Shown: in pieces, positions 1 to 64,000 of the stretch
How positions within the stretch are numbered: the first letter of the stretch is position 1
Layout: each line of letters opens with the position of its first letter
Assembly: GCA_021789495.1 (NCBI GenBank)
Contig: JAJYJM010000005.1
Location: forward strand, 11,876-75,875
Source: Nitrospirota bacterium
GTDB lineage: Bacteria; Nitrospirota; JACRHJ01
Length of the DNA stretch: 64,000 nucleotides
Direction of reading: 5' to 3'
Notes under the pieces: generated by a model
The model's input: the letters and a program-made list of their open reading frames with translations, nothing else
Databases searched by the model: none
Told to the model about the DNA's origin: nothing
Position numbers and translations under genes: made by a program

Positions 1-87
1 ATGACCGCTCACGGAGGCACAATCGCAGCCGAAAGCAAGGAAGGCGAAGGCGCGACGTTCATCCTGCGCCTGCCCGCCGCACCGTAA
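1..87 (+). CDS. C-terminal fragment of a sensor histidine kinase (HATPase_c end), truncated by window edge
   Basis: Open from base 1: MTAHGGTIAAESKEGEGATFILRLPAAP*, matching the G-G-x-I-x-x-x-S-x-x-G-x-G-[TA]-x-F-x-x-x-[LI]-P end of histidine kinases. Confidence 0.7.
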   Translation: MTAHGGTIAAESKEGEGATFILRLPAAP

Positions 88-104
88 AGCGGAATCTCCG
101 TCGC

Positions 105-210
105 CATGCCACGCATTGTAGGGGCGCAATTCATTGCGTCCGGCATTCGTTCGTCATTCCCGAAGGTCTTAATCGGGAATCCAGGTTTTATATGCCGTTT
201 GAATTCTGTC
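105..210. repeat. Dispersed intergenic repeat (GTAGGGGCGCAATTCATTGCG + GTCATTCCCGAA...ATCGGGAATCCAGG modules)
   Basis: Both modules recur at 2670-2757, the first one inverted; the second module also resembles 2040-2140 and 50185-50235. Confidence 0.65.
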
Positions 211-265
211 GCCCGATTACTATTCATTTGACAATACCCCGGCACAGGTCTAAGCTTTAAAAATA

Positions 266-1696
266 ATGCATACCAAGATCTGTTTCATCGAGGCGAAATC
301 GCCGGGGGCGCACGTCTTCTCGGCCTTTCCCATACCGCGCCTGGGCACAGTGTTGCTCGCCACCATCCTCAAGGGGCTGGGATACGACACCCGCGTGTTC
401 ATAGAGGACGTGGAGGCGCCGGACTGGAATGAGGTTGACTCCTGCCGGATAGTCGGCATTTCAACCATCACATCCACCGCCCCGCGCGCCTATAAAATCG
501 CCGACAGGCTCCGCGCAAGGGGCAAGACGGTGATAATGGGCGGCCCTCACGTCACGTTCCTGCCGGACGAGGCACTCAGGCATGCCGATTTCGTCGTTCG
601 CGGCGAGGGCGAACATACCGTTGTGGAACTGCTCAGCGCAATCGAGAATAAATCCTCTTTCGGAGATATAAAGGGCCTGTCGTGGAATTCCCAGGAAGGC
701 CCGGTGCATAACGAAGCGCGTGAGTTGATAGCGGACCTCGACCCGTACCCCGCGCCGGATTTCTCGCTCGTCCGGGGCTGGAGCCCGAAGGTCATTCTCC
801 CCATAGCCACGTCGCGCGGCTGTCCGTTCGATTGCAGCTTCTGCTCCGTAATCCACATGTTCGGCAGGAAATACAGGTTCAAAGGCATCGATAAGGTAAT
901 GGAGGAAATTCGTGCCGGGATAGAGGCAGGCAGGACTGCGGCGGGCAGATCCGGTTCGTTTGTGTTTTTCATAGACGACAATTTCACTGCTAACAAAAAG
1001 CGGACAAAGGAACTCCTGCGCAGGATCATAGACGAGGGCTGGTCTGCGGGCGGACTGAAGTTCAACTGGAGCGCCCAGGTGCGAAGCGACGCCGCGAGCG
1101 ACCCGGAGCTTCTGGACCTGATGAAGCGCTCCGGGTGCGAGAACGTGTTCATAGGCTTCGAGTCCGTCAATGAGAAGACGCTTCAGCTTTACAATAAAAA
1201 ACAAGGGGTTGAGGACATCGTTCGGGCGGTTCGGGCGTTCCATGCCAGGGGCATTCGCATACACGGCATGTTCGTCTTCGGCTCGGATACGGACGACGCC
1301 GAAACCATCAGGAATACACAGCTTTTCGCCCGGAAGATGGACATGGAGTCCGTGCAGTTCCTCGTCCTCACGCCGCTTCCCGGGACGCCGGTTTACAAGG
1401 AATTCGAGGCCCAGGGCAGGCTTCTGCACAAGGACTGGAGCAAGTACGACGCGCATTACGCCGTCTTCCGTCCCCTGCTTATGTCGCCCTCCGAGCTTCA
1501 ACGCGAGACTTTCAAGGCTATGGCAAAATTCTACTCCTGGAGCAAGATTTTCCGGCACGTCTCAAGGTTTAACTTCTACTGCGGGATGCTCGGCCTCTAC
1601 GGCAAGCAATCCGTAAAGAAGGCGCGCGTAAAAAGCGAGCAATATCTTAGAGATATGAAGGAGCTTGTGAACCTCCCGCCGTTAAAAAACCATTAA
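266..1696 (+). CDS. Radical SAM protein of the B12-binding type (B12-like N-domain + radical SAM)
   Basis: TSRGCPFDCSFC (CxxxCxxC), N-terminal Rossmann-like GISTITSTAPRAYKIADRLRARGKTVIMGGPH. Confidence 0.88.
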   Translation: MHTKICFIEAKSPGAHVFSAFPIPRLGTVLLATILKGLGYDTRVFIEDVEAPDWNEVDSCRIVGISTITSTAPRAYKIADRLRARGKTVIMGGPHVTFLPDEALRHADFVVRGEGEHTVVELLSAIENKSSFGDIKGLSWNSQEGPVHNEARELIADLDPYPAPDFSLVRGWSPKVILPIATSRGCPFDCSFCSVIHMFGRKYRFKGIDKVMEEIRAGIEAGRTAAGRSGSFVFFIDDNFTANKKRTKELLRRIIDEGWSAGGLKFNWSAQVRSDAASDPELLDLMKRSGCENVFIGFESVNEKTLQLYNKKQGVEDIVRAVRAFHARGIRIHGMFVFGSDTDDAETIRNTQLFARKMDMESVQFLVLTPLPGTPVYKEFEAQGRLLHKDWSKYDAHYAVFRPLLMSPSELQRETFKAMAKFYSWSKIFRHVSRFNFYCGMLGLYGKQSVKKARVKSEQYLRDMKELVNLPPLKNH

Positions 1697-2005
1697 ACCG
1701 CCCCGAATAAATAATCCCCCCAAAACGCACCTTCCCCGCGCCCTCTTTTTGCCCCGAAAATGCCCGAAAACGGCCCATTTCAGGCCCGCTTTCGATACCG
1801 GGGGAAATTCGTGATTTTTACACGTTTTTACTTTAACAATCAGCAGGTTCTGGAATCAATCCGGAATTGCTATCGACAATGAACTTCTCCGACCGATGAG
1901 ATTTACTATTGGCGCCCGGCTCGCGATTATCAGCAAATAGCATTGCAATTACCGAAACCTCTAAAGTCAACCGTGGATTCTTCGGCTGGGCCTCAGAATG
2001 ACAGG
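1697..2005 (-). repeat. ~300 bp repeat, copy 1 (inverted relative to 50295-50619)
   Basis: Reverse complement shares long blocks with 50295-50619: CCTGTCATTCTGAGGCCC, GAAGAATCCAC.GTTGACTTTA.AGGTTTCGG, CTCATCGGTCGGA.AAGTT, ATAGCAATTCC, AACCTGCTGATT, GGCCGTTTTCGGGC, GGGCGCGGGGA. Confidence 0.85.
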
Positions 2006-2039
2006 CAAGACAAACGAGGCGCCGGCACTCTTTAGTCAT

Positions 2040-2140
2040 TACCGAATGCCCGGATGAAGGGTAGGGGCCGACCCGCGTGCCGGCCTTGAATGAAATTCCT
2101 GGATTCCCGTTTTCGCGGGAATGACGGCGGGCAGGTCGGC
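2040..2140. repeat. Dispersed short repeat (CCTGGATTCCCGTTTTCGCGGGAATGACGG)
   Basis: Contains inverted repeat ATTCCCG..CGGGAAT, same family as the 105-210 and 2670-2757 modules. Confidence 0.55.
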
Positions 2141-2157
2141 AGGCCGGTTCCGCTCCC

Positions 2158-2619
2158 CTAAACCCCATTTTCCAGATCAGTAATAAAGCCAAGCTGTCCG
2201 GCGATTATCCGCTCTTTCGCCTCCGTTACCGTGAACCACCCTCCCCTGTCTATTTCCGGGATATCTATGAACCTGCCGCTCCTGGGAGGCCATTGCATGG
2301 CGCAGAGGTTGCTTTTAAGCTCCTCCGGGATGCAATCGCCCCCGAAGGCCCAGACATATATGACCTTTCCGCTTTTCTGTTTAAGCGGCGTCAAGGCGGA
2401 GAATATGGCGCTTTCGGGAACCATAAAGCCTGTTTCCTCCGTAAATTCGCGCTTCGCCGCGAGAAGAGGTTCTTCCGACTCCAGTATCTCACCCTTGGGG
2501 ATTGTCCATGCCCCAAGGTCTTTATTTACCCAGTACGGCCCGCCCGGATGAACCAGGAACACTTCCAGGCCGCCCCCCCGCCGCCTGTACATTAAAAGTC
2601 CCGCGCTTTTTTTCGACAT
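2158..2619 (-). CDS. Nudix hydrolase
   Basis: Nudix box GEILESEEPLLAAKREFTEETGF; likely start is MSKKSAGLLMY with GGAG upstream rather than the longest ORF. Confidence 0.85.
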   Translation of the reverse strand: MSKKSAGLLMYRRRGGGLEVFLVHPGGPYWVNKDLGAWTIPKGEILESEEPLLAAKREFTEETGFMVPESAIFSALTPLKQKSGKVIYVWAFGGDCIPEELKSNLCAMQWPPRSGRFIDIPEIDRGGWFTVTEAKERIIAGQLGFITDLENGV

Positions 2620-2669
2620 GTAGCCATCTCCATCTGACGCCATTGCAAGCGATTGACACGATTCATTAT

Positions 2670-2757
2670 ACACGGGCGCAATAAAATTGCGCCCCTACAC
2701 AACAACATGACTCGTCATTCCCGAATGCTTCTATCGGGAATCCAGGAATTTTCGCCT
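2670..2757. repeat. Dispersed intergenic repeat, composite copy (GGGCGCAATAAAATTGCGCCCCTACA + TCGTCATTCCCGAA..ATCGGGAATCCAGG)
   Basis: Same two modules as 105-210 in a different relative orientation. Confidence 0.65.
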
Positions 2758-2778
2758 TCATCCCCATATGCAAATCCG

Positions 2779-2787
2779 TGCTATAAT
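2779..2787 (+). promoter_or_regulatory. Putative extended -10 promoter (TGCTATAAT)
   Basis: TGnTATAAT exact match, 36 bp upstream of the small ORF start. Confidence 0.5.
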
Positions 2788-2822
2788 TATAGTAGAATCT
2801 ATTATTAAAAAGGAGGCTTAAA

Positions 2823-2936
2823 ATGGTAGGCATGGCTGGTGTAGCGGTTGTATTCTTCATGGGCCTTGCGAGTGCTATTGTCGCTACCGCGGGGGCGGGG
2901 GTTTACGGAATCTACAAGCTCCTGACGGCCCCATAA
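2823..2936 (+). CDS. 37-aa hydrophobic small membrane protein
   Basis: MVGMAGVAVVFFMGLASAIVATAGAGVYGIYKLLTAP*; AAGGAGG Shine-Dalgarno immediately upstream, extended -10, hairpin downstream; not in the supplied ORF track. Confidence 0.6.
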   Translation: MVGMAGVAVVFFMGLASAIVATAGAGVYGIYKLLTAP

Positions 2937-2951
2937 AGCGATGCAAGAAAC

Positions 2952-3005
2952 AAATGCGGGTTCGGCAGTTCCCCATATGATAAACAGGGAAGAGAACCCG
3001 CATTT
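2952..3005 (+). terminator. Long hairpin after the small ORF (AAATGCGGGTTC...GAACCCGCATTT)
   Basis: 12-bp perfect inverted repeat plus internal TTCCC/GGGAA stem; no strong U tract. Confidence 0.5.
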
Positions 3006-3035
3006 ATAATACAAACCGGAATTACAGGATTCCTG

Positions 3036-3416
3036 TCAGTCGCCGACCTTTTCCATCCAGTCGGCGACTTTGCCATTCTGCTGTTCCTGTATGGCGATAT
3101 GAGTCATGGCCGTGGTATCCGAAGCTCCATGCCAATGCTTCTCGCCGGGCGCAATCCAAACTACATCGCCCGGCCTGATTTCCTCGACCGGGCCGCCCCA
3201 GCGTTGCACCAAACCACAACCAGCCGTAACTATAAGAGTCTGGCCGAGCGGGTGCGTGTGCCATGCTGTCCGGGCGCCGGGCTCAAATGTGACGCTGGCG
3301 CCGAGCGCACGCGCCGGATCGTTTGCCTGGAACAGAGGGTCGATACGCACCGTACCGGTGAAATACTCTGCCGGGCCTTTTCCTGATGGCTGGGAACCGC
3401 TTCGTTTGATTTCCAA
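3036..3416 (-). CDS. Cupin domain protein
   Basis: [22 protein letters not shown]...[18 protein letters not shown]; start uncertain (longest ORF to 3482 overlaps clpC; TTG at 3416 possible). Confidence 0.8.
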
Positions 3417-3468
3417 TATGATAACCGAGATTCTTCGACGGCTGTCCCGAAATGACGATAAGCGGGCA

Positions 3469-5904
3469 TTATACCCCCACAAACGCCTCCAGGGGAATCT
3501 CCTCGAAATATACCCCGCCGTCCCTTAATTTTACGAGCACCTTCCCGCCTTCCTTGAAACGGCCCCGTAAAAGCTCCTCGGAAAACGGGTCTTCGATATA
3601 CTTCTGTATTGCGCGCCGAAGCGGCCTCGCCCCGTAGGACGCCTGGAAGTTGTTCTTTATTATCCACTTCTTCACTTCATTGTCGACATCGAGCTGGATA
3701 TTCTGTTCGAGAAGCATGTTGTTGACTTCGTCCACGAGCAGGTCGACAATCTTGAGAAGCTGGTTGTCGTCCAGATGATGGAAGACGATTATCTCGTCCA
3801 CACGGTTTAAGAACTCCGGGTTGAAGAAATGCTTGAGTTCCCCGGTAACCTTGTCGCTTATGGACTTGACGTTCATGCCGCCGTCGCTGTGGAAGCCCAT
3901 GTTGACGTTCTTGTCGATAAGCCTCGCGCCGAGGTTCGATGTCATGATAAGCACGGTGTTTTTGAAATCGACCTTCCTGCCGTAGCTGTCGGTAAGCTGG
4001 CCGTCGTCGAGCACCTGGAGCAGAATATTGAACAGGTCCGGATGGGCCTTCTCTATTTCGTCGAAGAGCACGACGGAATACGGGCGCCGCCTCACCTTCT
4101 CCGTAAGCTGGCCGCCCTCTTCATACCCGACATATCCCGGGGGCGCGCCAGTGAGCCTTGAGACGGTGAACTTCTCCATGAACTCCGACATGTCCACGCG
4201 AATCAGCGCGTCCTCGTTATCGAAGAGAAACTCGGCCAGAACCCTCGCAAGCTCGGTCTTTCCGACGCCCGTCGGCCCCAGGAATATGAAGGAGCCTATG
4301 GGCTTTTTGCGGTTCTTTATCCCGGCGCGGGAGCGGCGTATCGCCCTCGATACGGCGCGTATGGCCTCGTCCTGTCCCACAATCCTCTTGTGCAGGAACT
4401 CCTCCATCCGGAGCAGCTTCTCGGACTCCTTCTCCTCGAGCTTTAAAAGAGGAATCCCGGTAATCTTGGATATTATGCCCGCAATCTCCTCTTCGCCGAT
4501 GAGCGGCTGCACCTTGTCCTGGGATTCCCGCCAGACGCGCTGGGCCTCCTCGAACTGCTCCTTCAGGCGCTCCTCTTCGCGGGTAAAATACTCGGCCTTC
4601 TCCGCGTCCTGGAGCCTTAAGAACAGGTTCTTGTTTTTCGCGGCCTTTTTCATGTCCCGCTCTACTGCGCGTATGTCCGACGGCAGGGTATATTTCTGGA
4701 GCTTTGCGCGCGAGCCGGCCTCGTCGATTATGTCGATGGCCTTGTCCGGCAGGTAGCGGTCGGTTATGTAGCGGTCTGAGAGCTTCACGGAGGCCTCCAC
4801 GGCCTCGTCCTTGTATTTTACCTTGTGATGGGCCTCGTACTTGCCTTTCAGTCCCTGTAATATTTTGACCGCCTCTTCGAGCGTCGGCGGCATGACCTGT
4901 ATGGGCTGGAAGCGCCTCTCAAGCGCGCCGTCCTTCTCGATATGCTTTCTGTACTCATCGAGCGTCGTTGCGCCGATGCACTGTATCTCGCCCCTGGAAA
5001 GGGCGGGTTTCAACATGCTGGAGGCGTCCACGGAGCCTTCCGCCGCGCCCGCGCCCACAAGCGTATGGAGTTCGTCTATGAATATAATGACGTTTTCCGC
5101 CTGGGCGATTTCCTTCATTACGACTTTCAGGCGTTCCTCGAACTGGCCGCGGTATTTCGTGCCTGCGATGAGCGAGCCCAAATCGAGCGCCACGAGCCTT
5201 TTGTTTGCAAGGTTTTCCGGCACCTCGTCGTTTACTATGCGCTGCGCCAGGCCCTCGACTATAGCAGTTTTGCCCACCCCCGGCTCGCCTATCAATACCG
5301 GGTTGTTCTTCGTGCGGCGGGAGAGTATCTGCATGACGCGCTCGATTTCGTTCTCGCGGCCTATGACGGGGTCGAGCTTGCCGTCCCTGGCAAGCTGGGT
5401 AAGGTCCCGTCCGAACTCGTCCAGCGCCGGAGTGGGGCTTTTCTTGTCCCGCGCCGCCTGACCGGGGCTTCTGCGGACGAAGTTTATCGTAAGCTGGCGG
5501 GCGCCGAGCAGATGCGCGCCGAGGTTCCGAAGGATTTTGCCGCCGATGCCCTCTTCTTCCCTTATTATTCCGAGCAGGAGGTGTTCGCTGCCGACATAAT
5601 TATGGCCAAGAAGCCGGGCCTCTTCTATCGCCAATTCCAGAACTTTCTTGGCCCTGGGGGTGAAGGGTATCTCGCCGAATGCCAGATTTCCCATTCCTCC
5701 CGGAAGGTTACGCTCAACCTCCATCCGCACCTGCTCGGTATTAAGCCCAAGCTTCCGAAGCACGGCGATAGGAATCCCGTCGTCCTCCCGAAGAAGCCCA
5801 AGCAGCAGGTGTTCCGTCCCAAGGTAATCGTTCTGATGCCTCTCCGCCTCTTCTCTGGCGAAGATTATCACCTTCCTGCCTCTGTCTGTAAATTTTTCGA
5901 ACAT
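3469..5904 (-). CDS. clpC: ATP-dependent Clp protease ATP-binding subunit ClpC
   Basis: Clp_N repeats, two Walker A motifs ([30 protein letters not shown]), UVR-like region, 811 aa. Confidence 0.95.
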
Positions 5905-6085
5905 CTTGACTCTCCAAACTTTTCTTCCAATTTACATTTTATATTAATTTCTTTGGATACAGATGTCAAGGTCTTTAAAGCCTTTATGACCACCGATTTA
6001 TATACGGGTCTTGATTTTTGCAAACCTCACATAAATTTCGTTTGACAATAACGCCTGCCGCGTGTAGCCTCATGTTCTACCTGTA

Positions 6086-7030
6086 TTGAAGAATAACGCT
6101 TGCCCGATCAAAATGCAAATTTCCAATCTTTTAAATGACTTGGACGAAAAACCCTGGGAATTTATACGGGAAGCCGGGCGCATCCGTGAGGAGAACTTCG
6201 GCCCCGACGTTGATGCGTGTTCCATAATAAACGCCCGCTCCGGGAACTGCCCCGAAGACTGCGCCTTCTGCGCCCAGTCCGCACATCACGCAGCCCGTTT
6301 AAGAACATACCCGCTGCTGCCGGAAGACGAGGTAATCCCTGCGGCGAAACGGGTGTTCGATAACGGCGTCCGACGTTTCTGTATCGTAACCTCCGGGAGG
6401 GGCATAGGTTCAGAAAAGGAGCTTTCCTCCATCGCCCGGATGGTCGAGAAGGTGCGGGAAATCGGCTTTAAGCCATGCGCCACGCTTGGGGCTTTATCTT
6501 TATACCAGCTCCGCACATTAAAGGGAGCGGGCCTGCACCGCTATCACCATAACCTGGAGACGTCGAGGAGCTTCTTTCCCAGAATATGCTCCACGCACAC
6601 GTACGATGAGCGTATCGAGACTCTCCTGGCCGCCAAAGAGGCGGGGCTTTCCACCTGCAGCGGAGGGATTTTCGGCATGGGGGAGGGTATGCCGGACAGG
6701 GCGGAGATGGCCTCCGAACTGGCCCGGCTCGGCGTGGACTCCGTGCCGGTAAATTTCCTTATGCCCATCCCCGGCACGCCGCTTGAGGATGCGGATTTCA
6801 TTACCCCGCTCGAAGCGCTCAAGTCCATCGCCCTGGTGCGCCACATCCTGACCGAGAAGGAAATCCGCGTATGCGGCGGCAGGCTGACTGCGCTTAGGGA
6901 ACTGCACCCGATGGTTTTCCTGGCCGGCGCGAACGGGATATTGATGGGAGATTATCTGACCACGAGCGGCAGGAATTTCGAGGACGACCTGCGCATGATA
7001 AAAGACCTTGGGATGCGGCTTCATGGCTGA
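6086..7030 (+). CDS. bioB: Biotin synthase
   Basis: NARSGNCPEDCAFCAQSAHH radical SAM motif and CSGGIFGMGE; start may be ATG at 6113. Confidence 0.93.
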   Translation: MKNNACPIKMQISNLLNDLDEKPWEFIREAGRIREENFGPDVDACSIINARSGNCPEDCAFCAQSAHHAARLRTYPLLPEDEVIPAAKRVFDNGVRRFCIVTSGRGIGSEKELSSIARMVEKVREIGFKPCATLGALSLYQLRTLKGAGLHRYHHNLETSRSFFPRICSTHTYDERIETLLAAKEAGLSTCSGGIFGMGEGMPDRAEMASELARLGVDSVPVNFLMPIPGTPLEDADFITPLEALKSIALVRHILTEKEIRVCGGRLTALRELHPMVFLAGANGILMGDYLTTSGRNFEDDLRMIKDLGMRLHG

Positions 7031-7802
7031 GCTTTTCTCCGCAAGAATGCGCGCGTCAAGCGGCGGACTGCATATCTCCGGCGCTGAAAGGATCGTGCCT
7101 GATGCTGAAATCGAGACAGTTGCGGCCTCGCTCATCCGCCGCGCAATGACCCACGAGAACGGCCCTCCGGAAGAGATAAAAATAACCGTGGAGTCCCTTG
7201 CGGGCAGGGAAATTCTGAGACTCAGGCCGCTTAGGGTAATTATACCCTCCGGAATTCCGCATACTATAGCTGTTTCCGAGCTTGCAAGGGCGGGAGTTTC
7301 CGAAAAAGCCGCCAATATGGCCCTTGAAGCGATTCTCTCCGGCGCATCGCCCGCCGGAAATAACATGCGCGGGGCGATGCTGGTTGACGCAGCGACGGGA
7401 GAACGCCTGGAGCCGGACCGTGAGCGCGGGATAAGGGCGCGCGCGGTTGACTGGGCGAAGGAGGCCGAAGCGTATATATCGCCGGCTGAGAATGAACTGG
7501 CCTGCGCCACGCCGCATTTCCGGGAAGCGCTTGCGCTTGCGACAAAGGCGGCGAACGCTCCGGGAGCAGTGGCCGAATTATGCATATCCGACGACCCGCA
7601 CTATACCACGGGTTACGCCGCGTCAAGGGCCTTTGGATATTGCAGGATAGCTTCCATGAAACAATCCGGATGCAGGTTCGGCGGGCGGGCCTTTTTCGTG
7701 AACGCCGAAAAATTCGATCTGGAAAAATATATCGACTATATGCGCAAGACGCCTGTACTGGTAAACGGAAACGTGGAAGTCCTGCATGAAAATAATAAAT
7801 AA
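7023..7802 (+). CDS. bioW: 6-carboxyhexanoate--CoA ligase (pimeloyl-CoA synthetase)
   Basis: MAELFSARMRASSGGLHISGAERIV N-terminus; overlaps bioB end and precedes bioF. Confidence 0.88.
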   Translation: MAELFSARMRASSGGLHISGAERIVPDAEIETVAASLIRRAMTHENGPPEEIKITVESLAGREILRLRPLRVIIPSGIPHTIAVSELARAGVSEKAANMALEAILSGASPAGNNMRGAMLVDAATGERLEPDRERGIRARAVDWAKEAEAYISPAENELACATPHFREALALATKAANAPGAVAELCISDDPHYTTGYAASRAFGYCRIASMKQSGCRFGGRAFFVNAEKFDLEKYIDYMRKTPVLVNGNVEVLHENNK

Positions 7803-7808
7803 GCAGTT

Positions 7809-8927
7809 ATGGATAAATTCCCGTACAAACGTTATCTGAAAACAGTAGAAAGAATTTCACATACCCGCGCATTAATGGATGGACGGGAGGTAGTTTTATT
7901 CTGCGCGAACGACTACCTGGGCCTCGCAGATCATCCGGAAGTAATCTCCAGGGCAGCCGAAGCCGCGCAAAGTTCCGGTTTCGGCGCAGGCTCCGCGCCG
8001 CTCATATCCGGCCATACGCAATACCACGAGAAGCTTCGTGAAGAACTTGCCGGGTTCAAATCGGCGGAGTCGTCCCTGCTTTTCGGCTCCGGCTATTCAG
8101 CGAACACAGGGATAATCCCGGCCCTTGCGGGAAAAGACGATGTAATCTTCAGCGACCGCCTGAACCACGCGAGCATCATAGACGGATGCAGGCTTTCAGG
8201 GGCCAAGATAAATATTTACGGCCATAACGACCACGTCCAACTAAAAAAACTGCTGTCGGAGAAATCACGCGGCGAGAACCGGCTGATTGTTACAGAGGCC
8301 GTTTTCAGCATGGACGGAGACATCGCGCCGCTTCCTGAAATAATACACGCTGCAAATACATACGGCGCTCGTTTATATATCGACGAGGCCCACTCAACCG
8401 GAGTCCTTGGAGAGACCGGACGCGGGATATTCGAGCATTTTAAAATCTCTCCGGAACACGATGTTATTCAGATGGGCACACTCGGAAAGGCGCTCGGATC
8501 ATACGGCGCATTTGCCGCGGGAAATACTGAATATATGGAACTATTGATCAATACAGTCCGCACTTTTATCTTTTCCACCGCGCTGCCCCCCTCCGTATGC
8601 GCGGCGGCCCTGGCAGCATTAGAAATCCTGCGGCATGAACCGGAAAGGCTCGCGCGCCTGCATGAAAACGCGCGTATGCTCCGGGATGGATTGAAAAAAA
8701 TCGGCTGCACTATAACGGGCGGCGGCACTCCGATAATCCCCGTAATCGTCGGCGCGGCGGAAGAGGCGGTGAGATTGTCGGACGCGCTGTCGGCTTCCGG
8801 TTTTTATGCCCCGGCAATAAGACCGCCAAGCGTGCCTGAGGGAGAATGCCGTATCCGCTTTACCGTTTCCGCGGCTCACGCGCCTTCGGATATTGACGCG
8901 CTGCTGGAGGCGATGAAAAAACTGTGA
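7809..8927 (+). CDS. bioF: 8-amino-7-oxononanoate synthase
   Basis: AOS/PLP family, LYIDEAHSTGVLGETGRG and GTLGKALGSYGAF lysine motif. Confidence 0.93.
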   Translation: MDKFPYKRYLKTVERISHTRALMDGREVVLFCANDYLGLADHPEVISRAAEAAQSSGFGAGSAPLISGHTQYHEKLREELAGFKSAESSLLFGSGYSANTGIIPALAGKDDVIFSDRLNHASIIDGCRLSGAKINIYGHNDHVQLKKLLSEKSRGENRLIVTEAVFSMDGDIAPLPEIIHAANTYGARLYIDEAHSTGVLGETGRGIFEHFKISPEHDVIQMGTLGKALGSYGAFAAGNTEYMELLINTVRTFIFSTALPPSVCAAALAALEILRHEPERLARLHENARMLRDGLKKIGCTITGGGTPIIPVIVGAAEEAVRLSDALSASGFYAPAIRPPSVPEGECRIRFTVSAAHAPSDIDALLEAMKKL

Positions 8928-9652
8928 TGCGAAAAACCGTCATAGTGACCGGCGCTTCGGGAGGGTTGGGGCGCGAGGTCGCGCTCATCTTCGGGCGCTC
9001 CGGCTGGGGAGTGGCGGTCAATTACCTGAATTCAAAGCACGGGGCCGAATCTGTTGCCGAGGAGATTATATCATCCGGCGGCGACGCGGTCATAATCCGC
9101 GCGGATGTCGGCGACCCGGCCCAGACGGAGGCGCTGATAAATTCGGCCACGGCGCGATGGGGAAGACTTGACGCTCTGATAAACAACGCGGGCGTTTCTC
9201 AGGAGGGCTTGCTACTACGGCTTTCCGATAATGTTTTGAATGAAACGTTTCGGATTAACCTGAATGGGCCGTTTCATGCCATAAAGGCTGCCTCGGAGGT
9301 TATGGCCCGCCAGGGATCCGGACATATAATCAACATCTCATCGATAACAGGCGTCAAGGGAAGGGAAGGTCATTCGGCGTATGCCGCGTCAAAGGCGGCG
9401 TTGATCGGCCTCACAAAGGCCGCAGCCGTAGAGCTTGCGCCGCAAGGCATACAGGTAAACTGCGTCCTGCCGGGATATATGCCGACCGGGATGGGAGTGT
9501 CGGCATCGGACAAGGCGAAGAATAACGCGCTCGCGGACAACCTGCTGAAAACCTATTCAAACCCTGCCGAAGCCGCCTTTTTCATATTTAACCTGATTTA
9601 TATGAAATCCGTAAGCGGGCAGGTCTTCAACCTTGACAGCCGGATAATTTAG
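8927..9652 (+). CDS. fabG: Short-chain dehydrogenase, 3-oxoacyl-ACP reductase-like
   Basis: TGASGGLGR, NNAG, YAASK; start overlaps bioF stop (TGATG). Confidence 0.85.
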   Translation: MRKTVIVTGASGGLGREVALIFGRSGWGVAVNYLNSKHGAESVAEEIISSGGDAVIIRADVGDPAQTEALINSATARWGRLDALINNAGVSQEGLLLRLSDNVLNETFRINLNGPFHAIKAASEVMARQGSGHIINISSITGVKGREGHSAYAASKAALIGLTKAAAVELAPQGIQVNCVLPGYMPTGMGVSASDKAKNNALADNLLKTYSNPAEAAFFIFNLIYMKSVSGQVFNLDSRII

Positions 9653-11151
9653 CCCTTCAGAACTTCCTCCGCCGCGAGTTTCCCGCTTACGAATGCGGCG
9701 GGCACTCCGCCTGGATTCATCGTCCAATGTCCCGCAAGATACAGACCCGGCACCGGCGTCTTCACGGACAGCTTATGCTGCCGGTCCGCAGACATAGACC
9801 ATCCTGACGATGCGCCGTGCAAATTCCCGGTATAGCGCTCGAAGGTGTGCGGGGTGGCGAATATCTTCAGATCAATATTCTCTCGCAGGCCGGGGATTGC
9901 CTCTTCGGCGATGTCGAGCATATACTCTCCGACACGCTCTTTGACAGCCTTGTAATGCTCGTTCTCGCGGTAATTGGCCCCGGCTTCCGCACGGACAGGG
10001 CAGGCGTCCATGAACGCGCACGATGCGGCCATGCCAAGAATCAAAACGCTCTTTCCTGCCGGCGCGAGAGAGCTGTCAAGAAGCGACGGCATCCCGATTC
10101 CCAATGCCTTGCCGCCAAGCATCGGGAATTTTTTATCGATGCTCTCCGGAATATACCATATCGGAGAGCCGTCAAAACCCTTTTCGCGGAGGTCGCAATT
10201 CAGTCCAAGATAAACATAAAAGAACGGCTCCGACACCTTCCATTCCTTCAGTCCGGATACAAACTCTGAGGGCAGTTTTTCTTCGCCGACGAGACTTAAA
10301 AAAGTCTTCGTGGCGTCGGACGCAGATACCACGGTCCCGGCGGATATTTCTTCGCCGTCAGCAACAATGCCGGAGATTTTTTTATCTTTAAAATTTATCT
10401 TTTCCGCCCTGCACCTGTAGCGTATCTCTCCGCCCCTGGATATAAAACGATTCGCCAGTGCGTCCGGCACCGCGCGTATCCCTCCGGCGGGGTAGTAGGC
10501 GTCCCCTTCGAGCGAAACTGAATTAAACCAGGCATAATGAACGAACGATATGTCCTGGAATATCCCCATTGTTTCCAGGACAAGCCTGAGAGATTTGCCG
10601 CTTAAATATCGCGCTATGACTTCCGACGCCTTTTTCTTGTGATACTTTGCAATCTTTCCAAATTTTAAGGGGAACGACAGGTTGAATAGAAGTTTCTCGG
10701 CCAGCGCCGTTTTCGACGGCCTGCGTTTTACGAGCCGCCAGAGCTGCTTCAGCGTCGCCTCCGTCTCATTCCAGAATATATCCAGGTTTTTTGATTCATC
10801 CGGGAATGCCCCGGAGAGCGACTTGACAAGGCTTTCTTTGCCAAAGGAGGGCTTAATCTTTTTATCCGGCAGCCACACCTGCGGCGGGGCGGGAAGCCTG
10901 TCGAACCGGACATCGGCATCAAGACCAAAATCTCCCAGTATCGCTCTGACAATCCCTCCCTCGCCCGCCTGGCTTATCCAGTGTACGGCGCCGTCAAACT
11001 TATACCCCTGCTTCCCGAACGTGCAAGCGCATCCGCCGGGATACTTGATCTGCTCCACGATTAAAACACGCTTGCCGGAGTCGACAAGATAATTGCCTGT
11101 TACGAGTCCGGCAATTCCGGCGCCGATTATTACGACGTCATATTCTGCCAT
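9649..11151 (-). CDS. Phytoene desaturase/carotene isomerase-like FAD oxidoreductase
   Basis: VVIIGAGIAGLVTGNYLVDSGKRVLIVEQ dinucleotide fold; C-term GLYLAGHWTMNPGGVPAAFVSGKLAAEEV typical of CrtI/CrtISO. Confidence 0.85.
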   Translation of the reverse strand: MAEYDVVIIGAGIAGLVTGNYLVDSGKRVLIVEQIKYPGGCACTFGKQGYKFDGAVHWISQAGEGGIVRAILGDFGLDADVRFDRLPAPPQVWLPDKKIKPSFGKESLVKSLSGAFPDESKNLDIFWNETEATLKQLWRLVKRRPSKTALAEKLLFNLSFPLKFGKIAKYHKKKASEVIARYLSGKSLRLVLETMGIFQDISFVHYAWFNSVSLEGDAYYPAGGIRAVPDALANRFISRGGEIRYRCRAEKINFKDKKISGIVADGEEISAGTVVSASDATKTFLSLVGEEKLPSEFVSGLKEWKVSEPFFYVYLGLNCDLREKGFDGSPIWYIPESIDKKFPMLGGKALGIGMPSLLDSSLAPAGKSVLILGMAASCAFMDACPVRAEAGANYRENEHYKAVKERVGEYMLDIAEEAIPGLRENIDLKIFATPHTFERYTGNLHGASSGWSMSADRQHKLSVKTPVPGLYLAGHWTMNPGGVPAAFVSGKLAAEEVLKG

Positions 11152-12499
11152 TGATCCTCTTCCAATCGGATATGAAGCTGCGCCTTATCCCGGCCTGCAT
11201 CAGCAGACCGTTTACGGCGGCGGCTGGTGAAAATCCCCTTATCCTGCGAACTATCCTGCGGAACGTATATGCGCTGATACGCAATTTATAAAGCAGTTCC
11301 TCTCTCTGTTTCGGCGGAAGAGACGGATGAACGCATAGCGCATGCACCCCGTCCCATTTCCCCCAGTCCTGCCCGGGAAGAATCCTGCCGCTCATCTCGT
11401 CCCATAACGGAGTGCCGGGAAGCGGCATAAGCAAAAAGGGAATCGGCGGCACGTTCAGCCTGCAGCAGAGATCGAGCGTCTTCTCAAAACTTTTTTCATT
11501 ATCCGTATCGAACCCCAGAACAAAGAAACCGAAAACCATAATGCCCATAGACTGAACTTTCTTCACCGCCATGGAGATCGTTTCAAAATTCCCTTTTTCA
11601 CGGCGTCTTAATTTTGCGTTTATTTCAAGCGCATCCAGAGTATCGCCTTCCGCCGATTCCAGGCCGGTAAAGACAGTATCCAGCCCGCTCTTCGCCGCGA
11701 GCCTTATCATCTCCTCGCCGCCCCGCTCCAAGACCGCGGAAACAGCCCCCGCGCCGTGCCAGCGCATGAAGCGTCTCAAGCCGCTCATTCTCGAATAAAG
11801 TTCCGTCCGGTATTGAACGTCTCCGAAAATGTCGTCGTCAGCCATCAGGAAAAACCTGCCCATTTGCTTAATCTCGTCCGTTACTTCTTCCACCGGTCTA
11901 TGGCGAATAAGGCCGCCGTAGAACCTGGACGTGCCGCAGAACTTGCATCTATACGGACAGCCGCGCGTAGTAACTATGCAGTCAAAAAAATATCTGTCTT
12001 TCAGCAATTCGCGCCTTGGCAAGGGAAGGCCTGCCAAGCTCGGCCTCTCAGGCGATAGATAAACTTCATGGCCTTTGAAACAATCATCGTCGTATAAACT
12101 ACCGCTTATATAAAAATCTTTTAATACATTCCCTTCCGCATCGCCGAGAACGACTTTCCAGGTATCCTCGGCCTCGCCTATAACCACGGCGTCGGAATGC
12201 AGCTTAGCCTCATGCGGCAAAGCGCTTGCGTGATGGCCTCCTATCACCACTTTTACCCCGCGTTTTCTATATTCGTCCGCAATCCGGTACGCCTCCCGGG
12301 CCATCGGAGTCATCACGCTTATGCCGACGATGTCGGGAAGTCTTCCTCCGTAATCTTCTTTCTGCTTGAATAAGTTTACCAGTTCGATTTTATGCCAGGG
12401 CTGGGACAACGCGGCCAGGTGCGGCAGAACGTACGGCACCGTCATGCCCATCGCGCCGGGGTCGCCGTCTTTTTTAGGAAATATCAACCTGATTTTCAA
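11138..12499 (-). CDS. B12-type radical SAM protein
   Basis: TTRGCPYRCKFC; GISVMTPMAREAYRIADEYRKRGVKVVIGGHHASALPHEA. Confidence 0.88.
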   Translation of the reverse strand: MKIRLIFPKKDGDPGAMGMTVPYVLPHLAALSQPWHKIELVNLFKQKEDYGGRLPDIVGISVMTPMAREAYRIADEYRKRGVKVVIGGHHASALPHEAKLHSDAVVIGEAEDTWKVVLGDAEGNVLKDFYISGSLYDDDCFKGHEVYLSPERPSLAGLPLPRRELLKDRYFFDCIVTTRGCPYRCKFCGTSRFYGGLIRHRPVEEVTDEIKQMGRFFLMADDDIFGDVQYRTELYSRMSGLRRFMRWHGAGAVSAVLERGGEEMIRLAAKSGLDTVFTGLESAEGDTLDALEINAKLRRREKGNFETISMAVKKVQSMGIMVFGFFVLGFDTDNEKSFEKTLDLCCRLNVPPIPFLLMPLPGTPLWDEMSGRILPGQDWGKWDGVHALCVHPSLPPKQREELLYKLRISAYTFRRIVRRIRGFSPAAAVNGLLMQAGIRRSFISDWKRINGRI

Positions 12500-12502
12500 T
12501 AT

Positions 12503-12577
12503 AATTTAACCACGGATTTTCACCGGTTTCCACGGATTAATATATATTTATTTAATCGTAATCCGCGTTAATCGAGG
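12503..12577. repeat. Short intergenic repeat with 'CCACGGATT/AATCCG' elements
   Basis: aaccacggattttcaccggtttccacggattaa; related words at 16230-16275 (taatccgtgtaatccgtggttaa). Confidence 0.4.
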
Positions 12578-12579
12578 GT

Positions 12580-13932
12580 TTATAACAAAGCCTTCGCCGG
12601 GTTGTTCGAGCGCCTCGGATGTATTTTTTTGTCCAGCATCTTCATCGCGTAGTTCATCCCCAGGTAGAACATGAACTGCGGCCCGCCGTAAAGACGCATC
12701 CAGATTGATTTATGCGACAGCGTCTCTCTCCACAACCAGTATACGCCTTCGGAGAGTTGTTCCGGCGTCATAAGGTTCGGCTGAAAAACGACGTGGGTGC
12801 AGTCGTAATGGTTCCAGTTATGGTCGAATATGCGTCCCTCGTCAAGGAGCCTCTGCCTGTATCCCGTCCCGGGAAGAGGAGTTGAAATGAGGAAGAAAGA
12901 GGAATCTATTTTGTTGTCGTCAATAAACCTCCTGGTTCTCTCGAAGACGCCGACATCGTCCCAGTCCAGGCCGAATATGAAGCTCGCGATAATGCCGATG
13001 CCGTGACTTTTGAGCTTCTTTATCGACTCGGCGTACTTCTCCGGCTTGTTGAATCCCTTGCCGATTTTTTTCAGGTTCTCTCCGGAGAGCGACTCGAACC
13101 CGATGGCAAGCCCGACGCAGTTTGACGCCTGCGCGAGCTTGATAAGCTCCGGGTCGTCCGCGATTGAAATCGTCGAGTAGCTCTGCCAGGGGATTTTATA
13201 TTTCGCAAGCATCATGAAAAGTTCTTTCGCATATTTCCTGTTCGCCGTGATGTTGCTGTCCGCGAAAAATATCATGCCCTTCGGATACGGCGTGGAGAAG
13301 CGCTTCAGTCCGGTAAGCGCCGGGCGGTCATAGAGATACTGGATTTCCTTCTCGACCTCCGCAACCGGGCGCACGCGGTATTTCCCGCCGTAGAAATTTG
13401 TTACGGCGCAGAAGTCACAGTTGTGCGGGCATCCGCGCGAGGTCTCGACAATCGTTATCGGGAAATATTTATCCGTGCGCAAAAGCTCCCAGCGCGGCCT
13501 CGGCAGACCAGTCAGGGAATGCAGGTAATCCTTCCGATAAAATTTCTGCAAACCGCCGCTTTTAAAATCCTCGACCGCCTTCGGCCAGAGGTCTTCCGCC
13601 TCGCCGATTATCACGGAGTCCGCGTGCTCTCCAGCTTCTTCAGGGCATGCCGTCGGATGTATCCCGCCGATTACCGTCGCCACTCCGCGCTTCCTGAATT
13701 CATCGGAAATCTCATATGCGCGCGAGGCCATCGGCGTCATGGACGAGATAGCGACCAAATCGGCAGGCTCGTCGAAGTTTATGTCCTCGACGATCTCGTC
13801 GATTATCTTTACGTCGTGCCCTTCCGGCGTCAGCGCGGCCACCATCGGCGCGCCCGCAGTCGGAAACGGAAACTTGAATTTTTTCCCGACCGCCGTGTGC
13901 CGGCCTTCAGGAGAGATAATTAGGATTTTCAC
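12580..13932 (-). CDS. B12-type radical SAM protein
   Basis: TSRGCPHNCDFC; GTPLPGT-type C-terminal motif; paralogue of neighbours. Confidence 0.88.
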   Translation of the reverse strand: MKILIISPEGRHTAVGKKFKFPFPTAGAPMVAALTPEGHDVKIIDEIVEDINFDEPADLVAISSMTPMASRAYEISDEFRKRGVATVIGGIHPTACPEEAGEHADSVIIGEAEDLWPKAVEDFKSGGLQKFYRKDYLHSLTGLPRPRWELLRTDKYFPITIVETSRGCPHNCDFCAVTNFYGGKYRVRPVAEVEKEIQYLYDRPALTGLKRFSTPYPKGMIFFADSNITANRKYAKELFMMLAKYKIPWQSYSTISIADDPELIKLAQASNCVGLAIGFESLSGENLKKIGKGFNKPEKYAESIKKLKSHGIGIIASFIFGLDWDDVGVFERTRRFIDDNKIDSSFFLISTPLPGTGYRQRLLDEGRIFDHNWNHYDCTHVVFQPNLMTPEQLSEGVYWLWRETLSHKSIWMRLYGGPQFMFYLGMNYAMKMLDKKIHPRRSNNPAKALL

Positions 13933-14734
13933 TGTTAATCCTTAATTTTGAAATTATAAAATCGGCGCAATACTCATAAACTTCATCATAAAAATGATTC
14001 CAAATTTCCACGCTGTAATTAGGATGGAACATATCGGTTATTGGCTTTACCTTCTCTTCAGGTATAACTATCTGATAAAAATTTTTATTTTCTCCTTTTA
14101 GCTTCGAAACCTGCTCTACCATATCATGGGCACGGAGAATCCATTTTTCCTCAAGATAACTAGTCAGGGCAGGGAAATGGATATAGAATGTCATTAGCCT
14201 CTCATTTCTCTCGCGGAAATAGCCTTCCACGCTATTAATGCATCTATTCAGATCCTCAAGGTCCAGCAGTCTGATGAACTCAAATTCACGCTCGAACCTA
14301 TCCTGTATTCTTCTGTCTCTGAAGTTGATCTTACCTAAGAAGCACTTCCACGGGTTCTTCCTGTTTTTATATAGAGGGTGACGCCAATCTGAGAGAGAAT
14401 CAAACAGGAGTATGTCCGGCAGGTCGTTAACAATTTTCGCCGCCTTCCCATTCTCCTCCAATATCCTAGTTGCAAACCATTTGGAGTCTTTTATTCCATG
14501 ATTAACTTCTATCCCAAGCGGTTTCTTTCTTTCCCAAAAACCATTCTCGATATAGAATTTAATCAGTTCATAGTCGGGTACATTGCCAGATAAAATATCA
14601 ACGATAGAATCTACTCTCTGCCACATCGTATTTGTCAAAAATTCTACTTGCCCAAAACCGCTGTTTGAAAATCTCTCCACTATGGGTTTTTTTATAAAAC
14701 CACTGAAGCAACTCCCTATAGCTGTAATTTTCAT
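13907..14734 (-). CDS. SGNH-like / DUF6270-type hypothetical protein
   Basis: N-term MKITAIGSCFSG (GSC nucleophile-elbow-like), C-term ITDMFHPNY (DxxHP); start overlaps upstream radical SAM stop by 4 nt. Confidence 0.6.
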   Translation of the reverse strand: MKITAIGSCFSGFIKKPIVERFSNSGFGQVEFLTNTMWQRVDSIVDILSGNVPDYELIKFYIENGFWERKKPLGIEVNHGIKDSKWFATRILEENGKAAKIVNDLPDILLFDSLSDWRHPLYKNRKNPWKCFLGKINFRDRRIQDRFEREFEFIRLLDLEDLNRCINSVEGYFRERNERLMTFYIHFPALTSYLEEKWILRAHDMVEQVSKLKGENKNFYQIVIPEEKVKPITDMFHPNYSVEIWNHFYDEVYEYCADFIISKLRINSENPNYLS

Positions 14735-16209
14735 ATATGTAATCTCGTAAAGTTTTTCCCCGTCTTCTCCTCCATGTATTTCTCGAACGGGACGTAATTC
14801 TTCTGCACCCAGGGAGTGTGCGTTATCGTCTCCCAGGCTATCTTGGCGAAGAACCTGTTGTTCTTTCGGAGGTACGGGTTCGGCGAAAAATACGCGTCCC
14901 AGAAGACGCGGAAACGCGAGTAAAATTTCTGTATCGACTTCGGGTGAATCTCCGCGATTTTCTCGACGGATAGCGTCCGCGTGTCCATGACGGGATTCAG
15001 CATATCATACTTCGAGTAGTCCCAGACTTTTATTCTCCCCTGCTCCTTCGCGCGCTTCCAGTATTCCGTGCCGGGGAGAGGCGTCGTGAGGCAGATGGCG
15101 AAGTGGTCGGAATAGGGCTTTGCAAAATCTATCGTCTGCTGAAGCGTATCTTCCGTGTCGTCGATGTCGCCGAACATGATGTTCGTGATGAGCAGCAGGC
15201 CGTTCTTCTTGATGAGCTTCATGGCCTGTATGGAAATTTCCGCCGTCTGCTTCTTGTGATAATTTTTCAGCGCATTCTCGGACGGCGTCTCCACGCCCAT
15301 AGAAATCATGTAAAGCCCAAGTTTTTTCAGCCTCGGAAGTAAGTCCGCGTCGCGGACGATATGCTCCGCGCGCGACTGGAACCAGAAATGCCAGGGATAT
15401 TTTTTCTTCTCCAGCTCCCGGATAAAATCCTCCACACGTTCGCGTTTCCAGTTGAAGGAGTCGTCGCCAAACATAAAGGAATATTTATTATGGTTTTTGT
15501 ATAGCAGCTCCATCTCTTCGACTACGCGAGGCGCGGACTTCGGCCTCCATGTGCTCCGCCAGAGCTTTGCCTCGGTGCAGTACGCGCATACGCCCTCGCA
15601 CCCGCGTGCCGTCGTCAAGACAATCGAATTATGTGTCGCCATTCCCAGTGAGGGCATTAGATATTTGTTCATCGGGAAGTGATGATACGCGGGAAGCGGA
15701 AGCGTGTCCAGGTCAGGGATAAGCTCGCGCCGCTCGCCGATGTGAACCGCGCCGCCGCTCTGAAAAGCCAGGCCGCAAACTCCGCCGAAATCCTTCTCGC
15801 CTGCCTCGACCGCCTTCAGGAACTCCATCAATGTAAGCTCCCCCTCGCCCATCACGATATAGTCGAGGCTGGGGCATTTCCGGAGCGTCTCCTCCGGCAT
15901 CAGACTCATATGTACTCCGCCTCCGACGGTAATGACGGACGGATCCACAAGCTTCACGAGATACGCCGCGTTCATGGCGTCATAAATATAGGAGGTTGAG
16001 ATGGCCGTGATGGCCACGACCGCGGGTTTGAACTCTCGCACGGCGTCTTCAAGCGCGGCCCAGGGCCTCTCCTGCACGGTGCAGTCGATAACGCGCACAT
16101 CAAAATCTTTTTCGATATACGCCGCAAGCGCTGTCAGCGAAGGAGCGGGCATTCTGCCCCTGAAGAACTTGAATATCTCATGCGGCGGATCTACCAGTAG
16201 AACACGCAT
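14731..16209 (-). CDS. B12-type radical SAM protein
   Basis: TARGCEGVCAYC; paralogous to 16274-17902 from the first residues (MRVLLVDPPH...). Confidence 0.88.
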   Translation of the reverse strand: MRVLLVDPPHEIFKFFRGRMPAPSLTALAAYIEKDFDVRVIDCTVQERPWAALEDAVREFKPAVVAITAISTSYIYDAMNAAYLVKLVDPSVITVGGGVHMSLMPEETLRKCPSLDYIVMGEGELTLMEFLKAVEAGEKDFGGVCGLAFQSGGAVHIGERRELIPDLDTLPLPAYHHFPMNKYLMPSLGMATHNSIVLTTARGCEGVCAYCTEAKLWRSTWRPKSAPRVVEEMELLYKNHNKYSFMFGDDSFNWKRERVEDFIRELEKKKYPWHFWFQSRAEHIVRDADLLPRLKKLGLYMISMGVETPSENALKNYHKKQTAEISIQAMKLIKKNGLLLITNIMFGDIDDTEDTLQQTIDFAKPYSDHFAICLTTPLPGTEYWKRAKEQGRIKVWDYSKYDMLNPVMDTRTLSVEKIAEIHPKSIQKFYSRFRVFWDAYFSPNPYLRKNNRFFAKIAWETITHTPWVQKNYVPFEKYMEEKTGKNFTRLHI

Positions 16210-16273
16210 AGTCTATTGTTCCTTAATAACCTACGATTAAATATCCGTCTTAATCCGTGTAATCCGTGGTTAA

Positions 16274-17902
16274 TTACGCCGCCGTGCTGCCGCATCGCGG
16301 GCATTGCTTAACGAATCCGCCTGCGTTGCAATCCAGGCAGAAGAGCGCCCCACACTCCGGGTTACTGCACCTATACCCGGAGTAAAGACCCACGCGCTCG
16401 CCGCATATATCGCATTTCTCCCTCTGGCCGGATGCCTTCACAAGCTTCAGTTTGCCCTCGCGCTTCAGCAGATAATTCTCGAAGAGCATGAAACCCGGCT
16501 GTTTCCACGGCCTCTTAAGCAGTTTCCTGAAAAGATAAATGGCGAACGATTTATAGAGCGTGCGGACATACGGATTGGTCGAAAACAGCGCCTTGAACAA
16601 AGTCTTGGGGCGCACGTAGAACCTGCCGTACGCCATGCCGTGCAGGCGGCTGACCTCCTTGCGGCTGAGACTTTTCGTTGCCATGATCGGCGTGCCCCAG
16701 TCGTACTTGCGGTAATCCTTTTCCTCTATCCTGCCCTGCTCTTTCGCTTCTTTATAAAACTGCGTTCCCGGAAACGGAGTGGCTATCCCAAGTCCCATAA
16801 AGTCTGAATATTTTATGGCGGATTTTATCAGACTGTCCAGCGACTGTTTGCTGTCGTTCCAATGTCCGAACATCAGGCTGGTTAGCACCATGATTCCGTT
16901 TTTCTTAAGCAGGCCTATACAATTTATGATGGTCTCGAGTTCTTCCCGTTTTTTCCAGTTGTCCATCATGGACTGGTCAAATGACTCTATCCCCACAAGC
17001 ACCTCAAACAGGCCGGCCTTGCGTAACCTCGGAATAAGATCCCTGTCCCGCATGATATGGTCCGGCCTGGCCTGTATCCAGAGATTCGCCTTAAGGCCCT
17101 TCCTCTCCATCAGTTCGCAGTATTCGACGTTTCGTTTCCTGTCCCAGAGGAAATCGTTGTCTCCCAACAAAAAAGTTTTGATGCCGTAGTTCTTTTGTAG
17201 AAGTTCAATCTCCTCGACAATTTTCCATGCGGATTTCCCGCGCCACCTGTTCCCCCAGCGCAGCGTCTCGGTGCAGAAGGTGCACTTGAAACCGCAGCCC
17301 CGCGAAAATGACGGTACGACGCATTTAGGCCCTATGACGTCTATTGTATACAAAGGGCTGTCCATCGGAACACGATGATATGCTGGAATAGGGAGTGTAT
17401 CCAGGTTTTCAATGAACGGGCGCGTCTCGGTCCTGATGATCTGAGAACCGTCCCGGAAAGCGAGCCCCTTTATCCTGGAAAAATCTTTTCCGCCGCCGTC
17501 TACCCTTCGGATAAACTCGGCCAGGGTCTCCTCTCCTTCGCCGATGCAGCAGAAATCCACATCCGGCCCGAGCGTCAGGACTTCTTCCGGCGCAAGCGTC
17601 GGATGCGTTCCGCCGATTATAACCTTCGTCTGCGGGCTCACAATCTTCACGAGCCTGGCGGCATTCAAAGAGTCGTAGAGATAGCTCGTGCCTATGCAGC
17701 AAAGTCCTACGACATTCGGCTTGAACGAGGCAATCTCCCGCTCCAGGTCGCCCCAGGGATCCGGCATCACCGTGCAGTCCATTACGCGCGTCTCGAATTC
17801 CTTCTCCACATACGCGCCAAGCGCAAGAAGAGCGGGGTTCGGCACCCATCCCTTCATAAGGTCCCATATCAGATGCGGCGGATCGGCGAGCAATACTCTC
17901 AT
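16274..17902 (-). CDS. B12-type radical SAM protein with C-terminal zinc-ribbon tail
   Basis: FSRGCGFKCTFC; C-terminus CDICGERVGLYSGYRCSNPECGALFCLDCNAGGFVKQCPRCG. Confidence 0.88.
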   Translation of the reverse strand: MRVLLADPPHLIWDLMKGWVPNPALLALGAYVEKEFETRVMDCTVMPDPWGDLEREIASFKPNVVGLCCIGTSYLYDSLNAARLVKIVSPQTKVIIGGTHPTLAPEEVLTLGPDVDFCCIGEGEETLAEFIRRVDGGGKDFSRIKGLAFRDGSQIIRTETRPFIENLDTLPIPAYHRVPMDSPLYTIDVIGPKCVVPSFSRGCGFKCTFCTETLRWGNRWRGKSAWKIVEEIELLQKNYGIKTFLLGDNDFLWDRKRNVEYCELMERKGLKANLWIQARPDHIMRDRDLIPRLRKAGLFEVLVGIESFDQSMMDNWKKREELETIINCIGLLKKNGIMVLTSLMFGHWNDSKQSLDSLIKSAIKYSDFMGLGIATPFPGTQFYKEAKEQGRIEEKDYRKYDWGTPIMATKSLSRKEVSRLHGMAYGRFYVRPKTLFKALFSTNPYVRTLYKSFAIYLFRKLLKRPWKQPGFMLFENYLLKREGKLKLVKASGQREKCDICGERVGLYSGYRCSNPECGALFCLDCNAGGFVKQCPRCGSTAA

Positions 17903-18330
17903 CCTGCTTCACCGTTGCAGTATTTCACCATCTCGTTAACGCGCGACCTTATCGGTTCCGGCATTATATAAACCAGTTCGCCTTTCATGTTTACCAGCAC
18001 CTGCGTCGTCTCGCCGGCTGCGACAAGCTTCCCGTCTTCCTTCTTGCGCGCTTCGTAAATGAATTCGAGCGCGGCCTTTGTAGGGATTCTGACTGCGGTA
18101 TGTATAACAAGCAGGTCATCGAACCCGGCAATGGCTTTATAATCCACCTTAAGACTTATAACCGGCGCGTAAAACCCAAGTTCGATAAACCGTTCAGGCA
18201 TCAGGTCGAACTCTTTTGCAAGGGCGATGCGCCCCGCCTCGAACCAGCCGACGTAATGGCCGTGCCAGGCCATATCCCACGAATCCGTTTCATAGAACCG
18301 GACGCGTATTTCCGTCTCGTGAAACTTCAA
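17899..18330 (-). CDS. Acyl-CoA/ACP thioesterase, hotdog fold (YbgC/FadM-like)
   Basis: RVRFYETDSWDMAWHGHYVGWFEAGRIAL resembles the 4-hydroxybenzoyl-CoA thioesterase motif. Confidence 0.8.
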   Translation of the reverse strand: MKFHETEIRVRFYETDSWDMAWHGHYVGWFEAGRIALAKEFDLMPERFIELGFYAPVISLKVDYKAIAGFDDLLVIHTAVRIPTKAALEFIYEARKKEDGKLVAAGETTQVLVNMKGELVYIMPEPIRSRVNEMVKYCNGEAG

Positions 18331-19760
18331 TTAAACGCCTCTTTATTTATCGCCGCCGCCGCGCTCTCGGCAGCCGCCAGCCCGGATGCCGCGACCGATT
18401 CTATACCGCCTCCCGGATAAGTCCAGTGCCCGGCGAAAAACAATCCAGACAGCCGGGTGCGCGGAGATACCCTCTCGTTGGATACATTCTGCTCCCAGCC
18501 GAATGCCGCGCCGCGCAAATTGCCGGTATATTTCTCCAATGTCAGGGGAGTTGCGGTTTCCCTGAATACGACGGATTCCGTAATGCCGGGAATAGCCTTC
18601 TCGGCAAGAGACAGAAGCTTCTCGGCTTCATAATCCCTGCACTCGTTCCACGGCCTGGAATAGGAATATTCCGCCTTTGACATCAGCATTACGGATACAT
18701 GGCCGTCGGGCGCCATTGCGGGGCTTAACCTGGAATAATTTATTATTTCGAGTGAGGCGAAGGGCCCGGCTACGTCCCTTGCCACATCGGCAAAAGTCGA
18801 TTCTATATCATATCCGGGATAATATCCCATACTGTCCGGAATCTCCGGCGCGCCCTTCAGCCCGAGATAAACCATATAAAAACTTATTGACGGTCTGTTT
18901 CTGCCGGGCTCCGTTCCGGACATCCTGAACATGGCCTCTGCGTCAGCCGCATATATTACCGCTCCGGCCCGTATTGTCCCTCCGGCAACGAATACGCCAC
19001 ATGCCTTTCCATCCTCAATCATAATGTCCGAAACCGGCGTATTGAGGTGCAACTCTCCGCCGTTTTCCAATAGCGCCTTGACGAGCGCATTAGTCAGATT
19101 GCACGCTCCTCCATTTATCCTGTATCCTCCGCCCGATGAATATGTCATGAACATTATGGTCATGGCAAGCGCGGACACCTTCGACGGCGGGAGACCCAGG
19201 AATGCGCACCTGTCGCACATTACGGCGCGGACCTTGGGGCTGGTTATAAACTCGTCCAAAAGCTCTTTATATGTTTTCTCCCTGTATTTCCCGATTACGC
19301 CTTTTATTCCGGGATATGCATAAAGGACTTCCGGCGGGGTTGACATTGCAGCCCGGTAGATTTCCTCCATTGTATCCAGCAGGTTTAATATGCCGTCCTT
19401 TTCTCCGGGCGCGATGCCGTAGAGAAGATTTATCAGCTCCGGGATTGTTCCGGGCACATTGACTTTATCTCCGGCGAAATTGTCTACACGAAGCGGATCG
19501 AGCCGCGCCATCTCTACATTTTTCTCAATACCCAGTTTCCTGAATATCCTCCTGAGCCAGCCGTCTTCCCCCCAGCCGCTTACAGCGTCAAGGCAGGAAT
19601 CGAACGTAAAACCCTGCCGCCTAAAGGTTGTGCAATAGCCTCCCGGCGCGCGCCCAGCCTCTAAGACGGCGACGGAATAACCCTTTTTTGCAAGGATGGC
19701 CCCGGCTGTGAGGCCGCCTATACCCGCGCCTATTACGGCTATGTCATAAAGACGCTTCAT
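18327..19760 (-). CDS. Phytoene desaturase/carotene isomerase-like FAD oxidoreductase (second copy)
   Basis: DIAVIGAGIGGLTAGAILAKKGYSVAVLEAGRAPGGYCTTF; C-term GLFFAGHWTYPGGGIESVAASG. Confidence 0.87.
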   Translation of the reverse strand: MKRLYDIAVIGAGIGGLTAGAILAKKGYSVAVLEAGRAPGGYCTTFRRQGFTFDSCLDAVSGWGEDGWLRRIFRKLGIEKNVEMARLDPLRVDNFAGDKVNVPGTIPELINLLYGIAPGEKDGILNLLDTMEEIYRAAMSTPPEVLYAYPGIKGVIGKYREKTYKELLDEFITSPKVRAVMCDRCAFLGLPPSKVSALAMTIMFMTYSSGGGYRINGGACNLTNALVKALLENGGELHLNTPVSDIMIEDGKACGVFVAGGTIRAGAVIYAADAEAMFRMSGTEPGRNRPSISFYMVYLGLKGAPEIPDSMGYYPGYDIESTFADVARDVAGPFASLEIINYSRLSPAMAPDGHVSVMLMSKAEYSYSRPWNECRDYEAEKLLSLAEKAIPGITESVVFRETATPLTLEKYTGNLRGAAFGWEQNVSNERVSPRTRLSGLFFAGHWTYPGGGIESVAASGLAAAESAAAAINKEAFN

Positions 19761-19769
19761 AATCTGCGG

Positions 19770-20996
19770 TTACATTTTTTTCAGAATTAAACACGCGCAT
19801 GAACCGCCGTTGCCGACCGCCAAATGCATTACGTTATTTAATCCTGCATCCCTGCCATGGTCCGGCACGCAGTCAAGGTCAAACCACTGCTCAGGCTCAT
19901 GCTGGTTAAGCGTAGGCGGAATGAACGAGTTCTCCATTGCCAATACAGAGGCAATAAGCCGGACACCCCCCATGCCCTCGAAATCGCCGGTCATGGGTTT
20001 TATCGTGCTGAGCGGAATGCGATGCGCAGACTGGCCGAAGAGATTTTTTACCGCCTTCACTTCCAGTTCATCCAGATCAACCGTGGAGTTAGCGGAGGAG
20101 GATATGTAATCGACGGAAGTTTTTAATATACCTGCCTTTTCAAGCACGGATTCCATGGCCCTTGCCGCCGGAATGGGATTTTTCCCGTACGACGATATTC
20201 CCGGCCTGCCGCCAAATATTGCCTCGCCTGCCAATTCCGCATAGACCCTTGCCCCACGTTTATTAGCGGATTCGAGCGACTCCAGCGCCAATACTCCGGC
20301 GCCCTCGCCAAGCACTCTGCCGTTTCTTCCCTGCCCGAACGGGAAGGAGCCTTCACTGCCGCCTTTTCTGCCGGGCGAGAGTATGCCGAGCGAATCGAAC
20401 GCATGGTAAATCACGCCGTTCAATTCCTCGCCGCCTCCGGCGATTACGGCATCCGCCGCGCCTTTTCGTATAAGCTCCGCCGCGTATATTACCGCCTCTT
20501 CCGCCGATATGTCCTTCTGGCAGAATGTGCAGTTCGGGCCTTTCAGATTAAGCTCTATCGACGTTATGCTGGCCGCGGAATTAGGCACTGTCGTGGGGAA
20601 AAGCATGGGATTGACGCCCGCAGGCCCGCGCATGAGGAGGCCCTCGAAGAACTCCTCAGTGCAGGATGTCCCGCCATATCCGTTTCCGATAACCACGCCT
20701 ATCCGCTCCGGCGGCATGGTTCTTGCGCTCAGCCCGGCATCTTTCATGGCCTCAAGAGATGAGACAAGCGCCATCTGTGAGAGCCTGTCCATCCGCCGAA
20801 GCTTCATCGGGTCGATGAATTTCGACGGCTCGAACCCCCTCACCTCTGCGCCGAGCTTAGAGCGAAACGGGGACGTATCGAAGCCTTTAATCGGCCCGAT
20901 TGCCGAACGGCCGGCCCGGAGTCCTTCAAGAAAATGCGGAGCGTCGAGGCCAAGCGCGTTGACTGTGCCGATGCCTGTGATTACAACTTTCTGCAT
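19770..20996 (-). CDS. Beta-ketoacyl synthase homologue, predicted catalytically inactive (chain-length-factor-like)
   Basis: KS fold throughout (VVITGIGTVNALG), but active-site Cys position reads KDISAEEA, HGT His position reads SSSANST and GH position reads GDFEG. Confidence 0.8.
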   Translation of the reverse strand: MQKVVITGIGTVNALGLDAPHFLEGLRAGRSAIGPIKGFDTSPFRSKLGAEVRGFEPSKFIDPMKLRRMDRLSQMALVSSLEAMKDAGLSARTMPPERIGVVIGNGYGGTSCTEEFFEGLLMRGPAGVNPMLFPTTVPNSAASITSIELNLKGPNCTFCQKDISAEEAVIYAAELIRKGAADAVIAGGGEELNGVIYHAFDSLGILSPGRKGGSEGSFPFGQGRNGRVLGEGAGVLALESLESANKRGARVYAELAGEAIFGGRPGISSYGKNPIPAARAMESVLEKAGILKTSVDYISSSANSTVDLDELEVKAVKNLFGQSAHRIPLSTIKPMTGDFEGMGGVRLIASVLAMENSFIPPTLNQHEPEQWFDLDCVPDHGRDAGLNNVMHLAVGNGGSCACLILKKM

Positions 20997-21036
20997 GATT
21001 TTTCACGAACACGAATCACTGACACGTCCTTATTAT

Positions 21037-22251
21037 TCACGCCTTCTTTACCACTATCGTCGTGTTGTTCCCGCCGAAGGCCAGCGAGTTGGATATAGCC
21101 GCACGCACATCAGCCCTGCGCGCCTCGTTCGGCACGCAGTCCAGGTCGCACTGCGGGTCCGGATTCTCAAAATTTATCGTCGGCGGGATTATTCCATGAA
21201 AAACCGTCAGCGCCGTAGCCACGGCCTCAAGCCCTCCGGCGGAACCCAGACAGTGCCCAATCATTGACTTGATCGAGCTTACCGGTATATTGCACCGGTT
21301 GCCGAATACTCTTTTTATCGCCGCAGCCTCCGCCGCGTCGTTGAACTTCGTCGCCGTTCCGTGCGCGTTGATATAATCGACATCGTCCGGCCCAATTCCG
21401 GCGTCCGAAAGCGCGGCGAGAATAGTCCTTGCCGCCCCTTCTCCGCTTGCATCGGGCGCGGTCATGTGATATGCGTCCGCCGCTATCCCGTACCCTGCTA
21501 TCTCGCCGTAAATCCTCGCCCCACGCGCCTTGGCCGAACCCATTTCTTCCAATACCAGTATCCCGGCGCCTTCGCCGAGCGACAGGCCCTTTCTTCCGGC
21601 ATCGAAAGGCCTGCACGGCCTGTCGTCCACCGCCCGAAGCGAATTGAACCCGGCGTATGTAAGCTCGCACATCGCGTCGCTGCCGCCGGTAATGACAATA
21701 TCGGCCTTGCCGTCTTTTATCCAGTCGGCGGCGTATCCAATAGAAGTGGACGAGGACGAGCATGCGGTTACGACCGTGGCGCGAGGGCCTTCAGAGCCGA
21801 ATTCCTGCGCGACATAATCCGTCGTAACGCTTGGCGAGAATGGAATAAGGTGAGAGGGGCGCGGTTTGCGCTGTTTAAGATAAAGGGCGCGGCGGTATTT
21901 CTCTCCGGATAACATGCCCCCGGCTCCTCCACCCAGGCACACCCCTATCCGTTCCGGGAGGAGCTTTCCAAGTTCAAGGCCACTGTTACGAACGGCCTCC
22001 CTGGCCGCAATCAGCCCGAGCTGGTCGCAGCGGGACATCCGGGATAATTGTTTTTTCGTAAAATATTTAAGGGGTTCCAATCCCCTGACCTGCGCCCCTA
22101 TATGAGTCCGGTATAAATATGTGTCAAACAGGTCAACCGACCCTATTCCGCAGCGTCCGGAAACAAGGCCCTCCCAGAATTCTTCCACCGTCATGCCGAG
22201 CGCGCTTATCACACCCAGGCCGACAACGGCCGCTCTTCTCCGGCTTATCAT
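21037..22251 (-). CDS. Beta-ketoacyl-ACP synthase (FabF-type, intact triad)
   Basis: VVTACSSSSTSIGYA, NAHGTATKFND, IKSMIGHCLGSAGGLEA. Confidence 0.92.
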   Translation of the reverse strand: MISRRRAAVVGLGVISALGMTVEEFWEGLVSGRCGIGSVDLFDTYLYRTHIGAQVRGLEPLKYFTKKQLSRMSRCDQLGLIAAREAVRNSGLELGKLLPERIGVCLGGGAGGMLSGEKYRRALYLKQRKPRPSHLIPFSPSVTTDYVAQEFGSEGPRATVVTACSSSSTSIGYAADWIKDGKADIVITGGSDAMCELTYAGFNSLRAVDDRPCRPFDAGRKGLSLGEGAGILVLEEMGSAKARGARIYGEIAGYGIAADAYHMTAPDASGEGAARTILAALSDAGIGPDDVDYINAHGTATKFNDAAEAAAIKRVFGNRCNIPVSSIKSMIGHCLGSAGGLEAVATALTVFHGIIPPTINFENPDPQCDLDCVPNEARRADVRAAISNSLAFGGNNTTIVVKKA

Positions 22252-22450
22252 TCAAATGCTCTGTTTTTTGACTGCCTTACTGATTTTTGAGAAGTTTTGA
22301 TTATATTATCGGCACCGTTCGCTGTCAAGGAGTTTCGGGAGCTATTTTCTTGACTTTACTAATATTTTCCCGGCTTAAAACCTTGACAGTTCTCAAACGG
22401 CCTGTTATTTTTTAGATAATAACCGTTCAAATTCCGAAAGGGGGAGTTCT

Positions 22451-22891
22451 ATGGCCGGAAAGAAAGAGGAACTGGTAAAGAGGCGGGCTAATTTCGACAA
22501 GAATATCGAGAGATGGCTGAAAATCGAGGAACTGACAATCGGGAGCTGCGACGCGATATTGAAAAAATCAAAAAGTCCCGTCGTAAATGCGCTTATGAAG
22601 GCCGTCAAGATGGACTCGCAGAAACACAAGGAGCTTCTGGAGTTTGTTCAGCAATGTCTGGACGGCACAATCACCCTAACGCCGGAGGATCTGGCTACAG
22701 CCTCGGACTTAATCGAGGCGCATGTGAAATATGAGCGCGACGCCATAGAGATGGCGGAGAAGTCTCTTGCGGACAGCAGACACTTTGTCATCAACCAGGT
22801 GCTGAAGTACATACTGGAGGATGAACGAAAGCACTTCTCGATGGTTACGGACATGAACTCGTATAAATCGCATATCTACCCGTACGCCTGA
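22451..22891 (+). CDS. Small helical protein, possible ferritin-like/rubrerythrin-like fold
   Basis: 146 aa, ExnKH / EAHVKYERDAIE / EDERKHF spacing suggestive of a four-helix diiron-type protein. Confidence 0.5.
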   Translation: MAGKKEELVKRRANFDKNIERWLKIEELTIGSCDAILKKSKSPVVNALMKAVKMDSQKHKELLEFVQQCLDGTITLTPEDLATASDLIEAHVKYERDAIEMAEKSLADSRHFVINQVLKYILEDERKHFSMVTDMNSYKSHIYPYA

Positions 22892-22913
22892 GTGGTGTTA
22901 AGCAATTTTTAAA

Positions 22914-22942
22914 TTGACAAAAAGCCACTAATACATTATAAA
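22914..22942 (+). promoter_or_regulatory. Sigma70-type promoter TTGACA-N17-TATAAA
   Basis: Exact -35, 17-bp spacer, 5/6 -10, upstream of the 22990 ORF. Confidence 0.65.
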
Positions 22943-22944
22943 AT

Positions 22945-22975
22945 AAGCGGCCTGTTCATGAAGGCCGCTTTTTTT
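22945..22975 (+). terminator. Intrinsic terminator AAGCGGCCT-loop-AGGCCGCTT + T-run
   Basis: 9-bp perfect stem followed by 7 T residues. Confidence 0.8.
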
Positions 22976-22989
22976 ATCCTGGAGGGAAA

Positions 22990-23241
22990 ATGGCAAAGGG
23001 CGAAAAGAAAAAGATAGAAAAGAAAAAGACAGAGATACCGGCGGAAGAAAAGAAAGGGCTGAAGGCAAAACTTAAGGAGCTCAAGGGCGAAAGGGATACC
23101 GCTCTGGCCGGGAAGGACAAGAAGAAGGTAAAGCTTGCGCGTCATAAGATGAAGAAGGTCAATCTTAAGTTAAAGCGCGTGAAGGTTAAGGCCGAGTCAC
23201 CAAAGGCCGAAGAACCAAAGAGCGAAGCAGCGGCGGGGTAA
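22990..23241 (+). CDS. Lysine-rich small basic protein
   Basis: 83 aa, MAKGEKKKIEKKKTEIPAEEKKGLKAKLKELKG...; GGAGGG upstream. Confidence 0.6.
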   Translation: MAKGEKKKIEKKKTEIPAEEKKGLKAKLKELKGERDTALAGKDKKKVKLARHKMKKVNLKLKRVKVKAESPKAEEPKSEAAAG

Positions 23242-23387
23242 TTATTCCGCAGGCGGGCCGGATTCGGGCCGCCTGCTATACGCCGCGGGTATATAAAAGT
23301 TATAATAATTGCCCCTCCCGGCGGCTGTTTTCAATCAACGTCCCGCCGCAAGTGAGGGTCAAAAGGCGTGAAAACAATTGTATGTAC

Positions 23388-23463
23388 GGGCGGGTAGCTC
23401 AGCTGGGAGAGCAACGGCCTTACAAGCCGTAGGTCAGCGGTTCAAGCCCGCTCCCGCCTACCA
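23388..23463 (+). tRNA. tRNA-Val(TAC)
   Basis: Complete cloverleaf GGGCGGG-TA-GCTC..GAGC-A-ACGGC-CTTACAA-GCCGT-AGGTC-AGCGG-TTCAAGC-CCGCT-CCCGCCT-ACCA (first pair G-U), CCA encoded. Confidence 0.95.
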
Positions 23464-23471
23464 TAAAAAAC

Positions 23472-23505
23472 AAGGGGTTACGGTTTATACCGTAACCCTT
23501 TTTAT
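23472..23505 (+). terminator. Intrinsic terminator after tRNA-Val
   Basis: AAGGGGTTACGG tttata CCGTAACCCTTTTT. Confidence 0.85.
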
Positions 23506-23586
23506 TATATGCGGCTCCTACGGCCAAGAAAGATTAACAGCCCTTAAATCTCAGACTGACCCGCGACCATCCTGCCTTATGCGCAA

Positions 23587-24102
23587 TTAATAACTTACAA
23601 GGGACAAGACCTGGTGCCCCGCGAGCTTGTCGCGGCCTTTAAGTTCCGTAAGCTCTATCAGGAACGCCACGCCGACGACAACCGCGCCAAGCTGCTTCAG
23701 GAGATCCAATGTCGCCGCCATAGTCCCGCCGGTCGCAAGGAGATCGTCAACCACCAGGACACGCTCTCCGGGAGTTATCGCGTCCTGATGAACTGTCAGG
23801 GTATCCGTGCCGTATTCGAGCTCGTATTTTGCTTCGTATATATCGCTTGGGAGCTTGCCCGGTTTTCTTACAGGTATAAAACCGGCATTCAGGGCATACG
23901 CCACGGGCGCGCCCATGATAAAGCCGCGAGACTCTATTCCCACGACCTTGTCTATCTCTTCGCCCTCGTAAAAGCAGGTAATCTTCTCGATAACCTTCTG
24001 AAACGCCTCGCCGTCCTTCAGTAGAGTCGTTATGTCTTTAAACAGGATGCCCTTCTTCGGGAAGTCGGGGATGTCCCTGATACGGGCCTTCAGGTCCAGC
24101 AT
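23587..24102 (-). CDS. apt: Adenine phosphoribosyltransferase
   Basis: VLVVDDLLATGGTM PRPP motif, IRDIPDFPKKGILFKDITTLL. Confidence 0.95.
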   Translation of the reverse strand: MLDLKARIRDIPDFPKKGILFKDITTLLKDGEAFQKVIEKITCFYEGEEIDKVVGIESRGFIMGAPVAYALNAGFIPVRKPGKLPSDIYEAKYELEYGTDTLTVHQDAITPGERVLVVDDLLATGGTMAATLDLLKQLGAVVVGVAFLIELTELKGRDKLAGHQVLSLVSY

Positions 24103-24111
24103 ATGCCTCCT

Positions 24112-25140
24112 TTACAATATACTCTCCAGGTCGATGCTCTTTCTTTTTGTGATGAATCTGAGCTTGTTGAGCGCAGAGGCCTCTATCTGGCGCACGCGCT
24201 CGCGGGTCAGGCCGAATTCCTTGCCTATAACCTCGAGCGTCTGGGCTTCGCCATCCTCAAGACCGAAACGAAGGCTGATAACCTTCTTCTCGTTCTCCGT
24301 GAGATAATTTAGCCACTCGATTATCTGCTCGTGGCGCATTATGCCCTCTGTATCCTTCTCTGGCGAGCGGGAGGTCTGATCCTCTATGAGGTCCTTTAGC
24401 GAGCCTTCCTCTTTGTTGCCGATGGGCGTATCGAGGGAATGGGTCTTCCGGATAAGCTGCATGATGTCCTTCACCTGGTCGGGCGCGTAGTTCATCTCCG
24501 CGGCTATCTCCTCGACCGTCGGCTCGCGCTTCAAGCTCTGGATAAGCCTCCGGACAACCTTCACGAACGAATTTATGACTTCCGAAATATGTACCGGCAG
24601 GCGTATGGTGCGTGTCTGGTTTACAAGCGCGCGCTCGATGGACTGCTTTATCCACCATGATGCATATGTGGAGAAGCGGAATCCCTTTTCCGGCTTGAAC
24701 TTTTCGACGGCTTTTATCAGGCCGATATTGCCTTCTTCAATGATGTCGGAGAAGGGAAGGCCTCGGTTTATGTAGCGTTTACCGATATTGACGACAAGCC
24801 GGAGGTTCGCCTCAATCATCCTGGCGCGCGCCGCTTCGTCGCCTTTTGCGATACGGTGTGCAAGTTCCTGCTCGTCCTCAAACGTCAGGAGACTCGAAAC
24901 GCGTATCTCCTTGAGATAGAGCTTAATGGCGTCCTGCGCCTCGTCCGGATATGACGCGGGTTCTTCTTCCTCCTCTTCCTTGTCGAAAAGTCCTTCCCCT
25001 GCCTCGGCCTCGAACTGCTCGTCGTCTATCTCTTCAGGAAAATATTCAAGCCCCTCTTCCTCGTTCTTCGACTTGTCTATGTCAAGCTCGATGGTCTCGC
25101 CGGCAAATTCCTCGTTTTTCTGTTTTTTCTTTTTCGGCAT
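24112..25140 (-). CDS. Sigma-70 family RNA polymerase sigma factor (RpoD/RpoS type)
   Basis: Regions 1.2-4.2 present ([47 protein letters not shown]), 342 aa. Confidence 0.92.
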
Positions 25141-25151
25141 ACATGTACCCG

Positions 25152-25454
25152 TCAGACCCTGATTGTAAAATTTTTGAACCTGCCGGCGCAGGTTTTCCAG
25201 TATACCTTCACATCTTCCACCCGCGCCATCGCAGGGCCTTTCTCAAGATCTTTTATGAACTTCTTTGCATCCCCTTCTTCCGCCTCTATTTCCAGCGCCA
25301 CGCGTCCATCCGGGAGGTTCCCGGACCACCCCAGGATGCCATATTTCGCAGCCGCCCGCTCCGTGAAAAACCTGTATCCGACGCCCTGGACGCGCCCGCT
25401 TACAAAGATTTCGGCCCCTACCCGGTTATTTGTCGAAGGATTCCTGCCCGGCAT
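25152..25454 (-). CDS. Acylphosphatase
   Basis: [19 protein letters not shown] and [19 protein letters not shown]. Confidence 0.93.
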
Positions 25455-25481
25455 AGTCCATCCCGTTAAACACGCACAGGC

Positions 25482-25937
25482 TTAACGTATCGCTTCAAGT
25501 GCCATGTCTACCGCCTGCGCGGGGCCGTCGGCCTTCTTTATGTTTTCATCAACGTCCCAACTGCCAAGGCTGATTACCGGCTTTCCGAGCTTCAGCGCAA
25601 ATGCTATTTCGGACAATGTGCCGTATTCTCCGGCGACGGCGATAAGGACATCGGAGGACCTGACAACTATTATATTCCTTGCGTGGTTGAAGCCGGTGAT
25701 GATTGGGATGTCGATGTATCGGTTCGCGTCGCGGGTGTCGAAACCCGGCAGAATGCCTATAGTCTGACCGCCTGCTTCCTTGGCGCCTCTGCATGCCGCT
25801 TCCATTACACCGCCAAGCCCTCCGGTAAGGACAGTCGCGCCCTTCTCGGCGGCCAGCCTTCCCACTTCCATGGCGTCGTCATAAGGCTTTCCCGCGGCAA
25901 GTGCCGAGCCTATAATCCCGATTACGACCTTTTCCAA
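25482..25937 (-). CDS. TIGR00725/LOG-like nucleotide-binding protein
   Basis: VIGIIGS...[39 protein letters not shown]. Confidence 0.85.
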
Positions 25938-25966
25938 TCCGCCACCTTTGCACAGGAATAATTAAA

Positions 25967-25994
25967 AAGGGCATCTCCTTTCGAGGATACCCTT
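25967..25994 (-). terminator. Intrinsic terminator after tRNA-Pro
   Basis: Minus strand AAGGGTATCCTCGAAAGGAGATGCCCTTTTT. Confidence 0.7.
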
Positions 25995-26008
25995 CGCACG
26001 CTGCAAGA

Positions 26009-26085
26009 TGGTCGGGGCGAAAGGATTTGAACCTTCGACCCCACGGTCCCGAACCGTGTGCGCTACCAGGCTGCGCTACGCCCCG
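26009..26085 (-). tRNA. tRNA-Pro(CGG)
   Basis: Minus strand CGGGGCGTAGCGCAGCCTGGTAGCGCACACGGTTCGGGACCGTGGGGTCGAAGGTTCAAATCCTTTCGCCCCGACCA, anticodon loop TTCGGGA. Confidence 0.95.
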
Positions 26086-26136
26086 TCAATCCATTGTATG
26101 TTATAGCACTTCCCTTTTCCTGTCAAGGTTTTTCGT

Positions 26137-27264
26137 TTAAATACCGAGGCCCATCGTCTGCCTTTTCTTTTCTATGAACTTCGTCGTCTCATCCGCGAAA
26201 TAATCTCCGCTTTCAATAACTTCCCTTGATACCCTGCCGTTGTAAAGTTCCCGCCCTTCTTTAAGCTCCGCCGCGAGCGCCTCCTCGAAATTCCCGGCCC
26301 TTATCCCTTCCTCGACCGCGCTCTGGTTATAAAGCGCGATGTCGGATAGTATAATCCTTGCGAACCGTCTCGCGGCTTCGACCTGCTGACTGTCTGCCGC
26401 CAGTCCAGGTTCCGCCCGTTTCTCCGCAGATATAGTAACCGACGGAGCCGCCGGTTCCGGCATCTCATCCTTACGCATACGAAGACCCTGTTCCTGTCTG
26501 AGCGGAATATCCTCAGGCGCGGGCATCCGGATATCCTGCTCACGGGGCGGCCTTACGGCAGGCGCTCCACCCGTTTCCGCCGTCAGACGCTTAACCTTCT
26601 GGGCAAGGCTGTCCTGGATGTGGTGTTTTTCTATGTAGTCGTCGGCGCCGTAAAGGCTTACGGGCTCCCTTTTATAGCGTGTCTTGTCGTAAATGGACGC
26701 AATGAGGATTATTTTTATATCGCTGGATTCAGGGCTGTTCTTCAGCCTGTCGCATATCTCGAAACCGTATATCCTTGGGAGCGCGACGTCGAGAATGCAA
26801 AGGAAGGGTTTTTCCCTTTCTATTGACACGACGGCAGCGATACCTTCCGTTTCTTTGATTACCTGGTAGCCCTCGTTTGTCAAAATGGATTCCACAAGGC
26901 CGAGCACTGATTCGCCGTCGTGCGCAACCAGTATCTTTGACCTGTCAAGACCCCATTTTGGCGCGGGGCGCGAAACCTTTGCCTGGGGCGCCGCCTCGAC
27001 GGGCTTCAACTGTGCGGGCGGCGAAGGCGGGGTAAATGCCGTCTCAGGGGGCTTTTGCGCGTCAGATTCCGCAGGCGAAGGACGCGGAGATTCAGGGGGA
27101 GTTTTCTGTAGCGGCTGTTCAGCATTGCCGGCCTCCGCAGGTTTCTCCGCCAGGAAAATATTGCCGCATTTCGGACACTTAAGCCTTGTGCCGCCTTCTT
27201 TTATCTTGGAGTCGTCCACCTTCAGGCGCACGCCGCACTGACCGCACGAAACTATCATTTTCAC
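26137..27264 (-). CDS. Zinc-finger (MJ0042-type) + response-regulator receiver domain protein
   Basis: [33 protein letters not shown] then [18 protein letters not shown]...[20 protein letters not shown]. Confidence 0.8.
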
Positions 27265-27288
27265 CCTCCGAAGGCTGTGAAAAGCCGC

Positions 27289-28545
27289 TTACTTCCGCTC
27301 CTTACGGGGCCTGATTGTCACCACTTCGTAACCCTTGAAATATCTTCGCGCCGCACCGGAAACGTCTCCGCTCCCAACACCCGCAACCTCTCCCGCAAGG
27401 CTTTTCCCGTAGTCATTTCCGGCCCCGGCGATGTCATACAGCCCTGAGAGCCAGGCGGTTTTAACGGCGCTCTCCAACGAAAAATCGATGCCGCCGGAGG
27501 CAAAAGCCGCCCCGCGTTTGAGCTCTTCCGAGGAAAATTTCCCGTTTTCGATAGCCTCGATGGAGTCTTTTATGCGTTTTGCAGCGGCGTCAATCATGTT
27601 CTCGTCCGTAACCGAATAGACAGTCATTACGGGCGCGGAGGACACCCACTCAATCGAGCTTCCGAACTGGTACGCTTTCGGTTCCTTGCCCCGGAGCGAT
27701 TTATACATCATTGACGACATGCCGCCCGCCAGCATTGCGCGAGCGGTCAGGGCGGCGGCGTAATCCGAACCGCCGGGGGGCGGGAGTTTGAAAACGAAAA
27801 GGACACCCGCGGTGCCGTGATCAGACTCCAATTCAAGCTCTTTCCCCGCGTTAAACTGCGGTTTTTGCCCCTCTGTGCTATAGGGTTTTCCGCTCCCGGG
27901 CCAGCCCTTGAAGGCAACTTCAGCTATTTTTACGACCTCTTTGTCTGAGAACGGGCCGCAGACCGACAAAAGCGCCCCCTCCGGCCTGAACCGCGCCGTC
28001 CTCCAGGCTAAGAGATCTTTTCTTGATATGTTTTTCAAATCCCCCGGCAGGGCGGCGGGGAAAACGGCATAATACATCCTGCCGACTACGCTGTCCGTTC
28101 TGAAATCGTTCCTGGCGGATATTGCGGCTTTTTCTATCCGGGCGGTGTCGTCCGAAAAATCAACCCCGGATACCATCTCGGACAAGGCCTTGAGCGCGGC
28201 GGGGAAGGAATCTGCCGGGGATACGAGCTTAAAGCAGGTATAATCCGACTCCACATCCGCCGTTACTTTGCCGCCCAGGCGCTTTATCCGAAGCGACGGC
28301 GGGCTTGCGCTGTCCACAGGGTTCATCGACAGGACACAGTTGCACAGAAGGCTTGTAATCCCGTTCTTCCCCGCAGGTTCGGAAGCGTATCCCGTTTTTA
28401 TAAAAAGACAGGCCGCGGCGGTTTCCCCCCGATGGCTTGAGTTTATGACACCGAGGCCGTTCGAGAGCCGCGCTTCCCCGGCAAATGAATTGGCGCAAAA
28501 GATAAAAGTTGCAAATATACCGATGAGGAGGATATTTTTTTTCAT
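27289..28545 (-). CDS. M16 (pitrilysin/insulinase)-family homologue lacking the zinc motif
   Basis: M16 architecture (RGETAAACLFIKTGYASEPAGKNGITSLL...), C-terminal M16_C-like region; HxxEH absent. Confidence 0.75.
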   Translation of the reverse strand: MKKNILLIGIFATFIFCANSFAGEARLSNGLGVINSSHRGETAAACLFIKTGYASEPAGKNGITSLLCNCVLSMNPVDSASPPSLRIKRLGGKVTADVESDYTCFKLVSPADSFPAALKALSEMVSGVDFSDDTARIEKAAISARNDFRTDSVVGRMYYAVFPAALPGDLKNISRKDLLAWRTARFRPEGALLSVCGPFSDKEVVKIAEVAFKGWPGSGKPYSTEGQKPQFNAGKELELESDHGTAGVLFVFKLPPPGGSDYAAALTARAMLAGGMSSMMYKSLRGKEPKAYQFGSSIEWVSSAPVMTVYSVTDENMIDAAAKRIKDSIEAIENGKFSSEELKRGAAFASGGIDFSLESAVKTAWLSGLYDIAGAGNDYGKSLAGEVAGVGSGDVSGAARRYFKGYEVVTIRPRKERK

Positions 28546-28550
28546 GGTTC

Positions 28551-29198
28551 CTATTCTTTAGTTACATACGGCCTGGCGCCCCGGACGGAGGAGAGCTTCC
28601 TGGCCTCGGACGCGGCGTCCGCCTTTGTCCCGAAATTGCCTACGTGGACTTTGTAGTTATAGCCGCCCCTCCTGCCGGATACGGCATACACCCGCGCATT
28701 ATATCCTTTTTTCTTCAGCTTTGCGACTGCGGCCCTGGCCGCCGAGGCCGACTTATACGCCCCTATCTGCACGGTATACCGCCCCTGATGCCGGTTTATC
28801 GGCTGAAGCCGGTCTGCCGACTGATGCCGGTCAACCGGCTTCTCGACGAGCGGCGCATGGGCGTTTCTTGCGTTTGAAGTCAAAACCTTCGGAAACGTAA
28901 GGGTAACCGGCCTCTGGGGTTTTGCGGGAGCCGTCGAAGCCGGGGAAAGAGCGGTATGCGATGTCGTAACCGGTTTCAATACCGGAGGCGCCGACGGCAT
29001 TTCTCTGGAGGGCCTGACCGTCGCAGACGCCTGGGCAACGACCTCCGGGTATCTTTTCTTCTGCCATTGAATCCCAACGGTGACGCCCAGTACGAATATC
29101 AGGGCCGCAACGGCGGCAATGCCGAATATCACCAGGCCGAGCTGGCGCGCGTCGAAAGAGTAATCGTAGCGTTCTCTTATTTTGCTCAGGTCTTTCAA
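28551..29198 (-). CDS. SPOR domain membrane protein
   Basis: N-term TM helix; C-term GRYTVQIGAYKSASAARAAVAKLKKKGYNARVY...YKVHVGNF. Confidence 0.88.
   Translation of the reverse strand: MKDLSKIRERYDYSFDARQLGLVIFGIAAVAALIFVLGVTVGIQWQKKRYPEVVAQASATVRPSREMPSAPPVLKPVTTSHTALSPASTAPAKPQRPVTLTFPKVLTSNARNAHAPLVEKPVDRHQSADRLQPINRHQGRYTVQIGAYKSASAARAAVAKLKKKGYNARVYAVSGRRGGYNYKVHVGNFGTKADAASEARKLSSVRGARPYVTKE
28787..28840 (+). repeat. Three tandem 18-bp palindrome-like units (GATGCCGGTTTATCGGCT / GAAGCCGGTCTGCCGACT / GATGCCGGTCAACCGGCT)
   Basis: Direct inspection; same 18-mer occurs at 30868, 36701 and elsewhere. Confidence 0.85.
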
Positions 29199-29205
29199 GT
29201 TGTTC

Positions 29206-30222
29206 TCACGCTATGAACATCGCGTCGCCGTAGCTGTAGAAACGGTAGCCCCTCGACACCGCCTCGCGGTACGCCGAAAATATCCTGTCTTTCCCTGCAA
29301 GTGCACATACTATCATAAGCAAAGTCGATTTGGGAAGGTGGAAATTGGTTATCATGGCCCGGACGGCCTTAAATTCATAGCCGGGGTATATGAAGAGGCC
29401 AGTGCTGCCTTTCCCGGCCTTAAGTCCGCCGTCCCTGAAGGCCGATTCCAGCGTCCTCGCGCTCGTCGTCCCCACGGCGATAACGCGCCTCCCTTCGGAA
29501 AGCGCGCGGTTTACCGCATCGGCGGTCTCTTCCGGCACGGAATATTCCTCGTTTTCCATTTCATGTCTCTCGACAACTTCTTCCCGCACCGGGAGAAACG
29601 TGCCGGGGCCGACATGCAGGGTTACGCGGACGACCGAAACTCCCTTTTCCCTTATCCTGCCAAGCAGGGCCTCGGTGAAATGAAGCCCCGCCGTCGGGGC
29701 GGCTACGGCGCCGGGCTCGGAGGCGTATATAGTCTGGTAGCGCTCCCTGTCCCGGATATCGTCCCGCCCGGACTTGTCAATATACGGCGGAAGCGGCATG
29801 GAGGCCGCCTTTCTTATGGCCTCCTCCGTTATGCCGTCGAAGAAAATTACCTTCCTTCCCCCGCCTAAGTCTTCCAGAACCCTGGCCCCAAGCCCCCCGG
29901 AGAACCAGATTTCCGCCCCCGGCGACACCCTGCCCCTGACCAGGGCCTCATACATGCCTTCGCCGGTTTTTCTGACGATAAGCGCTTCTATTCCGCCGCC
30001 GGTAGCCTTTGTCCCGGTCAACCGGGACGGCACGACCTTCGCGTCGTTCACCACCATCACGTCTCCCGCCACGAAATATTCCGGCAGGTCGGAGAATGTC
30101 CCATGCTCGATGTTTCCGCCCGCGCGCGGCAGCACCATGAGACGGGATTTATCCCGTTCTTTTGCAGGCGACTGCGCAATAAGCTCCTCCGGAAGGATAT
30201 AATCGAAATCCGTTACCAGCAT
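29206..30222 (-). CDS. queA: S-adenosylmethionine:tRNA ribosyltransferase-isomerase
   Basis: DFDYILPEELIAQSPAKERDKSRLMVL; AAPTAGLHFTEALL; THVGPGTF-like VTLHVGPGTFLPVR. Confidence 0.96.
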   Translation of the reverse strand: MLVTDFDYILPEELIAQSPAKERDKSRLMVLPRAGGNIEHGTFSDLPEYFVAGDVMVVNDAKVVPSRLTGTKATGGGIEALIVRKTGEGMYEALVRGRVSPGAEIWFSGGLGARVLEDLGGGRKVIFFDGITEEAIRKAASMPLPPYIDKSGRDDIRDRERYQTIYASEPGAVAAPTAGLHFTEALLGRIREKGVSVVRVTLHVGPGTFLPVREEVVERHEMENEEYSVPEETADAVNRALSEGRRVIAVGTTSARTLESAFRDGGLKAGKGSTGLFIYPGYEFKAVRAMITNFHLPKSTLLMIVCALAGKDRIFSAYREAVSRGYRFYSYGDAMFIA

Positions 30223-31359
30223 TTATTTCGGTTCCTCCGACAGTTTTGTGAGCGTCGTGCCCGGATAGTAATACCGAAGTATCTCCCGGTAGTTCTTCCC
30301 GGCCAGAGCCATGCCCCTCGCGCCATACTGGCACAGGCCAACGCCGTGCCCGGAACCCTTGCCGATAAATACGAAACTGTCCCCGTCTTTGTGAGCCTCG
30401 AAGGCGGTGCTCGGTATTTCGGAGTATCCCACGGCCTTCCTGAAATCGGTTCCCTTCATCGCCACGCTTCCTGAATCTCCGATAATCCTCAGCGTCTTTA
30501 TCCTCTTGGACCGGCTTCGCTCCAGCACCTGTATGGCCTTCAGTCCATCAATCATATACCCGGCCCGCCTCAGTGAGCTGTAGAGGACGGAAATCTTTAT
30601 CTGCTTCTTCCACCTTCTGTATGGGGAGTCCGCGCAGTAACGGCATTTGATGGACACGAGATACGGGTATTTTCTGCCCCATACGTCATAGGCGTCTTCC
30701 GTCCTGCCGCCGCAGGTGGAGTGATATACCGCCTCAATCGGCGCGCCGTCGTACGTAAGAATCTCTCCCCTCGTCTCCCGCGCCGCAAGCGCAGGACCCT
30801 CCTTTTCCACCGCGTCTCCGTCAAACATCTGCGATTTTACGGTCGCGCAGAGGTCGTAATCCTTTTCGAAGCCGGTCGACCGGCCACAACGGTTTTGTTT
30901 CCTGTACATGGCGTAGGTGCGGGCAAGCACCGCCTGCGCCTTGAGCGCCTCAAGCGGCCAGTCCGCGCCCATTTCCTCGCCCACCACCGCGCGGGTATAG
31001 TCCTCAAGTCCAAGTTCGTTTATTATCCTGAAGAGGCCGCCTGGATTCTTTTTTATCTCGATGACGCCGGTAAGCGCATACTTCTCTGCATTGATTACGA
31101 CGCCGTCGGTATTGATCCTCAGCCCGCCCACGGGGCAGTTGTTTCCGGAAAGGGTCATGCGCACTCCGCCGTGTCCGTCCGGCTCCGTTTCGCCTATGCC
31201 GGAGAGGCCTTTTACGTTGAACTCCGGCGGAAAATCAAGCGTAACCCCCGGCAGGTTATCCATTACCAGCACACGGATTTTCCCGGAGGCAGCCGCACTT
31301 GAAACCGAAACCAGCATGCCGAGGCAGAGCGCTAATGCGAGTGTAAGGACTTTTTTCAT
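30223..31359 (-). CDS. SpoIID/LytB domain protein
   Basis: LEDYTRAVVGEEMGADWPLEALKAQAVLARTYAMYRK; GKGSGHGVGLCQYGARGMA. Confidence 0.92.
   Translation of the reverse strand: MKKVLTLALALCLGMLVSVSSAAASGKIRVLVMDNLPGVTLDFPPEFNVKGLSGIGETEPDGHGGVRMTLSGNNCPVGGLRINTDGVVINAEKYALTGVIEIKKNPGGLFRIINELGLEDYTRAVVGEEMGADWPLEALKAQAVLARTYAMYRKQNRCGRSTGFEKDYDLCATVKSQMFDGDAVEKEGPALAARETRGEILTYDGAPIEAVYHSTCGGRTEDAYDVWGRKYPYLVSIKCRYCADSPYRRWKKQIKISVLYSSLRRAGYMIDGLKAIQVLERSRSKRIKTLRIIGDSGSVAMKGTDFRKAVGYSEIPSTAFEAHKDGDSFVFIGKGSGHGVGLCQYGARGMALAGKNYREILRYYYPGTTLTKLSEEPK
30868..30885 (+). repeat. 18-bp palindromic repeat unit inside SpoIID gene (GAAGCCGGTCGACCGGCC)
   Basis: Matches consensus GAAGCCGGTCnACCGGCT. Confidence 0.75.
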
Positions 31360-31571
31360 TTTCTGCCGATGAGCCACAGGATTAGCGACAGGATAAGGCT
31401 GAGTATCAGACTTGTGGCGAGCGGGAAGTAAAAGGTGAAGCTCTTTTTATGGACGACGATGTCGCCTGGAAGCCTGCCAATCCACGGGAGCTTCCCGGAT
31501 AGGAGGAATACCGCCCCCAGGAGCAGCAGAAGCGCGCCGATAATAATCAGCAGTTTCCCGAATTCAGCCAT
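31356..31571 (-). CDS. DUF2905 family membrane protein
   Basis: 71 aa: LLIIIGALLLLLGAVFLLSGKLPWIGRLPGDIVVHKKSFTFYFPLATSLILS. Confidence 0.88.
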   Translation of the reverse strand: MAEFGKLLIIIGALLLLLGAVFLLSGKLPWIGRLPGDIVVHKKSFTFYFPLATSLILSLILSLILWLIGRK

Positions 31572-32621
31572 TTAGTTATCCGCCCCGTTTGCGGATGTGA
31601 TTTTTTCCAGCAGCTTCACCTGCTCCGGCCTTCCGAGCGCAATCAGGCAGTCGGCCTCGCGCAGGATGGAATTGGGATTGGGATTGAACTCCATCTTCCC
31701 GTCCGCGCGCTTTATGGCGACAATTATAATATCCAGCTTCTGCCTGATGCCGCTGTCCTTTATCGCCCTCCCGACAAGAGGCGAGCCGCTTCCCACCTTA
31801 ACCTCTTCCAGCTTCAGGTCCATATTCTCCGAGCGTGTGGCGAACTCTATGAAGTCCACCACCGCGGGCCTCAGCATCGCCTGGGCAATCCTGTCCGCCC
31901 CGATATGATAAGGCGATATTACCTTGTTCGCCCCGGCGCGCCGAAGCTTGTGTTCCGAGCCTTCCTCGCCCGCCCGCGCAACGATGTAAAGATCCTCGTT
32001 CAGGCCCCTTGCCGTCAGGACGATATAGAGGTTCTGGGCGTCCGTGGAAACCACGGAGATAAGCCCTTTCGCTCTCTTTATGCCGGCATCGATAAGCGTC
32101 TCGTCGCGGTCTGCGTCTCCCTGCATTATGAGATATTTCTCCCAGTCCGCCTCCTCGATGTTCCCGGCATCCTTCTCGATTATCACGAAGGGAACGGTGC
32201 CGCCGGAGAGCTCCCGGCAGATAAGTCTGCCCATCCTGCCGAAGCCGCATACGATGTAATGGTCTTTAAGCTTCTTTATCTTCTGCTCCAATTTTCTTCT
32301 CCCAAGGATGTCCGCCAGTTCTCCTTCGAGCATGAGCCTTGTCGCATTTCGCACCGCGAACGCCACTGCTCCCAATCCGAAAAAGATTAATATTATGGAA
32401 AATATTTTGCCCGTCTGGTCAAGCCTGTGCACCTCGCCGTAACCGATTGTGGTAATCGTGATAACAGTCATAAACAGGGAATCGAGGATATTCCAGCCCT
32501 CAAGACGGCAATACCCCGCCGTCCCCCCGGCGACCACAAGCGCCAGGGCAAGCGCAGAATAAATGAACAGCCTTGCGCCGCTGGTTTTTTTCAGATTCAA
32601 GTCCGTCAGACTCGGCATCAC
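31572..32621 (-). CDS. Potassium channel protein with TrkA-N/TrkA-C domains
   Basis: Pore TTIGYGE, VCGFGRMGRLICREL Rossmann motif. Confidence 0.92.
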   Translation of the reverse strand: MMPSLTDLNLKKTSGARLFIYSALALALVVAGGTAGYCRLEGWNILDSLFMTVITITTIGYGEVHRLDQTGKIFSIILIFFGLGAVAFAVRNATRLMLEGELADILGRRKLEQKIKKLKDHYIVCGFGRMGRLICRELSGGTVPFVIIEKDAGNIEEADWEKYLIMQGDADRDETLIDAGIKRAKGLISVVSTDAQNLYIVLTARGLNEDLYIVARAGEEGSEHKLRRAGANKVISPYHIGADRIAQAMLRPAVVDFIEFATRSENMDLKLEEVKVGSGSPLVGRAIKDSGIRQKLDIIIVAIKRADGKMEFNPNPNSILREADCLIALGRPEQVKLLEKITSANGADN

Positions 32622-32731
32622 AATATTTTACAGTAACAGGAAAAGGTAATAAAGGACAAAAATTTAACCAGGAACAATTACTGCAATTTTTATTTGATAT
32701 TTTTAATATATTGTGCCATTATTCGGACATT

Positions 32732-33985
32732 ATGACGGGCGCGATGATTGTTCCGGGGATGGAAGAGCAGTTGCTCCATGCCGAACTGCTGAATCTCTTC
32801 AACGAGAAGCGGGATACCGGCTTTATTCTGAAGTGGATAACGCCGAGGCTTCGGGATTACCTGGGATGCGAGGCGCTCGGAATCCGGATAAAGGACAGCC
32901 ACGGCAACATCCCGTATGCCGAAACCGCCGGATTCGACGAGAGTTTCCTTGCCAGAGAAGGCTCTCTTTGCGTTCGGACAGACTCCTGCGTCTGCATCAA
33001 CATAATCGAAGGAAAATACGACCCCGGCCTGCCATTTTATACCCCGAACGGTTCCTGCTTCACTACGGATTTACAGAATCTGACGCCCATCCTTGACGGC
33101 ATGAAAAAAGGCACATTCAGGGGCGAATGCGTACGGCGCGGTTGGGGGGTTCTTGGCGTCGTCCCTATCCGCTTTGCCCATCAGCACTTCGGTGTTATAC
33201 ATTTCGTAAGCAAGGAAGAGGGCGGAATCGGTCAGGAGCAGTTAAAATTTATAGAAAATATCGCCTCGGTAATCGGCCTTTTCCTGCACGCGGACTCCGC
33301 CGCCAGGGAAAAAGAAAATGAATTCCTGGCCGTAGTGCAGAAAATAATTCACGACCTTAAAAACCCCTTGACGGCCATACAGGGCTTCTCCGAGCTTATC
33401 GCTGTAAAATATCTCGACCAGGACAATGACGACGTCCGAGATATGGTCGAAAGAATTCTAAGGAATGCGGAATACATAGAGCATCTTGTAAACGGCTTCG
33501 GAGAGTTCGCCCATTATACCGGCCACAATGTGGAGAGAAGCGTAAAAATAGACTTGAGGGAATTCGTTCCGGGCATCGTCTCGGATATGGACTTACTTGG
33601 GAAAGACAGCCTGGAGATAAAAATATCCGGGAATACACCCGTCATACTCTACCCTTCTTTCAGCCTCAGGAGGATCCTTTCCAACCTTATCGGCAATGCC
33701 GTAAAATATACCCCGGAAGACAGAGTACCTAAGGTTGAAATCGGGTGCTATGAGAAGGAAGACTTTTACCAGGTCTGGGTGAAAGATTCCGGTTCCGGAA
33801 TAAATGCGGACGAGGTGGAGAAGGTTTTCTGGCCTCTTTACCGCTCAACCGACGTAAAGAACATCCAGGGATCGGGGCTTGGTCTGTCGATATGCAAAAA
33901 ACTCGTGGAAAAACACGGCGGGAATATCTGGGTCTATTCCGACAAGGGCAAGGGAAGCACGTTCCACTTTACCATTCCGAAATAA
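32732..33985 (+). CDS. GAF-domain sensor histidine kinase
   Basis: HDLKNPLTAIQGFSELI H-box, GNAVKYTPED N-box, VKDSGSGIN, GSGLGLSICKKLVEKHGG; longest ORF from 32573 overlaps the divergent gene so 32732 preferred. Confidence 0.88.
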   Translation: MTGAMIVPGMEEQLLHAELLNLFNEKRDTGFILKWITPRLRDYLGCEALGIRIKDSHGNIPYAETAGFDESFLAREGSLCVRTDSCVCINIIEGKYDPGLPFYTPNGSCFTTDLQNLTPILDGMKKGTFRGECVRRGWGVLGVVPIRFAHQHFGVIHFVSKEEGGIGQEQLKFIENIASVIGLFLHADSAAREKENEFLAVVQKIIHDLKNPLTAIQGFSELIAVKYLDQDNDDVRDMVERILRNAEYIEHLVNGFGEFAHYTGHNVERSVKIDLREFVPGIVSDMDLLGKDSLEIKISGNTPVILYPSFSLRRILSNLIGNAVKYTPEDRVPKVEIGCYEKEDFYQVWVKDSGSGINADEVEKVFWPLYRSTDVKNIQGSGLGLSICKKLVEKHGGNIWVYSDKGKGSTFHFTIPK

Positions 33986-33986
33986 A

Positions 33987-34016
33987 AAAAGCCCCGCATT
34001 TTCATGCGGGGCTTTT
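33987..34016. terminator. Bidirectional intrinsic terminator between convergent genes
   Basis: AAAAGCCCCGCATTTTCATGCGGGGCTTTT. Confidence 0.9.
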
Positions 34017-34038
34017 CGGGTTTTTTAACAGATGCGCC

Positions 34039-34236
34039 TTACCCCCGCATCACGTTGACCGCCTGCGGGCCTTTCGCGCCGTTCTGGACTTCAAACTCGA
34101 CCTGCTGTCCCTCGCTCAAGGTCTTGAAACCGTCCATCTTTATCTCCGAGAAATGCACGAATACGTCCTTGCCTTCCTCCGGAGAAATGAAACCGTAACC
34201 CTTGCTCTCATTGAACCACTTTACAGTACCCCTCAT
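34039..34236 (-). CDS. Cold-shock protein
   Basis: [32 protein letters not shown]. Confidence 0.95.
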
Positions 34237-34362
34237 CAAAAAACCCCTTTTCCTTTGGGCCCGGCGCATCCTGCGCATTGCCCGATTAACCTGTCATACT
34301 TTTTCAAGACCTGAGTAGAACGTTCAACCTCTGAAGCATGAAAAATTGCAGGCATTAAAAAA

Positions 34363-34383
34363 GCCCCGGCACAGCGCCGAGGC
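34363..34383 (-). terminator. Intrinsic terminator (minus strand)
   Basis: GCCTCGGC gctgt GCCGGGGC TTTTTT. Confidence 0.8.
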
Positions 34384-34452
34384 ACCATATTTGGAAGTAT
34401 ACTCGCAAGTTATCAATATGTCAAGCTTTAAAATCGGGGCTTCACATAAACG

Positions 34453-34632
34453 AGGCGGGCGGCCTTACGGACAAGGCCGGGCAGGACAAAGATAACGCGG
34501 GAGAAGGGAAACAAGGAATCTACCTTCGGCGCGCGGATGAACGACCGCATCCAGCCGGGCGACGTGATAAACGTGCCGGAGAGCTTCTTTATGATGGAGG
34601 ACTATTTGCGCTTTTCCTTATCGCTTAAGTAG
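34453..34632 (+). pseudogene. Decayed C-terminal fragment of an SLBB-type polysaccharide export protein
   Basis: + strand EAGGLTDKAGQDK in one frame then TKITREKGNKESTFGARMNDRIQPGDVINVPESFF* in another; resembles Wza-like SLBB C-termini (AGGxTDKA...QPGDVIxVPESFF); no upstream ORF. Confidence 0.6.
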
Positions 34633-35018
34633 ACAAAACACTTCGCGCACTCGATGCCGTTCTTGCAATGCCTGCCGGTCAGTTCCCAGCATGGAGCTGA
34701 GCGGTCAACGTATGCCGAGCATTCTTCCCTTGATCCTTCCGAACAGCCCTGTATCTCCCAGCAAGGCGCATAGTCCAGCAGTTTCTTCACGCCTTCTATG
34801 CTTATCTTCTTCTCGTGAATAAGCTCCCGGATACATCTGAGCCATTTTATGTCGTTATCGGAATAGAACCTGTTCTTGTTCCTCCTCGCAGGCGCGACAA
34901 GCCCGTGCTTCTCGTAAAGCCTCAGGGTCTGGTCCGTAGTCCCGACAAGCTCGGCGGCGATACCGATAGGATAAAGCGGAAGGTTCTCCTTGCGAGATTT
35001 CTCATCGTTGTTGTCCAT
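34602..35018 (-). CDS. MerR family regulator with Cys-rich C-terminus
   Basis: YPIGIAAELVGTTDQTLRLYEKHGLVAPARRNKNRFYSDNDIKWL; tail PCWEIQGCSEGSREECSAYVDRSAPCWELTGRHCKNGIECAKCFVY; start MDNND preferred. Confidence 0.85.
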   Translation of the reverse strand: MDNNDEKSRKENLPLYPIGIAAELVGTTDQTLRLYEKHGLVAPARRNKNRFYSDNDIKWLRCIRELIHEKKISIEGVKKLLDYAPCWEIQGCSEGSREECSAYVDRSAPCWELTGRHCKNGIECAKCFVYLSDKEKRK

Positions 35019-35146
35019 GTTCCTCCATTCGGATAAGGCATAAAATCTGAAGAAATATTCCACAAATTATAGTTGACAATATTAGTCCTGTAAACAGCGA
35101 CCTGTCAAGTTAAATATTTTAATTGAGATTTAAGGTCTGCTTATAA

Positions 35147-36694
35147 TCAGGATTTATATGCGCTTGGAAAAAGGGAGGCGTCCGTATGGGGCAGGAACAT
35201 GGCTGCGCGGTACAGGCTCATGAATTCCGCGCTGGCATTGAGTTCCTTATAAGTTATCGTTGAGGCGATATTTTCAATCTGTTCAATCGATTTTAAGTCA
35301 AGAAGCGCCAGAACTGCGCCTTTAAGGGAAGAATTCCCCAAGAGTTTGAATTTGTTTATCGGTATGTCCGGCAACATCCCGATTGAAACGGCCTTGTCCG
35401 CAGCGATATACTCTCCGAACGTCCCGGCCACGAAGAACGACTCTATGTCGTTAAAGGTTATGCCTATTTCTGCGGTTATCACGGTCAGGGCCGTATACAT
35501 CGCCGCCTTGGTGCGGATAAGGTTCTCTATGTCCTTTTCCGTAAATACAATATTCTCTGTTACCTTATATGCCGCCCCCCATTCCGTATTGACAACCCTT
35601 TCCGTCCTGCCGGGTATAAACCTGCCGCGTCCGTCTATGAGACCTGTCCTGAAAAGCTCGGAGAGAAGGTCTATGAGCGCGGAGCCGCACATCCCGTAAG
35701 GCGGGACATCCCCGATAACGCTAAAGGACGGCTCATAGTTCTCGCCTATCCTTATCCTGTCTATCGCGCCTGGAGCGGCCCTCATGCCTGAACTCACGAC
35801 ACCGCCTTCAAGCGCCGGGCCGGCGGCGCCCGCACATGCGACAAGCCAGTCCCTGTTTCCCACGATTATCTCCGCGTTAGTCCCGACGTCCACGAGTATC
35901 GAAATGCCGTCTCTCTCAGCCATCCCGGAGGCGAGTATCCCGGCCAGGACGTCCCCGCCGACATAGCTCCCGACATTCGGAAGAACGACAACCGGCGCTT
36001 CAGGCTTGATATTCAGTCCAAGCTCCTTCGCCCTGAAACTCCCGAAACGATTTGCGGCTGGGACATACGGCGCGCGGCATATGTTATACGGGTCAAGCCC
36101 GAGGAAGAGGTGCGCCATGGTGGTGTTCCCGGATATGCAGGCGCAGGAAATATCGCCGACTGATATGCCGGCATCGTGTGCGAGCCTTTCTGCCAGGACG
36201 TTTATCGCGTCCACAGCCGCAAGCCTCAGTTCCTCAAGGCCTGCCGGTTGGCCGGCTTCGGACAGTTTCAGGCAGTGGTGTATTCTTGCGAGTATGTCTT
36301 CTCCGATAGCCGTCTGGGGATTAGTCCCGGAAAGCTCGCCTACGGATTTTCCCGAATTCAGATCTACAATACTGCATACTATGTTCGTCGTGCCGAGGTC
36401 CACGGCAAGGCCGAAGGCGGTCGACCGCCTGCCAGCAAAGCCGCCCGGCTCTACATCTATTAGTTCCGGCCTGCCGGCCAGGCAGACGGTTGCGGTTACC
36501 TCGAAATCATTATCCCTGAGCTGGTCGACCGGCCTCAGCGCCCGTGAAAGCTTCCTTATCGCAGACAACGGAACAGTATCGACATCGAGTCCCTCGCGCC
36601 GAAGGCCGTCCAATACGCGCTCAAGGTCGGGCGTCTTGTCCTCGTCCGAGGCATGAGGAAGCTTCAGGAAATATTTTTTTACAAGAGGCGTCAT
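35147..36694 (-). CDS. RACo-like ASKHA-domain (corrinoid reductive activator-like) protein without N-terminal ferredoxin domain
   Basis: AFGLAVDLGTTNIVCSIVDLNSGK; ILVDVGTNAEIIVGNRDWLVACAGAAGPALEGG; begins directly in the linker region PLVKKYFLKLP. Confidence 0.82.
   Translation of the reverse strand: MTPLVKKYFLKLPHASDEDKTPDLERVLDGLRREGLDVDTVPLSAIRKLSRALRPVDQLRDNDFEVTATVCLAGRPELIDVEPGGFAGRRSTAFGLAVDLGTTNIVCSIVDLNSGKSVGELSGTNPQTAIGEDILARIHHCLKLSEAGQPAGLEELRLAAVDAINVLAERLAHDAGISVGDISCACISGNTTMAHLFLGLDPYNICRAPYVPAANRFGSFRAKELGLNIKPEAPVVVLPNVGSYVGGDVLAGILASGMAERDGISILVDVGTNAEIIVGNRDWLVACAGAAGPALEGGVVSSGMRAAPGAIDRIRIGENYEPSFSVIGDVPPYGMCGSALIDLLSELFRTGLIDGRGRFIPGRTERVVNTEWGAAYKVTENIVFTEKDIENLIRTKAAMYTALTVITAEIGITFNDIESFFVAGTFGEYIAADKAVSIGMLPDIPINKFKLLGNSSLKGAVLALLDLKSIEQIENIASTITYKELNASAEFMSLYRAAMFLPHTDASLFPSAYKS
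36242..36259 (-). repeat. 18-bp palindromic repeat unit inside RACo-like gene
   Basis: Minus strand GAAGCCGGCCAACCGGCA. Confidence 0.65.
36519..36536 (-). repeat. 18-bp palindromic repeat unit inside RACo-like gene
   Basis: Minus strand GAGGCCGGTCGACCAGCT. Confidence 0.6.
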
Positions 36695-38655
36695 CAGTCA
36701 GAAGCCGGTCCACCGGTCGAAGCCGGTCTACCGGTCTCCCACATTACTGCTCCCATATCCCGCACGTCGTATCCTCCAAGGGCAACAACCGCTTCGCGGA
36801 ACTCGGAGTCATCACGAATTATGGCAAGCAGCGCCTGCATCTTCGGGTCGTCGTAATATTCGGCGGGTATGGCGAGGTCGTATCGCTCCTGGGCCACAGG
36901 TATAAAATCCAGGCCGAGCGCACGCGCCGCAGCGAGTATGCCGAGGCCGGTGTCCGCCGCGCCGGAAAGAACCGCCGAGGCAACGCCCATATGAGTGTAC
37001 TCCTCGTGCGCGTAGCCTTTCATTTCTGATTTATTTATGCCCAGCCTCTTCAAGTTCAGGTCGGTAAGAAGCCTCGTCCCGGCGCCTGCCTGCCGGTTCA
37101 CGAAAACCACGTCCGGACGCCGCAGGTCTTCAAAACCCTTTATACCTTTCGGATTACCTTTCAATACCAGAAATCCCTGCTCGCGGTATACGAGGTTCAC
37201 AAGACAGATGCGGCGGCCCGGCAGATATTTTTCCAGGTAGGAAATATTGTATTCCCCGGTATCTTCGTCCAGGAGGTGCGTCCCGGCCATGTGGGCCTCG
37301 TTTTTCTTGAGAGCAATTATTCCCCCCATGCTTCCGGTATGCGCCGAGGAAAGAGAGAACGCCGGTTCTCTTTTCTTCAGGAAGTTCCCGAGAATATCGA
37401 GGGCGTTGTCGTGGCTGCCTATGCAGACGACCGTATTCTCTATCTCCTCCGGAGGCTTCAGAAGCTCCGCCTCAACAAGGCTTCCCGCCGCAAGCCCTTC
37501 CGAGAGCGCCGGGATTCGCACAATGCCGTCCGCGCGCACGAGGGTCATGAGCACCCCGGCGCCCCGGTGCATCGGCGTCGCAACGATATTATCCCCGACC
37601 TTGCCGAGTTTGACCCTGACAAACTCCTCCTGCCCGAGCGGCGAAGACAACTGGCGGGAAAGCGTCGCGCCAATCGTCCGGGCGGCGGGCGGCTCCATCC
37701 CCTGCATGGCGTAAACGAGCGGACGGACAAAAAGCCTGAAGGCGAGAAACGCCGAAACCGGATAGCCCGGCACGCCGATTACAGGCTTCCCGTTTACGAT
37801 TCCCAAAATCACCGGCTTTCCCGGCTTCGTGTTTATCCCGTGCAGAAAAACCTCCCCAAGCTCGCTTATCGCCTGGTATGTATGGTCTTCCGAACCGGCG
37901 GAAGAACCCGCGTTCACAGCGACAATGTCGTGCCCGCGTGCCGCCTCGATTATCACGGCCTTCAACGCATCCGTATCATCGGGGACTATATCGAACCGTT
38001 TCGCATCCGCGCCGCATTCTTCCGCCATGCCGGACAGCATCCGGGAATTATACTCCAGGATGTTGCCTTTTTTAAGCTCCGTACCCGGCCGGACAAGCTC
38101 GTCCCCGGTCGGTATAAGCCCCACGCTTGGCCTTCTCCGGACGAGAAGCTCCGTAATCCCTCCGGCAATCAGAGCCGCCGTATCCGTCGGGCGGAGCAGG
38201 TGATTCTCCGGCACAATCAGCTCCGTCGCGACAATGTCTTCTCCCACCACGCGCACATGCTGCCAGGGCGTCGCCGGCCGGATTATCTCTATACAGCTTT
38301 CCGCCTCGTTAGTGTCCTCCACCATTATCACGGCGTCCATGCCGTCCGGGAGCGGATTGCCGGTGTTTACGTATACGGCCTGCGCGCCGAGCTTGAGCTT
38401 TATTGGATTTCTGTCCGACGCGCCCACTGTATCGGCAAAACGCACCGCCACGCCGTCCATCGCGGCGCAGTGATAGAAAGGCGAAGAAAGCCTCGCCGCC
38501 ACCGCCTGTGCCGTTACGCGCCCAAGGGAGTCGTCCACGTTGACAATCTCCCCCGGAAGCGGCTTCCACGGCCCCGCCTCGTCGAGTTTCCGCCTCCAGA
38601 GGGCAATGGCATCGTCGAGCGGCGTGGTGGTTATGTAGATTTTTCTGTCAATCAA
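36694..38655 (-). CDS. Molybdopterin biosynthesis MoeA-like protein fused to a C-terminal periplasmic-binding-protein-like domain
   Basis: MoeA motifs (SSPFYHCAAMDGVAV, NAGSSAGSEDHT, PGYPVSAFLAF) followed by PBP-like domain (VCIGSHDNALDILGNFLKKR...GIIALKKNEAHMAGTHLLDEDTGEYN). Confidence 0.9.
   Translation of the reverse strand: MIDRKIYITTTPLDDAIALWRRKLDEAGPWKPLPGEIVNVDDSLGRVTAQAVAARLSSPFYHCAAMDGVAVRFADTVGASDRNPIKLKLGAQAVYVNTGNPLPDGMDAVIMVEDTNEAESCIEIIRPATPWQHVRVVGEDIVATELIVPENHLLRPTDTAALIAGGITELLVRRRPSVGLIPTGDELVRPGTELKKGNILEYNSRMLSGMAEECGADAKRFDIVPDDTDALKAVIIEAARGHDIVAVNAGSSAGSEDHTYQAISELGEVFLHGINTKPGKPVILGIVNGKPVIGVPGYPVSAFLAFRLFVRPLVYAMQGMEPPAARTIGATLSRQLSSPLGQEEFVRVKLGKVGDNIVATPMHRGAGVLMTLVRADGIVRIPALSEGLAAGSLVEAELLKPPEEIENTVVCIGSHDNALDILGNFLKKREPAFSLSSAHTGSMGGIIALKKNEAHMAGTHLLDEDTGEYNISYLEKYLPGRRICLVNLVYREQGFLVLKGNPKGIKGFEDLRRPDVVFVNRQAGAGTRLLTDLNLKRLGINKSEMKGYAHEEYTHMGVASAVLSGAADTGLGILAAARALGLDFIPVAQERYDLAIPAEYYDDPKMQALLAIIRDDSEFREAVVALGGYDVRDMGAVMWETGRPASTGGPASD
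36701..36736 (+). repeat. Two tandem 18-bp palindrome-like units at the moeA 3' end
   Basis: GAAGCCGGTCCACCGGTC GAAGCCGGTCTACCGGTC. Confidence 0.85.
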
Positions 38656-39916
38656 AAAGCCTCACCGTTACCTTCTCTCCCTTCGCCACACCCGGCTTTT
38701 CGGCGGGTATCACAGCCGTCCCGTGCGCCTTGACGAGGGTAAAAATAAGCCCGGATTTACCCAGCACCGGGTATGCCCAAAGCTCACCATCCTCAAGCTT
38801 CAGCATAACCCCAAGGTGGTCTTCACGTCCCGGCGAGGAGGAATAATTACGGGCCATCCTTGCCTCGACCACCCTGACACCCGGTATCCCCAGGGCCGCG
38901 AGCGGGTCGATTTCACCTGAAATTTCCCTCAGCAGGGGCCGCAAAAACAGCTCGAAACATACCGCCACGGCTACCGGATGGCCGGGCAAGCCAAAGACGG
39001 GCTTGCCGCTAACCATGCCTATTATAACAGGTTTTCCGGGCTTTACGGATACCCCGCGCACGATGATTCCCGGCTCCATGCCGTTTATGACTTTCTCGGT
39101 CAAGTCCCTTGTCCCGACAGAGCTTCCGCCCGTTATCACGACCAAGTCGCACTCTGAAATCGAGCTCCCCACGGCCTCCAGGATGGGGCCGAATTCGTCC
39201 CTGAATATGCCCTTTAATACCGGGATTGCGCCTGCCTTGCGCACCATCGCGGCAAGGGTGTAGGAGTTCACGTCCCGCACCTGTCCGGGGCGCGGAGACT
39301 TATCCGCCGGGACTATCTCGTTGCCGGTGTTTATTATCGCAACCTTGGGCCTTTTGAATACGGGCACACGCGTTATCCCTATACCCGCCAGCGCGCCGAG
39401 GTCCTGCGGACGGAGCCTGTGCCCCTTTGTAAAAGCCGCCTCGCCCGCCCTGATGTCGTCCCCCGGCTGTATTACGTTCTCACCCGGCGCAACGGGCCTT
39501 GTTATTTCCAGTTCGTCGGCATTAAGCGCCTGTGTATGCTCCAGCATAACCACGGCGTCCGCCTCGTCCGGCAGCATTCCGCCGGTAGGGATGGCAATGG
39601 CCTGGCCATGCGAAAGCGGCCCCGGGGCCGTTTCTCCCATGACAATCTCGCCCGCGAGTTTCAAATAGGCGGGGATTTGTTCGGATGCGCCGAAGGTATC
39701 GGAGGAGAACACGGCGTAGCCGTCCATGGACGAGCGGGGAAATTCCGGGAGATGAGTCCCGGATATTATATCTGCCGCGAGGATGCGCCCAAGCGCCTCG
39801 TGCAGCGATATTTCCTCGCGCCCAGGCTCAGGCGGGGTATAGGAGGAATGCAGTATGTTCAGGGCCTCATCGACACTCACCGCCTCGCCCCGGCCCAGCA
39901 TGTCTTTTTGGCTCAT
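38648..39916 (-). CDS. moeA: Molybdopterin molybdenumtransferase MoeA
   Basis: LPEFPRSSMDGYAV; TGGSSVGTRDLT; GLPGHPVAVAVCFELF. Confidence 0.94.
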   Translation of the reverse strand: MSQKDMLGRGEAVSVDEALNILHSSYTPPEPGREEISLHEALGRILAADIISGTHLPEFPRSSMDGYAVFSSDTFGASEQIPAYLKLAGEIVMGETAPGPLSHGQAIAIPTGGMLPDEADAVVMLEHTQALNADELEITRPVAPGENVIQPGDDIRAGEAAFTKGHRLRPQDLGALAGIGITRVPVFKRPKVAIINTGNEIVPADKSPRPGQVRDVNSYTLAAMVRKAGAIPVLKGIFRDEFGPILEAVGSSISECDLVVITGGSSVGTRDLTEKVINGMEPGIIVRGVSVKPGKPVIIGMVSGKPVFGLPGHPVAVAVCFELFLRPLLREISGEIDPLAALGIPGVRVVEARMARNYSSSPGREDHLGVMLKLEDGELWAYPVLGKSGLIFTLVKAHGTAVIPAEKPGVAKGEKVTVRLFD

Positions 39917-40032
39917 AAGCGTTATTTTTAAGCAAAAAGGCAGGCGGCTTTGTGTAATTCAAGCCCCTGCCTTAACGGATTAAAAAAATTTCCACGGGGT
40001 CTCGCCTGGCCCCTTTTCTCCGCCCGCCACCT

Positions 40033-40314
40033 TTACTTGTTGTCTACCAGCTCCTTGAGCTCCTTGCCTGCCTTGAAGAACGGAACCTTTTTGGAAGGCA
40101 CGGAAACAGGGGAGCCTGTCTTGGGGTTTCTGCCCTCGCGCTGCTTCCGGGAGCGGATTTTGAAACTGCCGAACCCCCTTATCTCGATCTTGTCGCCGAT
40201 GGCAAGCGAGTCCTTGATGCTGTCGAAAATTGTATTGATTATTACCTCTGTCTGCTTCTTTGTAAGACCGTCGACCTTGTCAGAAACCTTCTCAACAAGC
40301 TCCGCCTTAGTCAT
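40033..40314 (-). CDS. HU/IHF family DNA-binding protein
   Basis: MTKAELVEKVSDKVDGLTKKQTEVIINTIFDSIKDSLAIGDKIEIRGFGSFKIRSRKQREGRNPKTG. Confidence 0.95.
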   Translation of the reverse strand: MTKAELVEKVSDKVDGLTKKQTEVIINTIFDSIKDSLAIGDKIEIRGFGSFKIRSRKQREGRNPKTGSPVSVPSKKVPFFKAGKELKELVDNK

Positions 40315-40421
40315 AAACCATTACCCCCGTTATATGAAATTTCAGAGTGCTTTTGATGACCTTGAGGGAATAAATAACATATCCATAACCCGTTGTCAAG
40401 GTTAAAGATATTGTTTTTTTG

Positions 40422-41318
40422 TCATCTTATTTCCGGCGCGGCATAAAGATACATCATGCCCTGGAGGTTCTTTCCTATGAGGCCCTGGAACAGGCTGCCC
40501 GCATTCTGCCCCTTAATAAAATCCCAGATGGACGTCTTCTTCTCCTCGGTAATTACTGCGGGCCTGCCCTTTATGCCGGCCATCTTTCCTGCGGCGCTTA
40601 TGGCGTCCTGGAGGTCTCCAAGCCCGTCCACGAGGCCGAGTTTCTGCGCCTGCCTTCCGGTGTAGACGCTGCCGTCCGCCAACGCCCAGACGTCGTCAAC
40701 CTTCATCTTCCGCCCCTTGGCCACGGCCTCCACAAACTGCCCGTGAACATCCCGAAGGACGTTTTTCAGGTATTCTTTTTCGTCCGGGGTCATTGTCCGC
40801 ATGAAATCACCGACGTCCTTGCGCTTGCCGGAGGCTATCGTCTGGTCTTTTATGCCAATCTTTTTAAGGAGTTGTTCCACCGACGCGAATTCCATGATGA
40901 CGCCGATACTGCCTGTAAGGGTTCCGGGGTTGGCCAGTATCCTGTCCGCGGCTGAAGCGATATAATACCCGCCGGATGCCGCGACGGTGCCCATCGATAC
41001 GACGATTTTCTTACCGGTTTTTGCGCGGACTTTGTTTATCTCCTCGTAGATTTCCTGGCTTGGCACGACAGCCCCGCCGGGACTGTTAATCCGGAGGACG
41101 ATGGCCTTTACGGAGGGGTTTTTAGAGTATTTTTTAAGCTGGTGGATTACGTCTTTGGAGGAGAGGATAATCCCGTCTATTCTTATGACCGCGACCTTGC
41201 CGGAAGCTGCAACCGGCGCCCTCCCGAGAAAAAGGGAAGCGCCGGTCGAGATTGCGATTACAAGCGCGGCAGCGATAATTATCCCGACTATCAGGAAAGC
41301 TATCGGTTTCCTGTTCAT
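40422..41318 (-). CDS. sppA: Signal peptide peptidase SppA
   Basis: VLRINSPGGAVVPSQEIYEEI; SMGTVAASGGYYIASAADRI. Confidence 0.94.
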   Translation of the reverse strand: MNRKPIAFLIVGIIIAAALVIAISTGASLFLGRAPVAASGKVAVIRIDGIILSSKDVIHQLKKYSKNPSVKAIVLRINSPGGAVVPSQEIYEEINKVRAKTGKKIVVSMGTVAASGGYYIASAADRILANPGTLTGSIGVIMEFASVEQLLKKIGIKDQTIASGKRKDVGDFMRTMTPDEKEYLKNVLRDVHGQFVEAVAKGRKMKVDDVWALADGSVYTGRQAQKLGLVDGLGDLQDAISAAGKMAGIKGRPAVITEEKKTSIWDFIKGQNAGSLFQGLIGKNLQGMMYLYAAPEIR

Positions 41319-41411
41319 TCAAGCCTCCCCAAACAGCCCCGGCAAGCCACGCAATTCACCCCGCCATGCTTCCCGGCAATTCACACCGACACCCCGGTAA
41401 TCACCGGGGAT

Positions 41412-43163
41412 TTATGCCTCGTCCTTGCCGCTGTCCTTTATACGCGCGCCGAGCGAGCTGTCGAACCTGTCCTGAGAGTTCCTGTAGCCATCCTGGTCGG
41501 ACTTCTCGCCCTCTTTTTTGAAAGCCTTTATGGACAGACCTATCTTGCGTTCGGCGGTATCGACCTTGATAATCTTGGCGGTTACCTCGTCATCGAGCTT
41601 CAGGAGGTCTTCCATCTTGGCATGCTGGTCCTTGTCTATCTCGGAGATGTGTATCAGGCCCTCGACGCCGCCTTCCAACTCTACAAAGACACCGAAATCG
41701 GTGATCTTTATGACCTTGCATGTAACGTTATCGCCGACCCTGTAGGAGCCTGGAATCTCGCGGTCCCAGGGATCGGAATCAAGCTGCTTGAGTCCAAGCG
41801 AGAGCCGCTCCTTTTCCTTGTCCACGGAAAGCACCACCGCCTCCACCTTCTGACCCTTTTTGAGGACCTCGGACGGGTGCTTAAGGTGTTTTGTCCAGGA
41901 TATGTCGGAGATATGGATAAGGCCGTCGATTCCCTCGTCCAGCCCGACGAATGCGCCGAAGTCCGTGAGGTTCCTGACCTTGCCCTCTATCTTCGAGCCG
42001 ACCGGATACTTCTCCGCTATGACATCCCAGGGGTTCGGTTCCACCTGTTTCATGCCGAGCGAAATGCGCTTATTGGCCTTGTCTATCGAAAGCACCACGG
42101 CGTCGATGATATCGCCCATGCCGACGACCTTGCTCGGATGGCGGACTTTCTGCGTCCAGGACATCTCGGAGACGTGGACGAGACCTTCTATGCCCTGCTC
42201 AAGCTCGACAAACGCGCCGTAGTCGGTAAGGCTCACCACCTTGCCGCGCACCCTCGCGCCCACGGGATATTTGCTGTCGGCAAGCGCCCAGGGGTCGTTG
42301 GAAAGCTGTTTCAAGCCCAAGGAGACCTTCTCGTTCTCCCGGTCGTATTTCAGCACCATGACCTTTATCCTGTCGCTGACGACGAACATCTCGGAGGGGT
42401 GGCTCACTCTTCCCCAGGACATGTCGGTTATGTGGAGCAGGCCGTCGATGCCGCCAAGGTCGATAAACGCGCCGTATTCCGTGATGTTCTTTACTATGCC
42501 GTCTATCACGACGCCTTCCTTGAGCGTCGAGAGCGTCTGAGTCTTCTTCTTGTCCCGGACTTCCTCAAGGAGCGCCCTCCTGGAGAGGACAATGTTGCCC
42601 CGGCGCTGGTTGACCTTGAGCACCTTGAGATCAAACGTCTGGCCAATCAGAGAATCGAGATTCCGAACGGGCCTTAAGTCTACCTGGGAGCCGGGCAGGA
42701 ATCCCTTAACTCCGTTTATGTCAACCGTCATACCGCCCTTTATGCGGGCGATGACCTTGCCGGTCACGGTCATGTCCTTGTTGCAGGCCTCTTCTATCTG
42801 CTCCCATATCTTTATCTTGTCGGCCTTCTCTTTCGAGAGGACGATATTGCCTTCGGAGTCCTCGCGCTCTTCGAGATATACCTCGATGTCGTCGCCGACC
42901 TTTATCCTCTTCAGTTCGTCGGCGTGTATCTCCTCGATGGGTATAATACCCTCCGATTTGTATCCCACATCGACCACAACTCCATCGGGCCTGACCTGTA
43001 TTACACGGCCCCTGACGACCGTTCCCTCCTCCACGCTCTTGAATGATTCGTCGTAGAGGCGGGACATTTCATCTTTATCCTGGCCTTCCGCCCCCACCTC
43101 CTCGAAGTCTTCCTCCTCTTCGGCGGAATAATCCATTGCCAGTTTCTTTTCCTCTTTTGCCAT
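41412..43163 (-). CDS. rpsA: 30S ribosomal protein S1
   Basis: Six S1 repeats (GAFVDLGG.DGLLHITDMSW type), 583 aa. Confidence 0.96.
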   Translation of the reverse strand: MAKEEKKLAMDYSAEEEEDFEEVGAEGQDKDEMSRLYDESFKSVEEGTVVRGRVIQVRPDGVVVDVGYKSEGIIPIEEIHADELKRIKVGDDIEVYLEEREDSEGNIVLSKEKADKIKIWEQIEEACNKDMTVTGKVIARIKGGMTVDINGVKGFLPGSQVDLRPVRNLDSLIGQTFDLKVLKVNQRRGNIVLSRRALLEEVRDKKKTQTLSTLKEGVVIDGIVKNITEYGAFIDLGGIDGLLHITDMSWGRVSHPSEMFVVSDRIKVMVLKYDRENEKVSLGLKQLSNDPWALADSKYPVGARVRGKVVSLTDYGAFVELEQGIEGLVHVSEMSWTQKVRHPSKVVGMGDIIDAVVLSIDKANKRISLGMKQVEPNPWDVIAEKYPVGSKIEGKVRNLTDFGAFVGLDEGIDGLIHISDISWTKHLKHPSEVLKKGQKVEAVVLSVDKEKERLSLGLKQLDSDPWDREIPGSYRVGDNVTCKVIKITDFGVFVELEGGVEGLIHISEIDKDQHAKMEDLLKLDDEVTAKIIKVDTAERKIGLSIKAFKKEGEKSDQDGYRNSQDRFDSSLGARIKDSGKDEA

Positions 43164-43289
43164 CAGACTAAAATACCTCCGGTTCTTTTATTTTTCAGGC
43201 GCACGGCCCGAAATCCTGCAAGATTTAAATCTTAACATATTTCACTTGGGTTTTCCAGCATATTTATGCGGGATTCGACGATACGCTAA

Positions 43290-43372
43290 CTTTGTCATTG
43301 CGAAGAGCGGAAAGCGACGTGGCAATCCCGGAATTTAAAACCTGAGATTGCTTCGCTTCGCTCGTAATGACA
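43290..43372. repeat. Dispersed TCATTGCGAAGAGCG...CGCTCGTAATGAC inverted-repeat element
   Basis: TCATTGCGA at 5' end and CGCTCGTAATGA at 3' end as inverted termini, intergenic. Confidence 0.65.
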
Positions 43373-43387
43373 GGGGGCGTTACCGGT

Positions 43388-44017
43388 TTAATTTCCTTCT
43401 TTTAGCTTTCTTATCTCCTCCATTATCGTATCGGCAATCCACTGGTATCGCTCGTGCCCCTTTATTTTGGTCATTGTCTGGAAATCCATCGGCTTACCAA
43501 ACGTCACGGATATTCTCGCCGGCCTTAGGGCCTTATGCTCCTTACCCATTGTCCGGAAGCTTCCTTTTATATAAACCGGCACTACCGGGACCCTGGCAAT
43601 AGATACTATCATTCCAATCCCGGCCTTGCCTGGCAGGAGATTTTCGTCCGGGCTTCTTGTCCCCTCCGGAAAAAGGCAGACTGGCTCCCCCTTTTTAAGC
43701 CGGTTCATTATATCGGCAAGCGTCGCCTTGTCAAGCCTGTCGCGGTTTATCGGGAACGCCTTCCACCTGTCGAGGATAAATTTCTTCCAGGGCCTGTCAA
43801 ACAGCGAATCACGCGCTACGAAGTTCACCCTGCGCCAAAGCGCCGAACCGACGAGCGGCGGGTCGAGGAAGCTCGCGTGGTTGCCGGCAAGGATTACAGG
43901 GCCGTCCAAAGGCACGTTCCCGCGTCCTGCAATCCTGTATCCGAAGAAAATTTTAAACAGGACAAAAAAAACGGCGTGCGCCGCGTCGTAGAGTATATGG
44001 GTTTTAATTCCCCGCAA
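43388..44017 (-). CDS. plsC: 1-acyl-sn-glycerol-3-phosphate acyltransferase
   Basis: NHASFLDP (HX4D-type) and FPEGTRSP. Confidence 0.92.
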   Translation of the reverse strand: MRGIKTHILYDAAHAVFFVLFKIFFGYRIAGRGNVPLDGPVILAGNHASFLDPPLVGSALWRRVNFVARDSLFDRPWKKFILDRWKAFPINRDRLDKATLADIMNRLKKGEPVCLFPEGTRSPDENLLPGKAGIGMIVSIARVPVVPVYIKGSFRTMGKEHKALRPARISVTFGKPMDFQTMTKIKGHERYQWIADTIMEEIRKLKEGN

Positions 44018-44678
44018 CTTCCAGCACCTTCTCCTTCATCAGGGCCACCACTTCGTTTATGCTCAAGCCTGAACTATCAACCACAACAGCGTCGGCGGCC
44101 CTTTTAAGCGGCGCAATCTCCCTGTGGCTGTCGTCGTAGTCCCGCTTCGAAACTTCCTCTATGGTCTTCCGAAGGTCGGTCTCGATGCCCTTTTCCCTGA
44201 ATTCCTTCCAGCGCCGCCTTGCCCGCTCTTCGACATTCGCGTCAAGGTAAAATTTCACCTCCGCCTCCGGAAAAACCACCGTGCCGATGTCCCGCCCTTC
44301 AAGCACCACCCCGCCGCCTTCGCCCAGATTCCTCTGCAGCTGAAGAAGCCGCTCCCTCACGCACGGCTGCGCCGAAACGGCGGACGCCGCCATGCCCATC
44401 TCCGGAGTGCGGATTGCCTCGCTCACGTCCTCGTCGTCCAAGTATACCTTAAACCCGCCGCTATCCTGCACGAGTCTGACCTCCGTCCTCGCGCAAAGCC
44501 CCCGCAGGGCGTCGCTTTCCTTAAGCTGTAGCCCCTCCCGCACGGCCTTCAGACCTATCGCCCGGTACATTGCGCCCGTGTCGATATAGAGGTAACCGAT
44601 ATCCTTCGCAAGGAGCTTCCCTACCGTGCTCTTCCCCGCCCCCGACGGGCCGTCTATGACGACAATTGGTTTTTTCAT
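44004..44678 (-). CDS. cmk: Cytidylate kinase
   Basis: VIDGPSGAGKSTVGKLLA...YIDTGAMYRAI; VLEGRDIGTVVFP. Confidence 0.96.
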   Translation of the reverse strand: MKKPIVVIDGPSGAGKSTVGKLLAKDIGYLYIDTGAMYRAIGLKAVREGLQLKESDALRGLCARTEVRLVQDSGGFKVYLDDEDVSEAIRTPEMGMAASAVSAQPCVRERLLQLQRNLGEGGGVVLEGRDIGTVVFPEAEVKFYLDANVEERARRRWKEFREKGIETDLRKTIEEVSKRDYDDSHREIAPLKRAADAVVVDSSGLSINEVVALMKEKVLEVAGN

Positions 44679-45982
44679 TTCAGCGATTCCAGCAGTTCCA
44701 CAAACCCCGGAAACGACGTTTTTATATTCTCAGTATCGTTGATTACCATCTCTCCACCCTGAGCAATCAGTCCCGCGACGGCCAGGGACATCGCAACGCG
44801 GTGGTCGCCGTGGCTGTCCACTTCCGCCGCATGAATCGGCGTCCCGCCGTGAATTATCATCCCGTCCGGCGTCTCAATAACCTTCACGCCGATTCTTGTA
44901 AGTTCGCCCGCCATAGCGGAGATTCTGTCCGATTCCTTCACCCGAAGCTCTGCGGCGTCCTTTATGACGGTCGTCCCTTTCGCTGCGGCTGCCGCAATGC
45001 ATATAATCGGGAACTCGTCTATCGCCCTCAGGAAAAGCTCCCCGCCTATCTCTGTCCCGCCAAGCTTTGAATACTCCACTGTAATATCCGCAATCGGTTC
45101 CGGGCCGTCATTGCGGACATTTTCCACACTTATGCGCGCGTTCATCAGCCTCAATATATCGATTATGCCCGTCCTTGTCGGGTTTATCCCCACATCACTT
45201 ATAACGACCTTCGAGCCGGGCACAATCGCCGCCGCGACCATCGGAAAAGCCGCAGAAGAGATGTCCCCCGGCACCGTCAAATCGCGCGCAACAAGCCTCT
45301 GGCCGCCGGTAATTGAAACGGAAAGCCGCTCCACATTAACCTCGGCTCCCATATATTTGAGCATCCGCTCCGTGTGGTCACGGGACTTCATCGGCTCCGT
45401 AACGGTCGTTGTCCCGTTCGCATAAAGCCCGGCAAGCAGAACGGCTGACTTCACCTGCGCGCTTGCAATCGGAGAGGAATAATTTATACCCGATAGCCTC
45501 CCGCAGGGCTTTATTTCAAGCGGCGGATAGTTTTTCTCGCCCTCTCCGGAGATAATAGCGCCCATCTGTGAGAGCGGCTTGACTATCCTCGTCATCGGGC
45601 GTTTGCGGAGGTACTGGTCGCCCGTTAAAGTGGCTCCGAATCCCTGGCCGGACATAAGCCCGGACAAAAGCCTGATGCTCGTCCCGGAGTTGCCGAGGTC
45701 GAGAACGCCTCCAGGCGCCTTGAGACCGCGCAGGCCGACACCGTGTATGACAAGCTCAGGGCCGCCCAACCCCTCAATCCCGACCCCCATCGCGGCAAGG
45801 GCCTTTGCCGTATTTACACTGTCTTCGCCGGTGAGGAAGCCGGATACGCGGGATGTACCTTCGGCGATAGCGCCAAGCATGACGGCGCGATGCGAGATGG
45901 ATTTATCCCCCGGCACGCGCACGGCGCCGCCGGTAGACCGGCCTCGAAGCGGCCCGGATGAATTAATTATTAATCTTTCCAT
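44675..45982 (-). CDS. aroA: 3-phosphoshikimate 1-carboxyvinyltransferase (EPSP synthase)
   Basis: VRVPGDKSISHRAVMLGAIAEG; LDLGNSGTSIRLLSG; RVKESDRI. Confidence 0.96.
   Translation of the reverse strand: MERLIINSSGPLRGRSTGGAVRVPGDKSISHRAVMLGAIAEGTSRVSGFLTGEDSVNTAKALAAMGVGIEGLGGPELVIHGVGLRGLKAPGGVLDLGNSGTSIRLLSGLMSGQGFGATLTGDQYLRKRPMTRIVKPLSQMGAIISGEGEKNYPPLEIKPCGRLSGINYSSPIASAQVKSAVLLAGLYANGTTTVTEPMKSRDHTERMLKYMGAEVNVERLSVSITGGQRLVARDLTVPGDISSAAFPMVAAAIVPGSKVVISDVGINPTRTGIIDILRLMNARISVENVRNDGPEPIADITVEYSKLGGTEIGGELFLRAIDEFPIICIAAAAAKGTTVIKDAAELRVKESDRISAMAGELTRIGVKVIETPDGMIIHGGTPIHAAEVDSHGDHRVAMSLAVAGLIAQGGEMVINDTENIKTSFPGFVELLESLK
45929..45950 (-). repeat. 18-bp palindromic repeat unit at 5' end of aroA
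   Basis: Minus strand GAGGCCGGTCTACCGGCG, encodes GRSTGG before the conserved VPGDKSISHR. Confidence 0.65.
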
Positions 45983-45983
45983 T

Positions 45984-46850
45984 CTATTTGATTCTCTGCC
46001 TTACTACCCTTGCCTTCTCGAATTCCGCCAACAATGCCTCGCCGTCGCCGGACTCCATGAAGCCTCGGAGCTTCTCCAGGGATTTGATATACGTCCCAAG
46101 GGCGTCCGCTATATTGCCGGAATTAAGCAGGCAGATGTCCCGCCACATGCCCGGGTGGCTCCCGGCTATGCGCGTGAAGTCCTTGAAGCCGCCCGCGGCA
46201 TAGGATATGGCGTCCTCGCCGCCGTCCATCTGGGTAAGCGCGCCGACCATCGCGTATGCCGCAACATGCGGCAGGTGGCTTACCATCCCGAAGACACGAT
46301 CGTGATCGAAGGGGTCCATCCTTTCCACTTTTGCGCCGGCGGCCTCCCAGAGGTCGGATACCGCCTCCAGCGCCTCGATGTCCGTGTTCCTCGTAGGCGT
46401 AAGTATGCAGCGCGCGCCGTGGAATAATTTAAGATTCGCAGCCTCTGCTCCGGAACGTTCGCTCCCCGCGATGGGATGCGCCGGGACGTATCTGGCCTTG
46501 AGGTAAAATATCTCCTCAAGCCGCAGGACGAGTTCCCCCTTGACGCTCCCCGCGTCCGTTACAACGGCCTGGTCTTCCAGGTACGGTTTTATCTCCCTGG
46601 CCACCTGCTCGAAGGAACCTGCTGGACAGCATAGTATCACGAGGTCGGAGCCGGAAACGCCTTTTTTTGCGTCTTGGGAGTAGCGGTCGATGAGGCCCAT
46701 GCGGACTGCGGTGTCGAGGTTTTCCCTGTTCCTGCCGACACCCACTACGGCGCGCGCAATACCGCGAGACCTTATAACTCCGGCGATGGAGCCGCCGATA
46801 AGACCCACGCCGATAACCGTCGCCTGCTTGAACTTAGGCTCGGCGCTCAA
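45984..46850 (-). CDS. tyrA: Prephenate dehydrogenase
   Basis: [31 protein letters not shown]. Confidence 0.93.
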
Positions 46851-47860
46851 GAGGTTCTCCCCATAATCCTGGCGATGCCTTTTATGTCCTTCATAAGCCG
46901 GGCGAACGCCTTCGGCTCAAGCGACTGCTCGCCGTCGCTTAATGCCTCTTCCGGGTGGGAATGCACCTCGATTATAAGCCCGTCCGCGCCTGCGGCTATC
47001 GCGGCCATCGCCATCTGCGGGATAAACTCGCGGATACCGACGCCGTGGGACGGGTCTACTATCACCGGCAGGTGGCTTTCTTTTTTGAGGATAGGAACGG
47101 CACAGAGGTCGAGAGTATTGCGCGTATAGGTCTCGAACGTCCTGATGCCGCGCTCGCAGAAGATTACCTGGTGGTTCCCCTGGGACATTATATATTCGGC
47201 GGACATCAGGAATTCCTTTATCGTCGCGGAAAGGCCGCGCTTTAAGAGCACAGGGGTCCTTGTGAGGCCGACCTCTTTCAGCAGGCGGAAGTTCTGCATG
47301 TTCCTCGCGCCGATCTGTATCACGTCGGCGTATTTCACGACCATCTCCGTATCGCGCGGGTCCATAAGCTCCGTCACGACAGGAAGACCGGTCTTCTCAC
47401 GCGCCTCTGCGAGGTATTTCAAACCTTCCTCGCCCAGACCCTGGAAGCTATACGGAGAAGTCCTCGGCTTGAACGCGCCGCCGCGTATGAAGCCCGCCCC
47501 GGCTTTCTTTACCTCTTCCGCGACCGTGAGGAGTTTTTTTCTCCCCTCCACGGCGCACGGCCCGGCAATGACCGCGAGCTTTTTGCCGCCGATTTTTTCC
47601 CTGCCGACCTTGACGACCGTATTCTCTTTCCGGAACTCGCGCGATACGAGCTTGTAGGGCTTTAAGATAGGCATAACTTTCTCGACGCCCGGCATGGCCG
47701 CGAGCGGAAGCTCGGAGATTACCGACTCCTCCCCTATCGCGCCGATAATCGTCCTCTCCTTGCCCTTCGATATATGCACCGATACGCCGTGCTCGACGAG
47801 CTTCTTTTTTATGTTCTCAATCTGCTTCGGCGTCGCGGAAGGCTTAAGAACTACAATCAT
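46847..47860 (-). CDS. aroF: 3-deoxy-7-phosphoheptulonate synthase
   Basis: [38 protein letters not shown]. Confidence 0.96.
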
Positions 47861-48933
47861 TTGTATACCTCTCTCAGCGCTTTCACAAACCTCTCGTTCT
47901 CTTTCATCAGCCCAATCGTCACCCGTATCCGCGTCGGGCCCATCGGGCGGACGATTACGCCTTTCCGGAGGAGCGCGTCGTATAATTTCCGAGCATCGCT
48001 GTGCAGGTCTATCCAGATGAAATTCGCCTGTGTGGGCAGATAGTCCACGCCCATCTTCGTCAGCTCCGCGTAGAGGTATTTCTTCCCTCCCTCGTTCACG
48101 CGCACGGACTCCTTCACGTGCTCGTCGTCGGAGAGCGCGGCCAATGCCGCGGCCTGGGCGATGGAATTCGTATTGAACGGAGCGCGGACACGGTTCATCA
48201 GATCCACAAGCCGCGCGGGGGCGAACCCGTAGCCTATCCGAAGCCCCGCCAGGCCGTATATCTTGGAGAACGTCCGCAGGATTATTATGTTCCTGCCGTC
48301 CTTGAAATACTTGAACGTGTCCGGGTACTCCGGGTTAGTAACGTATTCGAAATACGCCTCGTCCACGACGACAATCGCATCCTTAGGCACGCGCGCCATG
48401 AACGCGCCCATCTCTTTTTGCGTGTTCATAGTGCCTGTAGGATTATTCGGATTTGCGATGAAGATTATCTTCGTCCTATCGTTTATCGCGTCCGCCATCG
48501 CGGACAAATCATGCTTCCCGCTCTTCAGTGGAATTGCAACTCCCCTTCGTCCCGCCGCCTGCACGGACATCTTATAAACGACAAAAGACGGCTCGGCGAA
48601 TATCGCCTCCTCGCCCTCCAGCAGGAACGTGCGGACGATGATGTCGAGAAGCTCGTTCGAGCCGTTCCCAAGGATAATCTCCGACGGTGAGCAGCCGAAT
48701 TTTTCGCTTATCGCACCCTTCAGGTAATGCGCGGCGCCGTCGGGATAGCGATGCAGATTATTTATACAGCCCGCAATAGCCGCTATGCCTTTCGGCGAAG
48801 GGCCGACGGGATTTTCGTTGCTTGCGAGTTTTATGGAGCCGGTCAAGCCCAGTTCGCGCTCAAGCTCCTCGATTGGCTTTCCCGGCGCGTAAGGCGTCAG
48901 GGATTCTATCCCCGGCGAAGTAAGTCTTTTCAT
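47857..48933 (-). CDS. hisC: Histidinol-phosphate aminotransferase
   Basis: [38 protein letters not shown]. Confidence 0.95.
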
Positions 48934-48935
48934 CT

Positions 48936-50027
48936 TTATTTCCCCACTGCCTTATTCACTTGCGCCGCGGGATACGCCCCAAGGACTTTCAGGAACAAGC
49001 AGTTCCTGCCGAGCTCCGATACCGCTTCCTTTACCTTCCTGTCGGCAATGTGGCCTTCCATGTCCACAAAGAAGTGATACTCCCAAGCCTTCTTGCGGGA
49101 GGGTCTGGACTCTATTTTCGTCAGGCTTATGCCACGCTCGGCAAATGGCTTCAGCATGTCGTAAAGCGCGCCGGGCCGGTCTTTCACGGAGAACATGATC
49201 GACGTCTTGTCCTTCCCGGTTCGCGCCGGATATTTCCGGGATATTATCAGGAAGCGCGTAAAGTTGTTTACGTTGTCCTCTATGCGCTCGCGCAATATCT
49301 TTAGCCCGTACATCTCCGCGGCAAGCCTGCTCCCGATGGCGGCGATGGACGGGTCTTCCGCGGCCATTTCCGCGGCCCTTGTGGTCGAGGAAGTCTCGAC
49401 AAGGGAGATTCCGCGCAGGTTCTTCTCAAGCCAGTTCCTGCACTGCGCCAGCGGCTGCGGGTGCGAGTATATTTTCATAACGTCCGAAAGCTTTCCGGTC
49501 ATATTCATAAGATAGTGCGAGACCTCAAGCATTATCTCGCCGGAGATGTTGAGCTCCGAGTCCATGAACATGTCGAGCGTATGGCTGACGACACCCTCGG
49601 TGGAATTCTCTATCGGCACGACACCGTATTCCGCCAGGCCGCGCTCCGCCTCCGCGAAGACCTCGCTTATGCTGTTTACCGGGACATACTGCGCGGAATA
49701 CCCGAACTGCTGGAGGCAGGCAAGGTGCGAGAACGTGGCCTTGGGGCCCAAGTATGCTATCTTTGCCGGCGCCTCAAGCGATAGCGACGCGGAGAAAATC
49801 TCCTTCAAAACGGCCTGAAGGGATTCGTTCGGGAAGGGGCCTTCGTTGTTTTTGGTGAGGCGTTCAATGATTCGCTTCTCCCTGTCCGGGACGTGGAACC
49901 GGGAATTTTCTTTTTTCTTGATTCTGCCGATCTCCATGACCAGCTTCGCGCGCCTGTTCAGGAGCGCCAGGAGCCTGTCGTCCAGCTCGTCTATTTTTTT
50001 CCTTACGTCCTCTATTTTCGGCATCAA
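48936..50027 (-). CDS. pheA: Chorismate mutase / prephenate dehydratase
   Basis: N-term CM domain; AYLGPKATFSHLAC; PIENSTEGVVSHTLDMF; ESRPSRKKAWEYHFFVD ACT domain. Confidence 0.96.
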   Translation of the reverse strand: MMPKIEDVRKKIDELDDRLLALLNRRAKLVMEIGRIKKKENSRFHVPDREKRIIERLTKNNEGPFPNESLQAVLKEIFSASLSLEAPAKIAYLGPKATFSHLACLQQFGYSAQYVPVNSISEVFAEAERGLAEYGVVPIENSTEGVVSHTLDMFMDSELNISGEIMLEVSHYLMNMTGKLSDVMKIYSHPQPLAQCRNWLEKNLRGISLVETSSTTRAAEMAAEDPSIAAIGSRLAAEMYGLKILRERIEDNVNNFTRFLIISRKYPARTGKDKTSIMFSVKDRPGALYDMLKPFAERGISLTKIESRPSRKKAWEYHFFVDMEGHIADRKVKEAVSELGRNCLFLKVLGAYPAAQVNKAVGK

Positions 50028-50184
50028 GGGATGGACCGTCCTTTTCCTTTAAAGTAAAGGGAGTTATACAATAATTAGGCAGGATTTGCAAGGAAATTGA
50101 GAGACGGGCGGGCAAAGATTCATTTAACGCGCATTGTTTGGATGCGGCCCCTTCGCGCCGCAAGGTCGCACGCAGGCGGAGGGG

Positions 50185-50235
50185 TTAAGGTCGTCATCCC
50201 CGAACGCCTTAATCGGGAACCCCGCGGCTTTGAAA
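50185..50235. repeat. GTCATCCCCGAACGCCTTAATCGGGAACCC dispersed repeat module
   Basis: Similar to 150-185 and 2713-2745. Confidence 0.55.
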
Positions 50236-50294
50236 GACACTGGGCCCCCGTTCAGAATCGTCCGGGGGTGACGAACATGTACGCGCCGCCACCG

Positions 50295-50619
50295 CCTGTC
50301 ATTCTGAGGCCCCGGCTTTATGCATACCGGGGCAGGCTCCGCGAAGAATCCACAGTTGACTTTAAAGGTTTCGGAGATTACGATGTTAATTGCTGATATT
50401 TTTGGGCCGCGCTCCAATAGCAATCCTCATCGGTCGGAAAAGTTAGCTGTCAATAGCAATTCCTGATAGATTCAATAACCTGCTGATTATCAAAATAAAA
50501 ATTTATAAAAATAACGGATTTCCACCCGGCATCGGAAAGGGGCCAAAAACAGGCCGTTTTCGGGCGGTTTCATGGCAAAAATGGGGCGCGGGGAGGCATG
50601 TCGTTTTGATGGGGCTTAA
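50295..50619 (+). repeat. ~300 bp repeat, copy 2
   Basis: See 1697-2005; abuts the mog stop codon. Confidence 0.85.
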
Positions 50620-51114
50620 TCAACTGGTTTGACCGCATTCGGCGTCGCTTCCGCGGATTTTCTCTATGGCGTGCGGTATCGCGGGCATAAGGACGGCGAG
50701 GTTCTCGACTGCCCCTTTCAGGCTCCCCGGCAGGTTGATTATCAGCGTCTTGCCGCGTATCCCGCAAGTTGCGCGGCTTATCATGGCGTGCGGTGTTTTC
50801 TTCAGCGATTCCATGCGCATAGCCTCGGCCATTCCCGGCAGCTCCCGGTCGATTACCGCTCTTGTGGCCTCAGGCGTCACGTCCCTTGGCGAGACTCCCG
50901 TGCCCCCCGTTGTAACAATCAAATCCGCCCCTGACCTGTCGGAAAGCGTTATCAGCCGGTCCATTATAATTTCCACCTCGTCCGGGATCATCTCGTAATT
51001 GATAATCTCCGCGCCGGTATTTTTAAGCATTTCCATAACCGCCGGGCCGGCAGTATCTTCCCGCTCGCCCCGCGAGCCCTTGTCGGATATGGTAAGGACG
51101 GCGGCTTTTATCAT
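50620..51114 (-). CDS. mog: Molybdenum cofactor biosynthesis protein MogA/MoaB
   Basis: AAVLTISDKGSRGEREDTAGPAV; LIVTTGGTGVSPRDVTPEAT. Confidence 0.93.
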   Translation of the reverse strand: MIKAAVLTISDKGSRGEREDTAGPAVMEMLKNTGAEIINYEMIPDEVEIIMDRLITLSDRSGADLIVTTGGTGVSPRDVTPEATRAVIDRELPGMAEAMRMESLKKTPHAMISRATCGIRGKTLIINLPGSLKGAVENLAVLMPAIPHAIEKIRGSDAECGQTS

Positions 51115-51545
51115 GTAATTACAAGCACTTTGTCCCCAGGCCTGACAACCCCGCCCTGGAGGACTTTTATGAAAATACCCTCTTTAGGCATGACGCAGTC
51201 CCCGGCCTGGTAGTATATTGCGCACCGAGAATGGCACTCTTTGCCTATCTGGCTTACCTCGCCAAGCGCGGGGCCTATCCTGAGCTTAGTCCCGATGGGT
51301 AATTTAAGCAGGTCTATGCCCTCGGTGGTGATGTTCTCGGCGAAGTCTCCGGGATTGACATTCAGACCGGCTTTCCTCATCTTTTCGATGCTTTCTATGG
51401 CAAGGAGACTTACCTGCCTGTGCCACTCCGAGCTTGCGTGGGCGTCGCCTTCGATGCCGAAATTCTCAAGGAGCGCCGCGCTTTCCACGTTTTTTTTGCG
51501 CATTCCCTTCTTCGCGCTTACGCTTACCGCTACCACTGTCGCCAA
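51111..51545 (-). CDS. MOSC domain protein
   Basis: VSVSAKKGMRKKNV...GIEGDAHASSEWHRQVSLLAIES; GKECHSRCAIYYQAGDCVMPKEGIF. Confidence 0.92.
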   Translation of the reverse strand: MATVVAVSVSAKKGMRKKNVESAALLENFGIEGDAHASSEWHRQVSLLAIESIEKMRKAGLNVNPGDFAENITTEGIDLLKLPIGTKLRIGPALGEVSQIGKECHSRCAIYYQAGDCVMPKEGIFIKVLQGGVVRPGDKVLVIT

Positions 51546-51643
51546 ATTTCTACCCCTCTCATTACAAGGCGGAAATCCAGAACTTACCCCATAGGCATTA
51601 TAGCTGTTTTCCTTTATTTGTCAAAGGATTTGAGAAACATTGC

Positions 51644-52861
51644 CTATCGGGGAGATAAAATAGCGTTCTTCGGGGCAAGGAAATAGAGCCTGCCGCCCCG
51701 TTTCATAAAACCCGCCTCTTCCGCGGCCTTGCGCCCGTATCCGAAATAAATATCCACCCTCCCGGGCCCCTTTATGGCCCCGCCCTCGTCCTGCGCCATA
51801 ACAAATCTTCTGAACGGCGACCACACTGAGGGTTTGTCGTAGACCTTAAAATCCGGCTCCCTGGTATCCACAAACGCCAATGCGCCCGGAGGGAATATCT
51901 CATTATCCACGGCTATGCTCCTCCCGCCCGTTACCGGCTCGTCAAGACAGCCGAACGGGCCGTCGCCGGAGAGCGTGAAGAAGACGTAGCTTTTGTTCTT
52001 GTCAAGGATGGAATTCATTTCTCCAGGGTGTGAGTGCAGGTAATCCTTGAGCCACTCAAGGGACATTTTACCCCCTTCCGCAAGGCATTTTTTCATAAGG
52101 ATTGCACCTATGCTCCTGTATTCCCTGCCGTTCTCGCCGGCGTAATTCACATGCTTCCTGGAGCCGTCAGGGAACCTGAGCACCCCGGAACCCTGCACCT
52201 GAAGGAAGAATATGTCCAGAGGGTCCCTGCACCATGCTATTTCGAGTCCCTTGCCGTCGAGCGCTCCTTCACGGATTTCGCGCCTCGAATAATACGGCAC
52301 GAGCGTGCCGTCTTTAACCCTGCCGACAAGCGTCCCGTTCAGGTCTTCGTCGAAATCCCCAAGGTCAACCAGGACAAGGTCGCCCGGCTTTTTGTATAAC
52401 GGGTATTTGAACTCTTTGTCGGGATGAAGGCTCGCTTCTATTTCCGGGCAATAATAACCCGTAAAGAGAACGCCGCCCCGGTCATCGTACCCGGTGGACT
52501 CATACACGTTGAACTTCTCCGTCACGTATTTTTTCACAAGACTTGCCGAAGGGCCGGAGAGAAGGAATTCCCGGAAGTCGGAAAGGGATTTTGCAATGCC
52601 CTCCGAAGAATATCTGTCGTTGCCGAATTCGACGGTTTTAAGCGGAAGCTTCGAGAAATAATCTACGGAATTCGCTGTGGCGCGGGCAAGCGGGAAAGGC
52701 TCGGAGTCGTCCATGAATCCGGGATAATCTTTTGGAGCTATCCTGACAAGCGCCGGAACCTGAAGTCTTCCGAAACCAGGCGGTGTTGACGCTCCAGGGC
52801 CGGCGCAGGCGGCTATGAAGACGACGGGCAGGGCGATAAGTAATTTAAACTTAAGCCTCAA
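51644..52861 (-). CDS. mltA: Lytic murein transglycosylase A (lipoprotein)
   Basis: Lipobox [56 protein letters not shown]. Confidence 0.93.
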
Positions 52862-54528
52862 ACCTTGAACTTCCCCATCTCGTCCCGAAGATATACGGCC
52901 TGCCTGAGGAGCTTGTCCACCGACTGCTCCATGTCCTTTGATATTTCCGAATTTTTCTGGGCAATTTCGAGGAACTTCTCCATCGAGCTTACCATACCGC
53001 CGCTGTCGTCCTTCTGGTTCTTTGTGGCGTTGGCGATAGTCCCGGCGAGGTCGCGCGTATCCTCAAGGCTTTTTGCGAATTCCTTTATTCCCCTGGCCTG
53101 CTCGTCCATGGCCTTTCTAACTTCCCTTGATATATCGCTTATCTTCTCGGCGGCGGCAGCTATGAGCTCGCTTCCCCTGGTCTGCTCCTGCGTGGCCTTC
53201 TCTATCTGCTGAACCCGCTCGTGCACATTCGTTATGGCCTCCGCCACCTGCTGCACGGCGTCCACCTGCCTTGTGGTGGCCTGCTCTATCTCTACCGCCG
53301 TCTTCATAGAGCGGTTAGAAGATTCTATTATCTTCGCAAGGGCCTCCGCCGCGCCTGACGCCGTCTTTGCGCCCTCAATAACCCGCTCCTTCCCGGAGCG
53401 CATGGATTTCACCGCCGCCTGCGATTCTTCCTGGACGGACTTTATGAGCTTCGCTATCTCCCCCGTGGAAGACGACGTACGCTCCGCCAGGTCTTTTATC
53501 TCGTTCGCCACGACCGAAAAGCCCTTGCCGTGCTCCCCTGCCTGCGCGGCGAGGATTGCCGCGTTCAGCGCAAGGAGCGAGGTCTGGTTGGTTATTTCGT
53601 CAATGACCTTTATAATCTTGCCGACCTCGGCAGATCTCCGGCTGAGGCTCTCAATTACATCCGATGCCTGTCCGACGGTCACCCTTATCATGTCCATCGC
53701 TTCCATCGTCTTTGCTATCGCCTCGTGTCCGAGCGTATCGGCGTCATGGGAAACCTCCTGTGAAAGCGTTGCCGACGTCTTCGCCTTCCCCTCGACTTCG
53801 CGTATCATGACATGTATGCGCCCTATCCCGTCGGCGGTTTTGGATGCAAGCTCGGAGAGAATCTTCACGTTATCCGCCACTTCCTTTATCGACATGTTCA
53901 TCTCTGAAATAGACGACGAAGCCTCCTCGACGTGACTCGAAAGATTGGCCGTGCTCTCCGCCACGACGTCCACCTGCGCGGCCATTTCCGTGACGGTCGC
54001 GGAACTGTCCGCAGCGGTGATATTCAGGCTTTCGGCGCTTCCGGCTATATCCTGGACAGACCTGTCCATCCGCTCCAGCGCCCTGAAGTTCCCGTTGGTC
54101 GCTTCCTCCTGCTCCCTGGCGCCGGAGGCGAATACATCCGTCTTATTTCGTATTTCTTCCGTAAGCTTAAGCAACAGCTTCGAGTTCTCACCGGCGTGCA
54201 CAACGAGATCCTGAAGCCTCTCCATGAACATATTTATATATCGCGCGACCTCTCCAAGCTCGTCATCGGCCTTGAGGTCAAGCCTCTGGGTAAGGTCTGC
54301 GTTGCTCTCGACCATACTGCTCATAATATCTTTCATGCGGTGCAGAGGCCGCAGGACAAGCCTGTTGAAGCTGTACATCATTACGAAAAGGCTCACAATG
54401 GCGAGCGCCGCCGCGACCGGAAGCACCCAGGAAGGATGCCTGTTGGACAGGTAGATAAAGGCCGCAATCCACGCAGCCATAAGAGAAACGATTACAACCC
54501 CAAGCTTGGCCCTCAGCCCTTTTATCAT
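52858..54528 (-). CDS. Methyl-accepting chemotaxis protein
   Basis: HAMP region after two closely spaced TMs; [44 protein letters not shown]. Confidence 0.95.
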
Positions 54529-55601
54529 GGACGCTCCTCCCGCTTAATCCGGACCTTGTCCAGGTCCGCTCCCGCGTCCCCGAGCTTCCTTATGTCCCTT
54601 GGCCTGAAAGCCCCTTTTTCGGTTATTATGGCGGTTATATACCTGGCCGGGGTCACGTCGAAGGCCGGGTTTTTTACCTTCACGCCCCGGGGGGCTATGC
54701 AAAGACTCCCGCAGACGTCGGTAACCTCGCAAGGGTGCCGCTCTTCGATTGGAATGTGTTCGCCTGAGGGCATGGAAAGGTCGATAGTCGAAGTCGGGGC
54801 CGCGACATAAAAAGGCAGTCCATGCTCCTTGCAGAGGACGGCGACTGTATAGGTGCCTATTTTATTGGCCACGTCGCCGTTTCGCACCGTCCTGTCCGTC
54901 CCGACAACGGCAAGGTCAATCTCGCCTTTTTGCATAAAATAACCGGCCATGTTATCCGTTATGAGCGTTACGTCTATCCCGTCATGCATAAGTTCCCAGG
55001 CGGTAAGACGCGCGCCCTGGAGCACCGGCCTCGTCTCGTCCGCGAACACCTTTATCCTCTTTCCCTGCTCCACTGCCACGCGTATCGGCGCCGTCGCCGT
55101 GCCGTAGCCTCCCGTGGCCAGGGAACCGGCGTTGCAATGCGTGAGCACGGTATCTCCGTCGCGGATGAAACCGGCACCGAATTCTCCTATGGCCCGGTTG
55201 ATTTTTATATCCTCTTCCAGAACCTTGCAGGCCTCGCGGGCGAGAAGCTCTTTTATTTTCGCCACGCCCTCATCGCGGTGCAAGGCGGCAAACCGCTTCA
55301 TCCTGTCTATTGCCCAAAATAGATTTACGGCTGTGGGCCTCTGGGCGGCAAGGTGGTCGCATGCGGGCACCAATTTTCCGTAGAAGCTGTCGAAGTCCTT
55401 CGCCTTTATATCCCTTGCCGCGAGCGCGACTCCCATGGCCGCGGCAATACCGATGGCCGGCGCGCCGCGTATCCACAGCTCCTTGATGCCCTTCGCCACG
55501 GTCTTGTAATCAGCGCAGTCAACATAAACTATCTCGCCAGGCAGCTTAGTCTGGTCTAGCATGAGGACTTTCCCGTCTTTCCACTCTATCGTCGGTATCA
55601 T
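54525..55601 (-). CDS. mtnA: S-methyl-5-thioribose-1-phosphate isomerase
   Basis: [53 protein letters not shown]. Confidence 0.95.
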
Positions 55602-55780
55602 CTTATGTAACCCTCATTTATAAAGTTTTACACCTGCCGCATTTTAACCTTCCCGCCGGTAATTTGTCAATAGACTCAACATAAACCGTTGCGTTTGTGT
55701 TTTTTCGCTGATATACTTGTCGGAGTGAATCAGGTTTTCCCCAATCCCATTTTTCAGGAGAACAAAAACAGGAGGCGCGG

Positions 55781-56575
55781 ATGAAAACACTTGCACTGTA
55801 TTTTTTATGCGTAACTTCTCTTATTTTTACAGCCTTTCCTGCGGCAGCTGACATGGTCGCGCAGAAAGGCGCTATGCCCGCGGCATGCGATATGAAGTCG
55901 CAGACCGGCGGATGCGCCTGCGGAAACTGCCGCAAGGCCGGTGCAGGCATGGGGCCGATGATGGGCGGCATGCGCGGGCGTATGGGAATGGACGGCATGG
56001 GCATGATGAAGTGCAGGATGTGCCATACGCAGGAGGGCTCCTATGGTATGGGCGGCATGATGGGGCGGCGCATGGGCATGATGGGGCGGCGCATGGGCCC
56101 CATGAGGATGATGGGCGGCATGATGGGCATGGGTCCAATGGGCATGATGGGATCTCCCATGATGAGGTCTTTGAAGACGCCCGATTATTACCTCGACCGC
56201 CGGGACACGCTGAACCTGACCGACGACCAGGTGGAGAAACTTGCGAAGCTCAAGGAGAATCTCAGAGAAGAAGTCATTATGAAAGGCGCAACGGTAATGG
56301 TCCTGGAGCTTCAGCTCTCGGACATTGTTTCCAATACCGGTTTCAAGCTCTCCGACGCGGAGGCCAAGCTGAAACAGATAGAAGCGGCACGGGTGAAGCT
56401 ACGCACGGTTGTCATAAAGGCGGCGGCGACGGCAAGAAACACGCTGACTAAAGACCAGCTTGAAAAACTGAAGAAAATTTCGTCGTCCGGTGAAAAATGC
56501 TGCGCGTCCTCCGGCAGTATGAAAAAAGACATGATGGAGAAGATGATGAGGGAAAAGATGGAGAAGATGAAATAG
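55781..56575 (+). CDS. Met/Gly/Cys-rich periplasmic protein (Spy/CpxP-like helical C-domain)
   Basis: Signal peptide; Met-rich GMMGRRMGMMGRRMGPMRMMGGMMGMGPMGMM; LTDDQVEKLAKLKENLREEVI LTxxQ-like motif. Confidence 0.75.
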   Translation: MKTLALYFLCVTSLIFTAFPAAADMVAQKGAMPAACDMKSQTGGCACGNCRKAGAGMGPMMGGMRGRMGMDGMGMMKCRMCHTQEGSYGMGGMMGRRMGMMGRRMGPMRMMGGMMGMGPMGMMGSPMMRSLKTPDYYLDRRDTLNLTDDQVEKLAKLKENLREEVIMKGATVMVLELQLSDIVSNTGFKLSDAEAKLKQIEAARVKLRTVVIKAAATARNTLTKDQLEKLKKISSSGEKCCASSGSMKKDMMEKMMREKMEKMK

Positions 56576-56610
56576 CAGGCGAACCAGCTTAGGTAAGGAA
56601 GGAGAGTCTT

Positions 56611-56925
56611 ATGAAAAAGTTTTTTTTCATTGTCATTGTTGTTACGTCCCTTGCCGCGGCTTTTTCGCCCGCATGGGCCGATTCGCCGAAGCAATGCACA
56701 AAAAACGGCGAATGCGGCGTCAGTTCAAAAGACCCGACCAGGCAGGACATCGTGATAGACCCGGTATGCGGCATGGACGTAGTCGCCAAGAAATCGAAAT
56801 ACCACAGCACTTATAAGGGAAAAACCTATCACTTCTGCAGTCTGAAGTGTCAAAAAGCATTTGACAAGAATCCTTCCCTTTATATCGGGAAAGAATACAA
56901 GAAAAAAAACGGGGGGATTAAATGA
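56611..56925 (+). CDS. Exported YHS-domain protein
   Basis: Signal peptide + DIVIDPVCGMDVVAKKSKYHSTYKGKTYHFCSLKCQKAFDKNP. Confidence 0.9.
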   Translation: MKKFFFIVIVVTSLAAAFSPAWADSPKQCTKNGECGVSSKDPTRQDIVIDPVCGMDVVAKKSKYHSTYKGKTYHFCSLKCQKAFDKNPSLYIGKEYKKKNGGIK

Positions 56926-57482
56926 AATATCTTAAAGTTGCGGCGCTTTTGTCCCTGGCGGTATTTTTGTTTTTCCAGTTCGGGTGCGAGAAAAAAGGAG
57001 CGCAGAGCGGCGCTATGGGCGAGAACACGCAGGCCGCTATGCCTTCATCCGGAGTCGGCATACACTGGATGAATTACACCGACGGCATGGCGCAGTCCGC
57101 GAAAACTGGAAAGCCGGTCATGATCGACTTCTACACCACATGGTGCAAATACTGCAAGCTTCTCGAATCCACTACTTACCAGGACCCGCAGGTAATCAAG
57201 ACCTTGAATGACAACTTCATTGCAATAAAGGTAAACGCCGAGGGCGACGACCAGGTAATGGACAACGGAAAATCCATTACCGAGAAGGACTTGGCCGGAG
57301 AATACGCGGTGTCGGGATTTCCGACAATCTGGTTCTTAGACGCCAAACAGCAGAAGGTAGGCAATGTCCCCGGCTACGAACCGGCTTCGGACTTCGAGCC
57401 GAAACTTACTTATATCGCGAGTGGCGCCTATGCAAAGGGGATAAAATTCGAAGACTACCTGAAATCGCTTGGGGGAAAATAA
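56922..57482 (+). CDS. Thioredoxin-fold lipoprotein (WCKYC)
   Basis: FFQFGCEKK lipobox; PVMIDFYTTWCKYCKLLE; SGFPTIWFLD. Confidence 0.9.
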   Translation: MKYLKVAALLSLAVFLFFQFGCEKKGAQSGAMGENTQAAMPSSGVGIHWMNYTDGMAQSAKTGKPVMIDFYTTWCKYCKLLESTTYQDPQVIKTLNDNFIAIKVNAEGDDQVMDNGKSITEKDLAGEYAVSGFPTIWFLDAKQQKVGNVPGYEPASDFEPKLTYIASGAYAKGIKFEDYLKSLGGK

Positions 57483-58069
57483 TGCGAACGAAATCGGTGA
57501 TAATAACGGCGACGTCTTTTCTGCTGGCGGCGGCGCTTGCGTTGCCCGCGTGCGCGAGCGCGGTGGACAAAAGCGAAGTGGAGCAGAAAGACAATCCCGT
57601 GAAAGAGCTTCATCAGCAGGCGCTTGAAAAAGTAACGGCGGAAAACAACAAGGTCAGGTGGGTCTCCTATGACGACGCCGTCGTCAGGGCGAGAAAAGAG
57701 GGTAAATATGTGATGGTCGATTTCTTCGCCCAGTGGTGCAAGTGGTGCAAGAAACTCGACAAGACCACCTACGCCGACCCGAAGGTCGCCCAGGCAATAA
57801 ATGCGGATTTCGTGCCGGTCAAGATAGACTCCGAATCGCAGGATAAAGTGACATATGAAATGCGGAGGATTACAAAGGCCCAGCTCGCGGACAAATACAA
57901 GGTTTCGAGCTATCCGACGATTTACTTTCTGGACAAGGACGGCAAGAAGGCCGATGTATTGAACGGCTATCTCCCGCCCGACTCTTTCCTCGTGTATCTG
58001 CAATACATAAAGAGCGGCAAGTATAAGAAAATGACCTGGGATCAATACGTCTCAAAAGAGGCTAAGTAA
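57482..58069 (+). CDS. Exported thioredoxin-fold protein (WCKWC)
   Basis: YVMVDFFAQWCKWCKKLDKTTY; SSYPTIYFLDKDG. Confidence 0.9.
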   Translation: MRTKSVIITATSFLLAAALALPACASAVDKSEVEQKDNPVKELHQQALEKVTAENNKVRWVSYDDAVVRARKEGKYVMVDFFAQWCKWCKKLDKTTYADPKVAQAINADFVPVKIDSESQDKVTYEMRRITKAQLADKYKVSSYPTIYFLDKDGKKADVLNGYLPPDSFLVYLQYIKSGKYKKMTWDQYVSKEAK

Positions 58070-58074
58070 GAAAA

Positions 58075-58806
58075 ATGTTCCAGCAAGGGGTCACTTACCT
58101 GATGGCCTTCTCCGCGGGTCTTCTATCTTTTTTCAGCCCCTGCGTCCTGCCGCTTATTCCCGCTTACCTTTCCTACATCACCGGGATGTCCATCGAGGAA
58201 TACCAGAGCAGCCTCGAGAAGGCAGCCCGGCGAAGAGTGGTTTTGAAGACGCTCTCTTTCATCGCCGGGTTCGCTTTTATTTTTATAGTCGTGTTCGGGG
58301 CCGGGACGACTCTTCTTTCCGCCGCGCTACGGGAACACAAGGACCTTATCGGTAAGATAGGCGGGATATTTATCCTACTTTTCGGGCTGCATTTCCTGGG
58401 CGTGTTCAAGTTCAAATGGCTCTACAAGGAAAAACGCGCCCACTTCCGCAAAATTCCATCCGGCTATATCGGAGCGTTCATCATAGGCATTGCGTTCTCA
58501 GCAGGGTGGTCTCCATGCGTCGGGCCGATTCTCGCGTCCATCGTCGGCATGGGGTTATCCTCCCGGAGCGAGTGGGAAGCCATTCGACTTCTCTCCCTTT
58601 ACACTGTAGGCCTGGCGCTGCCGTTTTTCCTGACGTCCCTGGCGATAAACTTCTTCATGCCGCTTTTTAACAGGGCGAAACACCATTTCAGGTTTATTGA
58701 AATCGCAACCGCGCTCCTTCTTATCTCCGTCGGCACGCTCATGTTCTTCGGGCGGTTCGAGTCGTTTTCCGGCAACATGATGCATTATCTTAATCTCGGA
58801 GTCTGA
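58075..58806 (+). CDS. ccdA: Cytochrome c biogenesis protein CcdA (DsbD transmembrane family)
   Basis: AFSAGLLSFFSPCVLPLIPAYLSYITG; GIAFSAGWSPCVGPILASI. Confidence 0.94.
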   Translation: MFQQGVTYLMAFSAGLLSFFSPCVLPLIPAYLSYITGMSIEEYQSSLEKAARRRVVLKTLSFIAGFAFIFIVVFGAGTTLLSAALREHKDLIGKIGGIFILLFGLHFLGVFKFKWLYKEKRAHFRKIPSGYIGAFIIGIAFSAGWSPCVGPILASIVGMGLSSRSEWEAIRLLSLYTVGLALPFFLTSLAINFFMPLFNRAKHHFRFIEIATALLLISVGTLMFFGRFESFSGNMMHYLNLGV

Positions 58807-58809
58807 AAA

Positions 58810-59022
58810 ATGAAAACCGTCAAGCTTAAGGTCGTTGGTATGACCTGCAATCACTGCGTCATGCATGTCGAGAACGCGTTGAAAGAGATCTCCGGAGTGA
58901 AAGACGCGAAGGTGGACTTAAAGGGCAAGTCCGCCGAAGTAACATACGACGAAAACGCGGTGGATACAAAGAAAATGGCGCAGGCCGTGGCAGAGGCGGG
59001 ATATAAGATAGAAAATGCGTGA
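58810..59022 (+). CDS. Heavy-metal-associated (HMA/CopZ-like) protein
   Basis: VKLKVVGMTCNHCVMHVENALKEISGVKDAKVDLKGKSAEVTYDE. Confidence 0.93.
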   Translation: MKTVKLKVVGMTCNHCVMHVENALKEISGVKDAKVDLKGKSAEVTYDENAVDTKKMAQAVAEAGYKIENA

Positions 59023-59027
59023 CGTCG

Positions 59028-59846
59028 CTATTCTTCTTCGGGCATACCGATAATCCTGCCTGCGTCGTTCGGCGGAAAAAGCGGCTGACCCTTTCTTTCA
59101 AGCTCGATTTCCACCTGCACCTTGACAGCCGCGGGCACGGATGGGTCGTTGTAAAGGAACCTCTGTTCCGAGATTACCATTCTCTGAACGAACTCTATAG
59201 CCCGCCCGATTGGAGTGAAAGGATTCCTCGCAAGCGCAAACCTGACGGATTTCCTGGCGGACCACTTCGGATGCGCCGAAATGCTTTCTATTGTCGATGG
59301 CGGCGTTTTCTCGTGGTTTACCGCCCACAGCGCCACAGCCTCGCTCATCATGGGATTCTCGAAGCACGCCCTGGCAACGAGCATATCACCCTCGGCAAGC
59401 AGCGCCTTGATTAATTCTTCCGATACCTGCCTTGCAAGCGAAATTTTCATGCCCGGCGGAAGGCTCGGAAGCTTCTCCTTTATTATCCCCTCAGCCGCCT
59501 GCCGAAGCTCGGTGGGAATACTCCTGTTCCTTGTGACGAATCCCAGATCCCGGAGCCTCAGGTCTTTTAAAAAACCGAGCGCCATTCGCCTTGGCGTCTT
59601 CGGATTAGAAACGAGAGCGAGCTTTACACGGCGGCCCTCCGGCCCGAATCTCCTCGCCCCGACAGCCTCAAGAACGCTTCCAGACAGGTCCCGCCTCTTA
59701 GCCAGGACGAGAAGATGTTCCTCGTTTATGTTTCTATTCGCCAGAAGGGACAGGATTACCTTGTCCGACGGGTCATTGAGGAATTTTCCGATACCCTCAG
59801 GCTCCGCGTCTATAGCTCCCCTGATTCGCGTTTCAATTTCGTCCAT
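59028..59846 (-). CDS. HEAT/leucine-rich-variant-like hypothetical protein
   Basis: 272 aa, recurrent LxxNxxTPxxxxxxLxxD-type helical repeats (LALVSNPKTPRRMALGFLKDL; FALARNPFTPIGRAIEFV). Confidence 0.65.
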   Translation of the reverse strand: MDEIETRIRGAIDAEPEGIGKFLNDPSDKVILSLLANRNINEEHLLVLAKRRDLSGSVLEAVGARRFGPEGRRVKLALVSNPKTPRRMALGFLKDLRLRDLGFVTRNRSIPTELRQAAEGIIKEKLPSLPPGMKISLARQVSEELIKALLAEGDMLVARACFENPMMSEAVALWAVNHEKTPPSTIESISAHPKWSARKSVRFALARNPFTPIGRAIEFVQRMVISEQRFLYNDPSVPAAVKVQVEIELERKGQPLFPPNDAGRIIGMPEEE

Positions 59847-59891
59847 GTATTTATTTTAAAATATCAGACTATCGTTTCACAATACAAAAAT

Positions 59892-59911
59892 GGCCGGCAC
59901 ACAGGCCGGCC
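59892..59911 (-). terminator. Intrinsic terminator after formate dehydrogenase gene
   Basis: Minus strand GGCCGGC CTGTGT GCCGGCC ATTTTTG. Confidence 0.8.
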
Positions 59912-59934
59912 GCCGCACTGGATGGTTAAAGAAT

Positions 59935-62667
59935 TTACGCCTTCACTATCTTTACGGCGCTGACCTTGAACTCCGGTATCTTCGCCAGCGGGTCAACGTT
60001 CGATGCGGTAAGGACATTCGCGGACGCCTCGGCAAAGTGAAAAGGTATAAAAACCTCGCCCCTTGCGACGCGTTCGGTAATCCGCGCCTTTATTTTTATC
60101 TCTCCCCGGCGTGACGCGACTACAAGGAAATCGCCCTCGCCCGCATCGAGCCTTTCGGCATCTCCGGGATTTATTTCCACGAACGCCTCAGGGACGATGT
60201 GGTTCAGTCCGCCGACGCGCCGGGTCATCGTTCCTGTATGGTAATGCTGAAGTATCCTGCCGGTAGTGAGGAGGAAGGGATATTCTTTGTCCGGGTTCTC
60301 GGCAGGCGGCCTGAACTTCACTGCATGGAATTTTCCCAGGCCGCGCGTGAACTTCTCCGCGTGCAGTATCGGCGTGCCCGGATGCACCGGCGACGGGCAC
60401 GGCCAGCAGATGCCGCCCGTCTCCTCAAGCCTTTTGTGTGACATACCCGCATACTGCGGCGTAAGGGCTGCCATCTCTCCGAATATCTCGCGCGCGGAGT
60501 TAAAATTTAACCCGGGAACCCCCATCTTCTCCGCAATTAACTGTACAATCTCCAAGTCCGCCTTAGCCTCTCCAGGCACAGGTATGGCGCGCCGGACGAG
60601 CTGCACGCGCCGTTCGGTATTCGTGAAGGTTCCGTCCTTCTCGGCCCACGAAAGCGCAGGTAGGACGACGTCCGCAAGGCGGGCCGTCTCGGTCAGAAAT
60701 ATATCCTGCACAACGAGAAAATCCACGTTTATCAGCGCATCCCTCACGTGATTTGCGTCCGGGTCGGAAAGCGCCGGATTTTCTCCGATGATATAAAGCG
60801 TTTTTACGCTCCCGCACCCGGCGGCATCGATAATTTCCGTGACCGTAAGCCCCGGTTTTGCGGACAGATTAACGCCCCAGGCGTCTTCAAACTTCTTCCT
60901 CGCGCCCTCGTCCGCCACGGCTTTATATCCGGGGAAGACATCCGGGAGCGCTCCCATGTCGCATGCGCCCTGGACGTTGTTCTGACCGCGCAGCGGGTAT
61001 ACCCCCGTGCCCGTCCTGCCGATATTGCCGGTGAGCATGGCGAGGTTGGCGACCGAGAGGACATTGTCAACGCCCGTGGTATGCTGGGTGATGCCCATCG
61101 AATATACGAAGCACGACGCATCCGAGCGCGCGAGCATCACGCCGGCCTCACGAATAGTCTCCACCGGAACACCGGTAATAATGGACGCCGTCTCAGGAGT
61201 AAAATTCTTTATAGACTCACGGAACTCCTCGTAGTTTTCAGTCCGCTCCCGTATGAACGCCATGTGCCTTTCGCTGCCCTGGACGGCGATGACGTTCATC
61301 AGCCCGTTGAGGAGCGCAACGTCCGTGCCCGGCCTGTGCCTAATCCAAACGGACGCATAATCCGCAAGCTCGATCTTCCTGGGGTCGCACAGTATGAGCT
61401 TTGCGCCGCGCTCCACTATGGCTTTTTTTATCCGAAGGCCGATTATCGGGTGAGACTCTGTCGTGTTCGAGCCGATGACGAATATTATCTCGGCGTTTTC
61501 GAGGTCGGCGATTGTATTAGTCATGGCGCCGCTGCCGAAGGCCATCATAAGCCCGGTTACCGTGGAGGCGTGGCAGAGCCGCGCGCAGTGGTCTACGTTA
61601 TTCGTCCCCATCCCGGCGCGGACGAATTTCTGAATGACATAGTTCTCTTCGTTGGTACACCGCGCGGACGATAGCGCCGCGAAGCTATCCGGGGCATTCT
61701 CTTTTGCAGCTGAGAATTTTTCGGCTACCAGGTTTATCGCCTCGTCCCAGGAAGCTTCGCGGAATTCCGGGACGGCATTCTTCGGACTTGTGCGGATGAG
61801 CGGTATTTTAAGTCTGTCGGGGCTTTGCACGAACTCATACCCGAAACGCCCCTTGACGCACAGGCTTCCGTTGTTCGCGCCCTTGCCGACGGGCGAGGTT
61901 ATTTTGACAACCTTCCCTTCCCTGGAATTTACCTCGATTATGCAGCCGCAGCCGCAATACGGACACACGGTCTCGGTTTTTTCAAGAACGGATTCGCGCA
62001 GGTCGTCCGTAAAAATTTTCTTCTCAATCAGGGCGCCGACGGGGCAGACTGAAACGCAGTGGCCGCAGAAACTGCACCCGGTATCCTTAAGCGGCATATC
62101 GAATGCAGGCCCGACCTTTATGTCAAAACCGCGGTTTGCGAGCGTCAGGACTTCCCTGCCCTCCACCTCCCTGCATATGCGGACGCACTTGCCGCACATC
62201 ACGCACTTACTCAAGTCCCGGACGATGAATGGATCGGAGACGACGGTCTCATACCGGTGTCTTTCGCCATCGAACCTGCCGGACTTGGAGGCCGCCCCGG
62301 ATCCCCGCAGGCCGTATTCGTATGCCAGGCTCTGAAGCACACAATCCCCATCCTTTGAGCAGCTTTTGCATTCCTCTTCCGGCAGGTGCGACGCCAGCAT
62401 GAGTTCGACAACGAGTTTCCTTGCCTTGTGAACCCTCTCCGAGGCGGTGTACACAACCAGTCCCTCTTGTGCCGGGGTATGGCAGGATGCGGCCGGCCTG
62501 CGGTTTCCCTCTATCTCCACAAGGCAGAGCCTGCATGCGCCGGAGGGCTTCAGCCTCTCGTCCCAGCACAGTGTCGGGATATATATACCGATCCGTTTCG
62601 CCGCCTGGAGGATGGACTCGCCAAGCTCGAAGGCGGCAGGTTTTCCGTCTATAATCATCTCGCGCAT
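59935..62667 (-). CDS. fdhA: Formate dehydrogenase alpha subunit (NAD-linked type, Cys form)
   Basis: N-terminal 2Fe-2S + 4Fe-4S domains (CSFCGHCVSVCPVGAL), Mo-bisPGD domain with NNVDHCARLCHASTVTGL; start MREMIIDG preferred over longest ORF. Confidence 0.9.
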   Translation of the reverse strand: MREMIIDGKPAAFELGESILQAAKRIGIYIPTLCWDERLKPSGACRLCLVEIEGNRRPAASCHTPAQEGLVVYTASERVHKARKLVVELMLASHLPEEECKSCSKDGDCVLQSLAYEYGLRGSGAASKSGRFDGERHRYETVVSDPFIVRDLSKCVMCGKCVRICREVEGREVLTLANRGFDIKVGPAFDMPLKDTGCSFCGHCVSVCPVGALIEKKIFTDDLRESVLEKTETVCPYCGCGCIIEVNSREGKVVKITSPVGKGANNGSLCVKGRFGYEFVQSPDRLKIPLIRTSPKNAVPEFREASWDEAINLVAEKFSAAKENAPDSFAALSSARCTNEENYVIQKFVRAGMGTNNVDHCARLCHASTVTGLMMAFGSGAMTNTIADLENAEIIFVIGSNTTESHPIIGLRIKKAIVERGAKLILCDPRKIELADYASVWIRHRPGTDVALLNGLMNVIAVQGSERHMAFIRERTENYEEFRESIKNFTPETASIITGVPVETIREAGVMLARSDASCFVYSMGITQHTTGVDNVLSVANLAMLTGNIGRTGTGVYPLRGQNNVQGACDMGALPDVFPGYKAVADEGARKKFEDAWGVNLSAKPGLTVTEIIDAAGCGSVKTLYIIGENPALSDPDANHVRDALINVDFLVVQDIFLTETARLADVVLPALSWAEKDGTFTNTERRVQLVRRAIPVPGEAKADLEIVQLIAEKMGVPGLNFNSAREIFGEMAALTPQYAGMSHKRLEETGGICWPCPSPVHPGTPILHAEKFTRGLGKFHAVKFRPPAENPDKEYPFLLTTGRILQHYHTGTMTRRVGGLNHIVPEAFVEINPGDAERLDAGEGDFLVVASRRGEIKIKARITERVARGEVFIPFHFAEASANVLTASNVDPLAKIPEFKVSAVKIVKA

Positions 62668-62674
62668 GGCTTTT

Positions 62675-63940
62675 TTAAGCCGCCTTCTCCGGGCAGGCCC
62701 TTCCATGTATATGCGCCAGGTATTCATGTCTGAAATATTTCAAGGTCGAGAGGATAAAGTTTGCGCAGCTCCCGCCCAGGCCGCAGAGCGAAGTCTCCTG
62801 GACACCCTCTCCCAATTCCCGCATAAGCTCCAGGTCGGATTCCCTGCCGCCCCCGTCCGTTATCCTCTCAAGTATCTCGTGCATCCGCTTCGTCCCTTCC
62901 CGGCACGGAGTACACTTCCCGCAGGATTCATGCGCAAAAAACTTCGCGGACCGCTTCGCCGCATGTACCATGCAGACGTCCTCGTCCATTACTATAACCC
63001 CGCCGGAACCCATCGAACTCCCGGCGGCGGCAAGGTCGTCCACGTCCATCCTTACGTCCAGACGCTCTCTCGTCAACAGAGAGGTGGATATTCCGCCCGG
63101 CAATACCGCCTTCAGTTTTTTGCCGGCCCTCATGCCGCCGCCATACCTGTATATCAGTGTGTGCAGTGTAATCCCGGTCGGCAATTCATACAGTCCGGGG
63201 CGCCTTATATTACCACTCAAGCAGAAAATCTTCGGCCCCGGATGTTTCGGAGAGCCTATGGAGGCGAACCACTCCGCCCCCCTCTCGATTATATGCGGCA
63301 CATTTACAAGCGTCTCCACGTTATTCACGACGGTCGGCATGGAAAACAAGCCTTCTACTGCGGGATAAGGCGGTTTCGAGCGGCAATGCCCCCCGCTTCC
63401 TTCGATGGACTCGATAAGCGCGGAGTCCTCTCCGCATACATATGCGCCCGCGCCGCGATATACCTTCAGGTAAAAATTGTTTCCGCTCCCCAGGATGTTG
63501 CTTCCGAGGCGGCCTCTTTCCTCGGCCTGCCTTATCGCGGCCTCCAATATCCTTGCCCCTTCCGTATATTCGCCCCGGATGTATATGTAGCCGTACTGAG
63601 CACCGATGGCATATGCGGCAATCAACATGCCTTCTATCAGCATGTGCGGGTCTTTTTCGAGGAAAAAGCGGTCCTTGAATGTGCCCGGCTCGCCTTCGTC
63701 TGCGTTGGCAATCAAATATTTTGGGAACTTGTTCACCTCGACGCAGGACTGCCATTTCTTCCCGGCGGGATACCATGCCCCGCCCCGGCCTCCCAGCCCG
63801 GACTTTATTACCTCTTCCGTGACCTCCGTCGGGAACATGGAATACGCCTTCTTAAGCGCGTTATATCCCCCTGACGAGACATAGACGTCCATATCCCGGC
63901 TGTTGGGAGTGTTTATGTTCTTTAAGAGCACCTGTTTCAT
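62675..63940 (-). CDS. NuoF-like NADH-binding diaphorase subunit
   Basis: GLGGRGGAWYPAGKKW; NADEGEPGTFKDRFFLEKDPHMLIEGM; ESCGKCTPCREGTKRM. Confidence 0.94.
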   Translation of the reverse strand: MKQVLLKNINTPNSRDMDVYVSSGGYNALKKAYSMFPTEVTEEVIKSGLGGRGGAWYPAGKKWQSCVEVNKFPKYLIANADEGEPGTFKDRFFLEKDPHMLIEGMLIAAYAIGAQYGYIYIRGEYTEGARILEAAIRQAEERGRLGSNILGSGNNFYLKVYRGAGAYVCGEDSALIESIEGSGGHCRSKPPYPAVEGLFSMPTVVNNVETLVNVPHIIERGAEWFASIGSPKHPGPKIFCLSGNIRRPGLYELPTGITLHTLIYRYGGGMRAGKKLKAVLPGGISTSLLTRERLDVRMDVDDLAAAGSSMGSGGVIVMDEDVCMVHAAKRSAKFFAHESCGKCTPCREGTKRMHEILERITDGGGRESDLELMRELGEGVQETSLCGLGGSCANFILSTLKYFRHEYLAHIHGRACPEKAA

Positions 63941-64000
63941 TTATACCTCGCCAGTATCCTTTCTATCTTCCTGGGAGTCAGATTGTAATAAGAATCGTCG
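63937..64000 (-). CDS. NuoE-like subunit, C-terminal fragment (truncated by window edge)
   Basis: ...DDSYYNLTPRKIERILARYK* overlapping the NuoF-like ATG (ATGA). Confidence 0.7.
   Translation of the reverse strand, partial: DDSYYNLTPRKIERILARYK

Follow-up and report, generated by a model that had tools for sequence, protein, structure and literature searches.

The stretch of a Nitrospirota genome analyzed here, 64,000 nucleotides long and referred to below as the window, carries closely similar noncoding sequences behind the stop codons of two genes, and the question is what kind of element this is and how it came to occupy the ends of genes. The initial annotation had described both copies as lying in the same orientation relative to the gene on their left, and this was confirmed by a repeat scan of the window (185 nt at 81% and 78 nt at 78%, complementary) and by a full pairwise alignment of the two stretches; in the DNA search, the second copy matched the first with an E value of 7.6e-61, far beyond chance. 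Copy 1 spans positions 1722 to 2006 on the plus strand (285 nt) and starts 25 nt past the stop codon (1696) of a co-oriented radical SAM/B12-binding gene (266 to 1696, plus strand). Copy 2 lies on the minus strand, from 50607 to 50294, and starts 12 nt past the stop (50620) of a co-oriented mog-like gene (50620 to 51114, minus strand; the name is that of the initial annotation). The ends of copy 1 are exact because a third copy, on contig C19 (C19:61446-61730), is 100% identical to precisely 1722 to 2006 and unrelated in sequence outside those limits. The element was rightly taken to be noncoding, with 2.3 to 3.1 stops per 200 nt in every frame versus 3.05 in shuffled sequence, and an origin from a protein-coding gene or small ORF was rejected, as stops occur in all six frames at about the shuffled rate. 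It is also distinct, as had been noted, from the short TCATTCCCG repeats.

Copy 1 opens with a module B of type B1 (1719 to 1822, plus strand, the first ~100 nt), C rich and G poor at its start, whose two ends are the arms of a decayed inverted repeat (TAAAAATCACnnnTTCCCCG / CGGGGGAAATTnGTGATTTTTA in the family form). Modules C1 and D follow at 1823 to 1936 (plus strand) and include the best conserved block, GAACTTnnCCgACCGATnAG. The copy closes with tail E1 (1937 to 2006, plus strand), which terminates in the REP-like palindrome GGATTCTTCGG..CTCAGAATGACAG and, in copy 2, contains an insert of ~26 nt. This palindrome is a separate short repeat that is also found solo and outside the genus; the REP-like sequence ending the E1 tail is GATTCTTCGCTTCGCTCAGAATGACAG, and the copy 1 tail TCAGAATGACAG is a separate REP-like repeat more widespread than the element. 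Downstream of copy 1, in the repeat-rich rest of the same intergenic region, sits ATTCCCGTTTTCGCGGGAAT (2103 to 2122, plus strand), a palindrome with the exact dRS3 pattern ATTCCC(N8)GGGAAT, for which 0.01 occurrences are expected by chance. Imperfect units related to it were seen at window positions 151 to 185, 2712 to 2746 and 50191 to 50225, and a dRS3-like repeat is present in a Nitrospirota bacterium.

A DNA search of the 2.08-Mb genome to which the window belongs retrieved 31 copies with E < 1e-11. With a sequence profile built from 51 copies and used on five congeneric genomes and the rest of the phylum set, all of them draft assemblies, about 36 matches were found in this genome (G000) and 19, 39, 28 and 32 in its congeners G001, G002, G003 and G004, respectively. 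The profile had no match in the one genome of another genus of the same family (G005) and nothing above chance in 112 other genomes of the phylum, where only two 17-bit matches appeared (E of about 0.006). An exact 20-base pattern searched among 85,462 named species genomes occurred in two congeners only, plus one match in a gammaproteobacterium that scores over just 29 nt (E = 4e-4) and was taken as chance. A phage or plasmid origin was rejected, with no match in the phage collection or the plasmid collection. The element is therefore one of a family of dispersed noncoding repeats of a single Nitrospirota genus, with ~20 to 40 members per genome. The null case formulated in the initial annotation, a single old duplication without function and with no further copies, has nothing in its favor beyond the two copies in the window, and the counts given above for this genome and for each congener refute it, so that it can practically be dismissed.

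When aligned, the copies are mosaics of about 200 to 285 bp in which the order of modules is fixed. Unit A (~130 bp) is found upstream in some copies only, and its ends are able to pair. Unit B (~100 bp) occurs in two internal forms (B1 and B2) and unit C in two forms (C1 and C2), followed by the conserved block D and then by one of several tails. All four combinations of B1 or B2 with C1 or C2 occur (the automatic C2 label of locus L005 is wrong, and it is C1 by reading), and the blocks CCTTCCCCGC, CGATACCG and GAACTTnnCC are conserved in all species groups. The two ends of unit B are decayed inverted copies of each other over 20 to 22 nt, with TA outermost, most clearly in L008, L010, L011, L017 and L074. 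Complementarity of the B ends over 84 C1-type copies averaged 13.9, compared with 9.8 ± 2.0 after shuffling, two control pairs scoring the same as, or close to, the shuffled value; C2 copies have mostly lost the inverted repeat.

This inverted repeat is the sole transposon-like feature that we found. The stretch from 1722 to 2006 as a whole has no terminal inverted repeat, its core holding imperfect inverted repeats only. Inverted repeats were also considered as boundaries of modules C-D and, in general, of A, but these did not exceed shuffles and were rejected, the arms of A being kept in few copies. No clear target-site duplication was seen, the one near-empty site (mog-pheA in G003) being too diverged to read a TA duplication, and no autonomous partner element was found. 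Some copies show irregularities upstream of the core: in several G002 copies (L075, L079, L080 and L097) the first ~35 nt of the element seem to be tandemly duplicated just 5' of the core, and elsewhere there is a near-perfect palindrome (GCGGAATAAGAGAAATTTCTCTTATTCCGC in L006, also in L008) ~40 nt upstream and within the right arm of module A, and a REP-like GATTCTTCGCTTCGCTCGGAATGACA lying in the loop of module A as though inserted (L018, L028 and L156).

The genes around the copies were called with a home-made codon-model gene finder. Over all copies the arrangement of left and right neighbors was ++ in 38, -- in 19, +- in 15 and -+ in 4, with nine copies without a called gene on one side; since orthologous copies are counted too, the numbers are not independent of one another. 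Orientation is biased about 2:1. The left gene was co-oriented in 58 of the 81 copies that have a called left gene, while in the other 23 the element begins close before the start of an opposed gene. In most copies the start of the element falls between 43 nt inside and about 160 nt beyond the left stop codon, and divergent promoter regions are largely avoided. The proposed location near gene ends thus holds, but the strict rule of a fixed orientation directly after a stop codon does not. Neighboring genes are unrelated housekeeping genes, for which reason a regulon of related genes was rejected, and no common target motif was seen at the insertion sites beyond A/T residues. One copy follows rnpB; the class A RNase P RNA (L002:985-1377) lies directly 5' of the C19 copy that is identical to copy 1 of the window.

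Most of these sites are shared within the genus. The flanks of most G000 copies match copy-bearing loci in G002 and G004 at 80 to 93% DNA identity, and the match runs up to and into the element with an identical junction. Among the copies of G001 and G003 examined, 20 of 22 have at least one flank and the orientation in common with a copy in G000, G002 or G004. Positions are conserved across the genus yet not immobile, as some gain and loss occurs. At the mog-pheA site, G003 has a short spacer and no copy, and G004 lacks the copy and has other genes between mog and pheA. At the site of copy 1, G002 has the element, G004 begins it before the contig ends, and G001 and G003 have other sequence.

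It is the sites that are inherited and not the sequence found at them, since orthologous copies are hardly more alike than permuted pairs and the best paralog is far closer. Core identity between orthologs was 0.648, 0.635, 0.601 and 0.613 (G002, G004, G001 and G003, respectively), versus 0.637, 0.622, 0.601 and 0.599 when the pairing was permuted, whereas the best paralog in the same genome averaged about 0.85. On the core tree, species labels change 15 times, compared with 38 after shuffling, and 25 of the 28 G002 copies form one species-only clade. Exact tracts of at least 50 nt are common to 73 within-species pairs, and their ends are often sharp inside the core: L012 and L014 share 204 nt from +116, L008 and L011 share 165 nt from the start, and L022 and L063 share 79 nt despite an overall likeness of 66%. 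Recombinant copies also occur, such as L029, which has its tail in common with its G004 ortholog L101 but not its unit C. Copy 1 of the window (L001) and the C19 copy (L002) are 100% identical, although both sites are occupied in G002 and G004; since the C19 copy and its G004 ortholog have similar tails, the C19 copy was, judging from these sequences, probably the source and the window copy the one overwritten. With paralogs closer to one another than orthologs are at common sites, and with exact tracts and recombinant copies, the family has the features of concerted (gene-converted) repeats.

We consider it probable that these are genus-specific modular intergenic repeats with a MITE-like start, inherited in place and kept alike by gene conversion. 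The family would have arisen, probably, as a small nonautonomous insertion, of which the first ~100 bp keep the decayed TA-flanked inverted repeat, a feature that suggests a MITE-like origin. The spread of copies would predate the divergence of the five sampled species, and thereafter the copies would mostly have been inherited in place at about 20 to 40 sites, with unchanged orientation, close to gene ends and clear of divergent promoters, while nonreciprocal homologous recombination (gene conversion) would overwrite all or part of a copy and leave its position unchanged. We infer gene conversion as the process, as well as the MITE-like origin, from direct observations, namely, the copy number, the restriction to the genus, the common sites and orientation, the species-wise clustering, the exact tracts and the reassortment of modules. 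The tracts, the reassortment and the identical copies point to gene conversion, which explains them without moving copies. Against it, the mean identity between paralogs of one genome is only 65 to 74%, low for efficient RecA-type conversion, so that conversion presumably acts mainly within subfamilies, whose members alone are close enough. Parallel reinsertion at preferred sites could mimic part of the pattern, and collapse of repeats in draft assemblies could produce false identity, for instance between L001 and L002. That the copies persist at fixed sites hints at a benefit to the host but does not prove one.

One competing reading is an active nonautonomous element with a strong preference for gene ends that lands anew at these sites in every species, in which case shared sites would reflect parallel insertion. 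The clustering of copies by species, the TA-flanked inverted repeat on module B, the near-clean empty site at mog-pheA in G003 and the avoidance of divergent promoter regions all agree with such activity, but for dozens of sites to agree in orientation and junction, specificity would have to be near absolute, and no motif common to them was seen beyond A/T residues. G002 and G004 have no Y1 transposase, a clear target duplication is not seen, and internal recombinants such as L029/L101 (common tail, different module C) fit conversion better than insertion of whole elements, so we regard ongoing transposition as improbable. The initial annotation had suggested a nonautonomous mobile element that targets gene ends; a mobile origin is plausible in view of the decayed TA inverted repeat, but active targeting is unsupported because the positions are common to the genus. 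A different possibility, one we hold only tentatively, is that the copies are DNA sites for one trans-acting protein (gyrase or a nucleoid protein, for instance, both of which have been suggested for BIMEs) and are kept alike by selection together with conversion. Sites and orientation fixed across the genus, the three blocks conserved in all species groups and the diverse housekeeping neighbors, which argue against a regulon, would suit it; however, the conserved blocks are scattered through the element without forming a single motif, and concerted evolution can maintain likeness within a genome without function. It is rather unlikely, if conceivable, that the copies are coevolving functional sites pinned genus-wide in position and orientation, at which a single trans-acting factor might bind or set transcription boundaries, with conversion spreading new versions so that site and factor change together in each species.

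Action on transcription has been considered in two forms. As a transcription-boundary element, the repeat might end the transcript of the left gene, its C-rich, G-poor start serving for Rho loading or a hairpin plus T-run near +95 serving as an intrinsic terminator, a reading that is possible but doubtful. The plus strand begins with 49% C and 14% G and then becomes T rich, and the left gene is mostly co-oriented. Of 84 copies, 24 carried a terminator-like signature on the plus strand, versus 3.4 in shuffled sequences (12 carried one on the minus strand); the shuffling is a lenient control that destroys T-runs and so overstates the excess. Conversely, 60 of the 84 copies have no plus-strand signature, the C2 subfamily is without T-runs, and in the 19 copies in the -- context the plus strand ends nothing obvious. 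A stem-loop followed by a T-run is thus not found in most copies, and the scanner detected none in copy 1 and, around copy 2, no more than chance would give; the terminator cassette suggested initially may apply, weakly, but is not supported as a trait of the family. That the element is transcribed into a structured noncoding or 3'-UTR RNA is very improbable. The consensus fold of the minus strand lies somewhat below column shuffles (z of -2.3 to -3.6), with two 6-bp helices more than 80% paired on that strand only, but single-copy folds average z-scores of just -0.4 to -1.1, RNAalifold yields 10 pairs at -1.6 kcal/mol, pair changes in the best minus-strand helices are not above those of shuffled columns (115 to 297 of 500 shuffles reach the observed value), and the C2 subfamily has not retained these helices. 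Rfam had no match to the element, either in the window at the gathering threshold or in six loci at E <= 0.5, and the earlier idea of a 3'-UTR RNA with conserved structure is not supported by these results.

The family has counterparts among the repeats of other bacteria. In the neisserial intergenic mosaic elements (NIMEs), RS repeats are bounded by dRS3, with the pattern ATTCCC(N8)GGGAAT (PMC3898611). Our family resembles them as an intergenic mosaic of different repeat units, and the intergenic region of copy 1 has the exact dRS3-pattern palindrome; however, flanking by dRS3 is not the rule (the pattern occurs at 26 of 187 loci and mostly flanks just one side), the element core is unrelated in sequence, the neighbors are not surface antigen genes, and the sites are fixed genus-wide. 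Like BOX of Streptococcus pneumoniae (boxA-boxB-boxC), it is modular, intergenic, noncoding and variable in length. BOX, RUP and SPRITE are overrepresented between convergent genes, and pneumococcal RUP, SPRITE and IS elements are rare between divergent genes relative to convergent sites (PMC3049150); our element, too, is rare between divergent genes. It is set apart from BOX by architecture, its modules being alternatives in a fixed order (B1/B2, C1/C2 and several tails) rather than a varying number of tandem boxes, and pneumococcal repeats, in contrast, vary in presence among strains.

REPs and REPINs have been described as a vertically persisting sequence population (PMC8049555), and with these and BIMEs the family has in common extragenic mosaics near gene ends that persist vertically. 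Its core, however, is not a 20-to-40-nt palindrome, the copies are few and 215 to 285 nt long, and REP-like palindromes are confined to the tails. RAYT genes (Y1, PF01797) are absent from G002 and G004, so REP mobilization by RAYT was rejected; G000 has one 143-aa single-domain match (C13:35798-36160, L138), probably an IS200-like transposase, and G001 has one as well. The MITEs ERIC, RUP and Correia, for which the terminal inverted repeats and TA termini have been tabulated (PMC2229807), are similar as small nonautonomous repeats with TA at the ends (here of module B) and an inverted repeat, here decayed and of 20 to 22 nt; they differ in that the inverted repeat of our family is limited to the first ~100 bp, many copies having lost it, with no demonstrable target duplication and no autonomous partner found.

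The repeats constitute a new intergenic mosaic family that works like BIME, BOX or NIME but lacks those defining features of each that were tested; what sets it apart is that site and orientation are conserved while the content is replaced in concert. Descriptions of dispersed bacterial repeats usually present them as mobile and as varying in position, whereas here the positions are largely kept and the sequence is the species' own version. If this is true in finished genomes, the family would lend itself naturally to testing how bacterial noncoding DNA evolves in concert, and also whether such repeats are kept for action at gene ends. Comparisons of orthologous sites, or covariance models of such repeats, call for caution, as they mix the history of the site with that of the copy.

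Two other internally repetitive regions were noticed in the window. The ORF at 55853 to 56575 contains many ATGGGC-type repeats (internal repeats D2 and D4) and likely encodes a Met/Gly-rich low-complexity protein. On the minus strand, a 583-aa ORF (41412 to 43163) has four repeats spaced ~260 nt apart (D1), a pattern that would be expected of a putative multi-S1-domain protein.
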